In this document: piece by piece, positions 1 to 64,000 of the stretch
Layout of the letters: each line of letters starts with the position of its first letter
Position numbering within the stretch: the stretch's first letter is position 1
Source: Eucommia ulmoides
Lineage: Eukaryota; Streptophyta; Magnoliopsida; Garryales; Eucommiaceae
Length of the DNA: 64,000 nucleotides
Reading direction: 5' to 3'
NCBI GenBank assembly: GCA_016647705.1
Contig: CM028325.1
Location: 32,158,474 to 32,222,473, forward strand
Notes under the pieces: model-generated
The model's database searches: none
Told to the model about the DNA's origin: nothing
Seen by the model: only the letters and a program-made list of their open reading frames with translations
Position numbers and translations under genes: made by a program

Positions 1-107
1 CAGAACCTTGGCATCAATTCTCATCCTTTCAATCCGAAAATCCTTGTTTTCTTGGATAATTTGGCGTTTAGACAATAGCTGTGCCAGAGATTCTAAGAAC
101 AAAATGA
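1..107 (-). CDS. Possible internal exon of an unidentified gene, running off the left edge
   Basis: Read on the minus strand, one frame stays open across the whole stretch and gives a charged, helix-like peptide that begins ILFLESLAQLLSKR and ends RMRIDAKVL. It is preceded (positions 108-116) by a good acceptor, TTTACAG. I do not recognise the family. If real, the gene continues beyond position 1 and its upstream part would lie at higher coordinates, around 340-750, where another minus-strand frame stays open but has no clear start. The Copia element at 758-5588 would then sit in or just upstream of the gene. Support is only an open frame plus one splice site, so this is tentative. Confidence 0.3.
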
Positions 108-757
108 CTGTAAATATTATGAAAATGTTCAGAAGACAGATAATGAAGAACCACACGAACAGTTAATTATCACAAACTAGTTCCAAATATAAGAATTAGT
201 ATACAAATGCACAAACTACATCAGCTAATGATCAATTATGAGAAGTAGATGTGCACAGAAAATCCAATCGAACAACGAACCTCGACTAATTATTAATACA
301 CAGAAACATAATGATACAACTACTTAGAGAGAGAGAAAGAGGAATACCGGGAATGGCAGATGGCGATTGTGATGGCGGATGAGGGTGAACGTGCCTAGGG
401 GTTGAAACAATCAGCAAGTACTCTAAATAACGATCCAATGCTAGTGTCGGACTTGGAACAATTAGCAACACCTTCTAGCTCAACATTCTTCGCATATAAA
501 CCATGCGATTTCGAATCCAAATCAGGTTTTGATTTGCGAACCGAATTCAGATTTGGATTCGAATTGAGTTTTTTGGAGAGGAGAGACGAAGATGACAGAA
601 GACGGCGATGAACATAGCTTGCGGAGAGTAAAGGTGGGAATGAGATTGAATTGGTTCCGATTTGAGAGGTCCATCAGTGGCTTCCTCTTCACCGATGATT
701 TTGTGCCGAAACGTCTTCTCTCAGCTTCCTTTGCTTACCATATCAGGGACAACTTTT

Positions 758-952
758 TGTTAAGATCAATTAATAACATCAAAAGTTTAGAGAGAAAATA
801 GATGACGACTAGGGTTTTATTATCATTGAAATCAAGAATGCAATCATACAAATGAAAAAGAAAGACTTATATAAGAGTACAAAGGAAAACCTAGAAAGAA
901 ATTAAAAGACAATTATACCCTTACTAAATACTAATAATAATGAACTCTAATA
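758..952 (-). repeat. 3' LTR of the Copia element
   Basis: This 195-bp sequence is repeated in the same orientation at 5394-5588 with about 94% identity. It starts TGTTAAGAT on the plus strand and ends CTCTAATA, so on the element's strand its first bases are TATTAG where TGTTAG would be usual. A polypurine tract, seen on the plus strand as TCCCCTCTCAAACTC (953-967), adjoins its inner edge. Confidence 0.93.
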
Positions 953-965
953 TCCCCTCTCAAAC

Positions 966-2615
966 TCACGATGTTGCTGCAAGTAGCATCGAGAATTTGC
1001 CAACCAGAAAATGAAAGCGCGAAATAGAATGCGACTTGGTGAACAAGTCTGCAATTTGCATGGAGGATGACACAAAAGGCAAAGTAATGGTCCCATGATG
1101 AAGATGATGACGAGTGAGATGACAATCGATCTCAATGTGCTTGGTCCATTCATGAAAGAATGAATTGTGAGCAATCTGAATAGCACTCTTGTTATCACAA
1201 TACATGGGAGTGGGATGAGAAAGAGAAATACCCATATCTGCAAGTAATCAACGCAACCAAACTATTTCAGTGGTAGTGGATGCCATCGCACAATACTCAG
1301 TTTCCGTGGAAGATTTAGAAACAACGGCTTGCTTCTTGCTCTTCTATGAAATAAGAGAATCACCCAAAAACACACAAAAACCTGTAACAGACTTGCGATC
1401 TGTGGGATCACTAGCCCAATCAGCATCAGAATAGGCATGTTGCTCCAAAGATGAGGTTGATGGAAGTAAGAGACTCTGAAATAGGGTACCCCGAAGATAC
1501 TGAAGGATACGAAGAACACCAGCCCAATGAACTGTAGTAGGAGAAGTGGCAAATTGACTGACGATATGAACAGCATGAGCAATGTCCGGGCGAGTGATAG
1601 TCAGATAGACCAAACTGCCAATAATAGTACGATATAAGGTAGGATCTGATAAGAGGGCACCATCAGAAGGTGAGTAGCAAACATTCACCTCTAGAGGAGT
1701 ATCAACAATCCTAGTATCAGTAAGACGAGCACGCTTGAGAATGTCGGCTGTATATTTGCACTAAGTGAGAAGATAGTCTTTCGGAGAAAAAACTACTTCA
1801 ATACCCAAAAAATAGCGTAAAGCCCCCAAGTCCTTCATTTCAAACTGTCGAGATAATTCTGATTTCAAAATTGCAATCCCATCAACATCATCACCAGTAA
1901 TAATCATGTCATCCATATATAAAGATAGTAGAATACGGTCGACAGTAGTACACTTTATAAACAGAGCGAAATCATGATTACTTGGGTGAAAACCAAGCGA
2001 AGTAATTACCATAGAGAACTTCTCAAACCAGGCTCGAGGAGCCTATTTAAGGCCGTATAGAGATTTCTTGAGTTTGCAAACTTCTCCAAACTTATGAGCA
2101 ACACCCGGAGGAGGTGTCATGTAAACTTCTTCATGAAGGTCGCCATTCAAGAAGGCATTTTTAACATCCATCTGAGAAATATGCCACTGACGAACAGATG
2201 CAACGGCAATAAGAGTACGAACAGTCGTCATTTTTCCAACTGGAGCAAAAGTCTCCTCATAATCCATACCATATTACTGAGAAAATCCCTTAGCAACCAA
2301 ACGAGCTTTGTACCGCTCAACTGAACCGTCAGACTTGGTTTTAATTTTGTAGACCCACCGAGAACCAATTGGACTTTTACCCAGAGGTAAAGGTACTAAA
2401 TCCCATGTATCCGTCTTGTATAAAGCAGAGAGTTCCTCAGCCATAGCCTGTTGCCAAAGAGGATCAAGTGCTGCCTCTTTATAGGATAAAGACTCAGAGA
2501 GACAGTGAATAGAGGCTAAAAATGAAGCAAAAGAATGTGAATAGTAAGAATAAATAAAATCTAGTATATGAGTGGACTTACGAATGCGCCGAGGATAGCG
2601 AGGAAAAGGACCCAC
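966..2615 (-). pseudogene. Copia reverse transcriptase and RNase H, broken
   Basis: The RT begins with the conserved entry WQQAMAEELSAL, then RWVYKIKTKSDGSVERYKAR and [12 protein letters not shown]. The catalytic box is [12 protein letters not shown] near 1915, with the YxDD motif intact. RNase H follows with HAYSDADWASD (near 1430), a TETEYCAMA-type segment and PMYCDNKSAIQIAH near 1195. Stops occur near 2268, 2041, 1760 and 1343. The whole segment lies in one frame, shifted relative to Gag and integrase. Confidence 0.88.
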
Positions 2616-4189
2616 AATCTGAGAAGATTCTTGGTAGGCCGTCGGAGGGGAGAGGAGGGGATTCTGGAAGTATCAATACCTGTAGAGCTACCAGTGTCAA
2701 TACCTGCAGAGCTACCAGTGTCAACATGAGGTTCATCAGAGAAAGGATCAATGGAAATGAGATCAGATTTTGTCAAGTTGTGTGTACTAGAAGGAATAGA
2801 GAAAAAATGTATATGCTCAAGAAACACAACATGACGGGACACGTATAGTTTTTGTGCAACTGGATCAAAGCAACGATATCCCTTTTGTCCCTTACCATAA
2901 CCTAGGAAGACGCAAATAGCAGAGCGAGAAGATAACTTACTACGCTCTACTCTCGATCGAAGAACAAAACAAGTGCACCCAAATACTCTTAAAGAGGAAT
3001 AGTTGGGAGCATGACCATATAATTTTTCAAATGGAGACAAACCTGAAGAATGAGAAGATGGGATCTTATTAATTAGGTTCACTGCAGTAAGTACCGCTTC
3101 TCCCCAAAATACACTAGGAACATAGGCAGATAATAAAAGAGAACGAGCAGTTTCAACAATATGCCTATGTTTCCTTTCAGCAACACCATTTTGCTCGGGA
3201 GTGTTAGTACACGAGGTTTGGTGAATCGTTCCATCTAGAGCAAGTAAGTTAGTGAAAGGATTAGAAATGTACTCCCCACCCAAATCACATCTAAAACACT
3301 TGATAATAGCAAAATGTTGGGTTTTAACAAGAGCTCAAAACTTTTGAAAAATATCAAAGAATTCAGATCGACGTTTCATAAGATAAACCCAACAATATCG
3401 AGTGTGATCATCAATGAAGGAAACATAATATCTAGAACCCCCTTTTGTAGCAATTGGGGAAGGTCCCCATACATTAGAGTGAACCAGATCAAATGGTGCA
3501 AGGGAAGAAGAAATGCTTCGATTAAAAGGTAAAGCAGAGAATTTTGCAAGCTTACAACCACTACAATCAGAAATATCACAAACTGACAAATTCCCTAAGA
3601 ATCCTTTCGATACTAAGTATTTTAAACGGGATGCTAAAACATGACCAAGACGAGAGTGTCATAAATGAAAACTAGAAGATGAAGAACTCAAATGAAAAGA
3701 CGACAAGTCAACACCAGAAGCTGCAACCTCTGGTACTCGTAGCTCATCCAGTATATATAGTCCCCCCGGCCTACGGCCTGTCCCAATCAGCTTCTGGGAT
3801 TGCGGATCCTGTACCTGACAAGAGGTAGAAGAGAAAGAAACTGAGTAACCAGAATCACATAATTGGCCAACAGAAACAAGATTCAATGCAAGGTTGGGAA
3901 TATGATAAATACTTGAAAGAGATAACCGAGGTTTGACAACAGAACCAATGCCTGCTAATGGCATCGGAGTACCATCAGCAATCATAACAGATACAGATGA
4001 GGTAGGCTTTAAAGATGCAAATGATAGTAAATCAGGTGACATATGATGAGAGGCTCCAGAATCTAGAACCCATATGGAGGAAGCCATACCTGAAGATCTA
4101 GAGGGTGACAAACCTACTGAAGATGCAGCGGACATGGCATGTGGCTGTGTGGCAAGGAACTTCTGAAATTGTTCAGTAAAGGCCTCCAT
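2616..4189 (-). pseudogene. Copia protease and integrase, broken
   Basis: The aspartic-protease signature appears as WVLDSGASHHMS near 4075. It is followed by the GAG-pre-integrase segment (SDCSGCKLAK near 3560) and the integrase core. The core motifs are HSNVWGP near 3475, FIDDHTRY, and EQNGVAERKHRH near 3190. Copia integrases normally have HSDVWGP; here the catalytic aspartate codon GAT reads AAT (Asn). Stops fall near 3659, 3335 and 3284, and the frame shifts by one near 2615-2635, after which pol continues in another frame. The integrase is therefore dead both by truncation and by loss of a catalytic residue. Confidence 0.87.
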
Positions 4190-4339
4190 TGTGGGATTAG
4201 AGGATGTTAGGTCTCCAAAACTAAACGAATTTGATGACGACGGTACAGTTGCAGCAGTATTAGGCTGTGGAGGCCTGTAAGGACATTTTTTAAAACGATT
4301 GTCAGATTTCCACTAGGGAGGTGGTTGTTGCTGCTGTTG

Positions 4340-5116
4340 CTGTGTTCTCTTCAGTTTAGGGCATTGAGCCTTCCAATGACCTTTATGCTTACAGAAGCTG
4401 CATTCATCAACGGCAGGCCTCGAATAAGATGGACTGAAAGGAACTGCCAGAACAGATGAACTGGCTTATTTGAGAACTCTTGTGTCTGACTGAGACTTGA
4501 AGCGTATCTTCTCGGCCAATAATTCACTAACCACTGAATCAACAGATGGAAGTGGATTACGGTGCAAAATTGTCCCACGAAGTCCTTCAAAATCATCACG
4601 CAACACCATCAACAATTGAACCAAACGTTGTTCTTCCCTACGAGCAATGTACGGAATACACGCTCGTAATTCTGCAGATTCTGTCAGAGCCAAATGATCC
4701 CAGAAATCTGTCATAGCATTGTAGAATTCTTGGATACTCATATCATTCTGCTTCAGTACTTGAATATCATATTCCAACTGATATTGTTTTGCAAAATTAG
4801 ACTGTGTGTACAGTCTTGATAGATGATCCCAAACTACTTTGGCATACTCATACTTCGCTAATTGCATACCAATTGAATGTTCAATAGAGTTGTTAATCCA
4901 GGTAATGATTTTTGAATTATTTACCTCCTAAGTATCTAACAAAGTTATATAATTTTCAGCCCTTGCATCTTTTGGTTTAACTAGTGTACCACTAACATAA
5001 CCCAACATCCTTTTGCCTTTAAGAAAATTTTTCATCACATAACTCCAATATGAAAAACATTTCCCATTCAATCTCACAGAAATAGACTGAAGCGAATCAT
5101 CCCTTTCACATGCCAT
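4340..5116 (-). pseudogene. Copia Gag (UBN2-type) with CCHC zinc knuckle, broken
   Basis: The frame begins MACERDDSLQ and shows the retrotransposon Gag fold: a short N-terminal SYW segment, the WDHLSRLYTQ segment, and the region ending in LLAEKIRFK. A zinc knuckle of the form C-S-F-C-x4-H-x4-C lies near 4358-4400, followed by a glutamine run. Stops interrupt the frame near 4928 and 4466 and just after the knuckle. Gag packages the element RNA into cytoplasmic particles. The pieces share one reading frame, so decay here is by point nonsense mutation. Confidence 0.85.
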
Positions 5117-5380
5117 TACAAATACCAACAAACGAAATCACAAATCTAATGCAACAGAGAAATAAAATCAAATATCAGAACAAATCGATGATTCGCTGCA
5201 GAGAAAACCAAATTAGAATTGCGCGGAAGTCAGATCTGTACAAACAACAACAATCATAGTCCTACAGATGCTGAATCTGTATGAACACCGGATCTGTATG
5301 AACGCCGAATTGCTACGAACATCAGAACTGGAACCGCGGTCCTTGTGGATGGAATCAAACTTCTTCTTTCTATGAAATTA

Positions 5381-5393
5381 GGCTCTGATACCA
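5381..5393 (-). other. Primer-binding site for initiator tRNA-Met
   Basis: On the minus strand the sequence TGGTATCAGAGCC follows the 5' LTR without a gap. This is the standard plant Copia primer-binding site, complementary to the 3' end of initiator methionine tRNA. It fixes the element's orientation and the LTR boundary. Confidence 0.92.
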
Positions 5394-5588
5394 TGTTAAG
5401 ATTAATGAATAACATCAAAAGTTTATAGAGAAAAGGGATGACGACTAGGGTTTTATTATCATTGAAATCAAGAATGCAATCATACAAATGAAAAAGAGAT
5501 ACTTATATAAGAGTACAAATGAAAACCTAGAAAGCAATTAAAAGACAGTTATACCCTTACTAAATACTAATAATAATAAACTCTAATG
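5394..5588 (-). repeat. 5' LTR of the Copia element
   Basis: This is the partner of the repeat at 758-952. Its inner edge, read on the minus strand, ends CTTAACA and runs directly into the primer-binding site. The LTR carries CTTATATAAG, a plausible TATA element for element transcription. Confidence 0.93.
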
Positions 5589-6095
5589 CTTTCAACCAAA
5601 ATTGGATTCAACAATGTATAGTGAGAATTCACCTGCAAACAATTGTACAGAGAGTGAAAGAGAGCTAAAACTTAGAGAGAGAAAAAGGGGGAGATTCTGG
5701 AAGAAGCTACAATGGTGTAGCGGGAAAATCTGAACAATCTCAACAAAAATTTATGTTTTGTTCCCAAAATAGAAACAAATTTGGGAATAAAAAATTGCAG
5801 AACATAAACATAGACTATGGGATAAATGAAATCCCTAACCATCAGAAGCCAAATCGAAGCCCTAACTACTCATCGAAATAGGACAATCGCGTAAGAGAGA
5901 GATGAACCAGTAGAGACGATGACGAACCAATAGAGACAATGCAGGTCCGGCCACCGCCGTCCAGATCCATCCACCGTCGTCCTCAAACTGACCTTCTCCA
6001 ACACCTCCAATTGAATCCTCTCGGCGATTGACGAGAACCAAGGAGAAAGAGAGAGAGGTTCTTTTTGGGTGGGTGATAGAAATGGGAAGAGCTAA
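5589..6095. other. No gene seen; flank of the Copia insertion
   Basis: This is purine-rich DNA with short GAGA runs, the continuation of the sequence the Copia element split. It holds no coding frame I can support. It resembles the leader-like DNA found inside the nearby MULE termini and may be the body of a MULE whose right end is at 6290. Confidence 0.5.
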
Positions 6096-6290
6096 GGGTA
6101 ATTATACTTTACACCCCAATAATTGTAAATAATTATGAAAGGGCAAAATCAACATTTCACATTTTCCGTCAACGGAATTAGCGTTGCACTTAGGTCCACA
6201 AACCACAGGGGGGTAAGTGGCGAAGTTCAAATCACAAGGGGGTAAAATACAAATAGGCCAAACTACAAGGGGGTAAAGTGCTATTAACCA
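6096..6290. repeat. Mutator-like terminal repeat unit, inverted copy of 7164-7357
   Basis: This ~195-bp unit begins GGGTAATTATACTTTACACC and ends TAAAGTGCTATTAACC. It is a diverged reverse complement of 7164-7357, including the shared line TTCCGTCAACGGAATTAGC against GCTAACTCCGTTAACGGAA. It looks like the right end of another member of the same MULE family. I found no matching left end or target duplication for it. Confidence 0.65.
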
Positions 6291-6326
6291 AAAAAAAATT
6301 ATAAATGTTTCACTTACTAGAATTTG

Positions 6327-6328
<2 letters not shown>

Positions 6329-6376
<48 letters not shown>
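6329..6376. repeat. (TTA)n microsatellite
   Basis: An uninterrupted run of about 16 TTA/ATT units. It gives a false leucine-run open frame. Confidence 0.97.
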
Positions 6377-7154
6377 TTGTGTTTCTCATATAAATGTTGA
6401 TACAAGTAATGATTTTTTTCCTTTTTATGCAAATAATTTCATACTTATCAGACTTTTTATTCAAAAAATATTTTCTTTTTTCATTTTTTATATTAATTAT
6501 TTCTCATATAAGTGTTAGTAGAAGTAATGATTTTTTTTTTTTCTTTTTATGCAAATCATTTCATATATAAAACGAGATAAAAAAAAAGTAAAAAATATAA
6601 TAAAGAGTAAAAAAATAACAATTAAAAAATTCACAAGCCCATTGTTTTCTAATATGAATAAAAATATTACTAAATAAAGTCTCATAAGAAAACTTCACCA
6701 AACAATTCAAAAAAATGTAACTAAATGAAATAGTTTATATATAAATTTTAACTAAATTTCATAAATAAAAAATTATTAGCTCTTAGAATAATTTTAAATT
6801 TAAAAAAAATCAATAGCAATTCTCTTTAAATACTAAAAAATGTAACAAATGATCATTTGATTCTAAAAGTAATTAAAAAATGGAATTGGAAATGTATTAC
6901 TTAAACCAATAATATTTAATTCTTAGAATAATTTCAAATTTAAAAAATTTAGCATCAAGTACTGTTTAAATACCAAAAAAAAGTGTAGCAACCAATAATT
7001 GATCCGAAAAGTAATAAAAAAAAATTAGAATTGAAAATGTATTACATAAACAAAATTTAAATACAAAAATCAAATTTGTCCAAAACTCTAATTTTTTTAA
7101 GAGGGTTATTAGAGTAATTTTTACCTATATGATTCATGGTTATTTTTATTATAA
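6377..7154. other. AT-rich intergenic DNA, no gene
   Basis: Very AT-rich sequence with short repeated phrases; a stretch around TTCTCATATAAATGTTGATAC recurs twice about 130 bp apart. I see no coding frame, RNA gene or transposon end. Confidence 0.7.
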
Positions 7155-7163
7155 TTAATTATA

Positions 7164-9424
7164 GGTTTAATTACACTTTACCCCATGTGGTTTGGCCCAT
7201 TTGCACTTTATCCCTTTATGGTTTAAACGTCGTCACGTACCCCCCTGTGGTTTGTAGACCAAAGTGCAATGCTAACTCCGTTAACGGAAAACATGGAATG
7301 TCGATTTTGCCCTTCCATAATTATTCACAATTATTGGGGTTTAAAGTGTAATTAACCCTATTCCATTTCAATTCCTCCTTCTTCCTTTGTCTGTCTTTCT
7401 CTCTGTCTTGAAGCCTTCAACGGTTCAGTCTTGCTCTCCTTCTCGCTTCTCTCCCTCACTCTCGAATTTACCCTAGATCGTTTGGGGTGGTCGGCGTTGG
7501 TCATGGCGAGGTCGAATCTGGATGGCCACAGCCGGCGGTGGTCGAATCGTCGTCGCCGTTTCTCCACCATGTCTCCATTGCCAATGATTCTCCATAACCG
7601 TCTCTCGATCTCGATCAATTATTGTTCGTATTATTAGGTTTTTGTGAATTTCATCCCCACATTTTCAGAATTCTTTTCGCATGATGCAATTTAATTGGCA
7701 GAAGAATTACCTCAATAGCTATAAAAGTTTGCCATTTTTATGAAATTGGATGTATGAATTCTTAATGTTTAAAGTTTTCTTGCAATCCATTGAATTATGT
7801 GACTGCTTATCCCAGATTGATAGAGTGTATTTAAGCGCACCATCAAAAATTGCCATAATAGACCACGAGAAGAATATGACCTTTGTACTGCGTAAAGAAG
7901 GCATGCCAGATGAAGGTTTTCGCTGATAAACTTATTCCTGTTTAATCAGATCTGAGAGAAGCAGCCACCTAGGTAAATTTATTCCTATACGGTTTTCAAT
8001 TGTTCTTGATTTATTCAATTGCAATTTTTCTCTCTGAGGTCTTTATTCATGAAATCTGTTTTTGTTTCGATTTCGAAATCGATCTCTATTTCGATTTCGA
8101 AATCAATGAAGATGAGCTAGGACAGCGACGAACACGGTTGAAATCAAAATTCTATTTCTGTTTCAATTTCGAAATTGAAATTGAAACCAAAGAAGACGAC
8201 GCGGACGAACGAACGAGAAGTAGACCAACGAAGATGAAGTAGACGAAGAGGACGAATTTAGCTAGGTCGAATTTAGCTAGAATTTATTGGGAGGAAGGAA
8301 ACCTCAAAAAACCCATAAACTTGCTGATTTTTTATTTTTTTTATTTTTTGGTTATTAATCTGATGAATGAAAATTCAAGAATTATTAGGGCCCGTTTGGG
8401 TTTTCATTGAATTCGTTAATTGTTCTATTTTATAGTTTGGCGGTGTTTGATTTCATGGAATTAGACCTTTAGATATGAAGTATGTAAAAATCTTTGAAAA
8501 AATGTCAATGTCAATTTCAACACTTGAATCATGCGCCACGTTAATTTATGAATTATGAATTGATATTTTATTTTGGATTTTATTCTAAAATGTTAAACGA
8601 ATGTCAGTTGCAACTGTACCGACGTTTGTTTGGTGTTTTGTTTTCAAATTTATGTTTCTAGTACAGTGATGTTTACAATTTTTGATTTGAAGTATTTTAA
8701 TATGATATGTATTACAATGGTATATTATGGTGAAATGTGATTGTTTACATTTATATATATTAACAATTAAAATTTAAAAATATTTCAAGGAAGAAGAACT
8801 GTAACTCCAAATTAAGTGTTCTGAATGTGGAAATAAATTACATTATCACCTCTCAATTTATGTTTTAATTTTGAATTAATCATTAGAATTTTTATTTAGT
8901 TATCCTAATATTCGGATTCAATAAATTGACCCTTGACTTTATTTACAAATGCAATGCTAAAAATGGATTTTTAATAAATAAGTGATATTAATTAAAAGGC
9001 ATGAAAATCAATAAATATTTGAATAATTAAATGAAATTAATAAGATTAATTTTAAATAAAAAAAATTGATATAATAATGATTAAAGTCTTGAAAATAAAT
9101 AATAAATTAAGAATTATTGTGGTGTAATAAATGTGAATTATTGTTGGTTTAGTGAAAAAAAAAATGAGTGAGAAATCTTGCACTTATATAGAGAAATGTG
9201 GGGGTAAATTGGGAATAAAGAAAAAGAATTTTGGAGGGGAAAAACACAAAAAACAAGCCCAACCACATTTCTAGCGTGTGGGGCTCAATTCTGTCAATTT
9301 TGACAGAAACTATTAGTTTTGCACTTAGACCCAAGACCACAGGGGGGTAAGTGATGACATTTGAACCACAGGAAGGTAAAGTGCAAATGGGTCAAACCAC
9401 AGGGGGGTAAAGTGTAATTAACCC
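7164..9424. mobile_element. Non-autonomous Mutator-like element (MULE) with 9-bp target duplication
   Basis: The left end begins GGTTTAATTACACTTTACCC. The right end, reverse-complemented, begins GGGTTAATTACACTTTACCC, and similarity continues inward for about 100 bp through three phrases of the kind CCCCCCTGTGGTTT. The flanks are a perfect 9-bp direct repeat, TTAATTATA (7155-7163 and 9425-9433), as expected for Mutator. The interior has no transposase. A CT-rich leader-like stretch (7380-7620) and a palindromic TTTCGAAATCGA block (8070-8180) may be captured or nested DNA; the second resembles the interior of the MITE at 58774-59923. Confidence 0.87.
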
Positions 9425-9433
9425 TTAATTATA

Positions 9434-9971
9434 TGTAACTTATCTCTTCCTCCAGTCCCTTCTCTCTGTCCAACCATTTAATAAAATTATCTCTTCATCT
9501 ATTAATTACATATAAATGATTTGCTCAAAAGAGTATTCCAATAATTTTTAATCAAATAATAGATTATATTAAATAACATATATATAAGGCCTATCATATT
9601 ATTGTAAAACTATTATTTGGAAGAAAAAAAATGAAAAGTCCCTTTAGGAGCTTATTTACTTTTTTTCTGAAATTCAATATGAGTGATGACATTAATAGTT
9701 TTAAAAATTGACATTAAAGGATCAACTGTACGTTATGTCTAACATTCAAATAAAATTTATATATTAATATATTTTTTTACTAGAACCGCATAATATGCGG
9801 GTCTAAAACTAGTTATAATATTAAAAGTGAAAGACAACACATTGAAATGCATGAGAGTTAAGTATTAGTCATCTCTTAAATGTTATTGAAATGTGAAATT
9901 GATGGCTAAGATTTATTCCTTCCACCATTAATATTCTATTAATTTTATTAATGTGAAATGGATGGCCATAA
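9434..9971. other. AT-rich spacer with a possible Helitron 3' end, no gene
   Basis: There is no coding frame here. Positions 9786-9800 form a hairpin with a 7-bp stem (CCGCATA / TATGCGG), followed 8 nt later by CTAG and then T (9809-9813). That is the layout of a Helitron 3' terminus. I could not locate a matching 5' TC end. Confidence 0.45.
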
Positions 9972-12910
9972 TGTCACGCCCCACCCCAGACACCCTTCAT
10001 GTGGGGCCGGCGTGACGTCAACATGACACCGCCTAACTGACTAGACAACCACAATTATTAAAATATACAAACAAATGATATGTACAACATATACATAATT
10101 CTCATTGATAGGGACACACTGTCCGAACTATAAGAATAACCAAAATTCGAATCCCATGAATCTCACTTAGATTCATCTCTGACACCTCGCCTCAAAATCC
10201 CTCTCAAATGACTCCATCGCATGACCCGCATAACTCTATCTAGCGCCGGTAGGGGACCGACCGACTCCTAACTGTTTTACCTGCCAGTGTACTGCCTTCT
10301 TAGTAAAAATATTTTGTAATAATAAATCATTCTACAACATCTAAATGGATCAAGCGTAGGTATGTAAACAACGCGTAACTAATAAAATTCTCCATAATAT
10401 AAGCAGTGGAAATAAACCCATAAGTATAAGTTTCATTCAAATCCATCTAATATAAAATCATATCAATCACCAGGGTAGATAATAAATTACCCAATATAAG
10501 TAAAACACCACATCTCAAACACACACACACTGACCAGCCCTAGTGATCGTTTTAACCTCACGATCGGGAGTTTGCAACGGTACCATACCATCCGTAGGAT
10601 ATGCATTCCTACGAATACTCATCACTCCGCCGAAGCGGATAATCACTGCGCAGTATAAACGTCTAACATCACTCTGCCGAAGCAGATAAACATCACTCCG
10701 CCAAAGCGGATAACATCACTCTACCGAAACTGATAAATACTATGGCATCGTCAAATCAAATACAGTATCATCGAATCACAACTCAATAAATATCGTCAAA
10801 TTACTACGTCTATCTCTTTTTCTCAAAACCAACATTTAAATTCAAAAATCATATATCACACTTTCTTTTAAAGAAAACGTCTGATTTTATTAAAACCACT
10901 TTTCTACCTTTTTTTTTTTTTTGAAAACCAGGCATTTCTAGAAAACAGATGTTTTCTATTCTCTTTTAAAAACACCTTCTGATTTCACCAAATCCAACAA
11001 AAAATCATTTTCAACTTCATTTCGAAAACCACCGAAATCTTCCGGAAATCCAGTTTACCAACTCACCCACCTCCTGCTTGATCCATATAATTTATAAAAT
11101 CATACGGTTTAAGTAAACTAACATTTCATCATATATATATACAAAAATAATTTAGCAAGAAGACAGTACACTCACCTGATTATCCATTTTCGAAAACTTT
11201 ACCCGCTTATTCTTTACCAGTACTCCGGTGCCTGCGAACCTAATAGTGAAAGGGTCTAAATTAATATTTTATATAAAATAACCGAATCATACAATGCAGG
11301 CCCTAGTTTACGAGATTTCCTATTTCCCCCTTCTTTTTTTTTTTATAAAGTATTACTATTTAACTAATATTACTCCATTATAATTTTCTATATCGAATTA
11401 CATTTATTCATGTAAACGGTCTCACTATTTCCTATCGCTATTTCAATTTAGATAATTAAATACATATATTAAAATATTCGAGGTTCTACCTTTTCCGAAT
11501 TTTTTTCCATCGGCCGCAAGATTGGATTATTAATTTTTGTGGGGTGGTTTGTGCAAATTCCCCTTTACCCTTTTTCCTCATTTTTCTTTTTCTTATTTTC
11601 TTCTTCCCGTTTTCTTTTTTGCTTCTGCGTCCGTTTGCTACCGGTGCTCCACCGCCTGGGCGAGCCTCCACCTCTCATCTGATCTGCTCCCAAAAGTTTC
11701 ACCGCTCAAGCGAACGCTCGTCCTCTTTTTGCTCTGTTTTCGAGTCCTGCCGTCTCATCTGTCTCTCTCTCCTCGCCAACAACAACCTCACACTACTCAC
11801 CGCTGACGATCCCACCGATCACAACCCAACGCACCCCCTTGACCACCCTCACCGAAGACAACAAAACAAAACCCCCACACAAATGCCGACCCAATACCGC
11901 CGGACAACGGCCCGAACCTTTCTCTCTCTCCGGTTCCTCACAGCAGAACGGCACACCCTGCCGTCTGCCCCTTCCTCTCTCTCTAATTTTCCACGGCCAG
12001 CGATGATCACATACATACTCCCCAACCACTACCGGCAACACATACACACACATACAAACACCCATACCCACATGTACACCACCGGAGAAGCCACACTCCA
12101 TCGGACCATCTCATGCCGATGTTTGCACCCACACAACCCATTGCAGCTCTTAACCCACCGCCGGTGACTAATCAACGGCGGCACACTCACTGTCACCTCG
12201 TCGGACCAACGGTAGCACACACGCACACACCGCCGATCGCAACCCACCTCTCTCTCTCTTCTGTTTTTCGACGACGAACGGCGGAACCCACACTCATACC
12301 CATAATTTATCGGAACAAAGAATTCACACACGCACACAACAATCAAATGGAACAGAACACACACACCGACGACCACGCCGAAAAACCCAGCACCGCCGAA
12401 CCCTCTTTCTCTCTCTAAAATTCTGATTTTTCTCTTCTAATAGTGTTTTGATCCTCATATTTTTTGTATGTATCCTTTTTATATGCATGAATTGAGTGGT
12501 AAAATATGATCTTAGTTCGCCACGTTGCCCACGTCCGATCTCCCTGCTCCGGTTGAACGTTCGGCACACACAGAGACATGGATATATATATATATATATA
12601 TATAATCTTTTAATAAATTTCTCTTTTCTCCCCCAACTTTCTTAAAGTTTTCTCTTGAGTTCTATTCACCATTTATAAGTTTCTTAAATTGCAATTTGAT
12701 CCCTGACAGTTATTTTTTATAAATTGAATGACAATTTGGATCCTAAGTTTAGAATAATATTTTTAAATTGCAATTTGACCCCAATCACTTTTTTTTTTTA
12801 TTATTTATTTTATTTAAAAAAAATTAATTAACACCATTTTACCCCGTATTTTTTCAAATGCTCTAAAATGCAACTATTAATGACATACGTGCTACGATTG
12901 AGGTCTTACA
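9972..12910 (-). mobile_element. Solo LTR, 2.94 kb, with 5-bp target duplication
   Basis: On the minus strand the unit starts TGTAAGACCTCAATCG and ends GGGGCGTGACA, giving the TG...CA ends of an LTR. It is flanked on both sides by CATAA (9967-9971 and 12911-12915), the 5-bp duplication left by LTR-retrotransposon integrase. No coding domains, primer-binding site or second LTR are next to it, so recombination between two LTRs probably removed the body. The length suggests a long-LTR family, perhaps Gypsy; that is inference. The GC-rich CT/CA block at 11490-12420 gives several open frames in both directions, but none resembles a protein. Confidence 0.85.
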
Positions 12911-13002
12911 CATAAATTTGTCAAAGCCAAATTTGAATTTATACTTCATATCAAACCCTAAATTCCACATTATATATGTGGAAAAAATTGTGATTGATCT
13001 TC

Positions 13003-13038
<36 letters not shown>

Positions 13039-13641
13039 ATTAAGCCTATTAGTTTGGTGTTTCTATTCCATGTTTCTATTTTTGTTCCTTGAAAAACTTG
13101 AGCCGGAAAAGAAATTTATGTTTGTAATATCTTATTTAAAATAAGTTAATATTTTTTAGATGTAATTTTGAAAAGAAAAAAAAATTGTTGATGTAATTTT
13201 GAAAAAAAAAATTGAAAAATCGTTTATGGGTGTATAAAGACATTTATAGTTAATTTTTTGTTTGTGGGTGTATAAATATTTATATAATTATATTTTTGTT
13301 TGTGTTCATATAGGCGTTTATATAATTATATTTTTTATTTGTGTTCGTATAAAGGTTTACATAATTATATTTTTTTGTTAGGGGTGTCTAAAGGTGTATA
13401 TAATTACATCTTTGTTTGATGTGCGTAAATGTAGATTGATTATTTGGAGAGTTCCTGAAAGATAGAAAAGAAAGAGAATATATATATATATATATATAAA
13501 GTACTCTAAAATCCACACTTAGCGCGGGCCTAAAACTAGTTTTTATATATTTGATAAGTGATCATTCTTGGAGACATTTTGACAAAAAAAAATGTGCAAA
13601 TCTTATTTTATTTTTTTTGTAATTAACTTAGATTAATTATA
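12911..13641. other. AT-rich spacer with A-tract and a second possible Helitron end, no gene
   Basis: It holds an A run (about 13008-13036), TA dinucleotide runs near 13479-13498, and a GCGCGGGCCTAAAACTAGT terminus (13522-13540) resembling the Helitron-like end at 9800-9813. The hairpin before it is degenerate. No coding frame is supported. Confidence 0.5.
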
Positions 13642-13907
13642 GGGTTAATTACACTTTACCCCTTTGTGATTAGGTTTTTTCGCACTTTGCCCCTATGTGA
13701 TTTTTGTCACCACTTTGTCCCAGTAGTTAGGTTTTGTTACATTTTACCACTTGATGTAGGAATAACCACAAAGGGGCAAAATGCCGAGAAGAGAGGTAAA
13801 GTGCAACAAAGACCTAATTACCATAGGGGCAAAATGCTGATGCGAATACAACAAGGGAACAAAGTGCAAAACGACCTAACCACGAGGGGGTAAAGTATAA
13901 TTAAATC
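13642..13907. mobile_element. 266-bp foldback MITE of Mutator type
   Basis: The ends are GGGTTAATTACACTTTACCC and, from the other side, GATTTAATTATACTTTACCC. Nearly the whole element is an imperfect inverted repeat built from phrases like GCACTTTGCCCC. It is flanked by a perfect 9-bp repeat TTAATTATA (13633-13641 and 13908-13916). The ends match the MULE at 7164-9424, so it is probably a deletion derivative mobilised by the same transposase. Confidence 0.83.
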
Positions 13908-14282
13908 TTAATTATATTCAAATAGGTATTAGGTAATGAATTTTAATTGGATGTCTCAGAGTGTCTAACACCTTCTCAGAGCATAACCAAAACCTAAACT
14001 ATTTTTAACTCTTGGTTTTGACTAATTTATTTAGGAGTCATTTTTAAATAATTTGGATCATTAAAATAAATAAATAAATTCAATTAAACTAGGTTACCAA
14101 TACACCTATTTAAATCTAATATTGGGTGGCAACTCCGTTTTATTGTTTATAAAAATCTGGTTCAAAATTTCTTTAAGAATATTAGCGCATTTAAGCCCTT
14201 ATAGAAAAATCCAAACATGTTCCTAAAATTTTAGTTCTTTCCCAAAACCAAAAAAAAAATGTTGTTTTGGATTTTTGGGGCA

Positions 14283-15283
14283 TATCAATAAGATGAGAAG
14301 AAATCACCGCGAGAAGTAACATGAAATGAGGCACCCGAATCAATCACTCAATTGTTGTCCTGACTTGTAAGGTAAACACAACCATCTTCATAAATAATAA
14401 TAGTGTCGCTATTAGCAACAACTGCATTAGTCTTATTATTCCCTTTGTTCATTTCATCTCTGTCTCTAAATTTTTCCATTTTCAATATTTTGCAATCTCA
14501 GATCATGTGTGGCCTGTTGAGTGGAAGCACTTGAAGTCCTTTTACCTTTTAATTCACTCCTCGATTTGTCAAATCTGTCATTATTACAAAAATTATTGCT
14601 TTTGCTTCTCCTCCGTCTTTCTTCGCTATTTTCAATAACTAGTGCTTGTGATTCAAAGGATAAACCTTGTTTTTTTTTCTCCTTGCATGTTCATTAATGT
14701 GGTTGTTTTTATCCATGTCCATCTTCAACTTTCCATTCGGTGTCAAACTATTGAGTGATACTCTAAGCGATTTCCAGTTGTTAGTTAATGCGATGAGAAG
14801 CAATAATGTCTGCACCTATCTTCCAAAACAAGTTTCAAAGTAATCAACTGAGTAATAAGACCTTGAAAATTATTCATGATCAACTGTGATTTGTCCATTC
14901 TTATTGTTCAAGTGAACAATTCTCTTCATCATTTAGTCTTATTCAATCCTATTTTTACTCATAAATGGACTCTAATTTTTACTAAAATTCATCATCTTTA
15001 ATTCCATTAGTAACATGTTAGTATACACTCTGATCGATCCATTAACGGATATAATCAATTATTTTTCTATGCATTATCTCTCATTATTCATTACTTTTGT
15101 CATTTGGTTTACCCGTATCACTTTTTAAAGGCAGATATAAGTCCTTATAATAAAATATGCCTATCATTCTATATTTTCAAATAGTATAATTAGTTGATGT
15201 CAATTTTACCTTACTCGACAACTATCATCCATTTCCAAACAAATAATTTTTTACTCAATAAGTTGGAGCTCTTGGTGCCACTT
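14283..15283 (-). pseudogene. Copia gag-protease remnant
   Basis: On the minus strand near 14300-14345 a frame reads VIDSGASFHVTSRGDFF, the Copia aspartic-protease active site with its usual downstream context. Upstream in the element's direction (14490-14545) is a degenerate zinc knuckle starting CFH and ending DCK, with a stop and a frameshift. The rest, to about 15283, is an eroded Gag. Integrase and RT are missing on the left. At 15262-15280, read on the minus strand, TGGCACCAAGAGC resembles a primer-binding site and lies just inside a possible LTR. Confidence 0.65.
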
Positions 15284-15900
15284 TGTTGGAAAAAACCACC
15301 AACTAATTTTTTTTCCTCTTTATGTGACTAAAATAAGATTAACCAATTTTCAACATCCACGAATATTCAACCAAATATGGCGCAATTAAATAAATGAAAC
15401 AGGAGACATGATTTTTACATGGAAAACTCCAAGGTGGGAAAAAAAATCATGGGATTGAAGTCCGATATTAACTTTCACTATCTCAAAAATAATGGGTTGA
15501 CAATTGTCCACAACTTCAAGAGAACAAGTCTTGGATCACCATATAAACATCATCAAGAAAGATGGATTCAAAAATAAACAGTAAATATGGGTTTAGGGAG
15601 AAATATCAAATGACCAATAAGAAGAGGATTACTAATGATCAAGAGCGATGAAAATGTAGTACTTGATACCGAGAGTAATACAATGAAATTTCAGTCCGAA
15701 CAAAATTTGAATCACCATGCTATAATCAATCCGAATCTTCAATTTGTCTTCTCTAATCTTTTCTCTAAAATTGTCGCAAACCCTCAAAAAACATAAAAAA
15801 GTGGTGGCTACCTTTTTTTGTTATTTTCCTCGTGCGTTCGAACAGCAATGAATATCAACAAATGATAGGGGTGTTTGTGATGATAACCCAAAAAAACATA
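15284..15900 (-). repeat. Probable 5' LTR of the Copia remnant (outer end uncertain)
   Basis: The stretch begins TGTTGGAAAAAACC on the plus strand, directly beside the candidate primer-binding site, so it is in the right place for the 5' LTR of the minus-strand Copia remnant. It has no coding content. The outer boundary near 15.9 kb is a guess because no second LTR copy is present for comparison. Confidence 0.4.
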
Positions 15901-16467
15901 GAACTAATGGTATAACTAAACGTTTTTCTTTGATCTCATAAATTATGAAATAATTTAAGAACAATCGTTGTTATCAAAAACATTTCTACTTTCAAAATTG
16001 TTGATTGAGAATAAAAACACAATTCTTATCCTATTTTTTTAAAAATAAAAAAATAGAAAAACAAAAACGTTAAAGGTGACCCTAAGGCCAGAAAATAGTA
16101 ATGTAGAATTGTCCACACTGGGCTTCATGAATTTTGGACAATATTTCAGTTCGACCAATGTTGTCTGTCCAAAAGAGCAACGTTGGGTGTGGTTGTAAAA
16201 TACAGTTGAAACACAACAATTTAACTGAATCAGCCCACTTACCTAAGATGCATGCAAGCCCAATGAGAATGAACTCTTTGTTTTTTTGTTTTTTTTGTTT
16301 TTGGAGGGGGGTTGCAGATCAATTTTTTTAGATGAAAGTTAACGCATGGGTCAAGAATGGATTAAACTCTTGAAGATTCACATTAGAATATTCGTTAGAG
16401 AGTCATATTGTTCACATCTAAGATCTTATGCTGAGTACATGTTATCCTAACAGATCCCTTATCAGGT

Positions 16468-16507
<40 letters not shown>

Positions 16508-17635
16508 CTTTTTCCCATCAAGTGAAGATCTATAAATACCCAGAGTGTGGAGGGATAAAGATAAGTTCAAATTCCCTATATATTCAAATTGGAAGTTATC
16601 CATAACTCTGATACTTACTCTCACGCAGAAGGTTCTTTACCGAGATCCCCAAGTCCGTGTAGGAATTCTTACAGATACATTCTTTACAAGCAACTGTGAA
16701 CTATTTCACTAATTATTGTGATCCCCATATTCAGGTGCCATCACTTTCTAAAGTGCAATGTGCTTCAATATTGAAAGTTTAGGTTGCAAAATGCAATCGA
16801 GTATGAACTTTGAGGTTAAAAATGCAATTTCCCTTTTAGAACAAGTTCAAAATTTTTGACATGTTCTCAAGTCTCCAATGTGTATATGTTTCATGCAAAT
16901 AGACACCATCTCAAATTCAATCTCGACCGTTTAAATCCCCATGACCCGCACAAAATGGACGTCCATGATTGAGTTGGCTAAGGTTGTTCGAACTCTAGGG
17001 TTAGTGTTTGGGGCACACTGCTTTCCCATGCCTTCTAAATTAGGTTCAAATACACCGCCAATATTTGAGGGATAATTGTAAATAGGTCTTTGATTTCTCG
17101 ATGTTTTCAATCAAGCCCCTAATATCTTTTTAAATTAGACCATAATGTTAAGTTCTTATGAAATTATTGACCAAAATAGCCATATTTGAGATTTTGGACT
17201 TAGCAGAAATTTCAACTACATTTTGATACTTACTTCGTATAAGATTTATTGTTATATTTTGATATTTTTTTCTTACTTTACGCACACTCACTGTGTTTTA
17301 AATATATGAATTTGAGAAGAACCGATTGTATAAATTATTAAATTTCAAATGTAAATATATTAATGTTTGGTGGCAATGATCGAAATCCAAATCCAAAAAC
17401 AACTTGTCAAAAATAATTGTAAAAAAAAAAAAATAAATAAATAAATAAATATATATATTTTTATAAAAAGAAAAAAGAAAAAAAAGTACAACATGGGTGT
17501 ATGTTTAGGGAGTGTCATTAATTTAGCTGCCATATTTGTCTGGTGAAACTTTGAACCTTGACTCATTTAAATGTTTTTTAATTTCATGCTTTGAATAATA
17601 TTTTTTTTTTTAATTTTTTTTAAAGAAACATTTAG
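15901..17635. other. Intergenic DNA, no gene seen
   Basis: There is no supported coding frame. It contains a CT microsatellite at 16469-16505, a tetranucleotide AAAT run near 17430-17450, and otherwise AT-rich sequence. Confidence 0.65.
16469..16505. repeat. (CT)n microsatellite
   Basis: An uninterrupted run of about 18 CT units. Confidence 0.97.
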
Positions 17636-17639
17636 TATC

Positions 17640-18430
17640 AAGAGTGTGTGTGGAGGTTGACCTTGCAAAACTGCTTCCATCTAAAATATGGATTGGGAAA
17701 CAGGAGGGTTTTTATCAAGAAATTACAAACAATCGACTTCCTGTTTTTTGCTCTTATTGTAATGTCCAGGGTCATTCATATATTGTTTGCAGAAGACGGG
17801 CTGTCACCCCTTAGATAGACATGATAAAAGAATCTAATAAAGGAAAGCAGGTTGTATCAGGCGTTGTGAGCTTGTCTAAATCTGCAATGAGGAGAAAGAA
17901 GGCGGCGGCAAAAAAGGTGGCCTTCCAACAGAGTAGAGTGAGTCGGGAAAAATTTCAAGAGCTGCTAAGGAAAGCGACGATGAGCTTCACAAAAGTGATT
18001 GTGAAGTATAGGAGATAGGATCCAAAGAAAAAGAGGATGGCGTCGCCTCAACTATTGCCCAAGACAAAGTTGGTCATGTGGCGACGAAAGTAGATGAGTA
18101 GAATCTTCTACAAGAAGTGGATACTTTGTTTCGAAAAGTAACTACTGAAATAGAAACTTCTATACAAAAAAGGAAAGCCAAGATTGATGCAGCAGAGGAG
18201 GCCCATCTAGTGAATGTAGAGACTATTCAGCATCCCGACATACAGATTGTTTTGGCCGAGACAAGCTCAGAAAGGGGCTTTAGCGGAGGAACAAGACTCC
18301 CTATCAAGAGGGTATACTTCTGATTCCAAGGCAATGGAAGAATGGGGGTTTACCTCGGTTACTAGAAGAAGAGGCCGCCCAAAGAAACCGCAGTTGTGAG
18401 GGAAATTTCTCATGATAGTGGCTCTCAGAC
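17640..18430 (+). pseudogene. LINE ORF1 (Gag-like, zinc knuckle), 5' truncated and broken
   Basis: The remaining part opens with RVCVEVDLAKLLPSKIWIG and continues into a CCHC knuckle, C-S-Y-C-x4-H-x4-C (17738-17795), as in plant LINE ORF1 proteins that carry DUF4283. After the knuckle a lysine- and alanine-rich tail follows (17821-18400) in two frames with stops near 17812 and 18016. ORF1 binds LINE RNA during retrotransposition. The N-terminal RNA-binding domain is absent. Confidence 0.75.
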
Positions 18431-18447
18431 AAAAATAATAATTTTTT

Positions 18448-21400
18448 ATGACGGACTTTATGCTTTTTTGGAATTGCAGGGGGATAGGTAATCCAAAAAC
18501 TCTCTCTTCTTTAAAGAATATAGTTAATCAAAATAGAGTTTCTATTATGGGCTTGATTGCTCCTTGGATTGAGGATAGCAACATGAGAAGAATCAATAAG
18601 GTGATTAAATTTCAAAACAAAATTTCTAATTAAGACGAAAGGGGAAAGATTTGACTTTTGTGGAAGAGTGTTTCTCAAGTTACTATTATTCAAAAACATA
18701 AGCAATTTATTACTTGTGTAATTTCGTGGTTGAATGTAGAGATTTTGGTAGTGACAACTTATGCTAGTTGTTTCATCACTGAACGTCGAGAATTTTGTTT
18801 TTCTCTATTAGCTCTCATGGCTACTAATTCTTTTATGTTGGTTTGGGGAGGAGATTTCAACATTATCAGGCACATAGAGGAAAAATTGGGACGGAACGCC
18901 CCGTCTCATAGAGGTATGGAAGATTTTGAAAATTGTATTCAATAGGCGGGTCTCTTTGAACCGGCGTTCTCAGGATCTCTCTATACTTTCTGCAATAATA
19001 GGTTGGGTTTAGCTCGACAATACTCGCGTTTAGACAGAGTCCTTGTTTCTCAGAATTTTTACACGTTGTATAATGACAGGCTTACTCATTTAACCAGGGA
19101 TGCCTCAGATTATTGCCCGTTGTTATTTTCCTCTTCTGCCACAATTTATCAGGGTCCTCGTTTACATCGTTTTCAACGAATGTGGGAGAATAATGAGAAT
19201 TTTCTGATGGTGGTTAAAGTTGCTTGGTCTTCTACTCATGTTAACTATTTAGTGAGACTTAGCTACAATCTAAAAAATGTGAGAACAACCTTGAAGGAAT
19301 GGAACTGGAACACTTTTGGAAATATTTTCACTGACTTGGATATGTGGAGGGATCGAATTGAGGTTCTCGACATCAGCCTTCAGTACCAATGGAATGAATA
19401 TGTCGTTAATAAGCTGAAACTAGCTTATATTGAGTTAGATAAATGTTTGAGAAACGAGGAGATTTATTGAAAGCAAAAATCTAGAGAGAAGTGGTTAAAG
19501 AAAGGGGATAGTAATACAAAAAATTTCCATGCTTCGGTTAAAGATTGAAACAAACCTCTCAACTTAATGGGCATAAAAGATGGTTCAGGGAATTCTTTGG
19601 CCGACCCAAATATCTTTCACATAGCAGTTATTGATTTCTATCAGGATCTTTATCAAGTCGGTCCCATTAATATGAACATTAGCTTATTGGACGTCATCCC
19701 AACATTGGTAGATCACGATGTCAATGTTGCTCTCATTTCTCCGTTTTCTATGGATGAGAAATCAAGGATGTGGTTTGGTCTATTGACATTGACAGTGCGC
19801 CAGGTATTGATTCATTTTCCTCAGTTTTTTTTTAGATTTCTTGGGATATTGCCAAGCATGATATATGGTCTGCTGCTAATCGCTTCCTTCAAGGTGATTA
19901 CCTGTCTGACTCTTATACTAGTACATTACTAGTGCTTATTCTTAAAAATATGGTCCCATCCTCTCTAAATCATTTTAAGCCTATAAGTTTATGCAATGTG
20001 GTTTACAAGATTGTTTCGAAAGCTTTGGCATACCGTTTGGCCACTCTATTGTCGCTGCTGATTTTCTCTCATCAACATGGTTTCGTTGCGGATAGATCTA
20101 TTACGGAAGTGGTGGGTTTGGCTCAAGAACTTACTAGAGACTTGGGCAAGAAAATCCGAGGTAAAAACGTTATGTTTAAACTGGACATGTTGAAAGCCTA
20201 CAATAGGTTGGAATGGCCTTTCTTGATTGCAGTGTTGAGAAAATTTGGCTTTTGTGATGCTTTCATTAGAGTCATCTCGGAAAGTATTTTGAATGTTAAA
20301 TTTTCGATGATGTTCCAAGGTAGACGTCTATAAGGGGATTTTCCAAAACTCTCAGGGTTTAAGGCAAGGGGACCCTATTTCCCCCATTATCTTTATTCTT
20401 GCCGAAGAAGTGCTTAGTCATTCAATTTCACAAGCTGTGAATAATAATCTTATCAACCCATATAGTAGTAGACTTAGATGCCCGATCATTTCTCACCTTC
20501 TCTTTGCAGATGATACGTTATTATTTTGTAACGGAAGTGTGTCGAGCATTCTCCATCTCATGTCGGTTCTTAAAGATTATCAATCAGCATTAGGCCAATT
20601 GATCAGCCTCTCAAAGAGTAATTTTTACGTCCATTGAAATTGTCCACCAAGTAGAATTGTTATGATTCAACAGGCTACTTTGTTCCAACGTGGTACTTTC
20701 CCTCTTACCTACTTGGGTGTCCCTATTTCATACAGTCATCTAAAAGCCACGGATTTTGACCCTCTTGTTGACGAGATAGCCAAACGCTTGAAAGGTTGGA
20801 GATCTAGACTTCTCTCCAAAGGAGCTCGGCTTATTCTTTTGAAACACGTGATAGCCTCCATGCCCATGCATCTTATTGCAGCTGCTTCCATTCCACTTTC
20901 TGTTCTAAATAGGATCGAAGCCATTATGGTCCGTTTCTTTTGGAACTCATCTGATACTAATAAGAGACATCATTGGATTGCATGGAATATAGTTTGCAAA
21001 AGAAATAGTGAAGGAGGCCTTGACTTGCGCACCTTACGTGATTTGAAGGAAGTTTTTTCTCTTAAGAAAATTTGGAGCTTAGTTCATGGCAAGTCTTTTT
21101 GGTCAGATTTCATGCATAGAAGGTATATCAAAAACCTTCCTATTTCATTGTAGAGGCCTTGTATTAATGAGTCTAGATTCTGGAAAGACATTATTGAAGC
21201 TTGGTCTATGTTTATGGATTTATCTAGATGGGAAGTGGGGGATGGAAAAAAGATTAGTTTTTGGTTTGATGACTAGGGGTTTGGTGTCCTTTCGAATTGT
21301 GTCTATGGGGAGTTTCTAGTATCGACTGTTCAAGAAGTAGTAGTAACAAAAACTTGGCGGCTTGCAGATTTATCGGATCAGAATAAGGAGTTTTTGGACG

Positions 21401-22510
21401 GGATTGAACCTGATATTAATGAAGAAAACGATCGACTCATATGGCTTTCAAGCAGAGATGGAAATTTCTCCATTAAATCTGCTTAGGAGGGTTTGCAAGG
21501 AAAGAGATAGGATCGTCGTCATTTCTCATTAATTTGGAAGCTTAAAATTCCGTTAAAAATTAAAATTTTCTTCTAGCAGCTGTTTTATGGGAAAGTTTCA
21601 GTAGAATATATAATAAAAAAATGGGCATTTGCGTAGTTCTACTTGTCATTGTTGTCACAACAGAGAGGAGGAGAAATTTTGACATTTATTTATTTCTAGG
21701 GATATAGCTTCCAAGGTATGGCATCATTTCTCTCGACTTTTTCACATTCCTTTGATTCATCAACCCCTCATTGACAGATTTTATCTATGGTGGTTAGGTC
21801 TTAAGGGCACGTCGTCTTTTCACCAGCTCGGCTCCCTCATCCTAGCTCTGATTGTTTGGGAAATATGGGTGAGTCGGAATGCGGCGATTCATGAAGATAA
21901 GAAGATGTCAAGTGATAGCATTATTCTGAAGGTTCAACGTTGGGTAGGAGAGATCAGCCACATTATTATTCCCCAGTCCAACAATTCTATTTTCGCTTCT
22001 AACACGCTGGAGTTGCTTGGGTATGCTATTTCCAGAAGAAAACTTTGACATCCGGTTCAATGTCAATGGTCTCCCCCTCTGGCTGGTGTTTACAAGCTCA
22101 ATGTCGACGGTGCTTTCAAGCAGGGAACAAGTCGAGCAAGCTGCAGTGGGATTATCAGAGATTAATACGGTAGATTTTGCCATGCTTTTCACCATCCTCT
22201 AGTTTGCACTTCTAGCTTCCAAACGGAGGTTCATGCCCTCTTTTATGGAATTCAAATTGCCCTTACTCATGGTTACCTCCCTTTGGTTGTGAAGAGTGAT
22301 AACAGAAGCGTGATGCTTGCTATTTGAAACCCTTGCCTGGATTGGGTTTTGCGTTCCAAATGGAATATTGTTCAATTTTGGTTATCGTCATTTCAAATTA
22401 TGCTTATTCATGCGTATTGAGAATACAATTTTATTGCAGACTCTCTTGCTAATATAGTTAATCCGCATTATACTATTTTTGATAGTGAGATTTTCCTACC
22501 AATCAATGTT
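18448..22510 (+). pseudogene. LINE ORF2: endonuclease, reverse transcriptase, RNase H, broken
   Basis: The endonuclease starts LFWNCRGIGNPKT (18457). Its usual catalytic glutamate segment reads GLIAPW, with Ala where Glu is expected. GGDFNIIRH (near 18850) and ASDYCPL (near 19110) follow. The RT has FKPISLCNVVYKIVSKALA (19970), a HGFVADRS segment, a truncated QGDPISP-like box (20360) and the catalytic LLFADDTLLFC (near 20500). The C-terminus has a VDGAFKQG-type RNase H start (near 22105) and an SDN motif near 22297. Stops and frame changes fall near 18631, 18943, 19468, 19546, 20331 and 20635. The endonuclease is inactive by sequence even before the stops. Confidence 0.88.
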
Positions 22511-22590
22511 AGGCGTTGCCTACACAATGATTGAGTTAGGAATTTCCCACATTAGGCTATAATGCTTGTTTCATTCAATTAAAAAAAAAA

Positions 22591-23182
22591 ATCAACTTAA
22601 ATTTTAGAGACACCTATTGTTGTGACATTTTTATCTTCACTAGTACTTAGTCAATACATTAGTTTAATTTATAAATATATCAAAATTGATCGAAACATTA
22701 TTTGTGGGATTGCAATACTAATTAAATCCCAAAATCATAGCTCAAAAGTTAAGCGTTTTTTAATTTGTCGTTTCTCATTTCAATCATGTTATATTTTCAT
22801 CTTTTCATTTTTATTTTTTAAAAACATTCAAACATTATAGAAATATTATTTTGTAAAAGTAAAATTTTATTCTACTAAGATATGGCTCAGTAGCGGAAAA
22901 AGATTTATAATGTAATTGCAAATTATTTTGTAACAATACATATTTATAATGTAACTCAACTGTTACAATTGTTTCTGATTATATACAAATATTACATGCA
23001 ATTAAGTTGTTACATTTGATTCACACAACTTTTGTTTTGAAAAAAACAAAATTACTTTTATACGTAATGATCAAATGTTAAAATTATATTTTATTTTTCT
23101 AATTGGTGGCAACTAATGAGATAATTCATTGAAAGTTGCTACACTAAATCTCTTATAACTAAAGACTCAATTATACTATGGA
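22591..23182. other. AT-rich spacer, no gene
   Basis: This spacer between the LINE tail and the left target duplication of the large MULE shows no coding frame or RNA gene. Confidence 0.7.
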
Positions 23183-23919
23183 ATGATATTAGGGAAAATT
23201 ACCGGTTGAACCCATTATTAGCCTTAATCTACCAATAAAACCAGCTCATGTTTTACCGAACAGCGTAGTCCCTCGTCGGATTTATTGTGCACCGATCAGT
23301 CCCAAATTCGAGTACCGTACACATTTCGGTGATCGATTTGCCCTCCCGTTGTACACGAAAACGATTTCCAGTAATCAATCCGGTTTTTCAGTTGTGAAAA
23401 CATACTATAAATACCAAATCAGGGCATTTTTCCTCATATACATTGCATTTCGAATTTCAAAATCAAGAAATTGCTGTGGACGTAGAGAGAGACGATCGAA
23501 GCAGAGCAGATAAGGAAAAGCAATTGATGAATCATTCCGAGCCGATCAACAATAGGTAACACACATCCTCATTTGATATATGCCAATTGTAGTGATTTTT
23601 AGGGACATATTGATTATCAAGTTAGGGTTTTTCGACAGTAACGCGTACAAAGACCTAGTTTTTGGTTGATGAAGTTCTTGTTGTCGAACATACGTGTACG
23701 AAAATGCTTTAGAAACGCATGATAAAGTGATCTTAGTTGTTGATCGACATACATAGTAGTTTTTTGGATCGAAATGTAATGCAGTACAATAACACACATG
23801 ATGTTGTACATATAATGAGTTACATCTAACACAAGCACAATTGTGTGTTGATGTACATAACGTCATACGTACAGCGTGTTACATTCTTGATGGCGTGTTA
23901 CATTTTTTAACAAGAAAAA

Positions 23920-24520
23920 GGTGTATGTTACATGTAACATAAACCTAATTGTGTGTTCATGCACATAAGGGCGTACGCTTAGCGTGTTACATTCATATAG
24001 AGTGTTATATTTTCTTAACAAGGAAAGATACATGTTACATGTAACATAAGCATAATTGTGTGCTGATACACATAACGTTTATACGTATAGCGTGTTACAT
24101 GTAACACAAGCATAATTGTGTACTGATAAACATTACGTTTGTACATGTAGCGTGTTACATTATTAGGACGTGTTATATTTTAACGGAAAAGGGTTGTGTT
24201 ACATGTAACATAAGTGTAATTGTGTGCTGATGTTACATGTAACATAAGCATAATTATGTGCTGATACACATAACGTTTGTACGTATAGCGTGTTACATGT
24301 AACACAAGCATAATTGTGTGCTGATAAACATTACGTTTGTACATATAACGTGTTACATTATTAGGACGTGTTACATTTTAACGGCAAAGGGTCGTGTTAC
24401 ATGTAACATAAGCATAACTGTGTGCTGATACACATAACGTTTGTATATATATCGTGTTACATTGTTAGGCCGTGTTACATTTTAACGGGAAATGGGTCTG
24501 TTACATGTAACATAGGTACT
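23920..24520. repeat. 5' cluster of GTTACATGTAAC palindromes in tandem subrepeats
   Basis: Eight exact copies of GTTACATGTAAC start at 23927, 24034, 24094, 24198, 24232, 24292, 24396 and 24500. They are embedded in diverged tandem units that also repeat the phrases ATAAGCATAATTGTGTGCTGA and CGTGTTACATTATTAGGACG; the units recur at spacings of about 100 and 200 bp. The block lies just upstream of the transposase start, where a promoter or leader is expected. Confidence 0.9.
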
Positions 24521-24586
24521 CCACGGTGTGGATATATGGTGATATTAGATGTAACATATTATGTTTTGCAAAAAAAGAGATGGATC

Positions 24587-26923
24587 ATGTGTTCTAATGG
24601 TTATTGGTATGTCAGCAGGGGTCAATGTTTGATTGCATGCATGTGCAATTATGAGGGGGTGAATGCAATTTTGAGGATTTCCAACAACAAAAACATTAGC
24701 GATTTGTGTAACAAGATTATAAGCAAATGGCCAGAATTAGCTAAGTCAAAATTTAACTTGTCATACGCATTGCATGGCCATTCCAACTACATGCTTGCTG
24801 ACCAAAACGACTTTGAGGAGATGATGTTGCTAATAGCGCATCAGAACATTGAGCTGTTGGATATATGCATCCAGAGAAGACTGAACGATTCTAGTGGATC
24901 GAATAGTGCATCAACGAGTGCCACTACACTGTTAAACAGTGGCGGAGACAGCGAAGATGAACTTGACTACATAGGTAGTTACGGCAACATTTTGCAGCGG
25001 CGTAATGACAAGATATTATTGTTATCTCAGTAGGCTAATGGGATCCAAGAGGATGGTAAAAAATTCAGAGGCGGAACAAGCGAATTCCGGGATGTATTAA
25101 AAAAATATGCAATTGAGATTGGATTCAATTTCTATTATTTAAAAAACAACAAAGTGCACGTGACAGCTGCATGTGCACTTAGAAAGGAAAAGAAATGCCC
25201 ATGGTTTGTGCACGGATGTGTAATGCGGGAAAATGGTATATTCTACATCCGGAATCTAGTAAACAAACACACTTGTGGGTCTGCTTTCCGCAAAAACAAA
25301 AACAAACGAATGAGCTCGAAGATTGTTTCTGGTTGTTTGATCGATAACGTACAAATAAACCCTAAAACGCGCCCTGTTGATTTATTTGACAATTTCAAGA
25401 GGCAATATAATATTAAGATCTCGTATCGCAACGCGTGGCTTGGTGTAGAAAATGCCAGAAACAAAGTGTTTGGGGATTATTCAACATTGTACGACCAATT
25501 ACGATAGTATGTTGATAAATATAGATAGACGAACCTCGGGAGTCATGTTACACTCGATTATGATGAGGAAATGGGACATTTCAGACGTATGTTTGTTGCA
25601 TTCGAAGCATGTATTCATGGTTTCCGCTTCTGCCAACCAATGGTGTTCCTTGATGGAACATTTCTTGCCGGCCGATATAAAGGGAATTTATTAGCTACGA
25701 CGGCAAAAGATAGCAACCAAGGTGATGTCAGTAAATGATTTTCATATTTAGTATATAGTACAATATTTTTTCAGATGACACTAAAAAAACTAAAAACGTA
25801 TGTTACATGTAACACTGTTACATGTAACAAATATATCATATGTGTTTATTGATTGAAATTTTTTGTGATTGGGTTGTTTTTGCAGGGAAGTTCCCAATTG
25901 CATTTGCAATTGTGGATCAGAAAATGATGAGAATTGGAATTGGTTTTTACCTGAGTTCAGAAAGATCGTTGCGACGGATCTTGTGATAACGTTTATTTCA
26001 GATCGTCATAATGGTATATTAGAGGGAGTACGTAATGTATTCCCAAATTGCCACCATGCATACTGCCTATTGCATTTAAAGATGAATATGAGGGCTGCAA
26101 CGGCTGGGAGAAACACCGCACTCAAGGAATTAATGATTCAGAAATTGAATGGGTTGGTGTATGCGCACACACCGGATGTTTATAAAATGTTGTATGATCA
26201 AATAATGTACGAAAGCGGAGAAAAAGTTCAGTGATTCATGCACGATCTATCTGCAATGAAATTCAGTAACGTTTTTTTTCGGGGAAAACGTTATGGTGAG
26301 ATGACATCAAACATGGCGGAATGTTGCAACTCTTGGATAAGTGAATATCGTCATTTGCCTGCAATATTGTTGATTTACAAAATTAAAATATGGTGGATAG
26401 ACCTAATGTCCGATAGGAGACAAGAATCAAAAAATATGGATGGTAATATAACACCGTTTTGGGATAACAAATTGTGCGAGTTGATTAATGAAGGAAGAAC
26501 ATGGAATATCAGCTTATCTGGTGATGGCTGTTATGAGATTCATTCATCCCCATCAACGCTAATTGATACGGTGGGACGATCATGCTCGAGTAGACAATGG
26601 CAGATAAAGGGGTTCCCTTGCGTACACGGTTGTGCAACAATTAGCAAGAGCGGCTTGCCGGACATGATTACATAGAAGAATACTTCAGCGTCAAATTTTA
26701 CCGAGAGACCTATTCGAGAGGAATTTATGCAATCCTGACAATCGAACGACCTATGTGGATTGAGAGCGAAGCAATTATATTACCACCATTGTCAAAGAAG
26801 TAACCAGGTCAGCCGAAGAAAGTAAGAATACCGTCAAGGAGTGAGATAAAAGAAAGAAAGTGTGGGAGATGTGGAAAAATGGGCAGACACAACAAGAAGA
26901 CATGCAAAAACCCGTTGGCATAA
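24587..26923 (+). pseudogene. MuDR-type transposase (PB1, DDE, SWIM and CCHC), broken
   Basis: Translation probably began at MCSNGYWYVSRG. An N-terminal PB1-like domain (LSYALHGHSNYMLADQNDFEEM) is followed by the MuDR DNA-binding segment (KCPWFVHGCV, then NKHTCGSAFRKN). The DDE core follows: FLDGTFLAGRYKGNLL (near 25640), a 180-bp intron, FISDRHNGIL (near 26000) and MTSNMAECCNSW. A SWIM-type zinc finger, RQWQIKGFPCVHG (near 26590), and a terminal knuckle CGRCGKMGRHNKKTC (near 26870) complete the protein. In-frame stops fall at about 25031, 25505, 25535 and 26232, and a one-base shift occurs near 25917 after the intron. The gene once cut and moved the element in the nucleus. Confidence 0.88.
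25720..25885 (+). other. Transposase intron with two GTTACATGTAAC copies
   Basis: The stretch between the DGT-containing exon and the next exon (acceptor TTTTTGCAG before 25886) holds two exact palindromes at 25802 and 25817, nearly back to back. Their absence from the surrounding exons and presence in this short intron fits a motif tolerated or selected only in non-coding DNA. Confidence 0.65.
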
Positions 26924-26929
26924 GACTGA

Positions 26930-27620
26930 GTATATCAAGAGACTATGTTTTTGGATTCGAGAGTCGACAATTAAATTTCATTTTTTTTTGACAAAAACGG
27001 ATTTTTGGCATATCTAGTAATTAACATTTGTATTCAACAATGAAACAATAAATGTTTTTTTTTTTTTGCATTCCATATTTTTTGTAAGTGTGTTTTTGGC
27101 GAAGTTGTTGATGATTTTTTTCAACACAACAATAATGGATTTGTTACATGTAACACTATCATGCTTTAGTGTAACGTTTTTTTTTTTTGTTGTTACATGT
27201 AACATTAGCATTTTTTTAGTTAAACATTTTTATTTTTTTTTGGCAAATGTTAAATGTAACTAGCCCTTTATTTTCATACAAACTAATGCTACGTATAACA
27301 TGGACTCAGCACCAAATGTTACATGTAACAATGTTACATTTTTTTGTTACATATTGTACAGATCACATAAATAAATGCATAACACAGGATTACACCCCAA
27401 AATTAAACCGTCATTTGATAACTTGTTGGGGAAAAGACGTTTTTTTTTTTTTTTGAAATAATGAGTTTTGGTATTCACGTCTCGTTAGTATAACTAGTCC
27501 TCAGTTTTGGAAAGGAGAACCTTTCATATTCCCTAAACGATAGAAACCCTAACATTCTGCAACTCCGTCGCCTATCATTGTCGGTCCCGTAACCTTGATT
27601 TTTGTATCAATTAGTTCATA
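26930..27620. repeat. Spacer between the two element genes, with motif copies
   Basis: This spacer between the transposase stop and the next ATG has exact GTTACATGTAAC at 27143, 27192 and 27318, plus half-sites such as ATGTTACAT. It probably holds the 3' end of the transposase unit and the promoter of the downstream gene. No other coding frame is supported. Confidence 0.7.
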
Positions 27621-28189
27621 ATGGTGTCTACACGGCGGAAGATGATCACTAAGAACCCCAATATTGTGGATGATCCTGTCAATCTCTCCGACGCAGGTAA
27701 CATTGATGCAATATTTGATGATGATCTCAACTGTTTCGGCGTAGAAATCAAACGATAGGTCTTAGTTTACGTGTTTGGACTCGTAGTTTACGGCATGTAA
27801 CCATATATTGAACATTTAGGAGTGGCAATTTTTAGTTATCATTTGTACGTGATAGAGTCCTGTGTTACGCATATCGTGTTTTGTGATTTCTACAAGTGAT
27901 ATTGCGATTTGTTTAGTGCAGTTGTATATGTCTAGTGATTTCGCCATACAAGTACGTCAACCTGATCTGGATCGATTTTCTTTGTGAACAGTTATGTGAT
28001 TTTAGCCGTACATCATGATTTACTTGGTGTGGTGACAATACGCCAGTCACAAATTTCATATATTTGGTGCGAATCGTTTTTTACCGGATTTTTGAAGTAG
28101 TACTTCAGCTATTGTCATTGTTTTTCAAAAATTTTGCGCACAAATGATACATGTAACATTTTTCAGTTATTACTGGTGTGTGCTCAAAA

Positions 28190-28620
28190 TTTTGTCGATG
28201 TTTTATAAGTTGTTCACAGATGTTACATGTAACATTTTCAGTTTTGTATCTTATTGTGTACAAATTTTTTGATTTTAGCTGTTGTGAAATGTAACATCAA
28301 TACATGAAATGTAACATTAATGTACTTTTTCATTCTTTTTCGATATTTCAAATTTGTTCACAGATGTTACATGTAACATTTTTCAGTTTTTTACTAGTTT
28401 GTGTGCTAAAAAATTTGTCGATGTTTTTATAAGTTGTTCACAAATGTTACATTTAACATTTTCCAGTATTCTTATCATATTGTGTCCAAATTTTTTTGAT
28501 TTAGCTGTTGTGAAAATATCAATACATGAAATGTAACATTAATGTACTTTTTTCATTTTTATCGATGTTTTCAAAATTTGTTCACAGATGTTACATGTAA
28601 TATTTTCGGCTATTCTTGTT
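28190..28620. repeat. Motif cluster in the long first intron of the VANC-like gene
   Basis: Exact GTTACATGTAAC occurs at 28222 and 28366, with one-base variants near 28143, 28446 and 28589. They sit in a repeated frame of about 145-220 bp containing the phrase GTTCACAGATGTTACATGTA. Confidence 0.8.
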
Positions 28621-31309
28621 CTGTATACAAGAAGTTTGATTACATATTGTTGGAAAGAGATTTTAGAGTGCAGGAAATGTAACATCTTTTGTGTGTGGGG
28701 CTTTATGCATTAATATACATTTTGCAAATGACACATTACCTGCTGGTGATGCTCATCACAACACAGTACTGGTTGTTGATGCTCATAACACGCATATAAG
28801 CACAGATGATATTGAGGATGGTAAAAAAAAAAACATTTTTACACAATTCTTATTTGCTTTATTTTTAGAATTTGGAATAGTTTTTAGTATCTATTGATTT
28901 ATGTGTCTTCCATTTCGGGGGAACATGTCCCAGATGTGCCAATAGTGTCAACAAGCAAACAAGGAGTAGCGACAATTGGCCAAGACTCATCAGGACTGAT
29001 CAAATACCGATGTAACCTGTCACAGGTCTCATCAGTCATCAATGAATTACAACTAGATGATGAACATATATCTTATTTACGACGCACCCCCTTTTGGAAC
29101 ACCATGAAAGCACTGATGAATTATCAAGATGACAAGGTTTCAGCCCATTGAATCGACAGTCTGATAGTGAATATTATCTGGTGCTATCATCTGGAAAAAA
29201 AAAAAAATCAAATTGGGGCCACGCTTTGTGGAGTTCACAAGCAATGATGTGCAACTTATTTTTGGTTTGCCACGCGGTGAAGTACAACTGCCCGGTAAGT
29301 ACGCAAAGAAACAAGATTGTGTATTCTTAGTGCGTTAAGGTTTAAACACGAACAAGGTAAGTGTTGTACAATTAAAGCAATTATTACATGCTGCCATCAG
29401 ACAACAAGACGAAGAAAGTGTGAAGGATGTTGTTCGACTACTGTGTCTTCTTTTGTTGACAACCTGCTTCTTTAGTAATAAGGGGCAGTATGTTCGAGTA
29501 TCAGACCTGAACATTGTAGAGGATTTGGATGTTATGACAACTTACAAATGGGCTGACGCCATTCATTCAAATTTGATGTCATCAATTGAATGTGGATATC
29601 AGAGACCGAGCTCTGTAATGGGATGTGTCATTGTTTTGCAAGTAATAAGAACCGTGCTAAAATTCAGTAGTAATTGTGCATAATATATAATTGTTTCTAC
29701 AAAATGCTTTTATGTTGTTTTCCCAGTTTTGGTTGTGCGAACACTCAAGGTTGATCCCACCAGTGGCACAAAGATAGTTGCAGTCCCTCGTTCTTTAAAA
29801 TGGGATATGATGACATTGACATCGGTTGCTTCCGGACTAGATTTGCATAATTTAACCGCTGATCAGGTGTGTGTGTTTTTCCCTAATTTTTTGAAATGGG
29901 ACATGACAACATCAATGACCTTGGATTGCACAATTTAACTGCATACCAGGTGGGTTTTTTTTGTTAAATGTAACAGAATTTGTGTTACAATAAAACACAG
30001 GGTATAAAATGTTACATATAACACATTTGGGGGGGGGGGGAGGGGGGATGTTTTAGTGTATTTTTCTGATACATAACATTGTTTTTGCACTTTTTTACTG
30101 ATGAGTTTAGGTTATCCAGGGACTAACATCAGAACTAGTGTCAGAGCTCAGGGCAGGTATTGTACTACCTGTGCATGGTGACACAGAGATTAGTTCATCT
30201 AATACCAGTGCTAAGATTAAGGGAGAAGAGGAGGTGTCTGTTGCTGACGATATGTCGTCCCTTGATTTGTTAATATCGCAGCCATTTGATGAGGACGTTG
30301 TTAAATTTTGTGGAGGTTCACAAAATTTAACAAAGCTTGTCGAAAGCAATCAGAAACTATTATGCAAGGTTGATAAAGCGAGGACGAAGCACAAGAAGAT
30401 GAAGAGAAGAATGAAAAAAAAAAAAAGATTCAGCATATGAAAGGTGAGATAGAGCGGATTGGTGATGAGAAAAACCAACTGCAGGCTGAGATAGAGAGGT
30501 TGATAGAAGAGAAAAAGAAAACAGACAAGAAGTTGGTAGAAGCTGAAGTTCACAATGTTACGCAACAATAGAGGATGGTGGAAAAGATTGAAAAAGCTGT
30601 TGTGCATTCGGTAACACAGACAGTAGAGAAAGATAGGGAGCATACTGAAAAAATGTTTGGTCTGACAATTTTTTATCGATGTGAGCTTTAAGACAGAGAC
30701 AACGTGATTGTCAGGCAAGCATCAATCATTGCTGCCCACAATTCACCGCCAAGGACCTCAATTCCAACAAAACCGAAGCTTAGGCGCAGTACGCGTTCAA
30801 AGGCTGAAACCAAAACACCAACATCTCTTGTAAAAATCGTTAACAGTAGTGTAAGGACACGGAAGACTAATGATGAATCAATCCACAAATACGATGTACC
30901 TGTCAAGAAACCGCGACGATTGAAGAAAAAGTATGATGCACCAGTCCCTGATGCTGTGAAGAGCAATGAGCAAAGTACATTGGCCCACAATGGCGATGAA
31001 CCTCAAGAATTGCCTCCACGTAACAACGCCGTTGCAAAAATGATTGCAGACGATGATTGGGACAAACTCAATCTGATTATACGGGAGGATGGATGTGGGT
31101 AAGTTTAAGTGTCAAATATGCTATTCTTTGGAACAACGGACATTAGATGTACATCATTTTTGTTTTACTTTTTCATTATTATTGCAGAGAATTTGTTTGG
31201 GGAGAAGATTGGGTGTTCGCTCAAGTATCCATCATTGATTTGATTGGATTGATGTGGGAAAGTCAACTCTCAAATATTGTGAGTCACTTATCGTTATAAC
31301 AAGGGCGAA

Positions 31310-31470
31310 ATGTTATATGTGACATTTCATTTTTGCGATATTACATGTAACTTTTCAGGTGTAATGTTACATGTAACATTTTTAATAGTTACATCTCGTG
31401 ATATTTTGCGTCAATGTTACATGTAACATTTTTTACAAGCCTATATATGTATGTCACATATAACATGCAA
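31310..31470. repeat. Motif cluster in a Ulp1-region intron
   Basis: Exact copies start at 31366 and 31416, with a variant TATTACATGTAAC near 31340. All lie between the exon ending CAAATATT|GTGAGT (31279) and the next acceptor near 31564. Confidence 0.8.
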
Positions 31471-32819
31471 CACGCCGGTCATGTTACTTACACTTTTTTT
31501 GTTTATTTTTTGAAATATACAGATGATTATAACATTATGTTGGTGATTAATAAAACGTTTTTTAGGTCATCAATGGATGTATGGAGATGATGTCTCTTGA
31601 TCAAGCAAAAGTTGCAAGTGATTTAAAAGGGATTAGTCATGATTTTCCAAATAGGTCATATTTCATTAAATAGTTGTTGCTGGGTAATCAAACTGTTACA
31701 TTTTTTTTTCATTTTTAATGTGTTTTTTATTTATTTTTTTGTTTGATTTGCATGCACACATTTGTGTGTTACTAATTGTTTGAAATATTTTTCAAATATA
31801 TGCAGTTTTGGATTACACAGGGGGACAAGAAAATGTTGGCAGACAATCTTAACCCAAAAATTATAGAAGCATTTTTCGACAACTATAGATTTGTGCATTT
31901 CCCAATAAATACTTTAGGATTGACATCATCAACTGGACACTGGACACTGCTTATCTGTGATAAGCATGAGAAGAAATGGACACACTACAATTCGATCAAC
32001 CTCCGACGTCCGGGAGATGTTGATAGATTTTACGAGAATGCAAAAAGACTTGTGAGTTTTAATAAATAGGTTTGAAGCTTTTTTGTGTGCCAAAGCAATG
32101 TTGAATGAATAATCCTCACCATTTTTGTTCCATGGTCAAATGTAGGTTCGTTATGTTAATGTATTATTGTCAAAGGAAGCCAGCGAATATCAACTGTTGG
32201 ATGCTAAAATTTCAAACTCCAATAATGTGCCAGATCAGGGATCATCTGTGTAAGTGCACTTCATTTTATCGCTAATGAATTATGTTACCCAAACACACCA
32301 GTTATTGATGAATTCTATTAATATAATATACTTTGTAGCGTTGATTGCGGTGTTGCTATAATTCATGTCATGAAAAGCATATTCAACAGCGTACAAATCA
32401 ACGTTAATTATGGCATTGAAGGTTTCAGAAGAGAAAGAGCAGCACTTGTGCACGAATTCCTCAATGATTCACCCAGATCTTGGACTTTCGATGACTTCCA
32501 AACAAGGAAAAATAACGAAACACGTCGTGCTGAAGAAGCACAGAACAACTGAAAAACCATAGTTTTATTTTGTATGGATTAGAACAAATTGCTTGTTAAC
32601 CTGTCTTTATTTGGTTTAAACATCATACGTAGTTAGATTTTTATTTTTGTATGAAAGGTATAATTGGGTTTTTGTTGTTTTGTGTTGTGTAAAATGCAAC
32701 ACAACTATTTTTTGGATGCACGAACTATTATTTTGGTGGGTTGACACTTATTTGCAAAGTTTGGGTTGCGTCTCAGAGACACAAACTGAAAAAAAAACCT
32801 ACAATTCTGAGAACCAACC

Positions 32820-33410
32820 TTCCAATGTTACATGTAACATTTTCAAGATATATCCACATTTTTTCAGGGTCAAAAGTATGTTCCATGTATCATTCTCATG
32901 GACACACATATTCAGTAATGGTTAACGACAACTCCACTTTGGATATGGAATTATTAGTAGAACGTGCAAATATTACATGTAACATCAATGAAATTATCGT
33001 CATGGACAGATTCACATTTTCTAATTCAAAATGGATGTTACATGTAACATCAATGACATATTCAGTAATGTTTAACGACAACCCCAATTTGGATATAGAA
33101 TTATTGGCAAAACGTTCAAATGTTACATGTAACATTAATGAAATTATCGTCATGGACACATTCACATTTTCCAATTTCAAAATGGATGTTACATGTAACA
33201 TCAATGAAATCATCGTCATGGTCACATAATCAATAATGTTACATTGGATGTTACATGTAACATTTTTTATTCTTTTGCACACCATGGATATGCATGCAAC
33301 ACGAGCAGATGTTACATGTAATATTGAAAATGTTACATGTAACATGATTATACAACGAATGACATGAATTTTTTTTCTGATCTTTTTAAATGTTACATGT
33401 AACATCAGTT
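32820..33410. repeat. 3' cluster of GTTACATGTAAC palindromes in ~145-bp tandem units
   Basis: Seven exact copies start at 32827, 33037, 33122, 33188, 33250, 33332 and 33392, with variants near 32972 and 33310. A unit of about 145 bp starting CATATTCAGTAATG is repeated twice (32910 and 33055). The cluster lies downstream of the last coding exon and so outside any gene, mirroring the 5' cluster. Confidence 0.9.
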
Positions 33411-33692
33411 ACATCAAGAAAAAATCTCCAAAAATGTGATTAACACTTCTTTTCGAAGAGAATCAAACGATATACAGTGTCTGCAATACACTGAATTCGT
33501 TACCATATATAGATCCCGAAAAACAGGGGAGTTTAGCAACAGAAGATGAGCTGTTAAGCATGAGGCGCATGAGAGGGGCAGTATCGTCACTAAAATGGCA
33601 AAAGGATCAGGTGGTGCAAGGAAATGTCAAAGGGTTTAATCGGTAGTTTCAGCGTGTTTTTGGGACTGTTCAGTCAGCGCCCCATGATATTA

Positions 33693-33939
33693 AGGGTTCT
33701 AACATAAAAAGTTGAGGAGTATAATGGTTAGTGTGACCATCTCTAATGTTAGATTTATATCCATCGATTACTTGATAGTTCTCAAATTATTATATAAGTT
33801 AAAGGAGTTACTCCACTTAATACGCTATAATTTTAAATTGGAATCTCCTAACATCTAAAATTACAAAAATGAATGAGTTTAAAAATGGCTAAATGACATC
33901 TATTAGGAGTGCGAGTCAATTTCCTCTTAAAATAATAAT
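33693..33939. other. Short spacer, no gene
   Basis: AT-rich sequence after the large MULE, with no feature seen. Confidence 0.6.
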
Positions 33940-34402
33940 GGGAAAAATGGACCTTTTTTATCCTTTAAATTTAGAGTGAGTGTTTAAGTGGTCTTTGATA
34001 TTTCTTATGTGACACATTTGGTCCCTATGTGGTCTAATTGACAAATCCATTAGTCTAATTTGACGGAAAAGCATTAGTGCAACTTTTTTTTTTTTTTGGG
34101 GGGTCTTTTTAAGTCTAAAAATTCCCCAAATCCAAAATACATTCAAAAAAATCCTGAATACATTCTCAAAAAAATATCCAGAATACATTAATATATATAT
34201 ATATATATATATTTTAATGTATTCTGGATATTTTTATATATATGCAATACATTCAAAAAACAAAATTAAACCTATGCATTCACCATTAAAATATTGTTTT
34301 GGACTTGAAAAAAAAAAAAAAAAGCATGCACTTAAAATATTAGCCTCTCTGTCACCTACGAAATATCAAGGACCACTTAAACGCCTATAAAGTCATTTTC
34401 CC
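33940..34402. mobile_element. Inverted-repeat (MITE-like) element
   Basis: The left end GGGAAAAATGG, followed by GTTTAAGTGGTCTTTGATAT, is matched by the reverse complement of the right end, GGGAAAATGACTTTATAGGCG then GTTTAAGTGGTCCTTGATAT. The two arms are about 65 bp and face each other across 330 bp of AT-rich DNA that includes a TA run (34191-34212). I could not assign a target duplication, so the superfamily is open. Confidence 0.6.
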
Positions 34403-35214
34403 TAATAACGGACATGCTATTTCTAAATCTTGACATTATTATGTCCAAGGCTTCTAATCTTTTTATATAAAGTAATTTAATTACATTAATTAGTGGATAC
34501 TCCTGAATGTATTATCCTCTCTAAAATGAATACATGTTAAATGTGTTATATAGACATAAGATACACACCTTAATATATAAGGTATTTCATTTGATAACCT
34601 AATCTATGCTTACATTTTGCAAATATTAATTACTTAATCACCCATCAATAACTATCTAGATTTTCTTTATTATCTTACATATATGGAAAAAAATATAATT
34701 GTACGGACAAAGTGTAAAAACTAGAAATTTAGGGACCAAATTGAAAATAGTGTACAATTGATATGTGCCTTTTTTTTTTCATTTTGGATTTCAATAAGGT
34801 GTATCCAGCCTAACTTATACACACCTCGACTAATCATCTCAATGAGCACTCTTAAATACGCACTTCTTCACATTGACTTAGTGTATTCAGGATTAAATTC
34901 AAGATTTTATTCGTAAAATGCTCTTCAGGAGAGTCAAATCCTAGTTGATAAGGAAAATGAGCATTTTCCCTTACCAACCTGACTAACACCTCTTGGGTAT
35001 AATACTATTCATTTTACTAGATATTTTAGTACAAAAAAAAAAAAAAAAAAAGTAAGTGTCGCATCATATTTTTCATAGTCGAAGAACCAAATCATCAATA
35101 TTAAATTGTTGGTGGACCAAAATGAAAATCATTGATAGGCAAGGGGTTAAAGTGTAATGAATCTGAAATTTCATATGATGTGCATGTAACCCGATAAGTT
35201 CTCTCTCTCTCTCT
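34403..35214. other. Upstream region of the P450 gene, no coding feature
   Basis: AT-rich DNA with an A run at about 35033-35052. It should hold the distal promoter of the P450 gene, but I cannot name specific elements from sequence alone. Confidence 0.55.
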
Positions 35215-35232
35215 CTCATATTATATATAGAG
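35215..35232 (+). promoter_or_regulatory. Likely TATA box of the CYP735A-like gene
   Basis: The sequence ATATTATATATAG follows a CT-repeat run (35200-35217) and lies about 55-65 bp before the start codon at 35285. This leaves room for a short leader that begins in the GA-rich stretch near 35235-35255. Confidence 0.55.
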
Positions 35233-35284
35233 GGAGAGGGGAGAAGTGAATTCATCTTCTACTTGCTTAGTGAGAGAGTAAGTG

Positions 35285-38045
35285 ATGATGGAAAATATGG
35301 AATTATTACTCTTCGGTCTTTTAATTTTGTGTTTGTTTTTTGTGGTGAGAATTGTTTATGAAACTATAGTCTGCTACTGGCTAACACCCCGACGCATAAG
35401 GAGAACCATGGAAATGCAAGGCGTCAGGGGGCCGCCGCCGCGGTTTCTCGTCGGAAACATACCGGAAACCGTCGCAATGGTGGCTGAATCCACCCGCAAG
35501 GACATGGACTCCGTCGGACACGACCTAGTTGGCCGGCTTTTGCCGCATTTCGTCCTCTGGTCTAAACTATACGGTACAATTTTATTATTTTTCATATTTC
35601 TACATTTATATTTCTATTATTTACTTTCTAGTATTTTAGTTTTTCTGTTTTGTATTTTACTTTCTGTCTACATAAAATAAAAAAATAAACAAAAAGTCAT
35701 GTTAATTAAAAGCTGAAAAATACTAATAGATAGGTCAACCGGTAGATTCACATCACACCTGCGATCTTTCTACCGATAATGGTGGTACCCAGTCCTATGG
35801 GCCACATTCTATTCGGAAGAATAAAATACAAATTGTCTTTCGGAGAGATGGCTAAGTGGTTGATAGCCCCGGTCTTGAAAACCGGTATAGTTTTGAACAA
35901 AGAACTATCAAGGGTTTGAATCCTTCTCTTTTTTTTTTTCGTTGAATAGACTTGTTTCTTTGTGGAATAGAATTATTTCTTTATTGGCCTGGACAAGTAT
36001 CGTAAAGAAAGCTATTAAATATTTTTTTTATATTTATTAAGTATTAATATATATTTATTAGATATTTTTATTTTTATTTTTAATATTTAAAAAGGGAAAA
36101 GATTTATATATTGGAATGGTACGGAACCACGGCTGTGCTTGACGGAGACGGAGCTCGTCAAGGAGCTACTGCTGAAGCACAATGGCATTTCCGGAAAATC
36201 ATGGCTACAACAACAAGGATCAAAGCATTTCATCGGCCGGGGCCTGCTCATGGCCAACGGCCACCATTGGCACCACCAGCGTCACATCGTTGCGCCGGCT
36301 TTCATCGGAGAAAAACTCAAGGTAACGGTGATCGGAAACCCTGTAAATAGCACTTTTTACCCCCAATTTTTAGATAAATTTTCACCTTTTACTCTATAGA
36401 GCTACACGGGGTTCATGGTGGAGTGCACCGAGCAAATGCTACGGTCGCTTGAGAACGCAGTAGAGACGGGTCAAACCGAGTTCGAGATCGGCGAATACAT
36501 GAGTCGACTCACTGCTGATATCATCTCTCGGACCGAGTTCGACGGAAACTACCAGAAGGGGAAGCGAATATTTCATTTGCTTACGGATTTACAAAGACTT
36601 TGCGCACAAGCTACCCGCCACCTGTGCTTTCCTGGCAGCCGGTGAGTCATCTTCTCGATAAGCCCATTTTCTCTCTTCTTTTTCTTTTGGTTAATAATGA
36701 AATCAAATTAATAAAAATTCTTAAACCAAATAAATATTTTAATTTGACTACAGTTTAACAGAATTTATTGATCAATATTTTAATTAGAGTTGCTTCGTCA
36801 ACCACTACTTCACCGTAACCGATCACCAGACTTCGGTCGTCGATCACCAAAACTAGAATCACTGATCATCGAAATTTTTTTTGGGTTAATCGGCCGGAAG
36901 TTTCAAATAATAGACTTAACTTTAAAAAAATCTCACTTAAGATATAAGTTTTGATTTAATCCCTTAAGTTAAATTTTACTTGAGTTTTAATTCCGGGATT
37001 GTAGGGAGAACTTGGTGAGTAAATTCGTATTATAGTGAATATTAGTTACATGTAACAAATATTAGTTACAATTTAATAATTATTAAATATATTTATGTAA
37101 TATTAGTTACATGTTACAATTATATATATATGTATGTATAATATTTGTGACATTCAACAAATATTACACACATAAATTAATTTAATATTACTTACATGTA
37201 TTTATATATATTTAGTTACATGTAATTAATTACATGTATTTTGTTTGATTTTTGTTACATCTAACAAAATTTTACATACAAATAAATTATATGTTACAAA
37301 ATACAGTAATATCTGTAACATCTAACAAAAATTTACACGCAAAGTTATTAAATATAATCGCGCATGTGCAAGCGCATGTAGTGGGTTTCCGTCTTTTCTA
37401 AATAGATAGAACTAAAACACAAGTTTCTTTTATCTAATTTTTTTGCTTTTTTATTTCAAATTTAACTACTCGTCTAAAGTTTAATTTATATTCATAATAA
37501 AATTAAATGTAATTGATAATTTTTAGAATAAAAAATTATTTTAGTTAAATACATTCATTTAATCATGAATATATTTTTTATTTTTTTTAAATAATAATAT
37601 TGCACTAGGAATTTGCCGTGAATTAAAAAAATTTATTACTAGCTATAATATTTTAAAAGCTCATAATTTTAAAATATACTTATCCGTCCATACTTAAAGG
37701 CACATTTTAATATAATTCTAATAAAAAATAATTATATAATTTAAAATTATAAATTTAAAATATAATTAATAAATTACCTTAACAATTTAATTTATATTAT
37801 AATTAATGTCATGAATGCAAATGATATAATCTCTCTAATTATATAATTAAACGGATGAAATTATCTCCAATTATATCCCCGCCGCCTCAAAATTTATTGC
37901 TTGTCCTACAAAATTGTGTGCCATTATTCCTTCAAAATTTTATGTTAACAAATAATTAATTTTACCGTTTGATTAATCTAATTTCTACTCTTAATATTTT
38001 CAATTGATTTAAGGAGTTCATATTATATAATTTTTTATTTTTAAA

Positions 38046-38114
<69 letters not shown>

Positions 38115-40208
38115 ACATAATTATAGTATTAAATACAATTTAAATATTAGTCAATCATTAAATTAATAGGAAAAGTAATATAAGCAACCCGTCATAAAAA
38201 AAAAAAAAATCAAAAATAAATAAAAATTACCCTTTATGCCTTTCTTTCTTTTTTTTAACTCACCATCACCATCTAAATTTTATTTTATTTTTAAACAGTT
38301 TTTTTCCTAGTAAATACAATAGGAAAATAAAATCACTAAAAATGGAGGTGGAGAAGTTGCTAATGGAGATTATAAAGAACCGGAGAGATTGTGCCGAGAT
38401 CGGGAGGAGCAGTTCGTACGGACACGATTTACTGGGAATGCTGCTTAACCACATGCAACAGGAGAAGGAAAAAGGCGACAATGGTGATTTTAGGTTGAAT
38501 CTGCAGTTGATAATGGACGAATGCAAAACTTTCTTCTTCGCCGGACACGAGACGACGGCGCTGTTGCTGACGTGGACCGCCATGTTGCTTGGCAGCAACC
38601 CTTCTTGGCAGCAAAAGATCCGGCAGGAAGTCACTCAGGTCTGCGGCGGTGGTGCTCCGTCCGTTGATCATCTCTCTAAGCTCACCACGGTATCCCCCTC
38701 TCTCTCTAGGTTTAATCATATTTTTGGGTTGCATTTTGTGTTATCGCACATCACAAGTGAAAAGAGTTGATGATCAAGTTATGAATATAAGTAAAAGTCT
38801 TACTCAATGAACTAGTTTTGAGATTGAGAAAGGCTCAAGACCACTATACACTGATATCAAATATCATGTTACAATAATTTTGATCCAATAGTGACAAAGG
38901 AAAGACCGGTCGTAGGGATGCTTGCGGTCCGAGTTTGGCTCGGTTTTATACAAAATCAAAACCAAAACCGTGAAACATATATAAAACCAAAATCAAAACC
39001 GCCGGTTTCTTTTAAACGGTTTTAAAACTGGACCATTTAATTTTATTCAAAACCAAAATCAAAACCGCGAAACCACGAAACCGTTTAAGAATTTTTAATT
39101 TATAAAAAAAAAATTAAAACCAAAATCGCGAAACCACAGACCATTGTTTCTTATATATGAAAAAAAAAAATCATAGCTAAAATATAACAACAGTCTCCAA
39201 ATCATTTTCATACAATTAATTTTTAATTCTGCAAAATCAACTAATTGATTTTGAAGAGAAAATATGAAAAGTGAGATAAAACCCTACCTATAACCATATA
39301 TTTATATTAGGATTAGTGAGTAAAAGAGTTAACTTATAAATAAATAAATAAATAAAATAGGGATTCAACTATAAATTTCTTATTTATGTGTGTGTATATA
39401 TATATCGGTTATACGATTACACGATTCGGTCACGTAATTCGGTTATACGGTTCGGTTACGCGGTTATTATCCCAAAACTAAAACCAGAACTAAAACCACT
39501 TCGATTGCTAAATTTAAAACCAAGACCAAGACCAAGACCAAAACCATTTAGTCAGTTTCAATCCGGACCATTCAATTCGGTTTCTCTCAGTTACTCGTCG
39601 GTTCGGTTTTTTTGGGCATCCCTAACTGGTCAAGCACTAGTCGACCAAAGGTTCAATGTATGAGAAATAGATTGTTGATTTATTCCACATTAAATGTAAA
39701 AAAAAAAAAAAAAAGAGGCTGGTGGTGGTGAGATTATAAATGTCAACATGTAGTAATTTTTTTTTTTTTTTTTTTTTTTGGGTTGCAGTTAAACATGGTT
39801 ATTAATGAATCCCTGAGGCTATACCCGCCGGCGACTCTTCTTCCCCGGATGGCGTTCGAAGACATGACTCTCGGCGACCTCAATGTCCCGAAGGGCCTCT
39901 CCGTTTGGATACCGATGCTCGCGATCCATCACAGCGAAGAATTATGGGGCCCTGACGCCAATGAATTCAACCCGGATAGGTTTAGATCCAAATCGCAGGC
40001 CGCCGGCCGGCATTTCCTCCCATTCGCCGCCGGCCCGAGGAACTGCGTCGGCCAGGGGTTTGCCCTAATGGAAGCCAAAATCATTCTGGCCATGTTGATT
40101 TCCCGTTTTAGGTTCACTGTTTCGGAGAATTACAGGCATGCCCCTGTTGTTGTGCTCACCATAAAACCCAAGTATGGAGTACCAATTTGTCTAGAGCCCT
40201 TGAATTAA
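35285..40208 (+). CDS. CYP735A: Cytochrome P450, CYP735A-like cytokinin trans-hydroxylase, intact
   Basis: Five exons join cleanly: 35285-35573, 36095-36321, 36400-36641, 38299-38689 and 39789-40208. They total 1569 bp and encode 522 aa, normal for CYP735A. The product has an N-terminal membrane anchor (residues 6-26), a proline hinge GPPPR (49-53), WxxQR in helix C (WHHQR, 155-159), the I-helix AGHETT (334-339), ExxR (E390-R393), NPDRF and the heme loop FAAGPRNCVG with Cys469. Family signatures such as CYWLTPRRI, GISGKSWLQQQG, FIGRGLLMANG and SLRLYPPATLLPRMAFED identify CYP735A, which hydroxylates isopentenyladenine nucleotides to trans-zeatin forms at the ER. All splice sites are GT-AG and no stop or shift is present. 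Introns 3 and 4 are long and transposon-laden. It is the only clearly intact metabolic gene here. Confidence 0.93.
35842..35932 (+). pseudogene. trnS-UGA: Plastid-type trnS(UGA) copy in intron 1 of the P450 gene
   Basis: The sequence opens GGAGAGATGGCTAAGTGG, carries GGTCTTGAAAACCGG as the anticodon arm (anticodon TGA) and a long variable arm (TATAGTTTTG...ACTATC), and ends with GGGTTTGAATCC. This is the chloroplast serine tRNA layout, not the nuclear or mitochondrial one. Acceptor and T-stem bases have changed (the end reads TCTCTT rather than a full complement of GGAGAGA) and it lies inside an intron, so it is best read as nuclear plastid DNA, probably not functional. Confidence 0.8.
37040..37240. 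repeat. TTACATGT-rich patch in P450 intron 3
   Basis: One exact GTTACATGTAAC (37045-37056) is followed within 200 bp by GTTACATGTTAC, CTTACATGTA, GTTACATGTAATT and ATTACATGTA. These resemble the motif repeated in the MULE 3.4 kb upstream, but no transposon ends were found here. Confidence 0.55.
38044..38110. repeat. (TA)n microsatellite in P450 intron 3
   Basis: An uninterrupted TA run of about 30 units inside the 1.66-kb third intron (36642-38298). The rest of that intron is AT-rich without any coding frame. Confidence 0.95.
38912..39624. mobile_element. hAT-type MITE in P450 intron 4
   Basis: The left end TAGGGATGC is mirrored by the right end GCATCCCTA. The interior has many AAAACC / GGTTTT phrases in opposite orientation on the two halves, so it can fold back. 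Flanks are ACCGGTCG (38904-38911) and ACTGGTCA (39625-39632), 6 of 8 identical, as for an aged 8-bp hAT duplication. The intron still has usable splice sites around it. Confidence 0.78.
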
Positions 40209-42480
40209 AGAGGGATTTTCCCCTTTCAATGTGTATTGTAACTTCTTGGATTTTTAAAAATTAAGTTTTTCCGCCAAAACTCCTATTTTAAAAATAAATC
40301 AATTTTCCACTCCCATACCATACCATACCATGTTCATAACTCCTATTTAAAAAAATTGACAGAGACCCCTACTAATAAATCTTAATAACAAAAATACCAC
40401 TTGTTTATTTAAACCTAACCCTAATTACCCTAATTTTCATTTTCATCTCACATCTATCTCTCTCTCTCAAATCTCTCAACATCGCACTCTCGTCCATCAT
40501 CTCCTCAAGTTGTCGTCGTCGTCGTTCATGGTCAGCATTGCCGCTAGCTGCTGTCATCGTCGTTTGTGGTCATCGTCACTGCAAGTTGTTGTCGTCTTCG
40601 CCACCATAAGCTGCCTTCTTTGTCATTCATGGTCACCGCAAGCTACCGTCATTGTCGTGCCCTTGTTGCTCATCTCGTTGTCTCATTTATCAGCCAGATC
40701 TACCCCAAATCTAGTCATATTTACTTCTCTTCAACCTGCAGTGGACATGTCGGCGAGCCAACACTCCTTCTTCCCCGTGGATGACGCCGACCACAACCTT
40801 GTATGCTTCGTTGCTCGTTTCCCACCATCGCCGCCTCGCTGCTCGTCACCGCGTCTTCCTACTCAAATCTATCCATAGCTAAGTAGATCTAAATCTACTT
40901 AGATTTGAATAAATCTACTTAGATCTTGAGTAGGAAGACACGGTGACGAGCAGCGAGGCGGCAACGGTGGGCAACGAGCAACAATGATTTCTTTGATTGA
41001 TGATTTTCTAATTTCTTTTTCGTAACGTGTTCGAGATTTTTGATTTTTTTAAATCTCGATGCTTTACTTAAATCGTTATTTGATTTTCGCATTTGCAGAT
41101 GTTAATTCATCTCCATCTATATGTAGTGTATGAAGATGGTTGTGGATATCTTAATCGTTTTTTTTATTTTCTGTTATGCATGCACTGAATTTGTTCAGTG
41201 GATTTCTATGGATTTGTTCTGTATACACTGGATTTGTTTTGTAGATTTGGTCAGTCGATTTTTGCATTCACTGGATCTACATAGCCTATTATGCATATAC
41301 TAGATTTTCATTCTTTTTTTTTCAGTGGATTTCTACTGGATTTGAGTAAATTTTTATGCATTTTTTTATTATATTTCAACTACGAGTTTAGTATTCTTAT
41401 TTTAAACAGTTTCATGTAAGCAAATACATCTAACTCTATGGATTTTAGAATTTCTATCTAGTAGATATCCACTTAATTTTTTTTTTAGATTTCTACTTAG
41501 ACTATTTTTAGTGGATCTTTACTTAATTAAGTGGATATCCACTTAATTATATTTAGTTGACTTTGAAAGTATTTTTAGTGGATATTTAGTTTAAATAGAA
41601 TTTAAAATTTAATATTTTTATATTTTAAAATATTCATAGAATGTTCCAAAAAATAAACTAAAATTCAATGGAATCCATGCAAGGGTGTTTAAGGTATTTT
41701 TAAAAAGTTATATATTTTGAAAAAAAAATCTATAAACTTTTTATTAAAAATTAAAATTTGGTGGAATTACAAAAAATTATGTGGATACTACGAAATAAAA
41801 TTAAGTGAAACGTAACAAGAGTATTTATGATATTTTACAAGAAATTGTATATTTTTAAGAAAAATAAAATTAACTAATTTTTTTTATTAAAATATAAAAT
41901 TTGAGTGGAATTTGAAAAATAAGTGAAATTTTAAAATATGCTTTTTTTTTTTAATTTTTGGAGCTTAGAAAAAAAATGGCTAAAATGGCAATTCTATAAA
42001 TTCTATAACTATATATTGAAGGGTAATCTAAGAAGAATATATTTGTTGGTATTTTTGCGCTAAGCCAAAAAAGTTTGATCCTTTAAAAGTTATATTTTTT
42101 TTTATAAAATGGGAGCCCATAAAAAATTTTCCTTAAAAATTAAGGGGAGAACTCAAGTTCTCCCTAATTTTTAAAAAATTTCAATCCCTATGATTTAAAA
42201 AAAATAAAAAATAAAAAAATAGAACCATTAAAAGTTTAAGTAAGTCCGATTTATTTAAATATCGAATAAACATTTCAAATAATTTTTAACCCTTTCAATC
42301 AATTTTCTTGATCCGCCATTGCACTTTGTTTTTTTTTAATATTTTTAGTTGGATATATATGATGAATCATGTTTTTAATTACATTTTTAGTTGCGCAATA
42401 ATTTTGTTATTAATGTGGACAGAATATAATTAATATTGAACACAATCATAACATTACACTAAGTTTAGTATTTTAATTCT
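40209..42480. other. Downstream of the P450 gene; probable transposon debris, no gene
   Basis: The flanks of this stretch (near 40260-40310 and 42085-42160) share phrases like CTCCTATTTTAAAAATAAAT and, inverted, CTCCCATTTTATAAAAAAAA, so a decayed terminal-inverted-repeat element is possible. The interior has GC-rich CGTCGTC phrases (40510-40870) with no recognisable protein. From 41160 to 41560 there are scattered repeats of GTGGATTT-type phrases. Confidence 0.45.
40810..40982. repeat. Strong hairpin (65-bp arms)
   Basis: The arm at 40810-40875 contains CGCCTCGCTGCTCGTCACCG and CTTCCTACTCAA. It is repeated inverted at 40918-40982 with only a few mismatches, around a loop that is itself palindromic (repeated CTACTTAGAT). 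Confidence 0.85.
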
Positions 42481-45400
42481 AGTTGAAAGTTTTTGTATAC
42501 CTCATTTGTCACTCGCCCAGACATTACCTACGTTGTGAACAAAATCCAAGTTACTCCCTATTTATAGATCTCTTGCATATCTCTGTAAATCAGTCTTACT
42601 CATATATCAATACAATTCTCTCATGTTGTCTCAACATTATGCCTCTCTATTATTCAAAAAATACGTTATTTTGATGATAAAAATGCCCCTCAATTAATTT
42701 TTTTAAATAATAAACACTAACAACCACAACAAACATTCATTATCTCGCCACAATCACATCAATCATTTACTATCATCACCAACACTACCAAACACACTAG
42801 TTGTTTGCATTGAAATCAACACCACCATCCCGTCTATATCCACCATTGTAATCACAACAATCATTCACCACTATAACAAATAGTCATTGCCACCATAAAA
42901 TTTACTACCACCACATCCGCCATTGTTAACCACCTCAAACTAATCACCGCCATCATCACAACAAACATTAACTACCACCATAGCAAACATACCAATTTTT
43001 AATTTATTTCTTGAAATTTGGTTAGCTTCAATTATTCCTAAAAAAAAATTAAGAGACTACACATTTAAAGAATAACCCGAGATTATAAACTATTTTCCCA
43101 GAAATGTATGTCTTGGCCTAGATTGACCAAAGGAGGTGAATTGGGTCAAGGAACATTTTCAACTTTTCTTAATATCCGCAATCTCACAGCACTCCAACCA
43201 CTTTAGTAGACAATAAATATAATAATAGTATAAAAACTTTATACAGATAGATTGTTTAAATTATTTTAATATGTACGAGCTATTTAATAATCACAATACT
43301 TATAAGGTATATATATAAAGTATAAACACAATATAATAGAGACAGAGACAAGTAATATATCGAAGTAGAACTTTCCAATATATAGTTGACATTAAATTTA
43401 AGTTGGACCAACTATTGAGAATCCAGCATATCCCATGACTAAGACCACTTTTTTTCTTATGCCCACATACACATTTAAGAAAGATTATCCTAATGATAAA
43501 GATAATGATTATAGGAAGGGCTCCCATGATGATGATTATAGGAAAGGAACTCAAAAGAGTCAACACGCACACGCGCACCTCGTTTGATAAGACATTTAAG
43601 GACCCTTAATTCCCAAATAATATAAAGGATGTAGATCATGCTTAAACATCACTATCGTTAATGCCCTTCCACTTCATAAACTCTTATTTCCTTTCTCTTC
43701 CTTTCCGGCCCGTGGCGCCCCAACGGCAATGGTCGATGGCGGTGGTCAACAGCGGTGGTGGTTGGCGAGATGGTCAGTGATAGGTGACGGCAATGCTCGG
43801 GGGCATATTATTATTAATTATAAAACTTTTAATTAATCTATTGTTAGACCTATTTTACTTGAAAAGTAATTTAATTTCTTTAAAATTGTGTTTTAGTTTC
43901 ACCTTCTTTTATCAGCTTGTGTTAATTGTCTCTTCGAGATACATTCAAGTGAAAATACAATTAAAATACTAAAAAATAACTTAATACCCTGATTATCTTC
44001 AATACTAAATAGATTCAATTGAGTAATAAACTTAATATACAGCTAAAAGTGTGACTAAAAACACTAAAAAATAACATTTTGTGTGCAAAATGCTTTGGCT
44101 TTGTTCTACATTAGTTACTTTTAATTATAAACGTAATTAACTACCAATATATATATAAACGTAATAAAAATGGGATTTAATATCAATTAAATTTAACTAA
44201 AAACCTTAAAAAACAGTATAATGTCCCTATCGTGTTCAATAAATGTTACATTTCATCTATAAGAATAAAAAAAAAAAATTATGTAACTAAAAAAAAAACA
44301 GCATCACTTTGGGTATAATATTTTGGTAGCGTCCAGTATTAGTTACATTTAATACTACTGGTATGCATAAGAGAAAAAGTAGTGAACTCAAGTTATTTCG
44401 AGTACACGATTTTTTATTTTTTATTTTTTGAATTTGTTAATTATGTGAATGAGCTCCCAAGAAAAAAACCTATATTTATATTAGGATTTGTTACACTTTA
44501 TTCCCTTAGAGTTTGACTGTATTTTACTTATACCCCCGTTGTACTTTTGTCATCACTTACTTATGTGATTCAAACTTAAGTATAACGGTTAATTAATTAA
44601 AGAAAAAAAACACGTAAAATGAAAATGTTATATCGACCTGTTTGGCCCAACCCGACTCGGAGAGAATAAAGAAAGGGAAAAAATAAGGACAAACGGATAT
44701 TTACCCGATCTGGGTTGATAAAAATGTTAATTAATACAAAATTATTTATAATTTGAACTTCTGGAAATTTCACATTTAATTTTAACAGAAAATATAATTG
44801 TTATACTTTAATCTAAATTACAAAATGATAAATAATTACGAAAATACTACCGTATAATTGAGGAGGAGGGCAAAGAGTGCCCTTAACTCTTCACATTACT
44901 ACGTTGACATCGTGTTATCTCTCACTAGAATTAGATAAAGTGTGGGGATATGTAATCACCACCACATAATAAGATTATGATGGTTGATATTGTAACAAGT
45001 CTCGAATCTCATGATAAATTAATGAAGAAGAGGGGCACATCAAAATATCTAATTTTCTATTATTTTCTATTGGTGGATGATTATGACATGCACAAAACCC
45101 CTCATCCATCTTTAAACACTGATACGCGTTGTTAAAGTCAATAAACTTGTGAGTTAAAATATGAGACAATATCCCAGGTCAATTTTGTTTAAAAATAAAT
45201 TTCAAACGAGACTAAAATAATTTTTATAGTCGCATAATTTTTTTATAAAAATTTTATTTTTATTTTTATTTTTTTTGTATATCCATGAGTGTCTCCACAC
45301 CCACATAGGATGTGAGACCTAGTTAAAGCCGCCTTGTTGGCCTTGTCGCGGGATTGATCCTACCAATATCTCAAGATGTCAACGCGGAAGATATTTTATG

Positions 45401-45657
45401 AATCGTGATATATCATATCTGCAGATTACGTCGTCACCAAATATTATAATTTCAATCAACCAAATGATAGTTATTAATCTCACAATATAGTTCTTTTTCC
45501 AAATCTTCATATTGGTTCATAATTAGAGAAATGATTAAAGTCTTCAGGTTTGATCACGCGAAAGATCCTACCGACAATAAAGTCAATCCATAGTGGTGAT
45601 TGTTTTTTAAGATTTGGGGTTGAAAAAGATCTTGACTATATCGGATTAGGATTTTAA
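42481..45657. other. Intergenic DNA, no gene seen
   Basis: No coding frame is supported. A degenerate ACC/CCACAA-rich stretch lies at 42720-42990. A Mutator-terminus-like phrase (GTTACACTTTATTCCCTTAG) begins near 44490, similar to the ends at 6.1-9.4 kb. The rest is AT-rich. Confidence 0.55.
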
Positions 45658-46032
45658 GGGAAATTATTACTGACACCCCCTTGTACTTAAGACGATGATC
45701 ACGATAATCCCTTATCTTCTGTCAAATACCACAAAGACTATTTACAGAAGAAAAATAATGATCACTTACTTATCTGCCCTTATCTTTTAATAAAAGAATA
45801 AAATAAAGACAATTACTATTTTATCTTTGAGTATAATTAAGTTTTTCCTTTCTTTTTTTTTCTTTTTTTTTTTCACTTTTTCCTCTCTATCTCCCTCACA
45901 AACACACAACAACTCACCAATACCGTCACCATCACACCTCCTGCCAATGCCGCCGCCACATCCTGCCACCATCTTCTTCTTCTTTTCTCCTCTTCCTCCT
46001 CCTCTTCTCCTCCTCCTCTTCTGCTCTCCTCC

Positions 46033-46075
<43 letters not shown>

Positions 46076-46592
46076 TTCTTCTTCTTCTTCTTCTTCTCTC
46101 TCTCTCTCTCTCTCCCCTAAACCAAATCCGACGGCCTCCTCTCTGGATCTGCACAATCCGGCAAGGAGACACCTAACTGTGTTTAGGAATGAGAGAGAGA
46201 ATCAAAACGTCACTGGCAACAACGGCAAACGATGGCGAACAGCGGTCGGCGGCGGAGGCTGTTGATGGAAATCACCAGAGAAGATGGTGATAGGAGGATA
46301 AAGGAAGGAAAATAGAAAGAAAAATAAAGAAAAAAACAAAGAAAGAAAAAAAAAAGATTAAAAAAAATAGAATTAATGAAGGTTAATTATATCATTTTAC
46401 ACATAAAATAAAGGGCAATTTAGTAATTTAAAAATAAATTTTAGAATTTAAGTGTTTACATCAACCAGTTAACTCTCATCGGAGAGATTAATTATATAAA
46501 AGAAGAAGTCTTTGTAGCATTTGTTAAAAAGATGAAATTATCGTAGCATTTGTCTCAAAAACACGAGGTGTTCCTTGTAATTTTTCTGAGGA
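45658..46592. mobile_element. Candidate decayed terminal-inverted-repeat element
   Basis: The left end GGGAAATTATTACTGACACC and the reverse complement of the right end (AGAAAAATTACAAGGAACACC) run on through shared phrases such as ACGATAAT and ACAAAGACT for about 100 bp. No target duplication was found. The centre is a pyrimidine-rich block with the poly-C tract. Confidence 0.45.
46034..46115. repeat. 42-nt poly-C followed by (CTT)n and (CT)n
   Basis: C runs without a break from 46034 to 46075, then TTC units to about 46095, then CT units. A CCT-rich stretch precedes it (45980-46033). The exact C count may be a sequencing or assembly artefact. Confidence 0.9.
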
Positions 46593-46991
46593 TTAATCAT
46601 TAAAATAAAAAAATAAAAAATGGTTAACATGGAAGGTGACATTAAAATTCACAAACTACAACCATAATCCTCAGGAAGAAAGATTCTCACTCTATTTGGC
46701 CTTCCGTCTTTGTTTGCCACTTTAAAAAGATTTGGCCTTTTGGATACCGAAATGACTATGTAGTCTTTCTATTTTTTATTTTTTATTTTCTATGTTATTT
46801 AAAAAGTAATTTATTTTTTTAACTCTTATCAATTTATTTTTATTTTTGATGTTTGTCAATATAACATTAACTACCATATCAAATGGTCTTTTAACAGCCA
46901 TGTTTTGGACTCCGGACAATCAAATAGGCACACCTGAAATTTCAAAATATACCCAAATCAAAACCATTTTCCTTACATAGGCGTTAATTTA

Positions 46992-47040
46992 GGCCCCGTT
47001 TGATTATTATTCCCTTCCCTGATTTTTGTTTCTACTCCCA

Positions 47041-47071
<31 letters not shown>

Positions 47072-47416
47072 ACAAGTTTCTTTTTCCGGACTATTAGTAT
47101 TATTTTGAAAAAAAATCCTGAATTCCTTTGGAATCTGAAAATCAAAAATATATGCTAATTCTTATTCACTCCTACAAAAACTATTCTCACCATCATCCCG
47201 CTAGTTGCTAGTCACCATACATTTAAAGAAAAAAAAGTCACAACAAAACTTGTTTCTTGTTTCTGTTATCATAAATTAAAAAGAAGCAACTTCAAGACGA
47301 TAATTATTACCAAATATGTTTCTATATTCCGGAATAGTCCAGAATGAAAACAAAATTTTCACCTCAATTTATTAAAAGTAGAAACAAAAATGCAGAAACA
47401 CCAACCAAACGCCATC
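46992..47416. mobile_element. Harbinger-like MITE, copy 1 (425 bp)
   Basis: It begins GGCCCCGTTTGATTA and ends CCAAACGCCATC. The flanks are TTA on both sides (46989-46991 and 47417-47419), a 3-bp target duplication of the PIF/Harbinger kind. It shares ends and interior phrases (fragments like GTTTCTACTCCCA) with the copies at 58774 and 62840. A TA run lies at 47043-47071. Confidence 0.65.
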
Positions 47417-47419
47417 TTA

Positions 47420-47771
47420 AGTTCCTATTTGGCACACCCAAACCGCGGTTTTCCAAATCAGAATTATTCAAATCACAACCCTAATCGGAGTTAGAAAACC
47501 CCACAAAAAACATTAACAAAAAAGAGAGAGAAAAAGGATTTCAAACCCTACCATAACAGCCCTTCTCACAGTATTGTAATCTGTTTTGTTCATAAAAGAA
47601 GTCATCCAATGGTATCCCCAGGAAGAAAACAACAATCCTATTTTAAACCCACATACCAAAACTAAGCACGAAAAACACGATGTTAAAGAACACCTAAAGT
47701 TACCTCTAATCACCTACCTGGTCAGAACACAAATCAACATATGGTACAAAAAAGAGCACCGGAATCTGACG
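47420..47771. other. 3' flank of the KH-domain gene
   Basis: AT-rich sequence immediately downstream of the minus-strand stop codon. It probably holds the 3' UTR of the KH gene; I cannot place the cleavage site. Confidence 0.55.
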
Positions 47772-50700
47772 TCAGTAGCGGTAAGAACCCTGTGGAGTCA
47801 TGCTGTGATATGGGTTTGGTGGAGAATTGAGGTTCTGGTATGGAGTTTGTGAGGGATTTATACTCGGGTAGGACCCCTGCTCCTTATAGTAGTTATAATA
47901 GGACCCATGTTGAGGACTCTGCTTCAAACCAGGAGCAGGAGGAGGAGGAGGACCACCGTAGGACTGATGAACGGCATTCACATTATTTGCTGGGCCACGG
48001 ATCTCGTAATCATAATTATAACCCATGGGTCGATAATGATCATCATCATGGAGCTTATTAGCCCGTGATCCATCAATCTGGGATTTGACAGGAAGATCAT
48101 TAGGAGTTACATTTACCAATGGCAATCAACAACAACAAGAAAAAGAAAAGCAGTAACTAGTAAATTTAGGGTGTGTTTGGGTGAGGGATTTGGGGAGAAG
48201 ATTGAAGTTTGATAAGGGATTCTATGAAGTTAAAATTCCTTGTTTGGCTATTTCATAAAGCAATTTGTAAAATTTCTTGGAATTTCGAAATGGGATTCAA
48301 AGAAGGTAAAATATGACATCCCTAGATACCTCTGAAAAAGGTAAAAAAAAAAAAATTGTAAATCCTTCTGTGTGAAATTACATCAATACAATTTTAATTT
48401 CAAAAAGACTCTTGGCCTCAACTCCTACTAGAAGTTGTTAATTGTCAAATAAACATAGGTATTAACACATATATCCTTCCAATTTGTTCATTTTTACACT
48501 TTCTTCCGTCTTTCTTCTTCATCCCCCTTTCTTCTCCAGCGAGCAAAGTTCGCCAGCATCCGCCACCAGCGCCCGGCCATTGTCACCTGCAGTGGTTCTT
48601 TATTTATTTATTTTTCCCTGTGCTGTCTCTGGAGCCGGATTTGCACAGATTCAGAGAAGAAGAAGAAGAAGAAGAAGAAGAAGAAGATTCAGAGGAGGAG
48701 GAACAAGGAAGAGAGTAGAAGAAGAAGAAAGAGGAGGAAGAACAAGGAAGAGAGAAGAAGAGATGTGGGAACAGCCGGGGTGGGGGTGCAGCGGGGCAGA
48801 GGGGGATGGTGAGGGGACGGAGGGGAGAGGGGGGTATGGATATTTTTGCATCTTTAAGAAAAGTAATGGGTTGGGGACAAAAAGTGAAATTATTTTAAAA
48901 GGGGTAAAAAACTAATTTCAAAATAATTTTGATTTTTTTAAAAACGGGGGTATACAGTTATCAAAAGTGGTGTACGTATAGAATTATCCAAAAACATATT
49001 CATTTTGTTGTCTCGAAGCAAATCCTAGGTAACATTTTACCCCTTATTGTTTATTAAAGTTGTAAATTTTATTGACTGCTTTACATCATACAATGAATTA
49101 TATTTCGGGTCCTGAGTTACATTTCAGATTGCTCCATTAATTTTCAGATTTCCACTCAAAAGTTATGGTACTGGGAATGTAATTACAATGTACGATTGCA
49201 ATTCTTTTGACTTACACTTTCAATTTTCAGTCGGTCAGAGCTATTTCATTTAATTTTGATATTTTCAGACACTGAGAAAGTGGAATATTTGGTGAAGAAG
49301 TTACATTCGAATGGCACAATTTTTATGTCTTGTCAAGTTTATGGGATTTCATTTTATTAACTAAACAAAAGAAAGGAAAACAAACTCACATCGCCAATGT
49401 TGCCGATTCCAGTTTCTATAGCAGGACCAAGACCATCGTTTGGAATCTTAGACTCCCAAGGGCGAATATTAGGGTATCTGGAAATAAAGAAGATTCAATC
49501 CTCGAAAACATTAATCAAATCATGGAATTAGAAATATACTAAAAAAACATATGTAGCATAGAAGTAGCAAGTACCCAGTAGATGATGGTGGAACCGGATA
49601 GCTTGGGCCGTCATACTCACGTCCACCACCCTTCATGAAAAGGATTAAGAATAATTCAGTAAACATTGTTATCAATTCACATGTTATAAGGATTCTGTCT
49701 AAAAGAGTAAAAGGCAAGTTAGATGATAGCTAGTAAAGTATTCCAGAAGTACACAAAAGATTTAATATACTGCTGTAATAGATTGAATAAAAATACATTT
49801 GTCATGGGATGTTTTCTTTTGCCAGTATTACATATAGAAAGTTTAAATCCCAATATTGTTTCGCAGTTGCAATACACAACTTTGGCATCGTTTGAAAGCT
49901 TTTTCAAATTATTTTTTGAAATAAGCAAAAAAAAAAGAAAAATAAACAAACTTGAAAATCAAAGTACTATTAGTTTTACGCTTTGAGAAAGTACTTTTAA
50001 AAATCAAGAGACTAATTTATTTATTTTTATAAAGTACTAATATTTGTTTTTAATTTATTCAATCCTTATATTTTAAAAGATTTATAGGCTAGTAGGACAT
50101 CCTTCCCCAAATGTTCTCAACCCTTTGCGAAATTCTTTTGGATTAAGAGATGATTTATACAAATTACATTAACATATCACCTCTACTTTACCAAACACAA
50201 TTTTGATCTGTTGCTTTTGCTTTTTAGCAAAAGTACTCTTTCGTTCAGTTAACCAACATTGATAACGTTTTTTTAAGTATTTTTTATAATAAAAAAAAAA
50301 TAAGTAATTTCATTAATTCATCAAAAATGTTTCTAGAATTAAAAAACACTACACATTTTCTTCTCTATAATCAAAGCATACCTGAAGAAATTCATATCCT
50401 CCAGAGATCCCAAAACTTCGACTGCGAAGTGGAGGGGTCCTTCCTCCATCTATCTTTCCTTCAGCACCAAATCCTAGAACAGGTCTAAGTAGAGCAGGTT
50501 CTGCTTCATGATTTGCATCTCGAATATATCTCGTCCTTAGTCTTGTTGCAATCTCCACCAAGGCATCTTTAGCAACGCCAAAATTTCCAGATATCTAGAA
50601 TTAAAGAGAGTCCAACTTGAACCAAAGTACTGTTTTAGCCACAAAAATATCAGTTGAACTTAAATGGATTACCTGCACAAGCTCTTCATCTTCAGCTGCA

Positions 50701-53189
50701 CATTTGGGCTTCTCCTTCTTGGAATAAACACGTATATCTGCTTGGGTTCTCCTTCTCATCTCATTGATCACTTGACCTCCTTGTCCTAGAAGGCATCCAA
50801 CCTTACTAGATGGAACCAGGAGTCTCGTAGTAATCAGTCCTTTCTCAGTGTATTCATACGTTCTGTTTTGAAGCTCAAGAATGGTGTCAATTGCTCGTGA
50901 TCTTGGGTTCCACGGAGCCTGAAAACCATGTCATTATACTTGTTTACAACTAGTAAACAGATAACATAGGCACCGTTTGACAACATTGCAAAAAAGTACT
51001 TGAAAGAAAAGTAGCATTTTATTTTGCAGTCTAAAAAGTATTTTTCATAAATCAAGAAAATAAAAATATTGTTTGTTTTTTTTTTTTTGGGGGTGGAAAG
51101 CAAAAAATAATTTACATTCATTTGAATTAAAAGATCATTTATACGGATAGCACTACAATATCATCTCCACATTACCAAACACATTTTTTTAATTTTTATT
51201 TTTTCTTTTAAGTAATAGTATTTTTTGTTCAATTAAATTTTTTTCCTTTAATAAAAATTACTTAAAGAAAGTGTTATCATATAGTGCCATGTTCCTAAAG
51301 AAATGAATAGAGAAGTACTAACTGTGAAACAAAGTTAAAAATATCAGTGAAAATTACCTCAAAAGAGGACACACGAATCACACGTTCATCCGACTCTTTT
51401 GATGCATTATCGACATGAATACTAGCTCCTGTTTCCTGCTGTAACTCTCTTACGTTAGAGCCTCCTTTGCCAATCACCCCTCCAATTTTAGCAGAGGAGC
51501 AAAGAATTTTCAATGAAAATTCAGTTGGAGGCTCCCCACCTCGTGCAGCAGGAACATCGTCAAAACCACCTACCCTAAATCCAGAATGGTGGTCACCATA
51601 TTCCGGCATCCATGGCTCTGCACCATGGAAATTGTTTCGTTCAGACCACATTCTAGCCATGGGAGGACAGGGAGGATTTAAGCCACGACCCCGAGGAGGC
51701 ACATGAGTACCAGAAGGTGGTCTTTCTTTTCGTGCATTTAGATGCAGCAAAGTAGACACTTCATAGAGAGCCCTCTTCACGACTGTAGGATTACCTGATA
51801 TCTGTGAACATATATGATATAACATAATCAAAACAAGAGGCAATTAATTAATTAGCATAATAGCTGAAATAATTTTACTGAAGTGGAGCAGCTCTATAGA
51901 TCAACCTAAACCTAAAATGACTAGAACCAAAAAATCGGATGAAGAATCAAAAGGATGAAAAACATACAGAAAGACGTAAAAATATGAAGAATTCCTAAGG
52001 AAACTATATTCATACATATTAAGATATTAACAAATCGAACAGAAACTTCATTCCGAATCATAAATAATACATCCAACATCTTTAAACCAAAACAGGAAAG
52101 TTCATACCAAACATATAAATCTACCATGAGAATACACATTGGTCAGCTGCCTTTCCTCTCTCCTCCTAGTTGATTAGGAGAATGAGAAATGCTTTTGAGA
52201 GCAAGTTACTCCAAAAATGAAGGCCACACTGCTATATTTGTTGTTGGCATAGGCATAGCTAACTCTAGAGTCTATTCTTATTTATAAGAAAATATCCAGG
52301 TAAAGATATACAGTTGAACTGGAGAAAACTAAGATCTCTTGAGGTGAATGAGTAAGAAAGTTTACCGCACAACAAAAAAGAATAAATTCATTACACCCCC
52401 TAAAAAATAAAAACATTCATTTTACATCAATCATGCTATTCCAGAATACTGGCCTGGCAGTTATTTAATTTCCTAATTGCTTTAAACAAGATATAAATTT
52501 TTTCCTAATTCTGTATATTACTTTCAAGAATTAAACAGAAAAAAATGATGATCAAATAGGGTTTTTTATGAAATGGACATAAGAAATAATACCTGAACCA
52601 GCTCATCAGTGTTCATGGCACAGGCAGGAAGATTTTCTGCGGGAAGAACGCGAACAGTTGCACCCGTCTCACTGCGCAATCTCTGAATGACATCTCCTTT
52701 TTTGCCTATAAGACATCCAACCGTATTGTTTGAAACAAGAAGGCGTGCAGTGACCTGACTTTCGCTATTTTCTCCACCAGAGATATCTTCCTCAACAATC
52801 TTATCATGAACTCTCAATAGAGCATCCTGTGCCGCACAATGTGGCTTCATAGCATCGTCCTTGTCCTCAATCTTGTGTTCTCTAGGAATTTTATTAGAAG
52901 GACTACAGATGTTTATTACTCTCTCATCCGACCCAGGAGCAACATCCCCTACTGTTATTTTTGCTTGGGTCTCTACTCTTAAACCTTGGACAACGCTACC
53001 GCCTTTGCCAATGACACTGCCAATCCTTTTAGATTGACACAAGATGCGATAAGCAGTATCAGAACTATGAGGATCTCCAGAAGATTGTTGACGAGTGGAA
53101 TTATTCCATTTTCCTTTTCTGGATACTCCTTTTTTCTTAAATTGAGGATTGGGAAGTTTCTTAAAGAAAGAACTTTTGTTCCCTTCCAT
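47772..53189 (-). CDS. HEN4-like RNA-binding protein with four KH domains, intact
   Basis: Seven exons on the minus strand: 53189-52593, 51801-51358, 50918-50673, 50594-50382, 49630-49575, 49477-49390 and 48077-47772. Together they are 1950 bp, 649 aa, with consistent GT-AG junctions and no stop. KH signatures sit at residues 59-64 (VIGKGG), 160-165 (LIGKKG), 308-313 (VIGKGG) and 390-395 (LLGQGG). The C-terminus is Pro/Tyr/Gln/Ser-rich (SYGGPPPPP, then NPYHSMTPQGSYRY). Plant relatives of this type (HEN4, RCF3/SHINY1) act in the nucleus on pre-mRNA processing. I chose MEGNKSSF as the start; an ATG ten codons earlier (53219) is also in frame. The junction to exon 7 is the least certain. Confidence 0.88.
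48165..48960. other. Purine-rich insertion-like block in intron 6 of the KH gene
   Basis: Within the 1.3-kb sixth intron (48078-49389) lies a block beginning GGGTGTGTTTGGGTGAGGG. It contains an AGA microsatellite (48655-48688) and a G-rich stretch (48770-48840). The start resembles MITE ends of the GTTTGG type, but I could not find the other end. Its one long open frame is repeat-derived. Confidence 0.45.
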
Positions 53190-53219
53190 ACTAACAACAC
53201 AATCAGTGTCGTACGACAA

Positions 53220-53560
53220 ATTATTTAACCAGACTTAAACACCTGGAATAAAGAAGCTCTTGGGCATCAGAAACAAAACACCATTGGGCAAAATATAAGC
53301 AAGATGTCGAGTAATATCACCATTATATTGAGTCAGAAAAAAAATTATATCTAATGGAAAAGGAGTGTGAAAAATCGGATTTAATTCCCACTCCCAAGTT
53401 AGCCTAGAGGCGGGGTGAACAGACAAATAATTTTTTCAACTTAGACTCACACAAGGGAAAGTAAAGATAACGATTCAAGGTCACCAACTTCAGCTAACTC
53501 TCAAAACACGGACATAGTTCACACAGGAAGAGGTAAAGTCGTAAAATACAAATTTTGTAA
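53220..53560. other. Short upstream region of the KH gene
   Basis: Only about 350 bp separate the KH start codon from the Copia fragment, so the KH promoter or leader is either here or beyond the insertion. No TATA box stands out. Confidence 0.5.
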
Positions 53561-54019
53561 CTGTACCTAAATAATTATAACATGATTACAATAATAAAGA
53601 ATATTTTATAACTGTAAAATAAAGACTAGGTATTAAAGACTAGACGGTAGAGAATAAGGAAAATTTGTAACTGTAGAGAATAAAGAGATGTCTAATACTC
53701 CCCCGCAAACTCGGCTAACTTGGAGAGACGAGATTGGTTCGTAAAAGATGAAAACGTGTCTTGTGAAGTCCCTTGGTAAATATGTCAGTGAGTTGATCAG
53801 TAGAAGGGGCAAATTAAACTTGGTGTGTGCCAATAAGGATACCTTCCTGTATAAAGTGATAATCCAATTCAATATGTTTAGCTCGAGCGTTGAACACAGG
53901 ATTTGAGGCCATATATGTAGTGCTGAGATTGTCACAGAGTAAGGTGATAAGCGTGGATATGGGAATTTGCAACCCCTGGAGCAGATGAAGTACCCATGTG
54001 GATTCGGCACAAACATGGG

Positions 54020-55714
54020 TTAGGGATCTATACTCAACTTCGGCACTTGATCAAGAAATAATAGATTGTTTCTTAGAGGTCCACGAGATCAGATTGGAGC
54101 CCAAGAAAACACAGAAATCAGTGCTGGAATGACGTGAGTCAGGGCAGCCTGCCCAATCAGCATCAAAATAAGCCTTGACGATCAAAGGGGTAGCACTACA
54201 CTGAAAAAAGAGGCCAAAGTTCAGAGTCCCTTTGAGGTATCGAAGGATTCGTTTGGCGGCTAAAAGGTTGTGTGTCTGAGGTTGGCTCATGAACTGAGCA
54301 ACATGATAAACAGCATAGGCAATGTCTGATCTGGTAAAAGTGAGATACTACAAAGAGCCAACCAATTGGCAATACTCAAAGGCATCTGTCAAGAAATCCC
54401 CACTTTGAGATGACAATTGAGTTTTCGCACATATAAGGGTATTGCCAGGTTTGCAGTCTGTCATTAAGAAACGTGCAAGAAGATCGATAGTATACTTGAG
54501 CTGAGGGAGACGTAAGCCAGCAGAAGAGGAAGTTGCTTCAAGTCCCAGAAAGTACGATAGGGAACCAAGGTCACTAAGCTCAAACTCCTTGCTAAGAGTA
54601 GTGATGAACGATGGGACCAGAAACGGTTGATTGCCAGTGAGTATGATATCATCAACATATAATAGCACTGCAGAGTTAAAGCGACAGATAAACAGGGAAT
54701 GATCAGCTTGACTCTAGGTAAAGCCATACTGTAAGAGAAAAGTGCTAAGACGTTTGAACCAAACACGGGGCGCTTGTTTGAGTCCATATACCCAGGTGGT
54801 TGTGCCATGTAGACAGTTTCATCCAAAATACCATGAAGAAAGACATTTTTCACATTAAGTTGGCACATTGTCCACCCAAAGGATATGGCAAAGCTGAGCA
54901 CAGTACGAACAATAATTGTTTTGATTACAGGACTAAATGCCTCATCAAAGTCAACACCCGTTTGTTGATGAAATCCCTTGGCAACTAGGCAAGCTTTGTA
55001 TCGCTCAATAGAACCGTCTGCATTGCGCTTGAGTTTGAATACCCACTTACAACCCACAATATGTTGATATGAAGAAAGAGGGACAAGAACCCAAGTTTTG
55101 TTCTTCAGTAAAGCATTAAATTCATTGGTCATGGCTTGACGCCATTCAGGGACACGAACAGCTTGAGTACAGCAAGTAGGCTCGTCAGTAAGAGAAGGAA
55201 GCTGAGCAAGTAGAGCTTGTGGGAGAGGGTATCGGATTGTACCATCTGTCCGAATGAGAGGACAACGTGTGCCATCGCGATGACGTGTGACCATCGAATG
55301 TAGCGAAGGAGCAGGAGGAGCCTTAGGTGAGGCAACAGCAGAAAGATTAAGCGGAGAAACTGGAGGAGCCTCAAGGGAGGCAGCAACAGAAGGACTAGGC
55401 GGAGGAACTGGAGGAGCCTCAAGGGAGGCAATAGCAGAAGGACTAGGCGGAGGAACTAGAGGAGCCTCAGGGGTGGCAACAGCAAAAGGATTAGGTTGTG
55501 CGGGTTGGTTTTGTCGACTCTAATAATGAAACGGACATGGCTGATGAAGAGAAGGCAGAACACTATTTTGTGTAGCCGATTGCAAAAGTTGAGCAGGAGT
55601 TGGTGGTAGTAGAGAAACAAAGACCCATGATGATGGGTCTGGTGGAGTGCTTCTAGTGTTAGATGCAAACAGAAAATGTTGTTCATTAAAACAAACATGT
55701 CGGGAAATGTACAC
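54020..55714 (-). pseudogene. Copia integrase tail, reverse transcriptase and RNase H, broken
   Basis: The protein starts in the integrase C-terminus (YISRHVCFNEQHF). After the spacer the RT shows WRQAMTNEFNALLKNKTWVL, CKWVFKLKRNADGSIERYKA, a QLNVKNVFLHG segment and the catalytic LLYVDDIILTGN (near 54650). RNase H has LRYLKGTLNFGLFF and KAYFDADWAGCPDSR (near 54175). A frameshift lies near 54790 and stops near 54715, 54348 and 54050. LNVKNVFLHG has Asn where the family usually has the first catalytic Asp. Confidence 0.85.
55309..55490 (-). repeat. 60-bp coding tandem repeat in the Copia spacer
   Basis: About three tandem units of GGAGGAGCCTCAAGGGAGGC plus an ACTAGGCGGAGGAACT-type phrase. On the minus strand they encode proline-rich 20-residue repeats in the linker between integrase and RT. 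Confidence 0.85.
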
Positions 55715-55725
55715 TTCGTGTTTAT

Positions 55726-56741
55726 GGCTTTACATCAACAACCTAATTACACATGGTGTTGAGAGAAATGGAGAGACGGCTAAAGTGGGGATTTAAATTT
55801 AAAAGGAGTAGATAACAATTTATTTGAACCCAAGTAAGACATTACTTTAGTAGATGAGGTGGGGTGGGGGGTAAATGTAATTATTTAAAAAATTAGGGGT
55901 AAAAAAATATTTTAAAAAATAGGGGTGTCAGTGAATTTTAAAAAAACAAAAAGAATAAAAACTATATTTTAAAAATAAAAAATAAAAAAAATAAGAGAAG
56001 GGAATTCATGTTTTTTTACAAAAAAAATTGAGCAAAAGGGATGATTGATATTTTTCAAACGATAGAAGAGGTTTGTGGTTTTGGACAAAGTAAGTGGTAT
56101 AAACCCTTCAAATAATTGATCAATAATTCTTGGCCTCAACAGAGAAAAACAAAAGAAGGCAAGTTTCAATATGCAAAATAAGATGTTCTCGGTATATAGA
56201 AATGTAAGGGGACACGAGCAACCACCAATCAGAATAAACACTTCTCCGATGCATGATCAATAAGCAAAGAAGTGCAAAAACAGTTAATCATAGAAGAATG
56301 TTAGCAAAAAGGTTAATTGACTTGGGTTGGGGAGGGATTGGTTGGACGGAGTTATGGGAGAACCCCGTCCCCGTCCCTCCCCTACCAGCAACCCCCAAAG
56401 AAAAGGAAAAACAACCAAAATGACACTTTATTGGTACTGGTTTTGTAACAATAATGCCAATGACAGTGTTCATGTTCGATCAACTAAATCTTGGGAGAAT
56501 TATCGAATTCTGGTCTTTGAATGACAATGTTTTACTATCATTTGGTAACATTTTTCTAAAGATTTTTTTTCCTAAAGTTTTAGTTAAAAAGCAAAAATGA
56601 AATAAAAATAACATTGTAGCAAATCAGGGAGAAATATCAAATTCTTGTAAAGTAATTATTTTATAAAATATTTTTTGATATTTAATTAAAAAGGGAAAAA
56701 ATAAATTCAAAATACTGCTTGTCATGCATACAAAAGAGTAT
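55726..56741. other. Intergenic DNA, no gene seen
   Basis: AT-rich spacer without a supported coding frame, RNA gene or transposon end. Confidence 0.6.
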
Positions 56742-56756
56742 TTTTTCCAAATAAAT

Positions 56757-56948
56757 AAAAAAAAAAAAAAAAAAAAAAAGGCAGTCCAGTGCACGAAAGC
56801 TCCCGTCATTTCCATTAATGAGTCTGGAGAAGATCAGATGTATGTAGTCTTGCCCCTATATACAGAGAGACTGTTTTCAAGATTTGAACCCGGAACCTCC
56901 AGGTCACAATAGAGCAACCTTACCATTATACTCAGGGCTTACCCTCAC
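56757..56948 (-). mobile_element. Au-type SINE with 15-bp target duplication
   Basis: On the minus strand the element has a tRNA-derived head with an A-box-like TAATGGTAAGGTTG and a B-box-like GGTTCAAATCT. A body with CAGTCTCTCTGTATATAGGGG follows, then the Au-SINE tail CGGGAGCTTTCGTGCACTGG and a terminal T run (A run on the plus strand). It is flanked by an exact 15-bp repeat TTTTTCCAAATAAAT (56742-56756 and 56949-56963). It would have been transcribed by RNA polymerase III and moved by LINE enzymes. Confidence 0.92.
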
Positions 56949-56963
56949 TTTTTCCAAATAAAT

Positions 56964-57350
56964 GAAAGGATAAATATAAATTAGTTATTAGGTGCTCTTT
57001 CGTAAATATGAGACAATTATCACTATGGTTAGCAAACATATTTTTTATTATTTTGTTCATATTTTTAGGAAAACGCATTTTTAAAAAACCGTTTTTCATT
57101 GAAAAACTAGTTGAAAAGAAAGCATTGTTTGGTTCTAAAAGTTAATTTATATTTTCTAAACTAGATGTATTCTTTAAGACTTTCATGTACCAAGAGAAAG
57201 TCAACGCACTCCGTTTTGTTCAAGGAAATTTTTTAACTTGTTCATGCATCCAAAAGTCAACCATGACAATTAGATGATTCCAATGTCATATTGAACTTCT
57301 CTAGTTATTCACGAAAAAAAAAAAAATCATTTGACTTTTTAGAGACAGGC
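56964..57350. other. AT-rich spacer, no gene
   Basis: Between the SINE and the BURP pseudogene; nothing beyond AT-rich DNA is seen. Confidence 0.6.
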
Positions 57351-57354
57351 TAAG

Positions 57355-57362
57355 TATAAATA
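57355..57362 (+). promoter_or_regulatory. TATA box of the BURP pseudogene
   Basis: TATAAATA lies 75-82 bp before the proposed start codon at 57437, a normal plant spacing. Confidence 0.5.
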
Positions 57363-57436
57363 TAATTCAAATTCTATTATTCTGTATATAGGTTTCTTTT
57401 TCCTAATTCATCTAGCTCTTGTGTTGCGGAGAGAAC

Positions 57437-58453
57437 ATGACAATTTCAATTGCAATCATATTGATCTGTGTCTTCTCTTTCCCCCTTAATCTTGTTTCCT
57501 CCACAAAATCCACCAAGTCTAAGTATTCATATGCTACTACGTTGGTCGCCAATGAACAACTTGACTTTTGGTCACAAAATGTCAACAATAACATGCCAAA
57601 AAATCTTGTCTCCAAACTGTCTAATTTGACTCTAGGAGAAAGTGCACATTTTGCTTCATGGGTATCTAACCCATCTATCACTTCAAACGCCAAATTTTGC
57701 TCAGTTGCTAGTTTGGCTTGTGCATCAAGAGTCAGTCACATAGAGTGCTATTGACCTTGGTTCTTTTACTACAATTCCTCATCCATTCTATTTGAGCATA
57801 TTGATGAGCACTCGTTCTTCACATTATCAAAACTCAAAGAAGGCCAAAAAATCTATCTTTCAAATCTCACATATATGCATCCTCATCGTGCATTTCTTCC
57901 ATATGAGATAGCATCGAAAATTTCTTTAAACACCGCACAACTGAAAAAGATTTTTCCACAGTCCTTTACTTCAAAAACAACAGAAGGAATAATTCAAAAA
58001 ACATTGTCTTTCTGCAATTCAAGAGCATCAAAAGGGGAGGTTAAGAGCTGCCCAACATCACTAGAAGGCATTATTGAATTCTCAAAGGGCGCTTTGGATG
58101 AAAAACAATTGCTCGTTATGTCCTCTTATAGCGCAAATGGTTCGGGGAGAGAACTTCTAATAGAAAACGTCACAAGATTTAACATAGAAAAGATTGTGTC
58201 ATGCCACGAGGTTTTTCTTCCCTTTTCTATCTATTATTGTCATATACTCTCCTCAAGTCGTCTTTATTCTATCGATCTAGTGGAACCTAGTACAAGAGAA
58301 TCCATGAACGGAGCCCTTGTAATTTGCCATATGGATACATCCTCATGGTCAAAAAGTCATGTAGCATTTCACCTACTAAACTCATCCCCTGGCCTAGTTG
58401 AAGCATGTCACTGGATGCCGCTAAATGATCTTGCATTGATACGTGGACGCTAA
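57437..58453 (+). pseudogene. BURP-domain protein, PG1-beta-like, with one premature stop
   Basis: The frame starts MTISIAIILICVFS, a signal peptide, then has the PG1-beta-like segment LDFWSQNVNNNMPKNLVSK and FCSVASLACAS. A TGA at 57752 interrupts it. The same frame then continues as a full BURP domain: FFTLSKLKEGQKIYLSNL, FLPYEIASKI, SCPTSLEGIIEFS, and the family signature CH-x10-CH-x27-CH-x25-CHW (58199-58421). The FxxY repeats that PG1-beta proteins have between head and BURP domain are missing. BURP proteins of this group act in the cell wall. One stop and a lost linker suggest a recent pseudogene, though a sequencing error at 57752 cannot be excluded. Confidence 0.82.
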
Positions 58454-58773
58454 GAGAAGAAGCAATATTAGGAACATGTGAAATAAAGTGTCCCTTTATC
58501 AAATAAGGTCGTTCTAAAGTCGGACTCTTCCTAATGGACATGGAATTTGTTATCTGTAGCTGATGTGGTTTTCTTTTAATGAATTGCTCGATCTCATCAA
58601 ATGAAATTATTTTCTATTTTCTACTAGGTTTGGTAATATTGTCTGCAATTCACCTAATAATTACGAATATATACTTCAGTTTAAACAAAGGATAAACTTC
58701 TTTGATGCATGATCAACGGAGCAAAGATCAATTAGAAAAAATGTTTATGCAATTCTTTCGCAAGGACAATGAA
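58454..58773. other. Spacer, no gene
   Basis: 3' flank of the BURP pseudogene; no other feature seen. Confidence 0.6.
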
Positions 58774-59923
58774 GGCCCTGTTTGGTAACCGTTCCCATCC
58801 CAGAAATTCCCATTCCATTCCCAGATTTTTGGGATTACTGTTTGGGAATAGCGTTTGATAATTTTTGTTTCCATTCCCAAATGAGAATTGTGCTCATTTT
58901 TTCTTTAGAAATGAGAAATAAAAAAAAAAATTGTTTCTCATTATTCTCATTCTCATACCATTTTCTTCTCATTTCATTCTCACTTCATCCGATCAAAATC
59001 GTAAACAACAATCAAAAACCAAGAAAATCGTAAACCAAGAAAATAAAAAAACAAGAAAATCGTAAATCGTAAATCAAAAACCAAGAAAATCAAAAAACAA
59101 GAATCAAAATCGTAAACAAGAATCAACCTCATCCTCGTCCTGCACCGATTTCATCCTCCATCGCCGACGCCTTCTTCGCCTTCCTCCTTCTCCATCGTCG
59201 TTGTCGTCATCGTCGTCGTTCTTGGCTCATCGTCGTCTGGTTCTTCGTTCGTTGACATCCGCGTCGTTCGGTCGTCGTCGTCTAGTCGACGTCGTCGTTT
59301 GTGCTCTCCATCATCTAGTCTTCTTGAACCGTGTTCGTCGCGAGGGTTTCGATTTTGATCTTTCCATATCGTTCGATTTCGAAATCGAAATAAGGTTTTG
59401 ATTTCGACCGTGTTCGTCGCCATCGTCTTCGCCTCGTCACCGTGCTCATCTTCATCATCTATTTAGCATTGCAATGGCGAGGGTTTGGCTCTCGATTTCG
59501 AAATCGAAACAGAAACATATCTTTGATGCCTATTTCGATTTCGATTTCGATTTCAAAATTGAAATCTGAGGATTTGTGATTGGTGTTTTTGAATTTGTTC
59601 TTGGTGTTCTTAAATTTGTTCTTGGATTTGTGATTGTTGCTCTTGAATTTGTTCTTAGTGTTCTTTAATTTGTTCTCAGATTTATGATTGTTGTTCTTGA
59701 ATTTGTTCTAGGATTTGTTCTTGAATTTGTGGTTTAGGGTTCGTTTTTTATTTCTTGGATAAAATTATTACCAAACGCGATTCTGTTCCCAAATCCAAAA
59801 AAAAAAAATTGTTGTTACCAAACGTGATTCTGTTCCCAATAAGGAAACAAAATTTTCATCCCATCCCATCCTATTATCATCCCACTACATGGGATGAGCA
59901 CAAAACGGTTACCAAACGGGCCC
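58774..59923. mobile_element. Harbinger-like MITE, copy 2 (1150 bp), with GC-rich cargo
   Basis: The ends are GGCCCTGTTTGGTAACC and, reverse-complemented, GGGCCCGTTTGGTAACC. A GAA repeat flanks both sides (58771-58773 and 59924-59926). Inner arms repeat phrases about fitting 'oppositely oriented' ATTCCCATTCC / GATTCTGTTCCCAA. The centre (59130-59460) is rich in CGTCGTC and carries the palindromic TTTCGATTTCGAAATCGAAA block also seen near 8070-8180. No protein is recognisable there. Confidence 0.65.
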
Positions 59924-60692
59924 GAAGCAACTACCAATCAGAATAAATACTTATTCAATGCATGATCAATAAGCAAAGATGTGAAAAAAAAAAATGGATC
60001 ATCATAAAAGAAAAAATGGATCATCATAAAAGAATCCTAGTAAGACGGTCAATGGGCAAGGTGATGAAAGAATGGAGAGGTTTTTGGGCTGGGAGAAGAT
60101 TTATGCAGGGTTATTCTTACTAATTGCAGAAGAGGGTGAAGAAGACCCAGGACAAAGAACAATTCACCACCAAGCAATCAAGTTACCAACGTGACAAAGG
60201 CGAAAGAAAAAAAAAAAAAAAATCCTACTCTTGAGTTCTAACTAGCAGGGAAAGCGGTAGTTATAAGCAAGACAAAAGGCAATGGAACAAATTATGAGTA
60301 AATAAACAATCATATGCGAAGTGAACTATTTACAGAAAATTGTAGACTAACTGGACAGGAGTACTTAGGAGCAAGCAGCACTTTCCCAGCCCCCACCCCC
60401 TCCTCTCGCAGGTGGATTCTTCTTCCTTATTCTTTAGTTTCTTTTTATTTTCTCTACGAAATATATATAAAATGCCAACACTTCATTTGAATGAAAAACA
60501 CCACAAGGGCAAAAACCTAGTGAGACCACAAACTAATTAGCTCGAGCTATTCCGAGTATGATCTGAATTTCAACTATTAAGACCAATGCGTTAAGCAACG
60601 AATTCAAAGTTTCTTTTCCGAAATTCTCAACACGATCAAGACAATGGTGAAAATCTAGAAACCTAAAAATCACATTGCAATATGAAAGAAAA
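59924..60692. other. Spacer, no gene
   Basis: Mixed AT-rich and purine-rich DNA without a supported frame. Confidence 0.55.
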
Positions 60693-61326
60693 TGGTGAGT
60701 CAATACTTTCCCTTTGTGATTTAATGTGCGATTTAACCGATTAATGTGTCAATCAATTTTTCCATTAATTAGGGAGTAAGTTTAGGTAATTGTTTTTCTT
60801 CAACTAATGAGTCAAATGGCATTTAGAACACATGCCGGTCATTATGAATTCTTAGTGATGTTGTTTGGTCTCAGCAAATCTCCATCCACTTTCCAAAGCC
60901 TGCTGAATGATATCTTTCGGCCACATCTTGGTAAATTCATTTTGGTTTTCCTCGATGATATCTTGATTTACAACCCTTCATGGAAGGACCATTTGATGCA
61001 CTTACAAACTACTTTGACACTGCTACGAGAGAATAATTTGTTTGCCAAGAGATCTAAATGCAGCTTTGGAAAATCAGAAGTGGAGTATCTTGGTCATATT
61101 GTGACAAAAGATGGGGTAGCTACGGATCCCTCAAAGATCGAAGTTACGGTGAATTGGCCAACACCAAGCACTGTTCTGCTTTGAGGGGATTCCTAGGTTT
61201 GATGGAAAACCATGGCAAGATTAACTGAAGAAAGACGATTACCTAAACTTAATGACAAAATTGATTGACACATTAATTGGTTAAAAATCACACATTAAAT
61301 CACACAGAAAAAGTATTGACTTACCA
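60693..61326. mobile_element. Inverted-repeat element enclosing a Gypsy RT fragment
   Basis: Arms of about 105 bp face each other. The left begins TGGTGAGTCAATACTTTCCC; the right, reverse-complemented, begins TGGTAAGTCAATACTTTTTC. Both continue through GATTTAATGTG and TTAATGTGTCAATCAATTTT to TTTAGGTAAT. Between them sits a Gypsy reverse-transcriptase segment. I could not confirm a target duplication. Confidence 0.6.
60807..61184 (+). pseudogene. Gypsy (Ty3) reverse-transcriptase fragment
   Basis: The peptide runs through MAFRTHAGHYEFLVMLFGLS, then PSTFQSLLNDIF, the catalytic ILVFLDDILIYNPS and a CSFGKSEVEYLGHIVTKDGV segment, a typical Gypsy RT palm and thumb. Only about 125 residues remain; protease, RNase H and integrase are absent, and the frame ends just after NWPTPSTVLL. 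The FLDD catalytic box is intact. Confidence 0.88.
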
Positions 61327-61788
61327 GAAACAACCGACCGATTGCGCTCAATTCATTGCATTTCGCGTCGAATTAACACATTCCTAGAGAAAATTCAGTT
61401 AACCAGCTCATAAAAACGGAAGAAAAAAAAAATGACGAGCAAGAATTAGGTTAACATTTTCCGGATGAATTGAAAACAAATAACAGAAGTACATGAATGA
61501 ATTGAAAGCATACCTCTGCAATCGGAGGTCGATTTGTGTTGAATTTTCCCCATTTTCTTTATGCTAAAAGAGCAAATTGCTGGAGCTCTCCATCTGCGAG
61601 GAGAGAGGGGAATACGGCCATGGTAGGGCTCTTTTCGACCTTTTGTATTTATTTTTATTTATTTTTTTTATTTTGTCTTTTTGGGTCGATGACTGTTTGT
61701 ATTGTATGTACGTTTTATAATGGCTGGCTTGCTTGTTAGAAGTCAAAATTAGACCCTAAATATTTGAACCCATCTCTTGGGCTAATTT
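61327..61788. other. Spacer with possible minus-strand leader exons, no firm gene
   Basis: On the minus strand a short frame MAVFPSLLADGELQQFALLA lies near 61620. Splice-like sites follow (CAGAGGTATG near 61514; TCTCTAGGAATG near 61386; TTTCTGGTAAGTC near 61327). They could be 5' exons of a lost or unrecognised gene, but there is no homology to support this. Confidence 0.25.
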
Positions 61789-62010
61789 GACCTCTCACAT
61801 GACACACGTTACATTCTTTTACCAGTATCATGCTAGTTTTAGACTGATAATCTTATTGATAAAGAAACGTGTTCTCTTTCTTTTTCTTGTCAATCAGAAT
61901 TCGACCTCACATGACACACGTTACATTCTTTTACCAAGTTTTAGACCTAAGAAGTGGTAATCTGGTTGATAAAGAAACGTGTTATCTTTCATTGTCAATC
62001 AGAATTCGAC
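61789..62010. repeat. Tandem duplication of about 112 bp
   Basis: The phrase CTCACATGACACACGTTACA and the following sequence to CAATCAGAATTCGAC occur twice in a row (61789-61905 and 61903-62010), with small insertions and deletions between copies. Confidence 0.88.
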
Positions 62011-62628
62011 TCTCCTCAGTAACATTTCAAGAATTAATTCTTGCATGCACCAAACCAATGTGGAGAGTGTACTTTTAAGATCATCCAGTGAGATAATTAG
62101 TCGAGATGCGTGTAAGTTGGACCGAACACACCTTACCTAAAAATCAAAAAAAATAAAAAAAAAATTAAATTTAGACCCACACAATGCGCTAAGCTTAGTA
62201 AAAAAATTATATTATTAAATTTTCAATATTAAAATATGAAACACTTAGATATCGTTTGATTACTTTGGTAGCAATGGACGGATGTATAATTTTAGTGAAT
62301 AAAGGCGTTTTATAAATACAAAAAATAAATATAAATATACTATTAAAAATTACATAAATAATCATAAAAGTGTAATTATATTGCTACAAATTAACTTTTA
62401 TTAATATACTATAAAACAACAAACAAATAATCATAAATTATAATTAATTTTATTAATTTTGTAAGTCGATAAATTCTAATTTAATTAATTCATATTGTAT
62501 CTACCTTTTGGGGGGTAAAAATATTTTTTGAACCATATATAGTTTGTTTTTTTTTAACTAATTTAAATTGTGCATTTTGCATTAATTAGAAAATAAATTA
62601 AAGATAACCATAAAAAAAAAAAAAAAAA

Positions 62629-62661
<33 letters not shown>

Positions 62662-62839
62662 AAAGAGAGAGAGAGAGAGAGAAATAATATGAGGCAAGTT
62701 AGAACCACCCATGACAATAGCATAGATTTCAATATTTGAAATCGGAATTATAAATTAATATATGCAATGTTTTCATTTGTTATTTTTTATTTTTTATTTT
62801 TTCAATTTAAAAATTTTACTCTCTGTCCCGATTATTTAA
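62011..62839. other. AT-rich spacer with long A tract, no gene
   Basis: It contains an interrupted A run (about 62612-62659) followed by a GA run (62663-62682). No coding frame is seen. Confidence 0.65.
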
Positions 62840-63460
62840 GGCCCCGTTTGGTAACCGTTTCCATTTCAGAAATTCTCATCCTATTTCCAGATTTTTGGGA
62901 ATAGCGTTTGGTAATTTTTGTTTCCGTTTCCATTTCATTCCCATTTGAAAATTGTGCCCACTTTTTTCTTAAGAAATGAGAAACAAAAAAAAAATTGTTT
63001 CTCATTATTTCCATTCCATTCCCAAAACACATAGTTACTATTCAACCGTCGGTCGACCACCGCCCGCCGCTGGCCATCTCCGGCGACCGTCGTAGGTCAT
63101 CGTCCCGCCGGAAATTTTCCGGCCACTGTCACCCACCCGCCACCGCTGTCCGGCCGGAGACGTCGCCGGCGGGCTCCATTGCCTTCCGGCGTCACCGGCT
63201 CCACCGCCGTCCGGTGGTCGCCGGCGCCGGAGCCACCGTCGGCCGGCCGGCGACGGCACCACCACCGTCAGGCCAAAAAAAAAAAAGATTTTAGGATAAA
63301 ATCATTACCAAACACAATTCCCTTCCCAAAACAAAAACAAAAAAATTATAGTTACCAAAAGCGATTCTACTCCCAAGAAGAAAACAAAATTCTCATCCCA
63401 TCCCATCCCATTCCCATCCCACTGTTGAAATGGAAACAGAAACGGTTACCAAACGCCACC
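62840..63460. mobile_element. Harbinger-like MITE, copy 3 (621 bp)
   Basis: It begins GGCCCCGTTTGGTAACCG and ends CGGTTACCAAACGCCACC, with arms that match copy 2. The outer flanks are TTAA on both sides. The interior (63040-63270) is markedly GC-rich with CCGGCG phrases, unlike the AT-rich arms; its open frames do not resemble a protein. Confidence 0.62.
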
Positions 63461-64000
63461 TTAAGGTTCTTAGAGAAAAAAAAAAGGGGGGGGGGGTTTC
63501 AAACTATTTGTATTTTCTTATTAAATACATGGATTCATTAATAAGTCTTTTCATTAAATGTATATATACTAAAACTAATAACCCGTATTTCATATTAATA
63601 ATGCACAAGAAAAACAAATTTTATAGAGCAGGTTTTATTCGTATTCCTTACTCTAGATCTTCCCCCACAGATTCTTACACTAGGGGGAGGGTTCCCCCTA
63701 AAGAACCTCCGGCATGAGAGTAAGTATCTCGAGTGAATATAATTGTAGTTAAATGTATATCAAATTGTGTAAGTACCTTTTCTCACACCAACTAGGAGTA
63801 TTTATAATTTTTCATCGGGCAAGAAGTAGGAGAGAGAGGGCACGCAATCATGAATCTATTTTGAGAGCATATCCATAGCGTGTTCAAATTCTTCTTGCAA
63901 GATCAGTGTGACTCCTATAACAAAAAATTTAACTGAGTCTACTCAAGGACCCTACCCGCGCATGAATGCAGGTGTTGAGTGCTTATGGGCCTACTCGTGC
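63461..64000. other. Right edge, no gene seen
   Basis: There is a G run at about 63486-63497 and an inverted GGGGGAGGGTTCCCCC-type motif near 63683-63699. Otherwise this is unremarkable DNA running to the window edge. Confidence 0.5.

Follow-up and report, generated by a model that had tools for sequence, protein, structure and literature searches.

The window, a 64-kb stretch of DNA, contains a decayed VANDAL/KIU-type Mutator-like element, probably of the KIU subtype, whose non-coding DNA carries arrays of a 14-bp palindrome, TGTTACATGTAACA. This motif is private to the element's family, which we call family A, and is also present in short non-autonomous copies; a related family in the same genome, family B, likewise contains DUF1985 genes and has a quite different palindrome, AGTAGATATCTACT. 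The privacy of the motif refers to these two families as compared, and its core is common to a second small element family. The pattern is that reported for VANC21 and VANC6, and for this reason we hold it most likely, with fairly good confidence, that the palindrome is bound by a DUF1985 protein that relieves silencing, in the manner of VANC anti-silencing with dyad targets.

The element is bounded by an exact 9-bp target-site duplication, as had been claimed in the initial annotation of this DNA (Table 1). Its ends, GGGAAAATTACC on the left and GGGGCGCTGACT on the right, agree at 13 of 30 positions, indicating degenerate terminal inverted repeats, in keeping with the weak ones noted earlier. 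The left end has at least 40 matches in the genome, the window included, at 89-100% identity (40 of 271 candidates scored). A sister full-length copy at C5:11919202-11929609 is 94% identical to the window element over 10,302 aligned bases, and the target duplication read from its flanks matches at 8 of 9 positions. The MuDR-type transposase described in the initial annotation was recovered, with DBD_Tnp_Mut (2.8e-9) and MULE (9.4e-10) both above the Pfam cut-off. The gene is broken: it is interrupted by stops at ~25031 and 26232, and its frame shifts around 25450-25507. Thus, the earlier description of the element as complete-length holds for its extent and fails for its coding capacity, given the stops and frameshift in the transposase and a TAA in the DUF1985 exon. 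The window copy is dead.

Table 1. Features of the family-A element and of a neighbouring small element, in window positions
Feature	Position	Strand	Basis or remark
Left target-site duplication ATGATATTA	23183..23191		exact match to right copy
Whole element, family A	23192..33683	+	10,492 bp; 9-bp target-site duplication, termini, second full-length copy
Left terminal region	23192..23400	+	repeated genome-wide, at least 40 matches
5' array, 8 copies of TGTTACATGTAACA	23926..24512		tandem repeats, upstream of transposase
Transposase exon 1, DBD_Tnp_Mut	24587..25694	+	in-frame stop and frameshift; start codon approximate
Two adjacent palindromes, presumed transposase intron	25801..25829		motif count
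Transposase exon 2, MULE domain, weak SWIM below cut-off	25869..26675	+	one in-frame stop
Five palindromes between the two genes	27142..28378		partly tandem repeats, periods 50 and 224
DUF1985-like exon	29195..29599	+	one TAA in window copy; Pfam match below cut-off
Lysine-rich open frames between DUF1985 and Ulp1	30111..31102	+	by eye; membership in one gene inferred
Two palindromes, presumed intron of second gene	31365..31428		motif count
Ulp1/C48-like exon, HW motif	31776..32069	+	Asn at expected Asp position; Pfam match just below cut-off
Second Ulp1-like piece, SVDCGVAII	32300..32480	+	by eye, limits approximate
3' array, 7 palindromes	32826..33404		motif count
Right target-site duplication ATGATATTA	33684..33692		exact match to left copy
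Separate small element, ~0.6 kb	36880..37490	-	holds 25th 12-mer (37045) and variant half-sites; limits approximate

The second gene of the element appears to have coded for a VANC-like DUF1985 protein, probably with an Ulp1-like domain at its C-terminus, and the DUF1985, lysine-rich and Ulp1-like frames appear to form that one gene. Of the DUF1985 and C48 gene that had been proposed, both exons are present on the same strand. In the window copy, the DUF1985 match scores 0.0012, below the Pfam cut-off, and the Peptidase_C48 match scores 0.0013, just below it. The DUF1985 exon of the C5 copy gives a near-full-length match to PF09331, covering positions 9-140 of 141 (2.3e-7), at 31.3 bits against a cut-off of 35.1. 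DUF1985 is thereby under the Pfam cut-off in both full-length family-A copies, whereas family B exceeds it at 36.3 bits; the DUF1985 exons of the two families are ~33-35% identical. The C48 part of the proposal is marginal, its score being 20.6 bits against a cut-off of 20.7 when two pieces on the same strand are joined under an inferred gene model. The Ulp1 region retains HW and DCG in the window copy and reads QW and DYG in the C5 copy, and both copies have Asn at the position expected for the Asp of the Ulp1 catalytic triad. Because catalytic positions are altered in both copies, neither protease is likely to be active. A search of 5.8 billion proteins with the DUF1985 exon returned nothing at E 0.001, and a search of PDB sequences with the family-B DUF1985 frame returned a single chance-level match (E 0.21). 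An AlphaFold model of that same family-B frame, built on 9 aligned sequences, had a mean pLDDT of 38.6 and was not carried forward to a fold search.

Exact copies of the 12-mer GTTACATGTAAC number 25 in the 64-kb window, and 24 of them lie within the element, the figure given in the initial annotation; 100 dinucleotide shuffles of the window contained none. All 24 in-element copies are flanked by T on one side and A on the other, indicating that the real unit is longer than the 12 bp originally described and is the 14-bp palindrome. The half-site, ATGTAACA, occurs 72 times in the element, and none of the 72 falls within its 4140 bp of predicted coding DNA, the exon limits of which are approximate.

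We then consider the distribution of the motif in the genome (946.7 Mb, 391 contigs), using the reversed motif as the control. A genome-wide count had been suggested in the initial annotation. It yielded 6566 copies of the 14-mer compared to 2 reversed, and 10,041 copies of the 12-mer compared to 44 reversed; pairs of 14-mers 0-30 bases apart number 526, compared to 0 in the control. We sampled 17 stretches that contain the 12-mer (10 multi-site and 7 single-site), chosen among the first sites listed, all of them on C1, and three arbitrary stretches besides. Twelve of the 17 contain the 14-mer and five have the 12-mer only. Family-A-type ends are found on both sides of the motif at 8 of the 12 14-mer loci (L006, L007, L008, L011, L013, L014, L016 and L018), among which only L011, L013 and L016 are independent (3 of the 7 loci outside the end profile), since the end profile was built from the window and L006, L007, L008, L014 and L018. 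Of the remaining 14-mer loci, L009 has one family-A-type end, L010 and L020 have weak ones and L017 has none; a sequence weakly resembling an end is also present at one arbitrary locus, L024. The ends of L006, L007, L014 and L018 are adjoined by exact 9-bp duplications, and that of L008 has one mismatch. The eight short copies measure 0.9-1.7 kb and hold 6.6-12.9 half-sites per kb. The corresponding densities are 6.9 per kb in the window element and 6.7 in the C5 copy, compared to 0.11 in the rest of the window, 0.30 across the three arbitrary loci of 10 kb each, and 0 in the family-B loci, of which there are four. Among the loci sampled, the motif is thus far from equally dense in unrelated elements, and these densities support a private motif.

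The 25th 12-mer of the window belongs to a separate small element. Four of the five C1 stretches with the 12-mer only (L005, L012, L015 and L019) hold members of the same second small family, and the fifth, L021, is unassigned. The family has GGG..CCC ends, and its relative at L015 has an exact 9-bp duplication. Across five copies of this family the half-site ATGTAACT occurs 27 times and ATGTAACA 9 times, compared to 7 and 108 times, respectively, in the eight short family-A copies. The second small family is possibly a third motif system that shares the 12-bp core.

Family B emerged from a genome search with PF09331, which gave at least 105 matches (150 of 580 candidates scored), some of them paired ~5 kb apart. 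Four loci represent family B here: L029, L030 and L031 each hold a pair of this kind, and L032, a lone match, is ~91-92% identical to the other B loci over 1.4-1.5 kb. Neither GTTACATGTAAC nor ATGTAACA is present in any of the four. Instead, they hold 46, 47, 62 and 36 copies of the half-site AGTAGATATC, which is half of the palindrome AGTAGATATCTACT, at a density comparable to that of the family-A motif in its own elements. This B half-site is absent from both full-length family-A elements, which hold 72 and 70 copies of ATGTAACA. Genome-wide, the B 14-mer occurs 4120 times compared to 6 reversed, and a fifth PF09331 match, at C1:12301986, sits inside a cluster of it. None of the B 14-mers overlaps the DUF1985 or coiled-coil-like frames listed for the B loci. 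Four B half-sites (three in L031 and one in L032) do lie in stop-to-stop frames, near their beginning and before the conserved domain. The start of the B element, GGGAAAAATTTTCTGC, resembles the family-A end GGGAAAATTACC and was seen at two loci with unrelated sequence upstream. Family B is a putative MULE, known from stretches that cover its left end, at two loci, and its DUF1985 genes. At L029-L032 and at C1:12296079-12309226 the family has a tandem pair of DUF1985 plus coiled-coil-like genes.

The family-A DUF1985 exon has at least 150 matches in the genome (150 of 2024 candidates scored), with identities from 100% down to 47%. By eye, the matches listed fall into groups of ~80-92%, 54-60% and 47-51%, and many have no internal stop. 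The subfamily at 54-60% has many open frames of 231-234 aa and was probably active recently. Among the 40 left ends listed, 32 are followed on the same strand, at no more than 12 kb, by a DUF1985 exon, two of them sharing one exon. On C1 and C2, for which the listing of close motif pairs is complete, 3 of the 4 listed exons that are at least 85% identical to family A have a close pair of family-A motifs no more than 10 kb away, compared to 1 of the 11 less similar exons listed (74% identity) and 0 of the 5 PF09331 matches listed.

We also compared the motif with its flanks in the two full-length copies. Between the window and C5 copies, 19 of the 24 palindromes are unchanged over all 14 bases, compared to 551 of 1679 flanking 14-mers, and substitutions affect 12 of 388 motif columns compared to 116 of 1982 flanking columns. 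This signal of selection is supportive rather than conclusive, since it comes from a single pair of copies and sequence exchange between tandem repeats is possible. Half-site spacing in 12 C1 loci has a period of ~10.2 bp, with p values (<0.001 at a limit of 110 bp, 0.001 at 140 and 0.04 at 80, where the best period is 20) that are optimistic because these are related loci examined at several limits. No helical spacing of half-sites was detected in the window copy alone (p 0.36-0.64), and the family-B half-sites have no clear period either way. Sasaki 2022 reportedly covers many VANC systems and a helical periodicity of motifs.

If the palindromes are the targets of the DUF1985 protein, that protein would bind the half-sites ATGTAACA, with a homodimer on the pairs that make up the 14-bp palindrome, and would load on the arrays in non-coding DNA at the ends, in the introns and between the genes. 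Loading would then strip silencing marks from the whole element, and could act in trans on short non-autonomous copies that have the same arrays. As a DUF1985 clade diverges, its palindrome may be replaced through tandem-repeat turnover, leaving each family with a private address. Symmetric methylation could not mask the family-A site from such a reader, as the site has no internal CG or CHG.

The main rival explanation, which we regard as unlikely, is that the element's own MuDR-type transposase, or a TnpA-like helper, binds the palindromes, which would then be subterminal sites that serve synapsis and cleavage and are kept for mobility. The location of 15 of the 24 palindromes within ~1.4 kb of an element end is what such sites would predict, as is their retention in non-autonomous copies. 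Since motif and transposase travel together, co-variation of the motif with DUF1985 is also compatible with a transposase site. TnpA sites are themselves subterminal, and neither Spm TnpA nor MuDR MURA is known to be a DUF1985 protein. According to the available part of one article, the action of these two element-encoded proteins, Spm TnpA and maize MuDR MURA, accompanies and correlates with demethylation of the family (PMC10398659), which lends this rival further support. However, the other 9 palindromes lie in presumed introns or intergenic DNA, as reported for VANC21, and the arrays of family B surround two DUF1985 genes, with no transposase seen by eye in the listed frames of 10-kb stretches, beyond which the B elements extend.

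Two further explanations have less in their favor. Dense arrays upstream of both genes would suit sites for a host transcription factor, used as a promoter or enhancer, but arrays are also found in introns and at the 3' end, and a second DUF1985 family within this genome has a quite different palindrome; we consider host-factor sites very improbable. Least probable in our estimation is that tandem duplication generated the motif passively and that no protein binds it. Arrays identified by Tandem Repeats Finder do contain 14 of the 24 palindromes, and some of the other 10, in the 3' array, have flanks that look similar by eye. Several of those 10, however, have unrelated flanks, the motif is better kept than its flanks between the two full-length copies, and predicted coding DNA is free of it.

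Returning to recognition by the DUF1985 protein, the closest known systems are VANDAL21 (Hiun) with VANC21 and VANDAL6 with VANC6 in Arabidopsis, which resemble family A in being Mutator-like elements with a DUF1985 gene and a clustered non-coding motif. VANC proteins are TE-encoded, sequence-specific anti-silencing factors. In the available part of the 2017 article on them (PMC5735166), the VANC21 and VANC6 motifs form non-coding clusters, many of them tandemly repeated, related families differ in motif, and the VANC21 motifs are arrayed in a single orientation. The same source gives short, non-palindromic motifs, YAGTATTAY for VANC21 and AGTTGTCC/AGTTGTAC for VANC6, in contrast to the 14-bp dyads of families A and B. 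It also reports that AT9TSD1, another element family, carries the VANC6 motif, which parallels the sharing of the core by the second small family here. A figure legend in it marks both DUF1985 and DUF287 in VANC proteins, whereas a Pfam scan of 14 open frames or parts of frames in the present material gave no DUF287 match. Its text defers to future work the question of which part of the VANC protein sets the target, and a meeting report, in the part available, mentions an unpublished crystal structure of VANC21 (PMC8756742).

Kaonashi (KIU) elements, in the descriptions available, are non-TIR MULEs that share with family A a DUF1985-type gene, weak ends and, probably, an Ulp1-like domain in that gene; their motifs are recognised in related elements, as is proposed here. 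The accessible portion of a 2026 review defines KIU as VANC genes with an Ulp1 domain and calls them strongly conserved in eudicots (PMC13317346). An Ulp1 fusion is therefore not new. The initial annotation had envisaged a VANC equivalent with a different, palindromic motif and an Ulp1 domain fused to its protein; the densities uphold the private palindrome, while the fusion is neither novel nor, given its marginal Ulp1 match, firmly established in this element.

Two aspects appear to be new: sites of this length with dyad symmetry, and a pair of mutually exclusive palindromes in one genome. A full-text search of a literature library with both palindromes matched only two tobacco small-RNA papers, and Sasaki 2022 may hold palindromic motifs. 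More tentatively, and with rather less confidence than we place in binding itself, these families might represent a wider radiation of DUF1985 elements, every clade having its own 14-bp dyad address (TGTTACATGTAACA, AGTAGATATCTACT and perhaps AGTTACATGTAACT), read by DUF1985 homodimers. If this were true, the elements would direct sequence-specific anti-silencing by a swappable address code based on dimers and would supply natural protein-site pairs with which to decode how DUF1985 reads DNA. Since one genome contains two diverged DUF1985 families with exclusive palindromes and many open frames, changes in the protein can be matched to changes in the site. Sites bound by dimers would, moreover, be compact handles for targeted epigenome editing.

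The tobacco matches concern a 21-nt small RNA, ATTGTTACATGTAACACTGGC (Nta-miR26a, nta-miR132c; PMC3306195, PMC3237444), which contains the whole 14-mer TGTTACATGTAACA; its presence there may be due to chance or to a transposon-derived small RNA. Elsewhere in the window, open frames that by eye resemble pieces of copia-type retrotransposons occupy 2561-4312 and 54464-55519 (minus strand), and others at 18946-21153 (plus strand) resemble pieces of non-LTR (LINE) elements.
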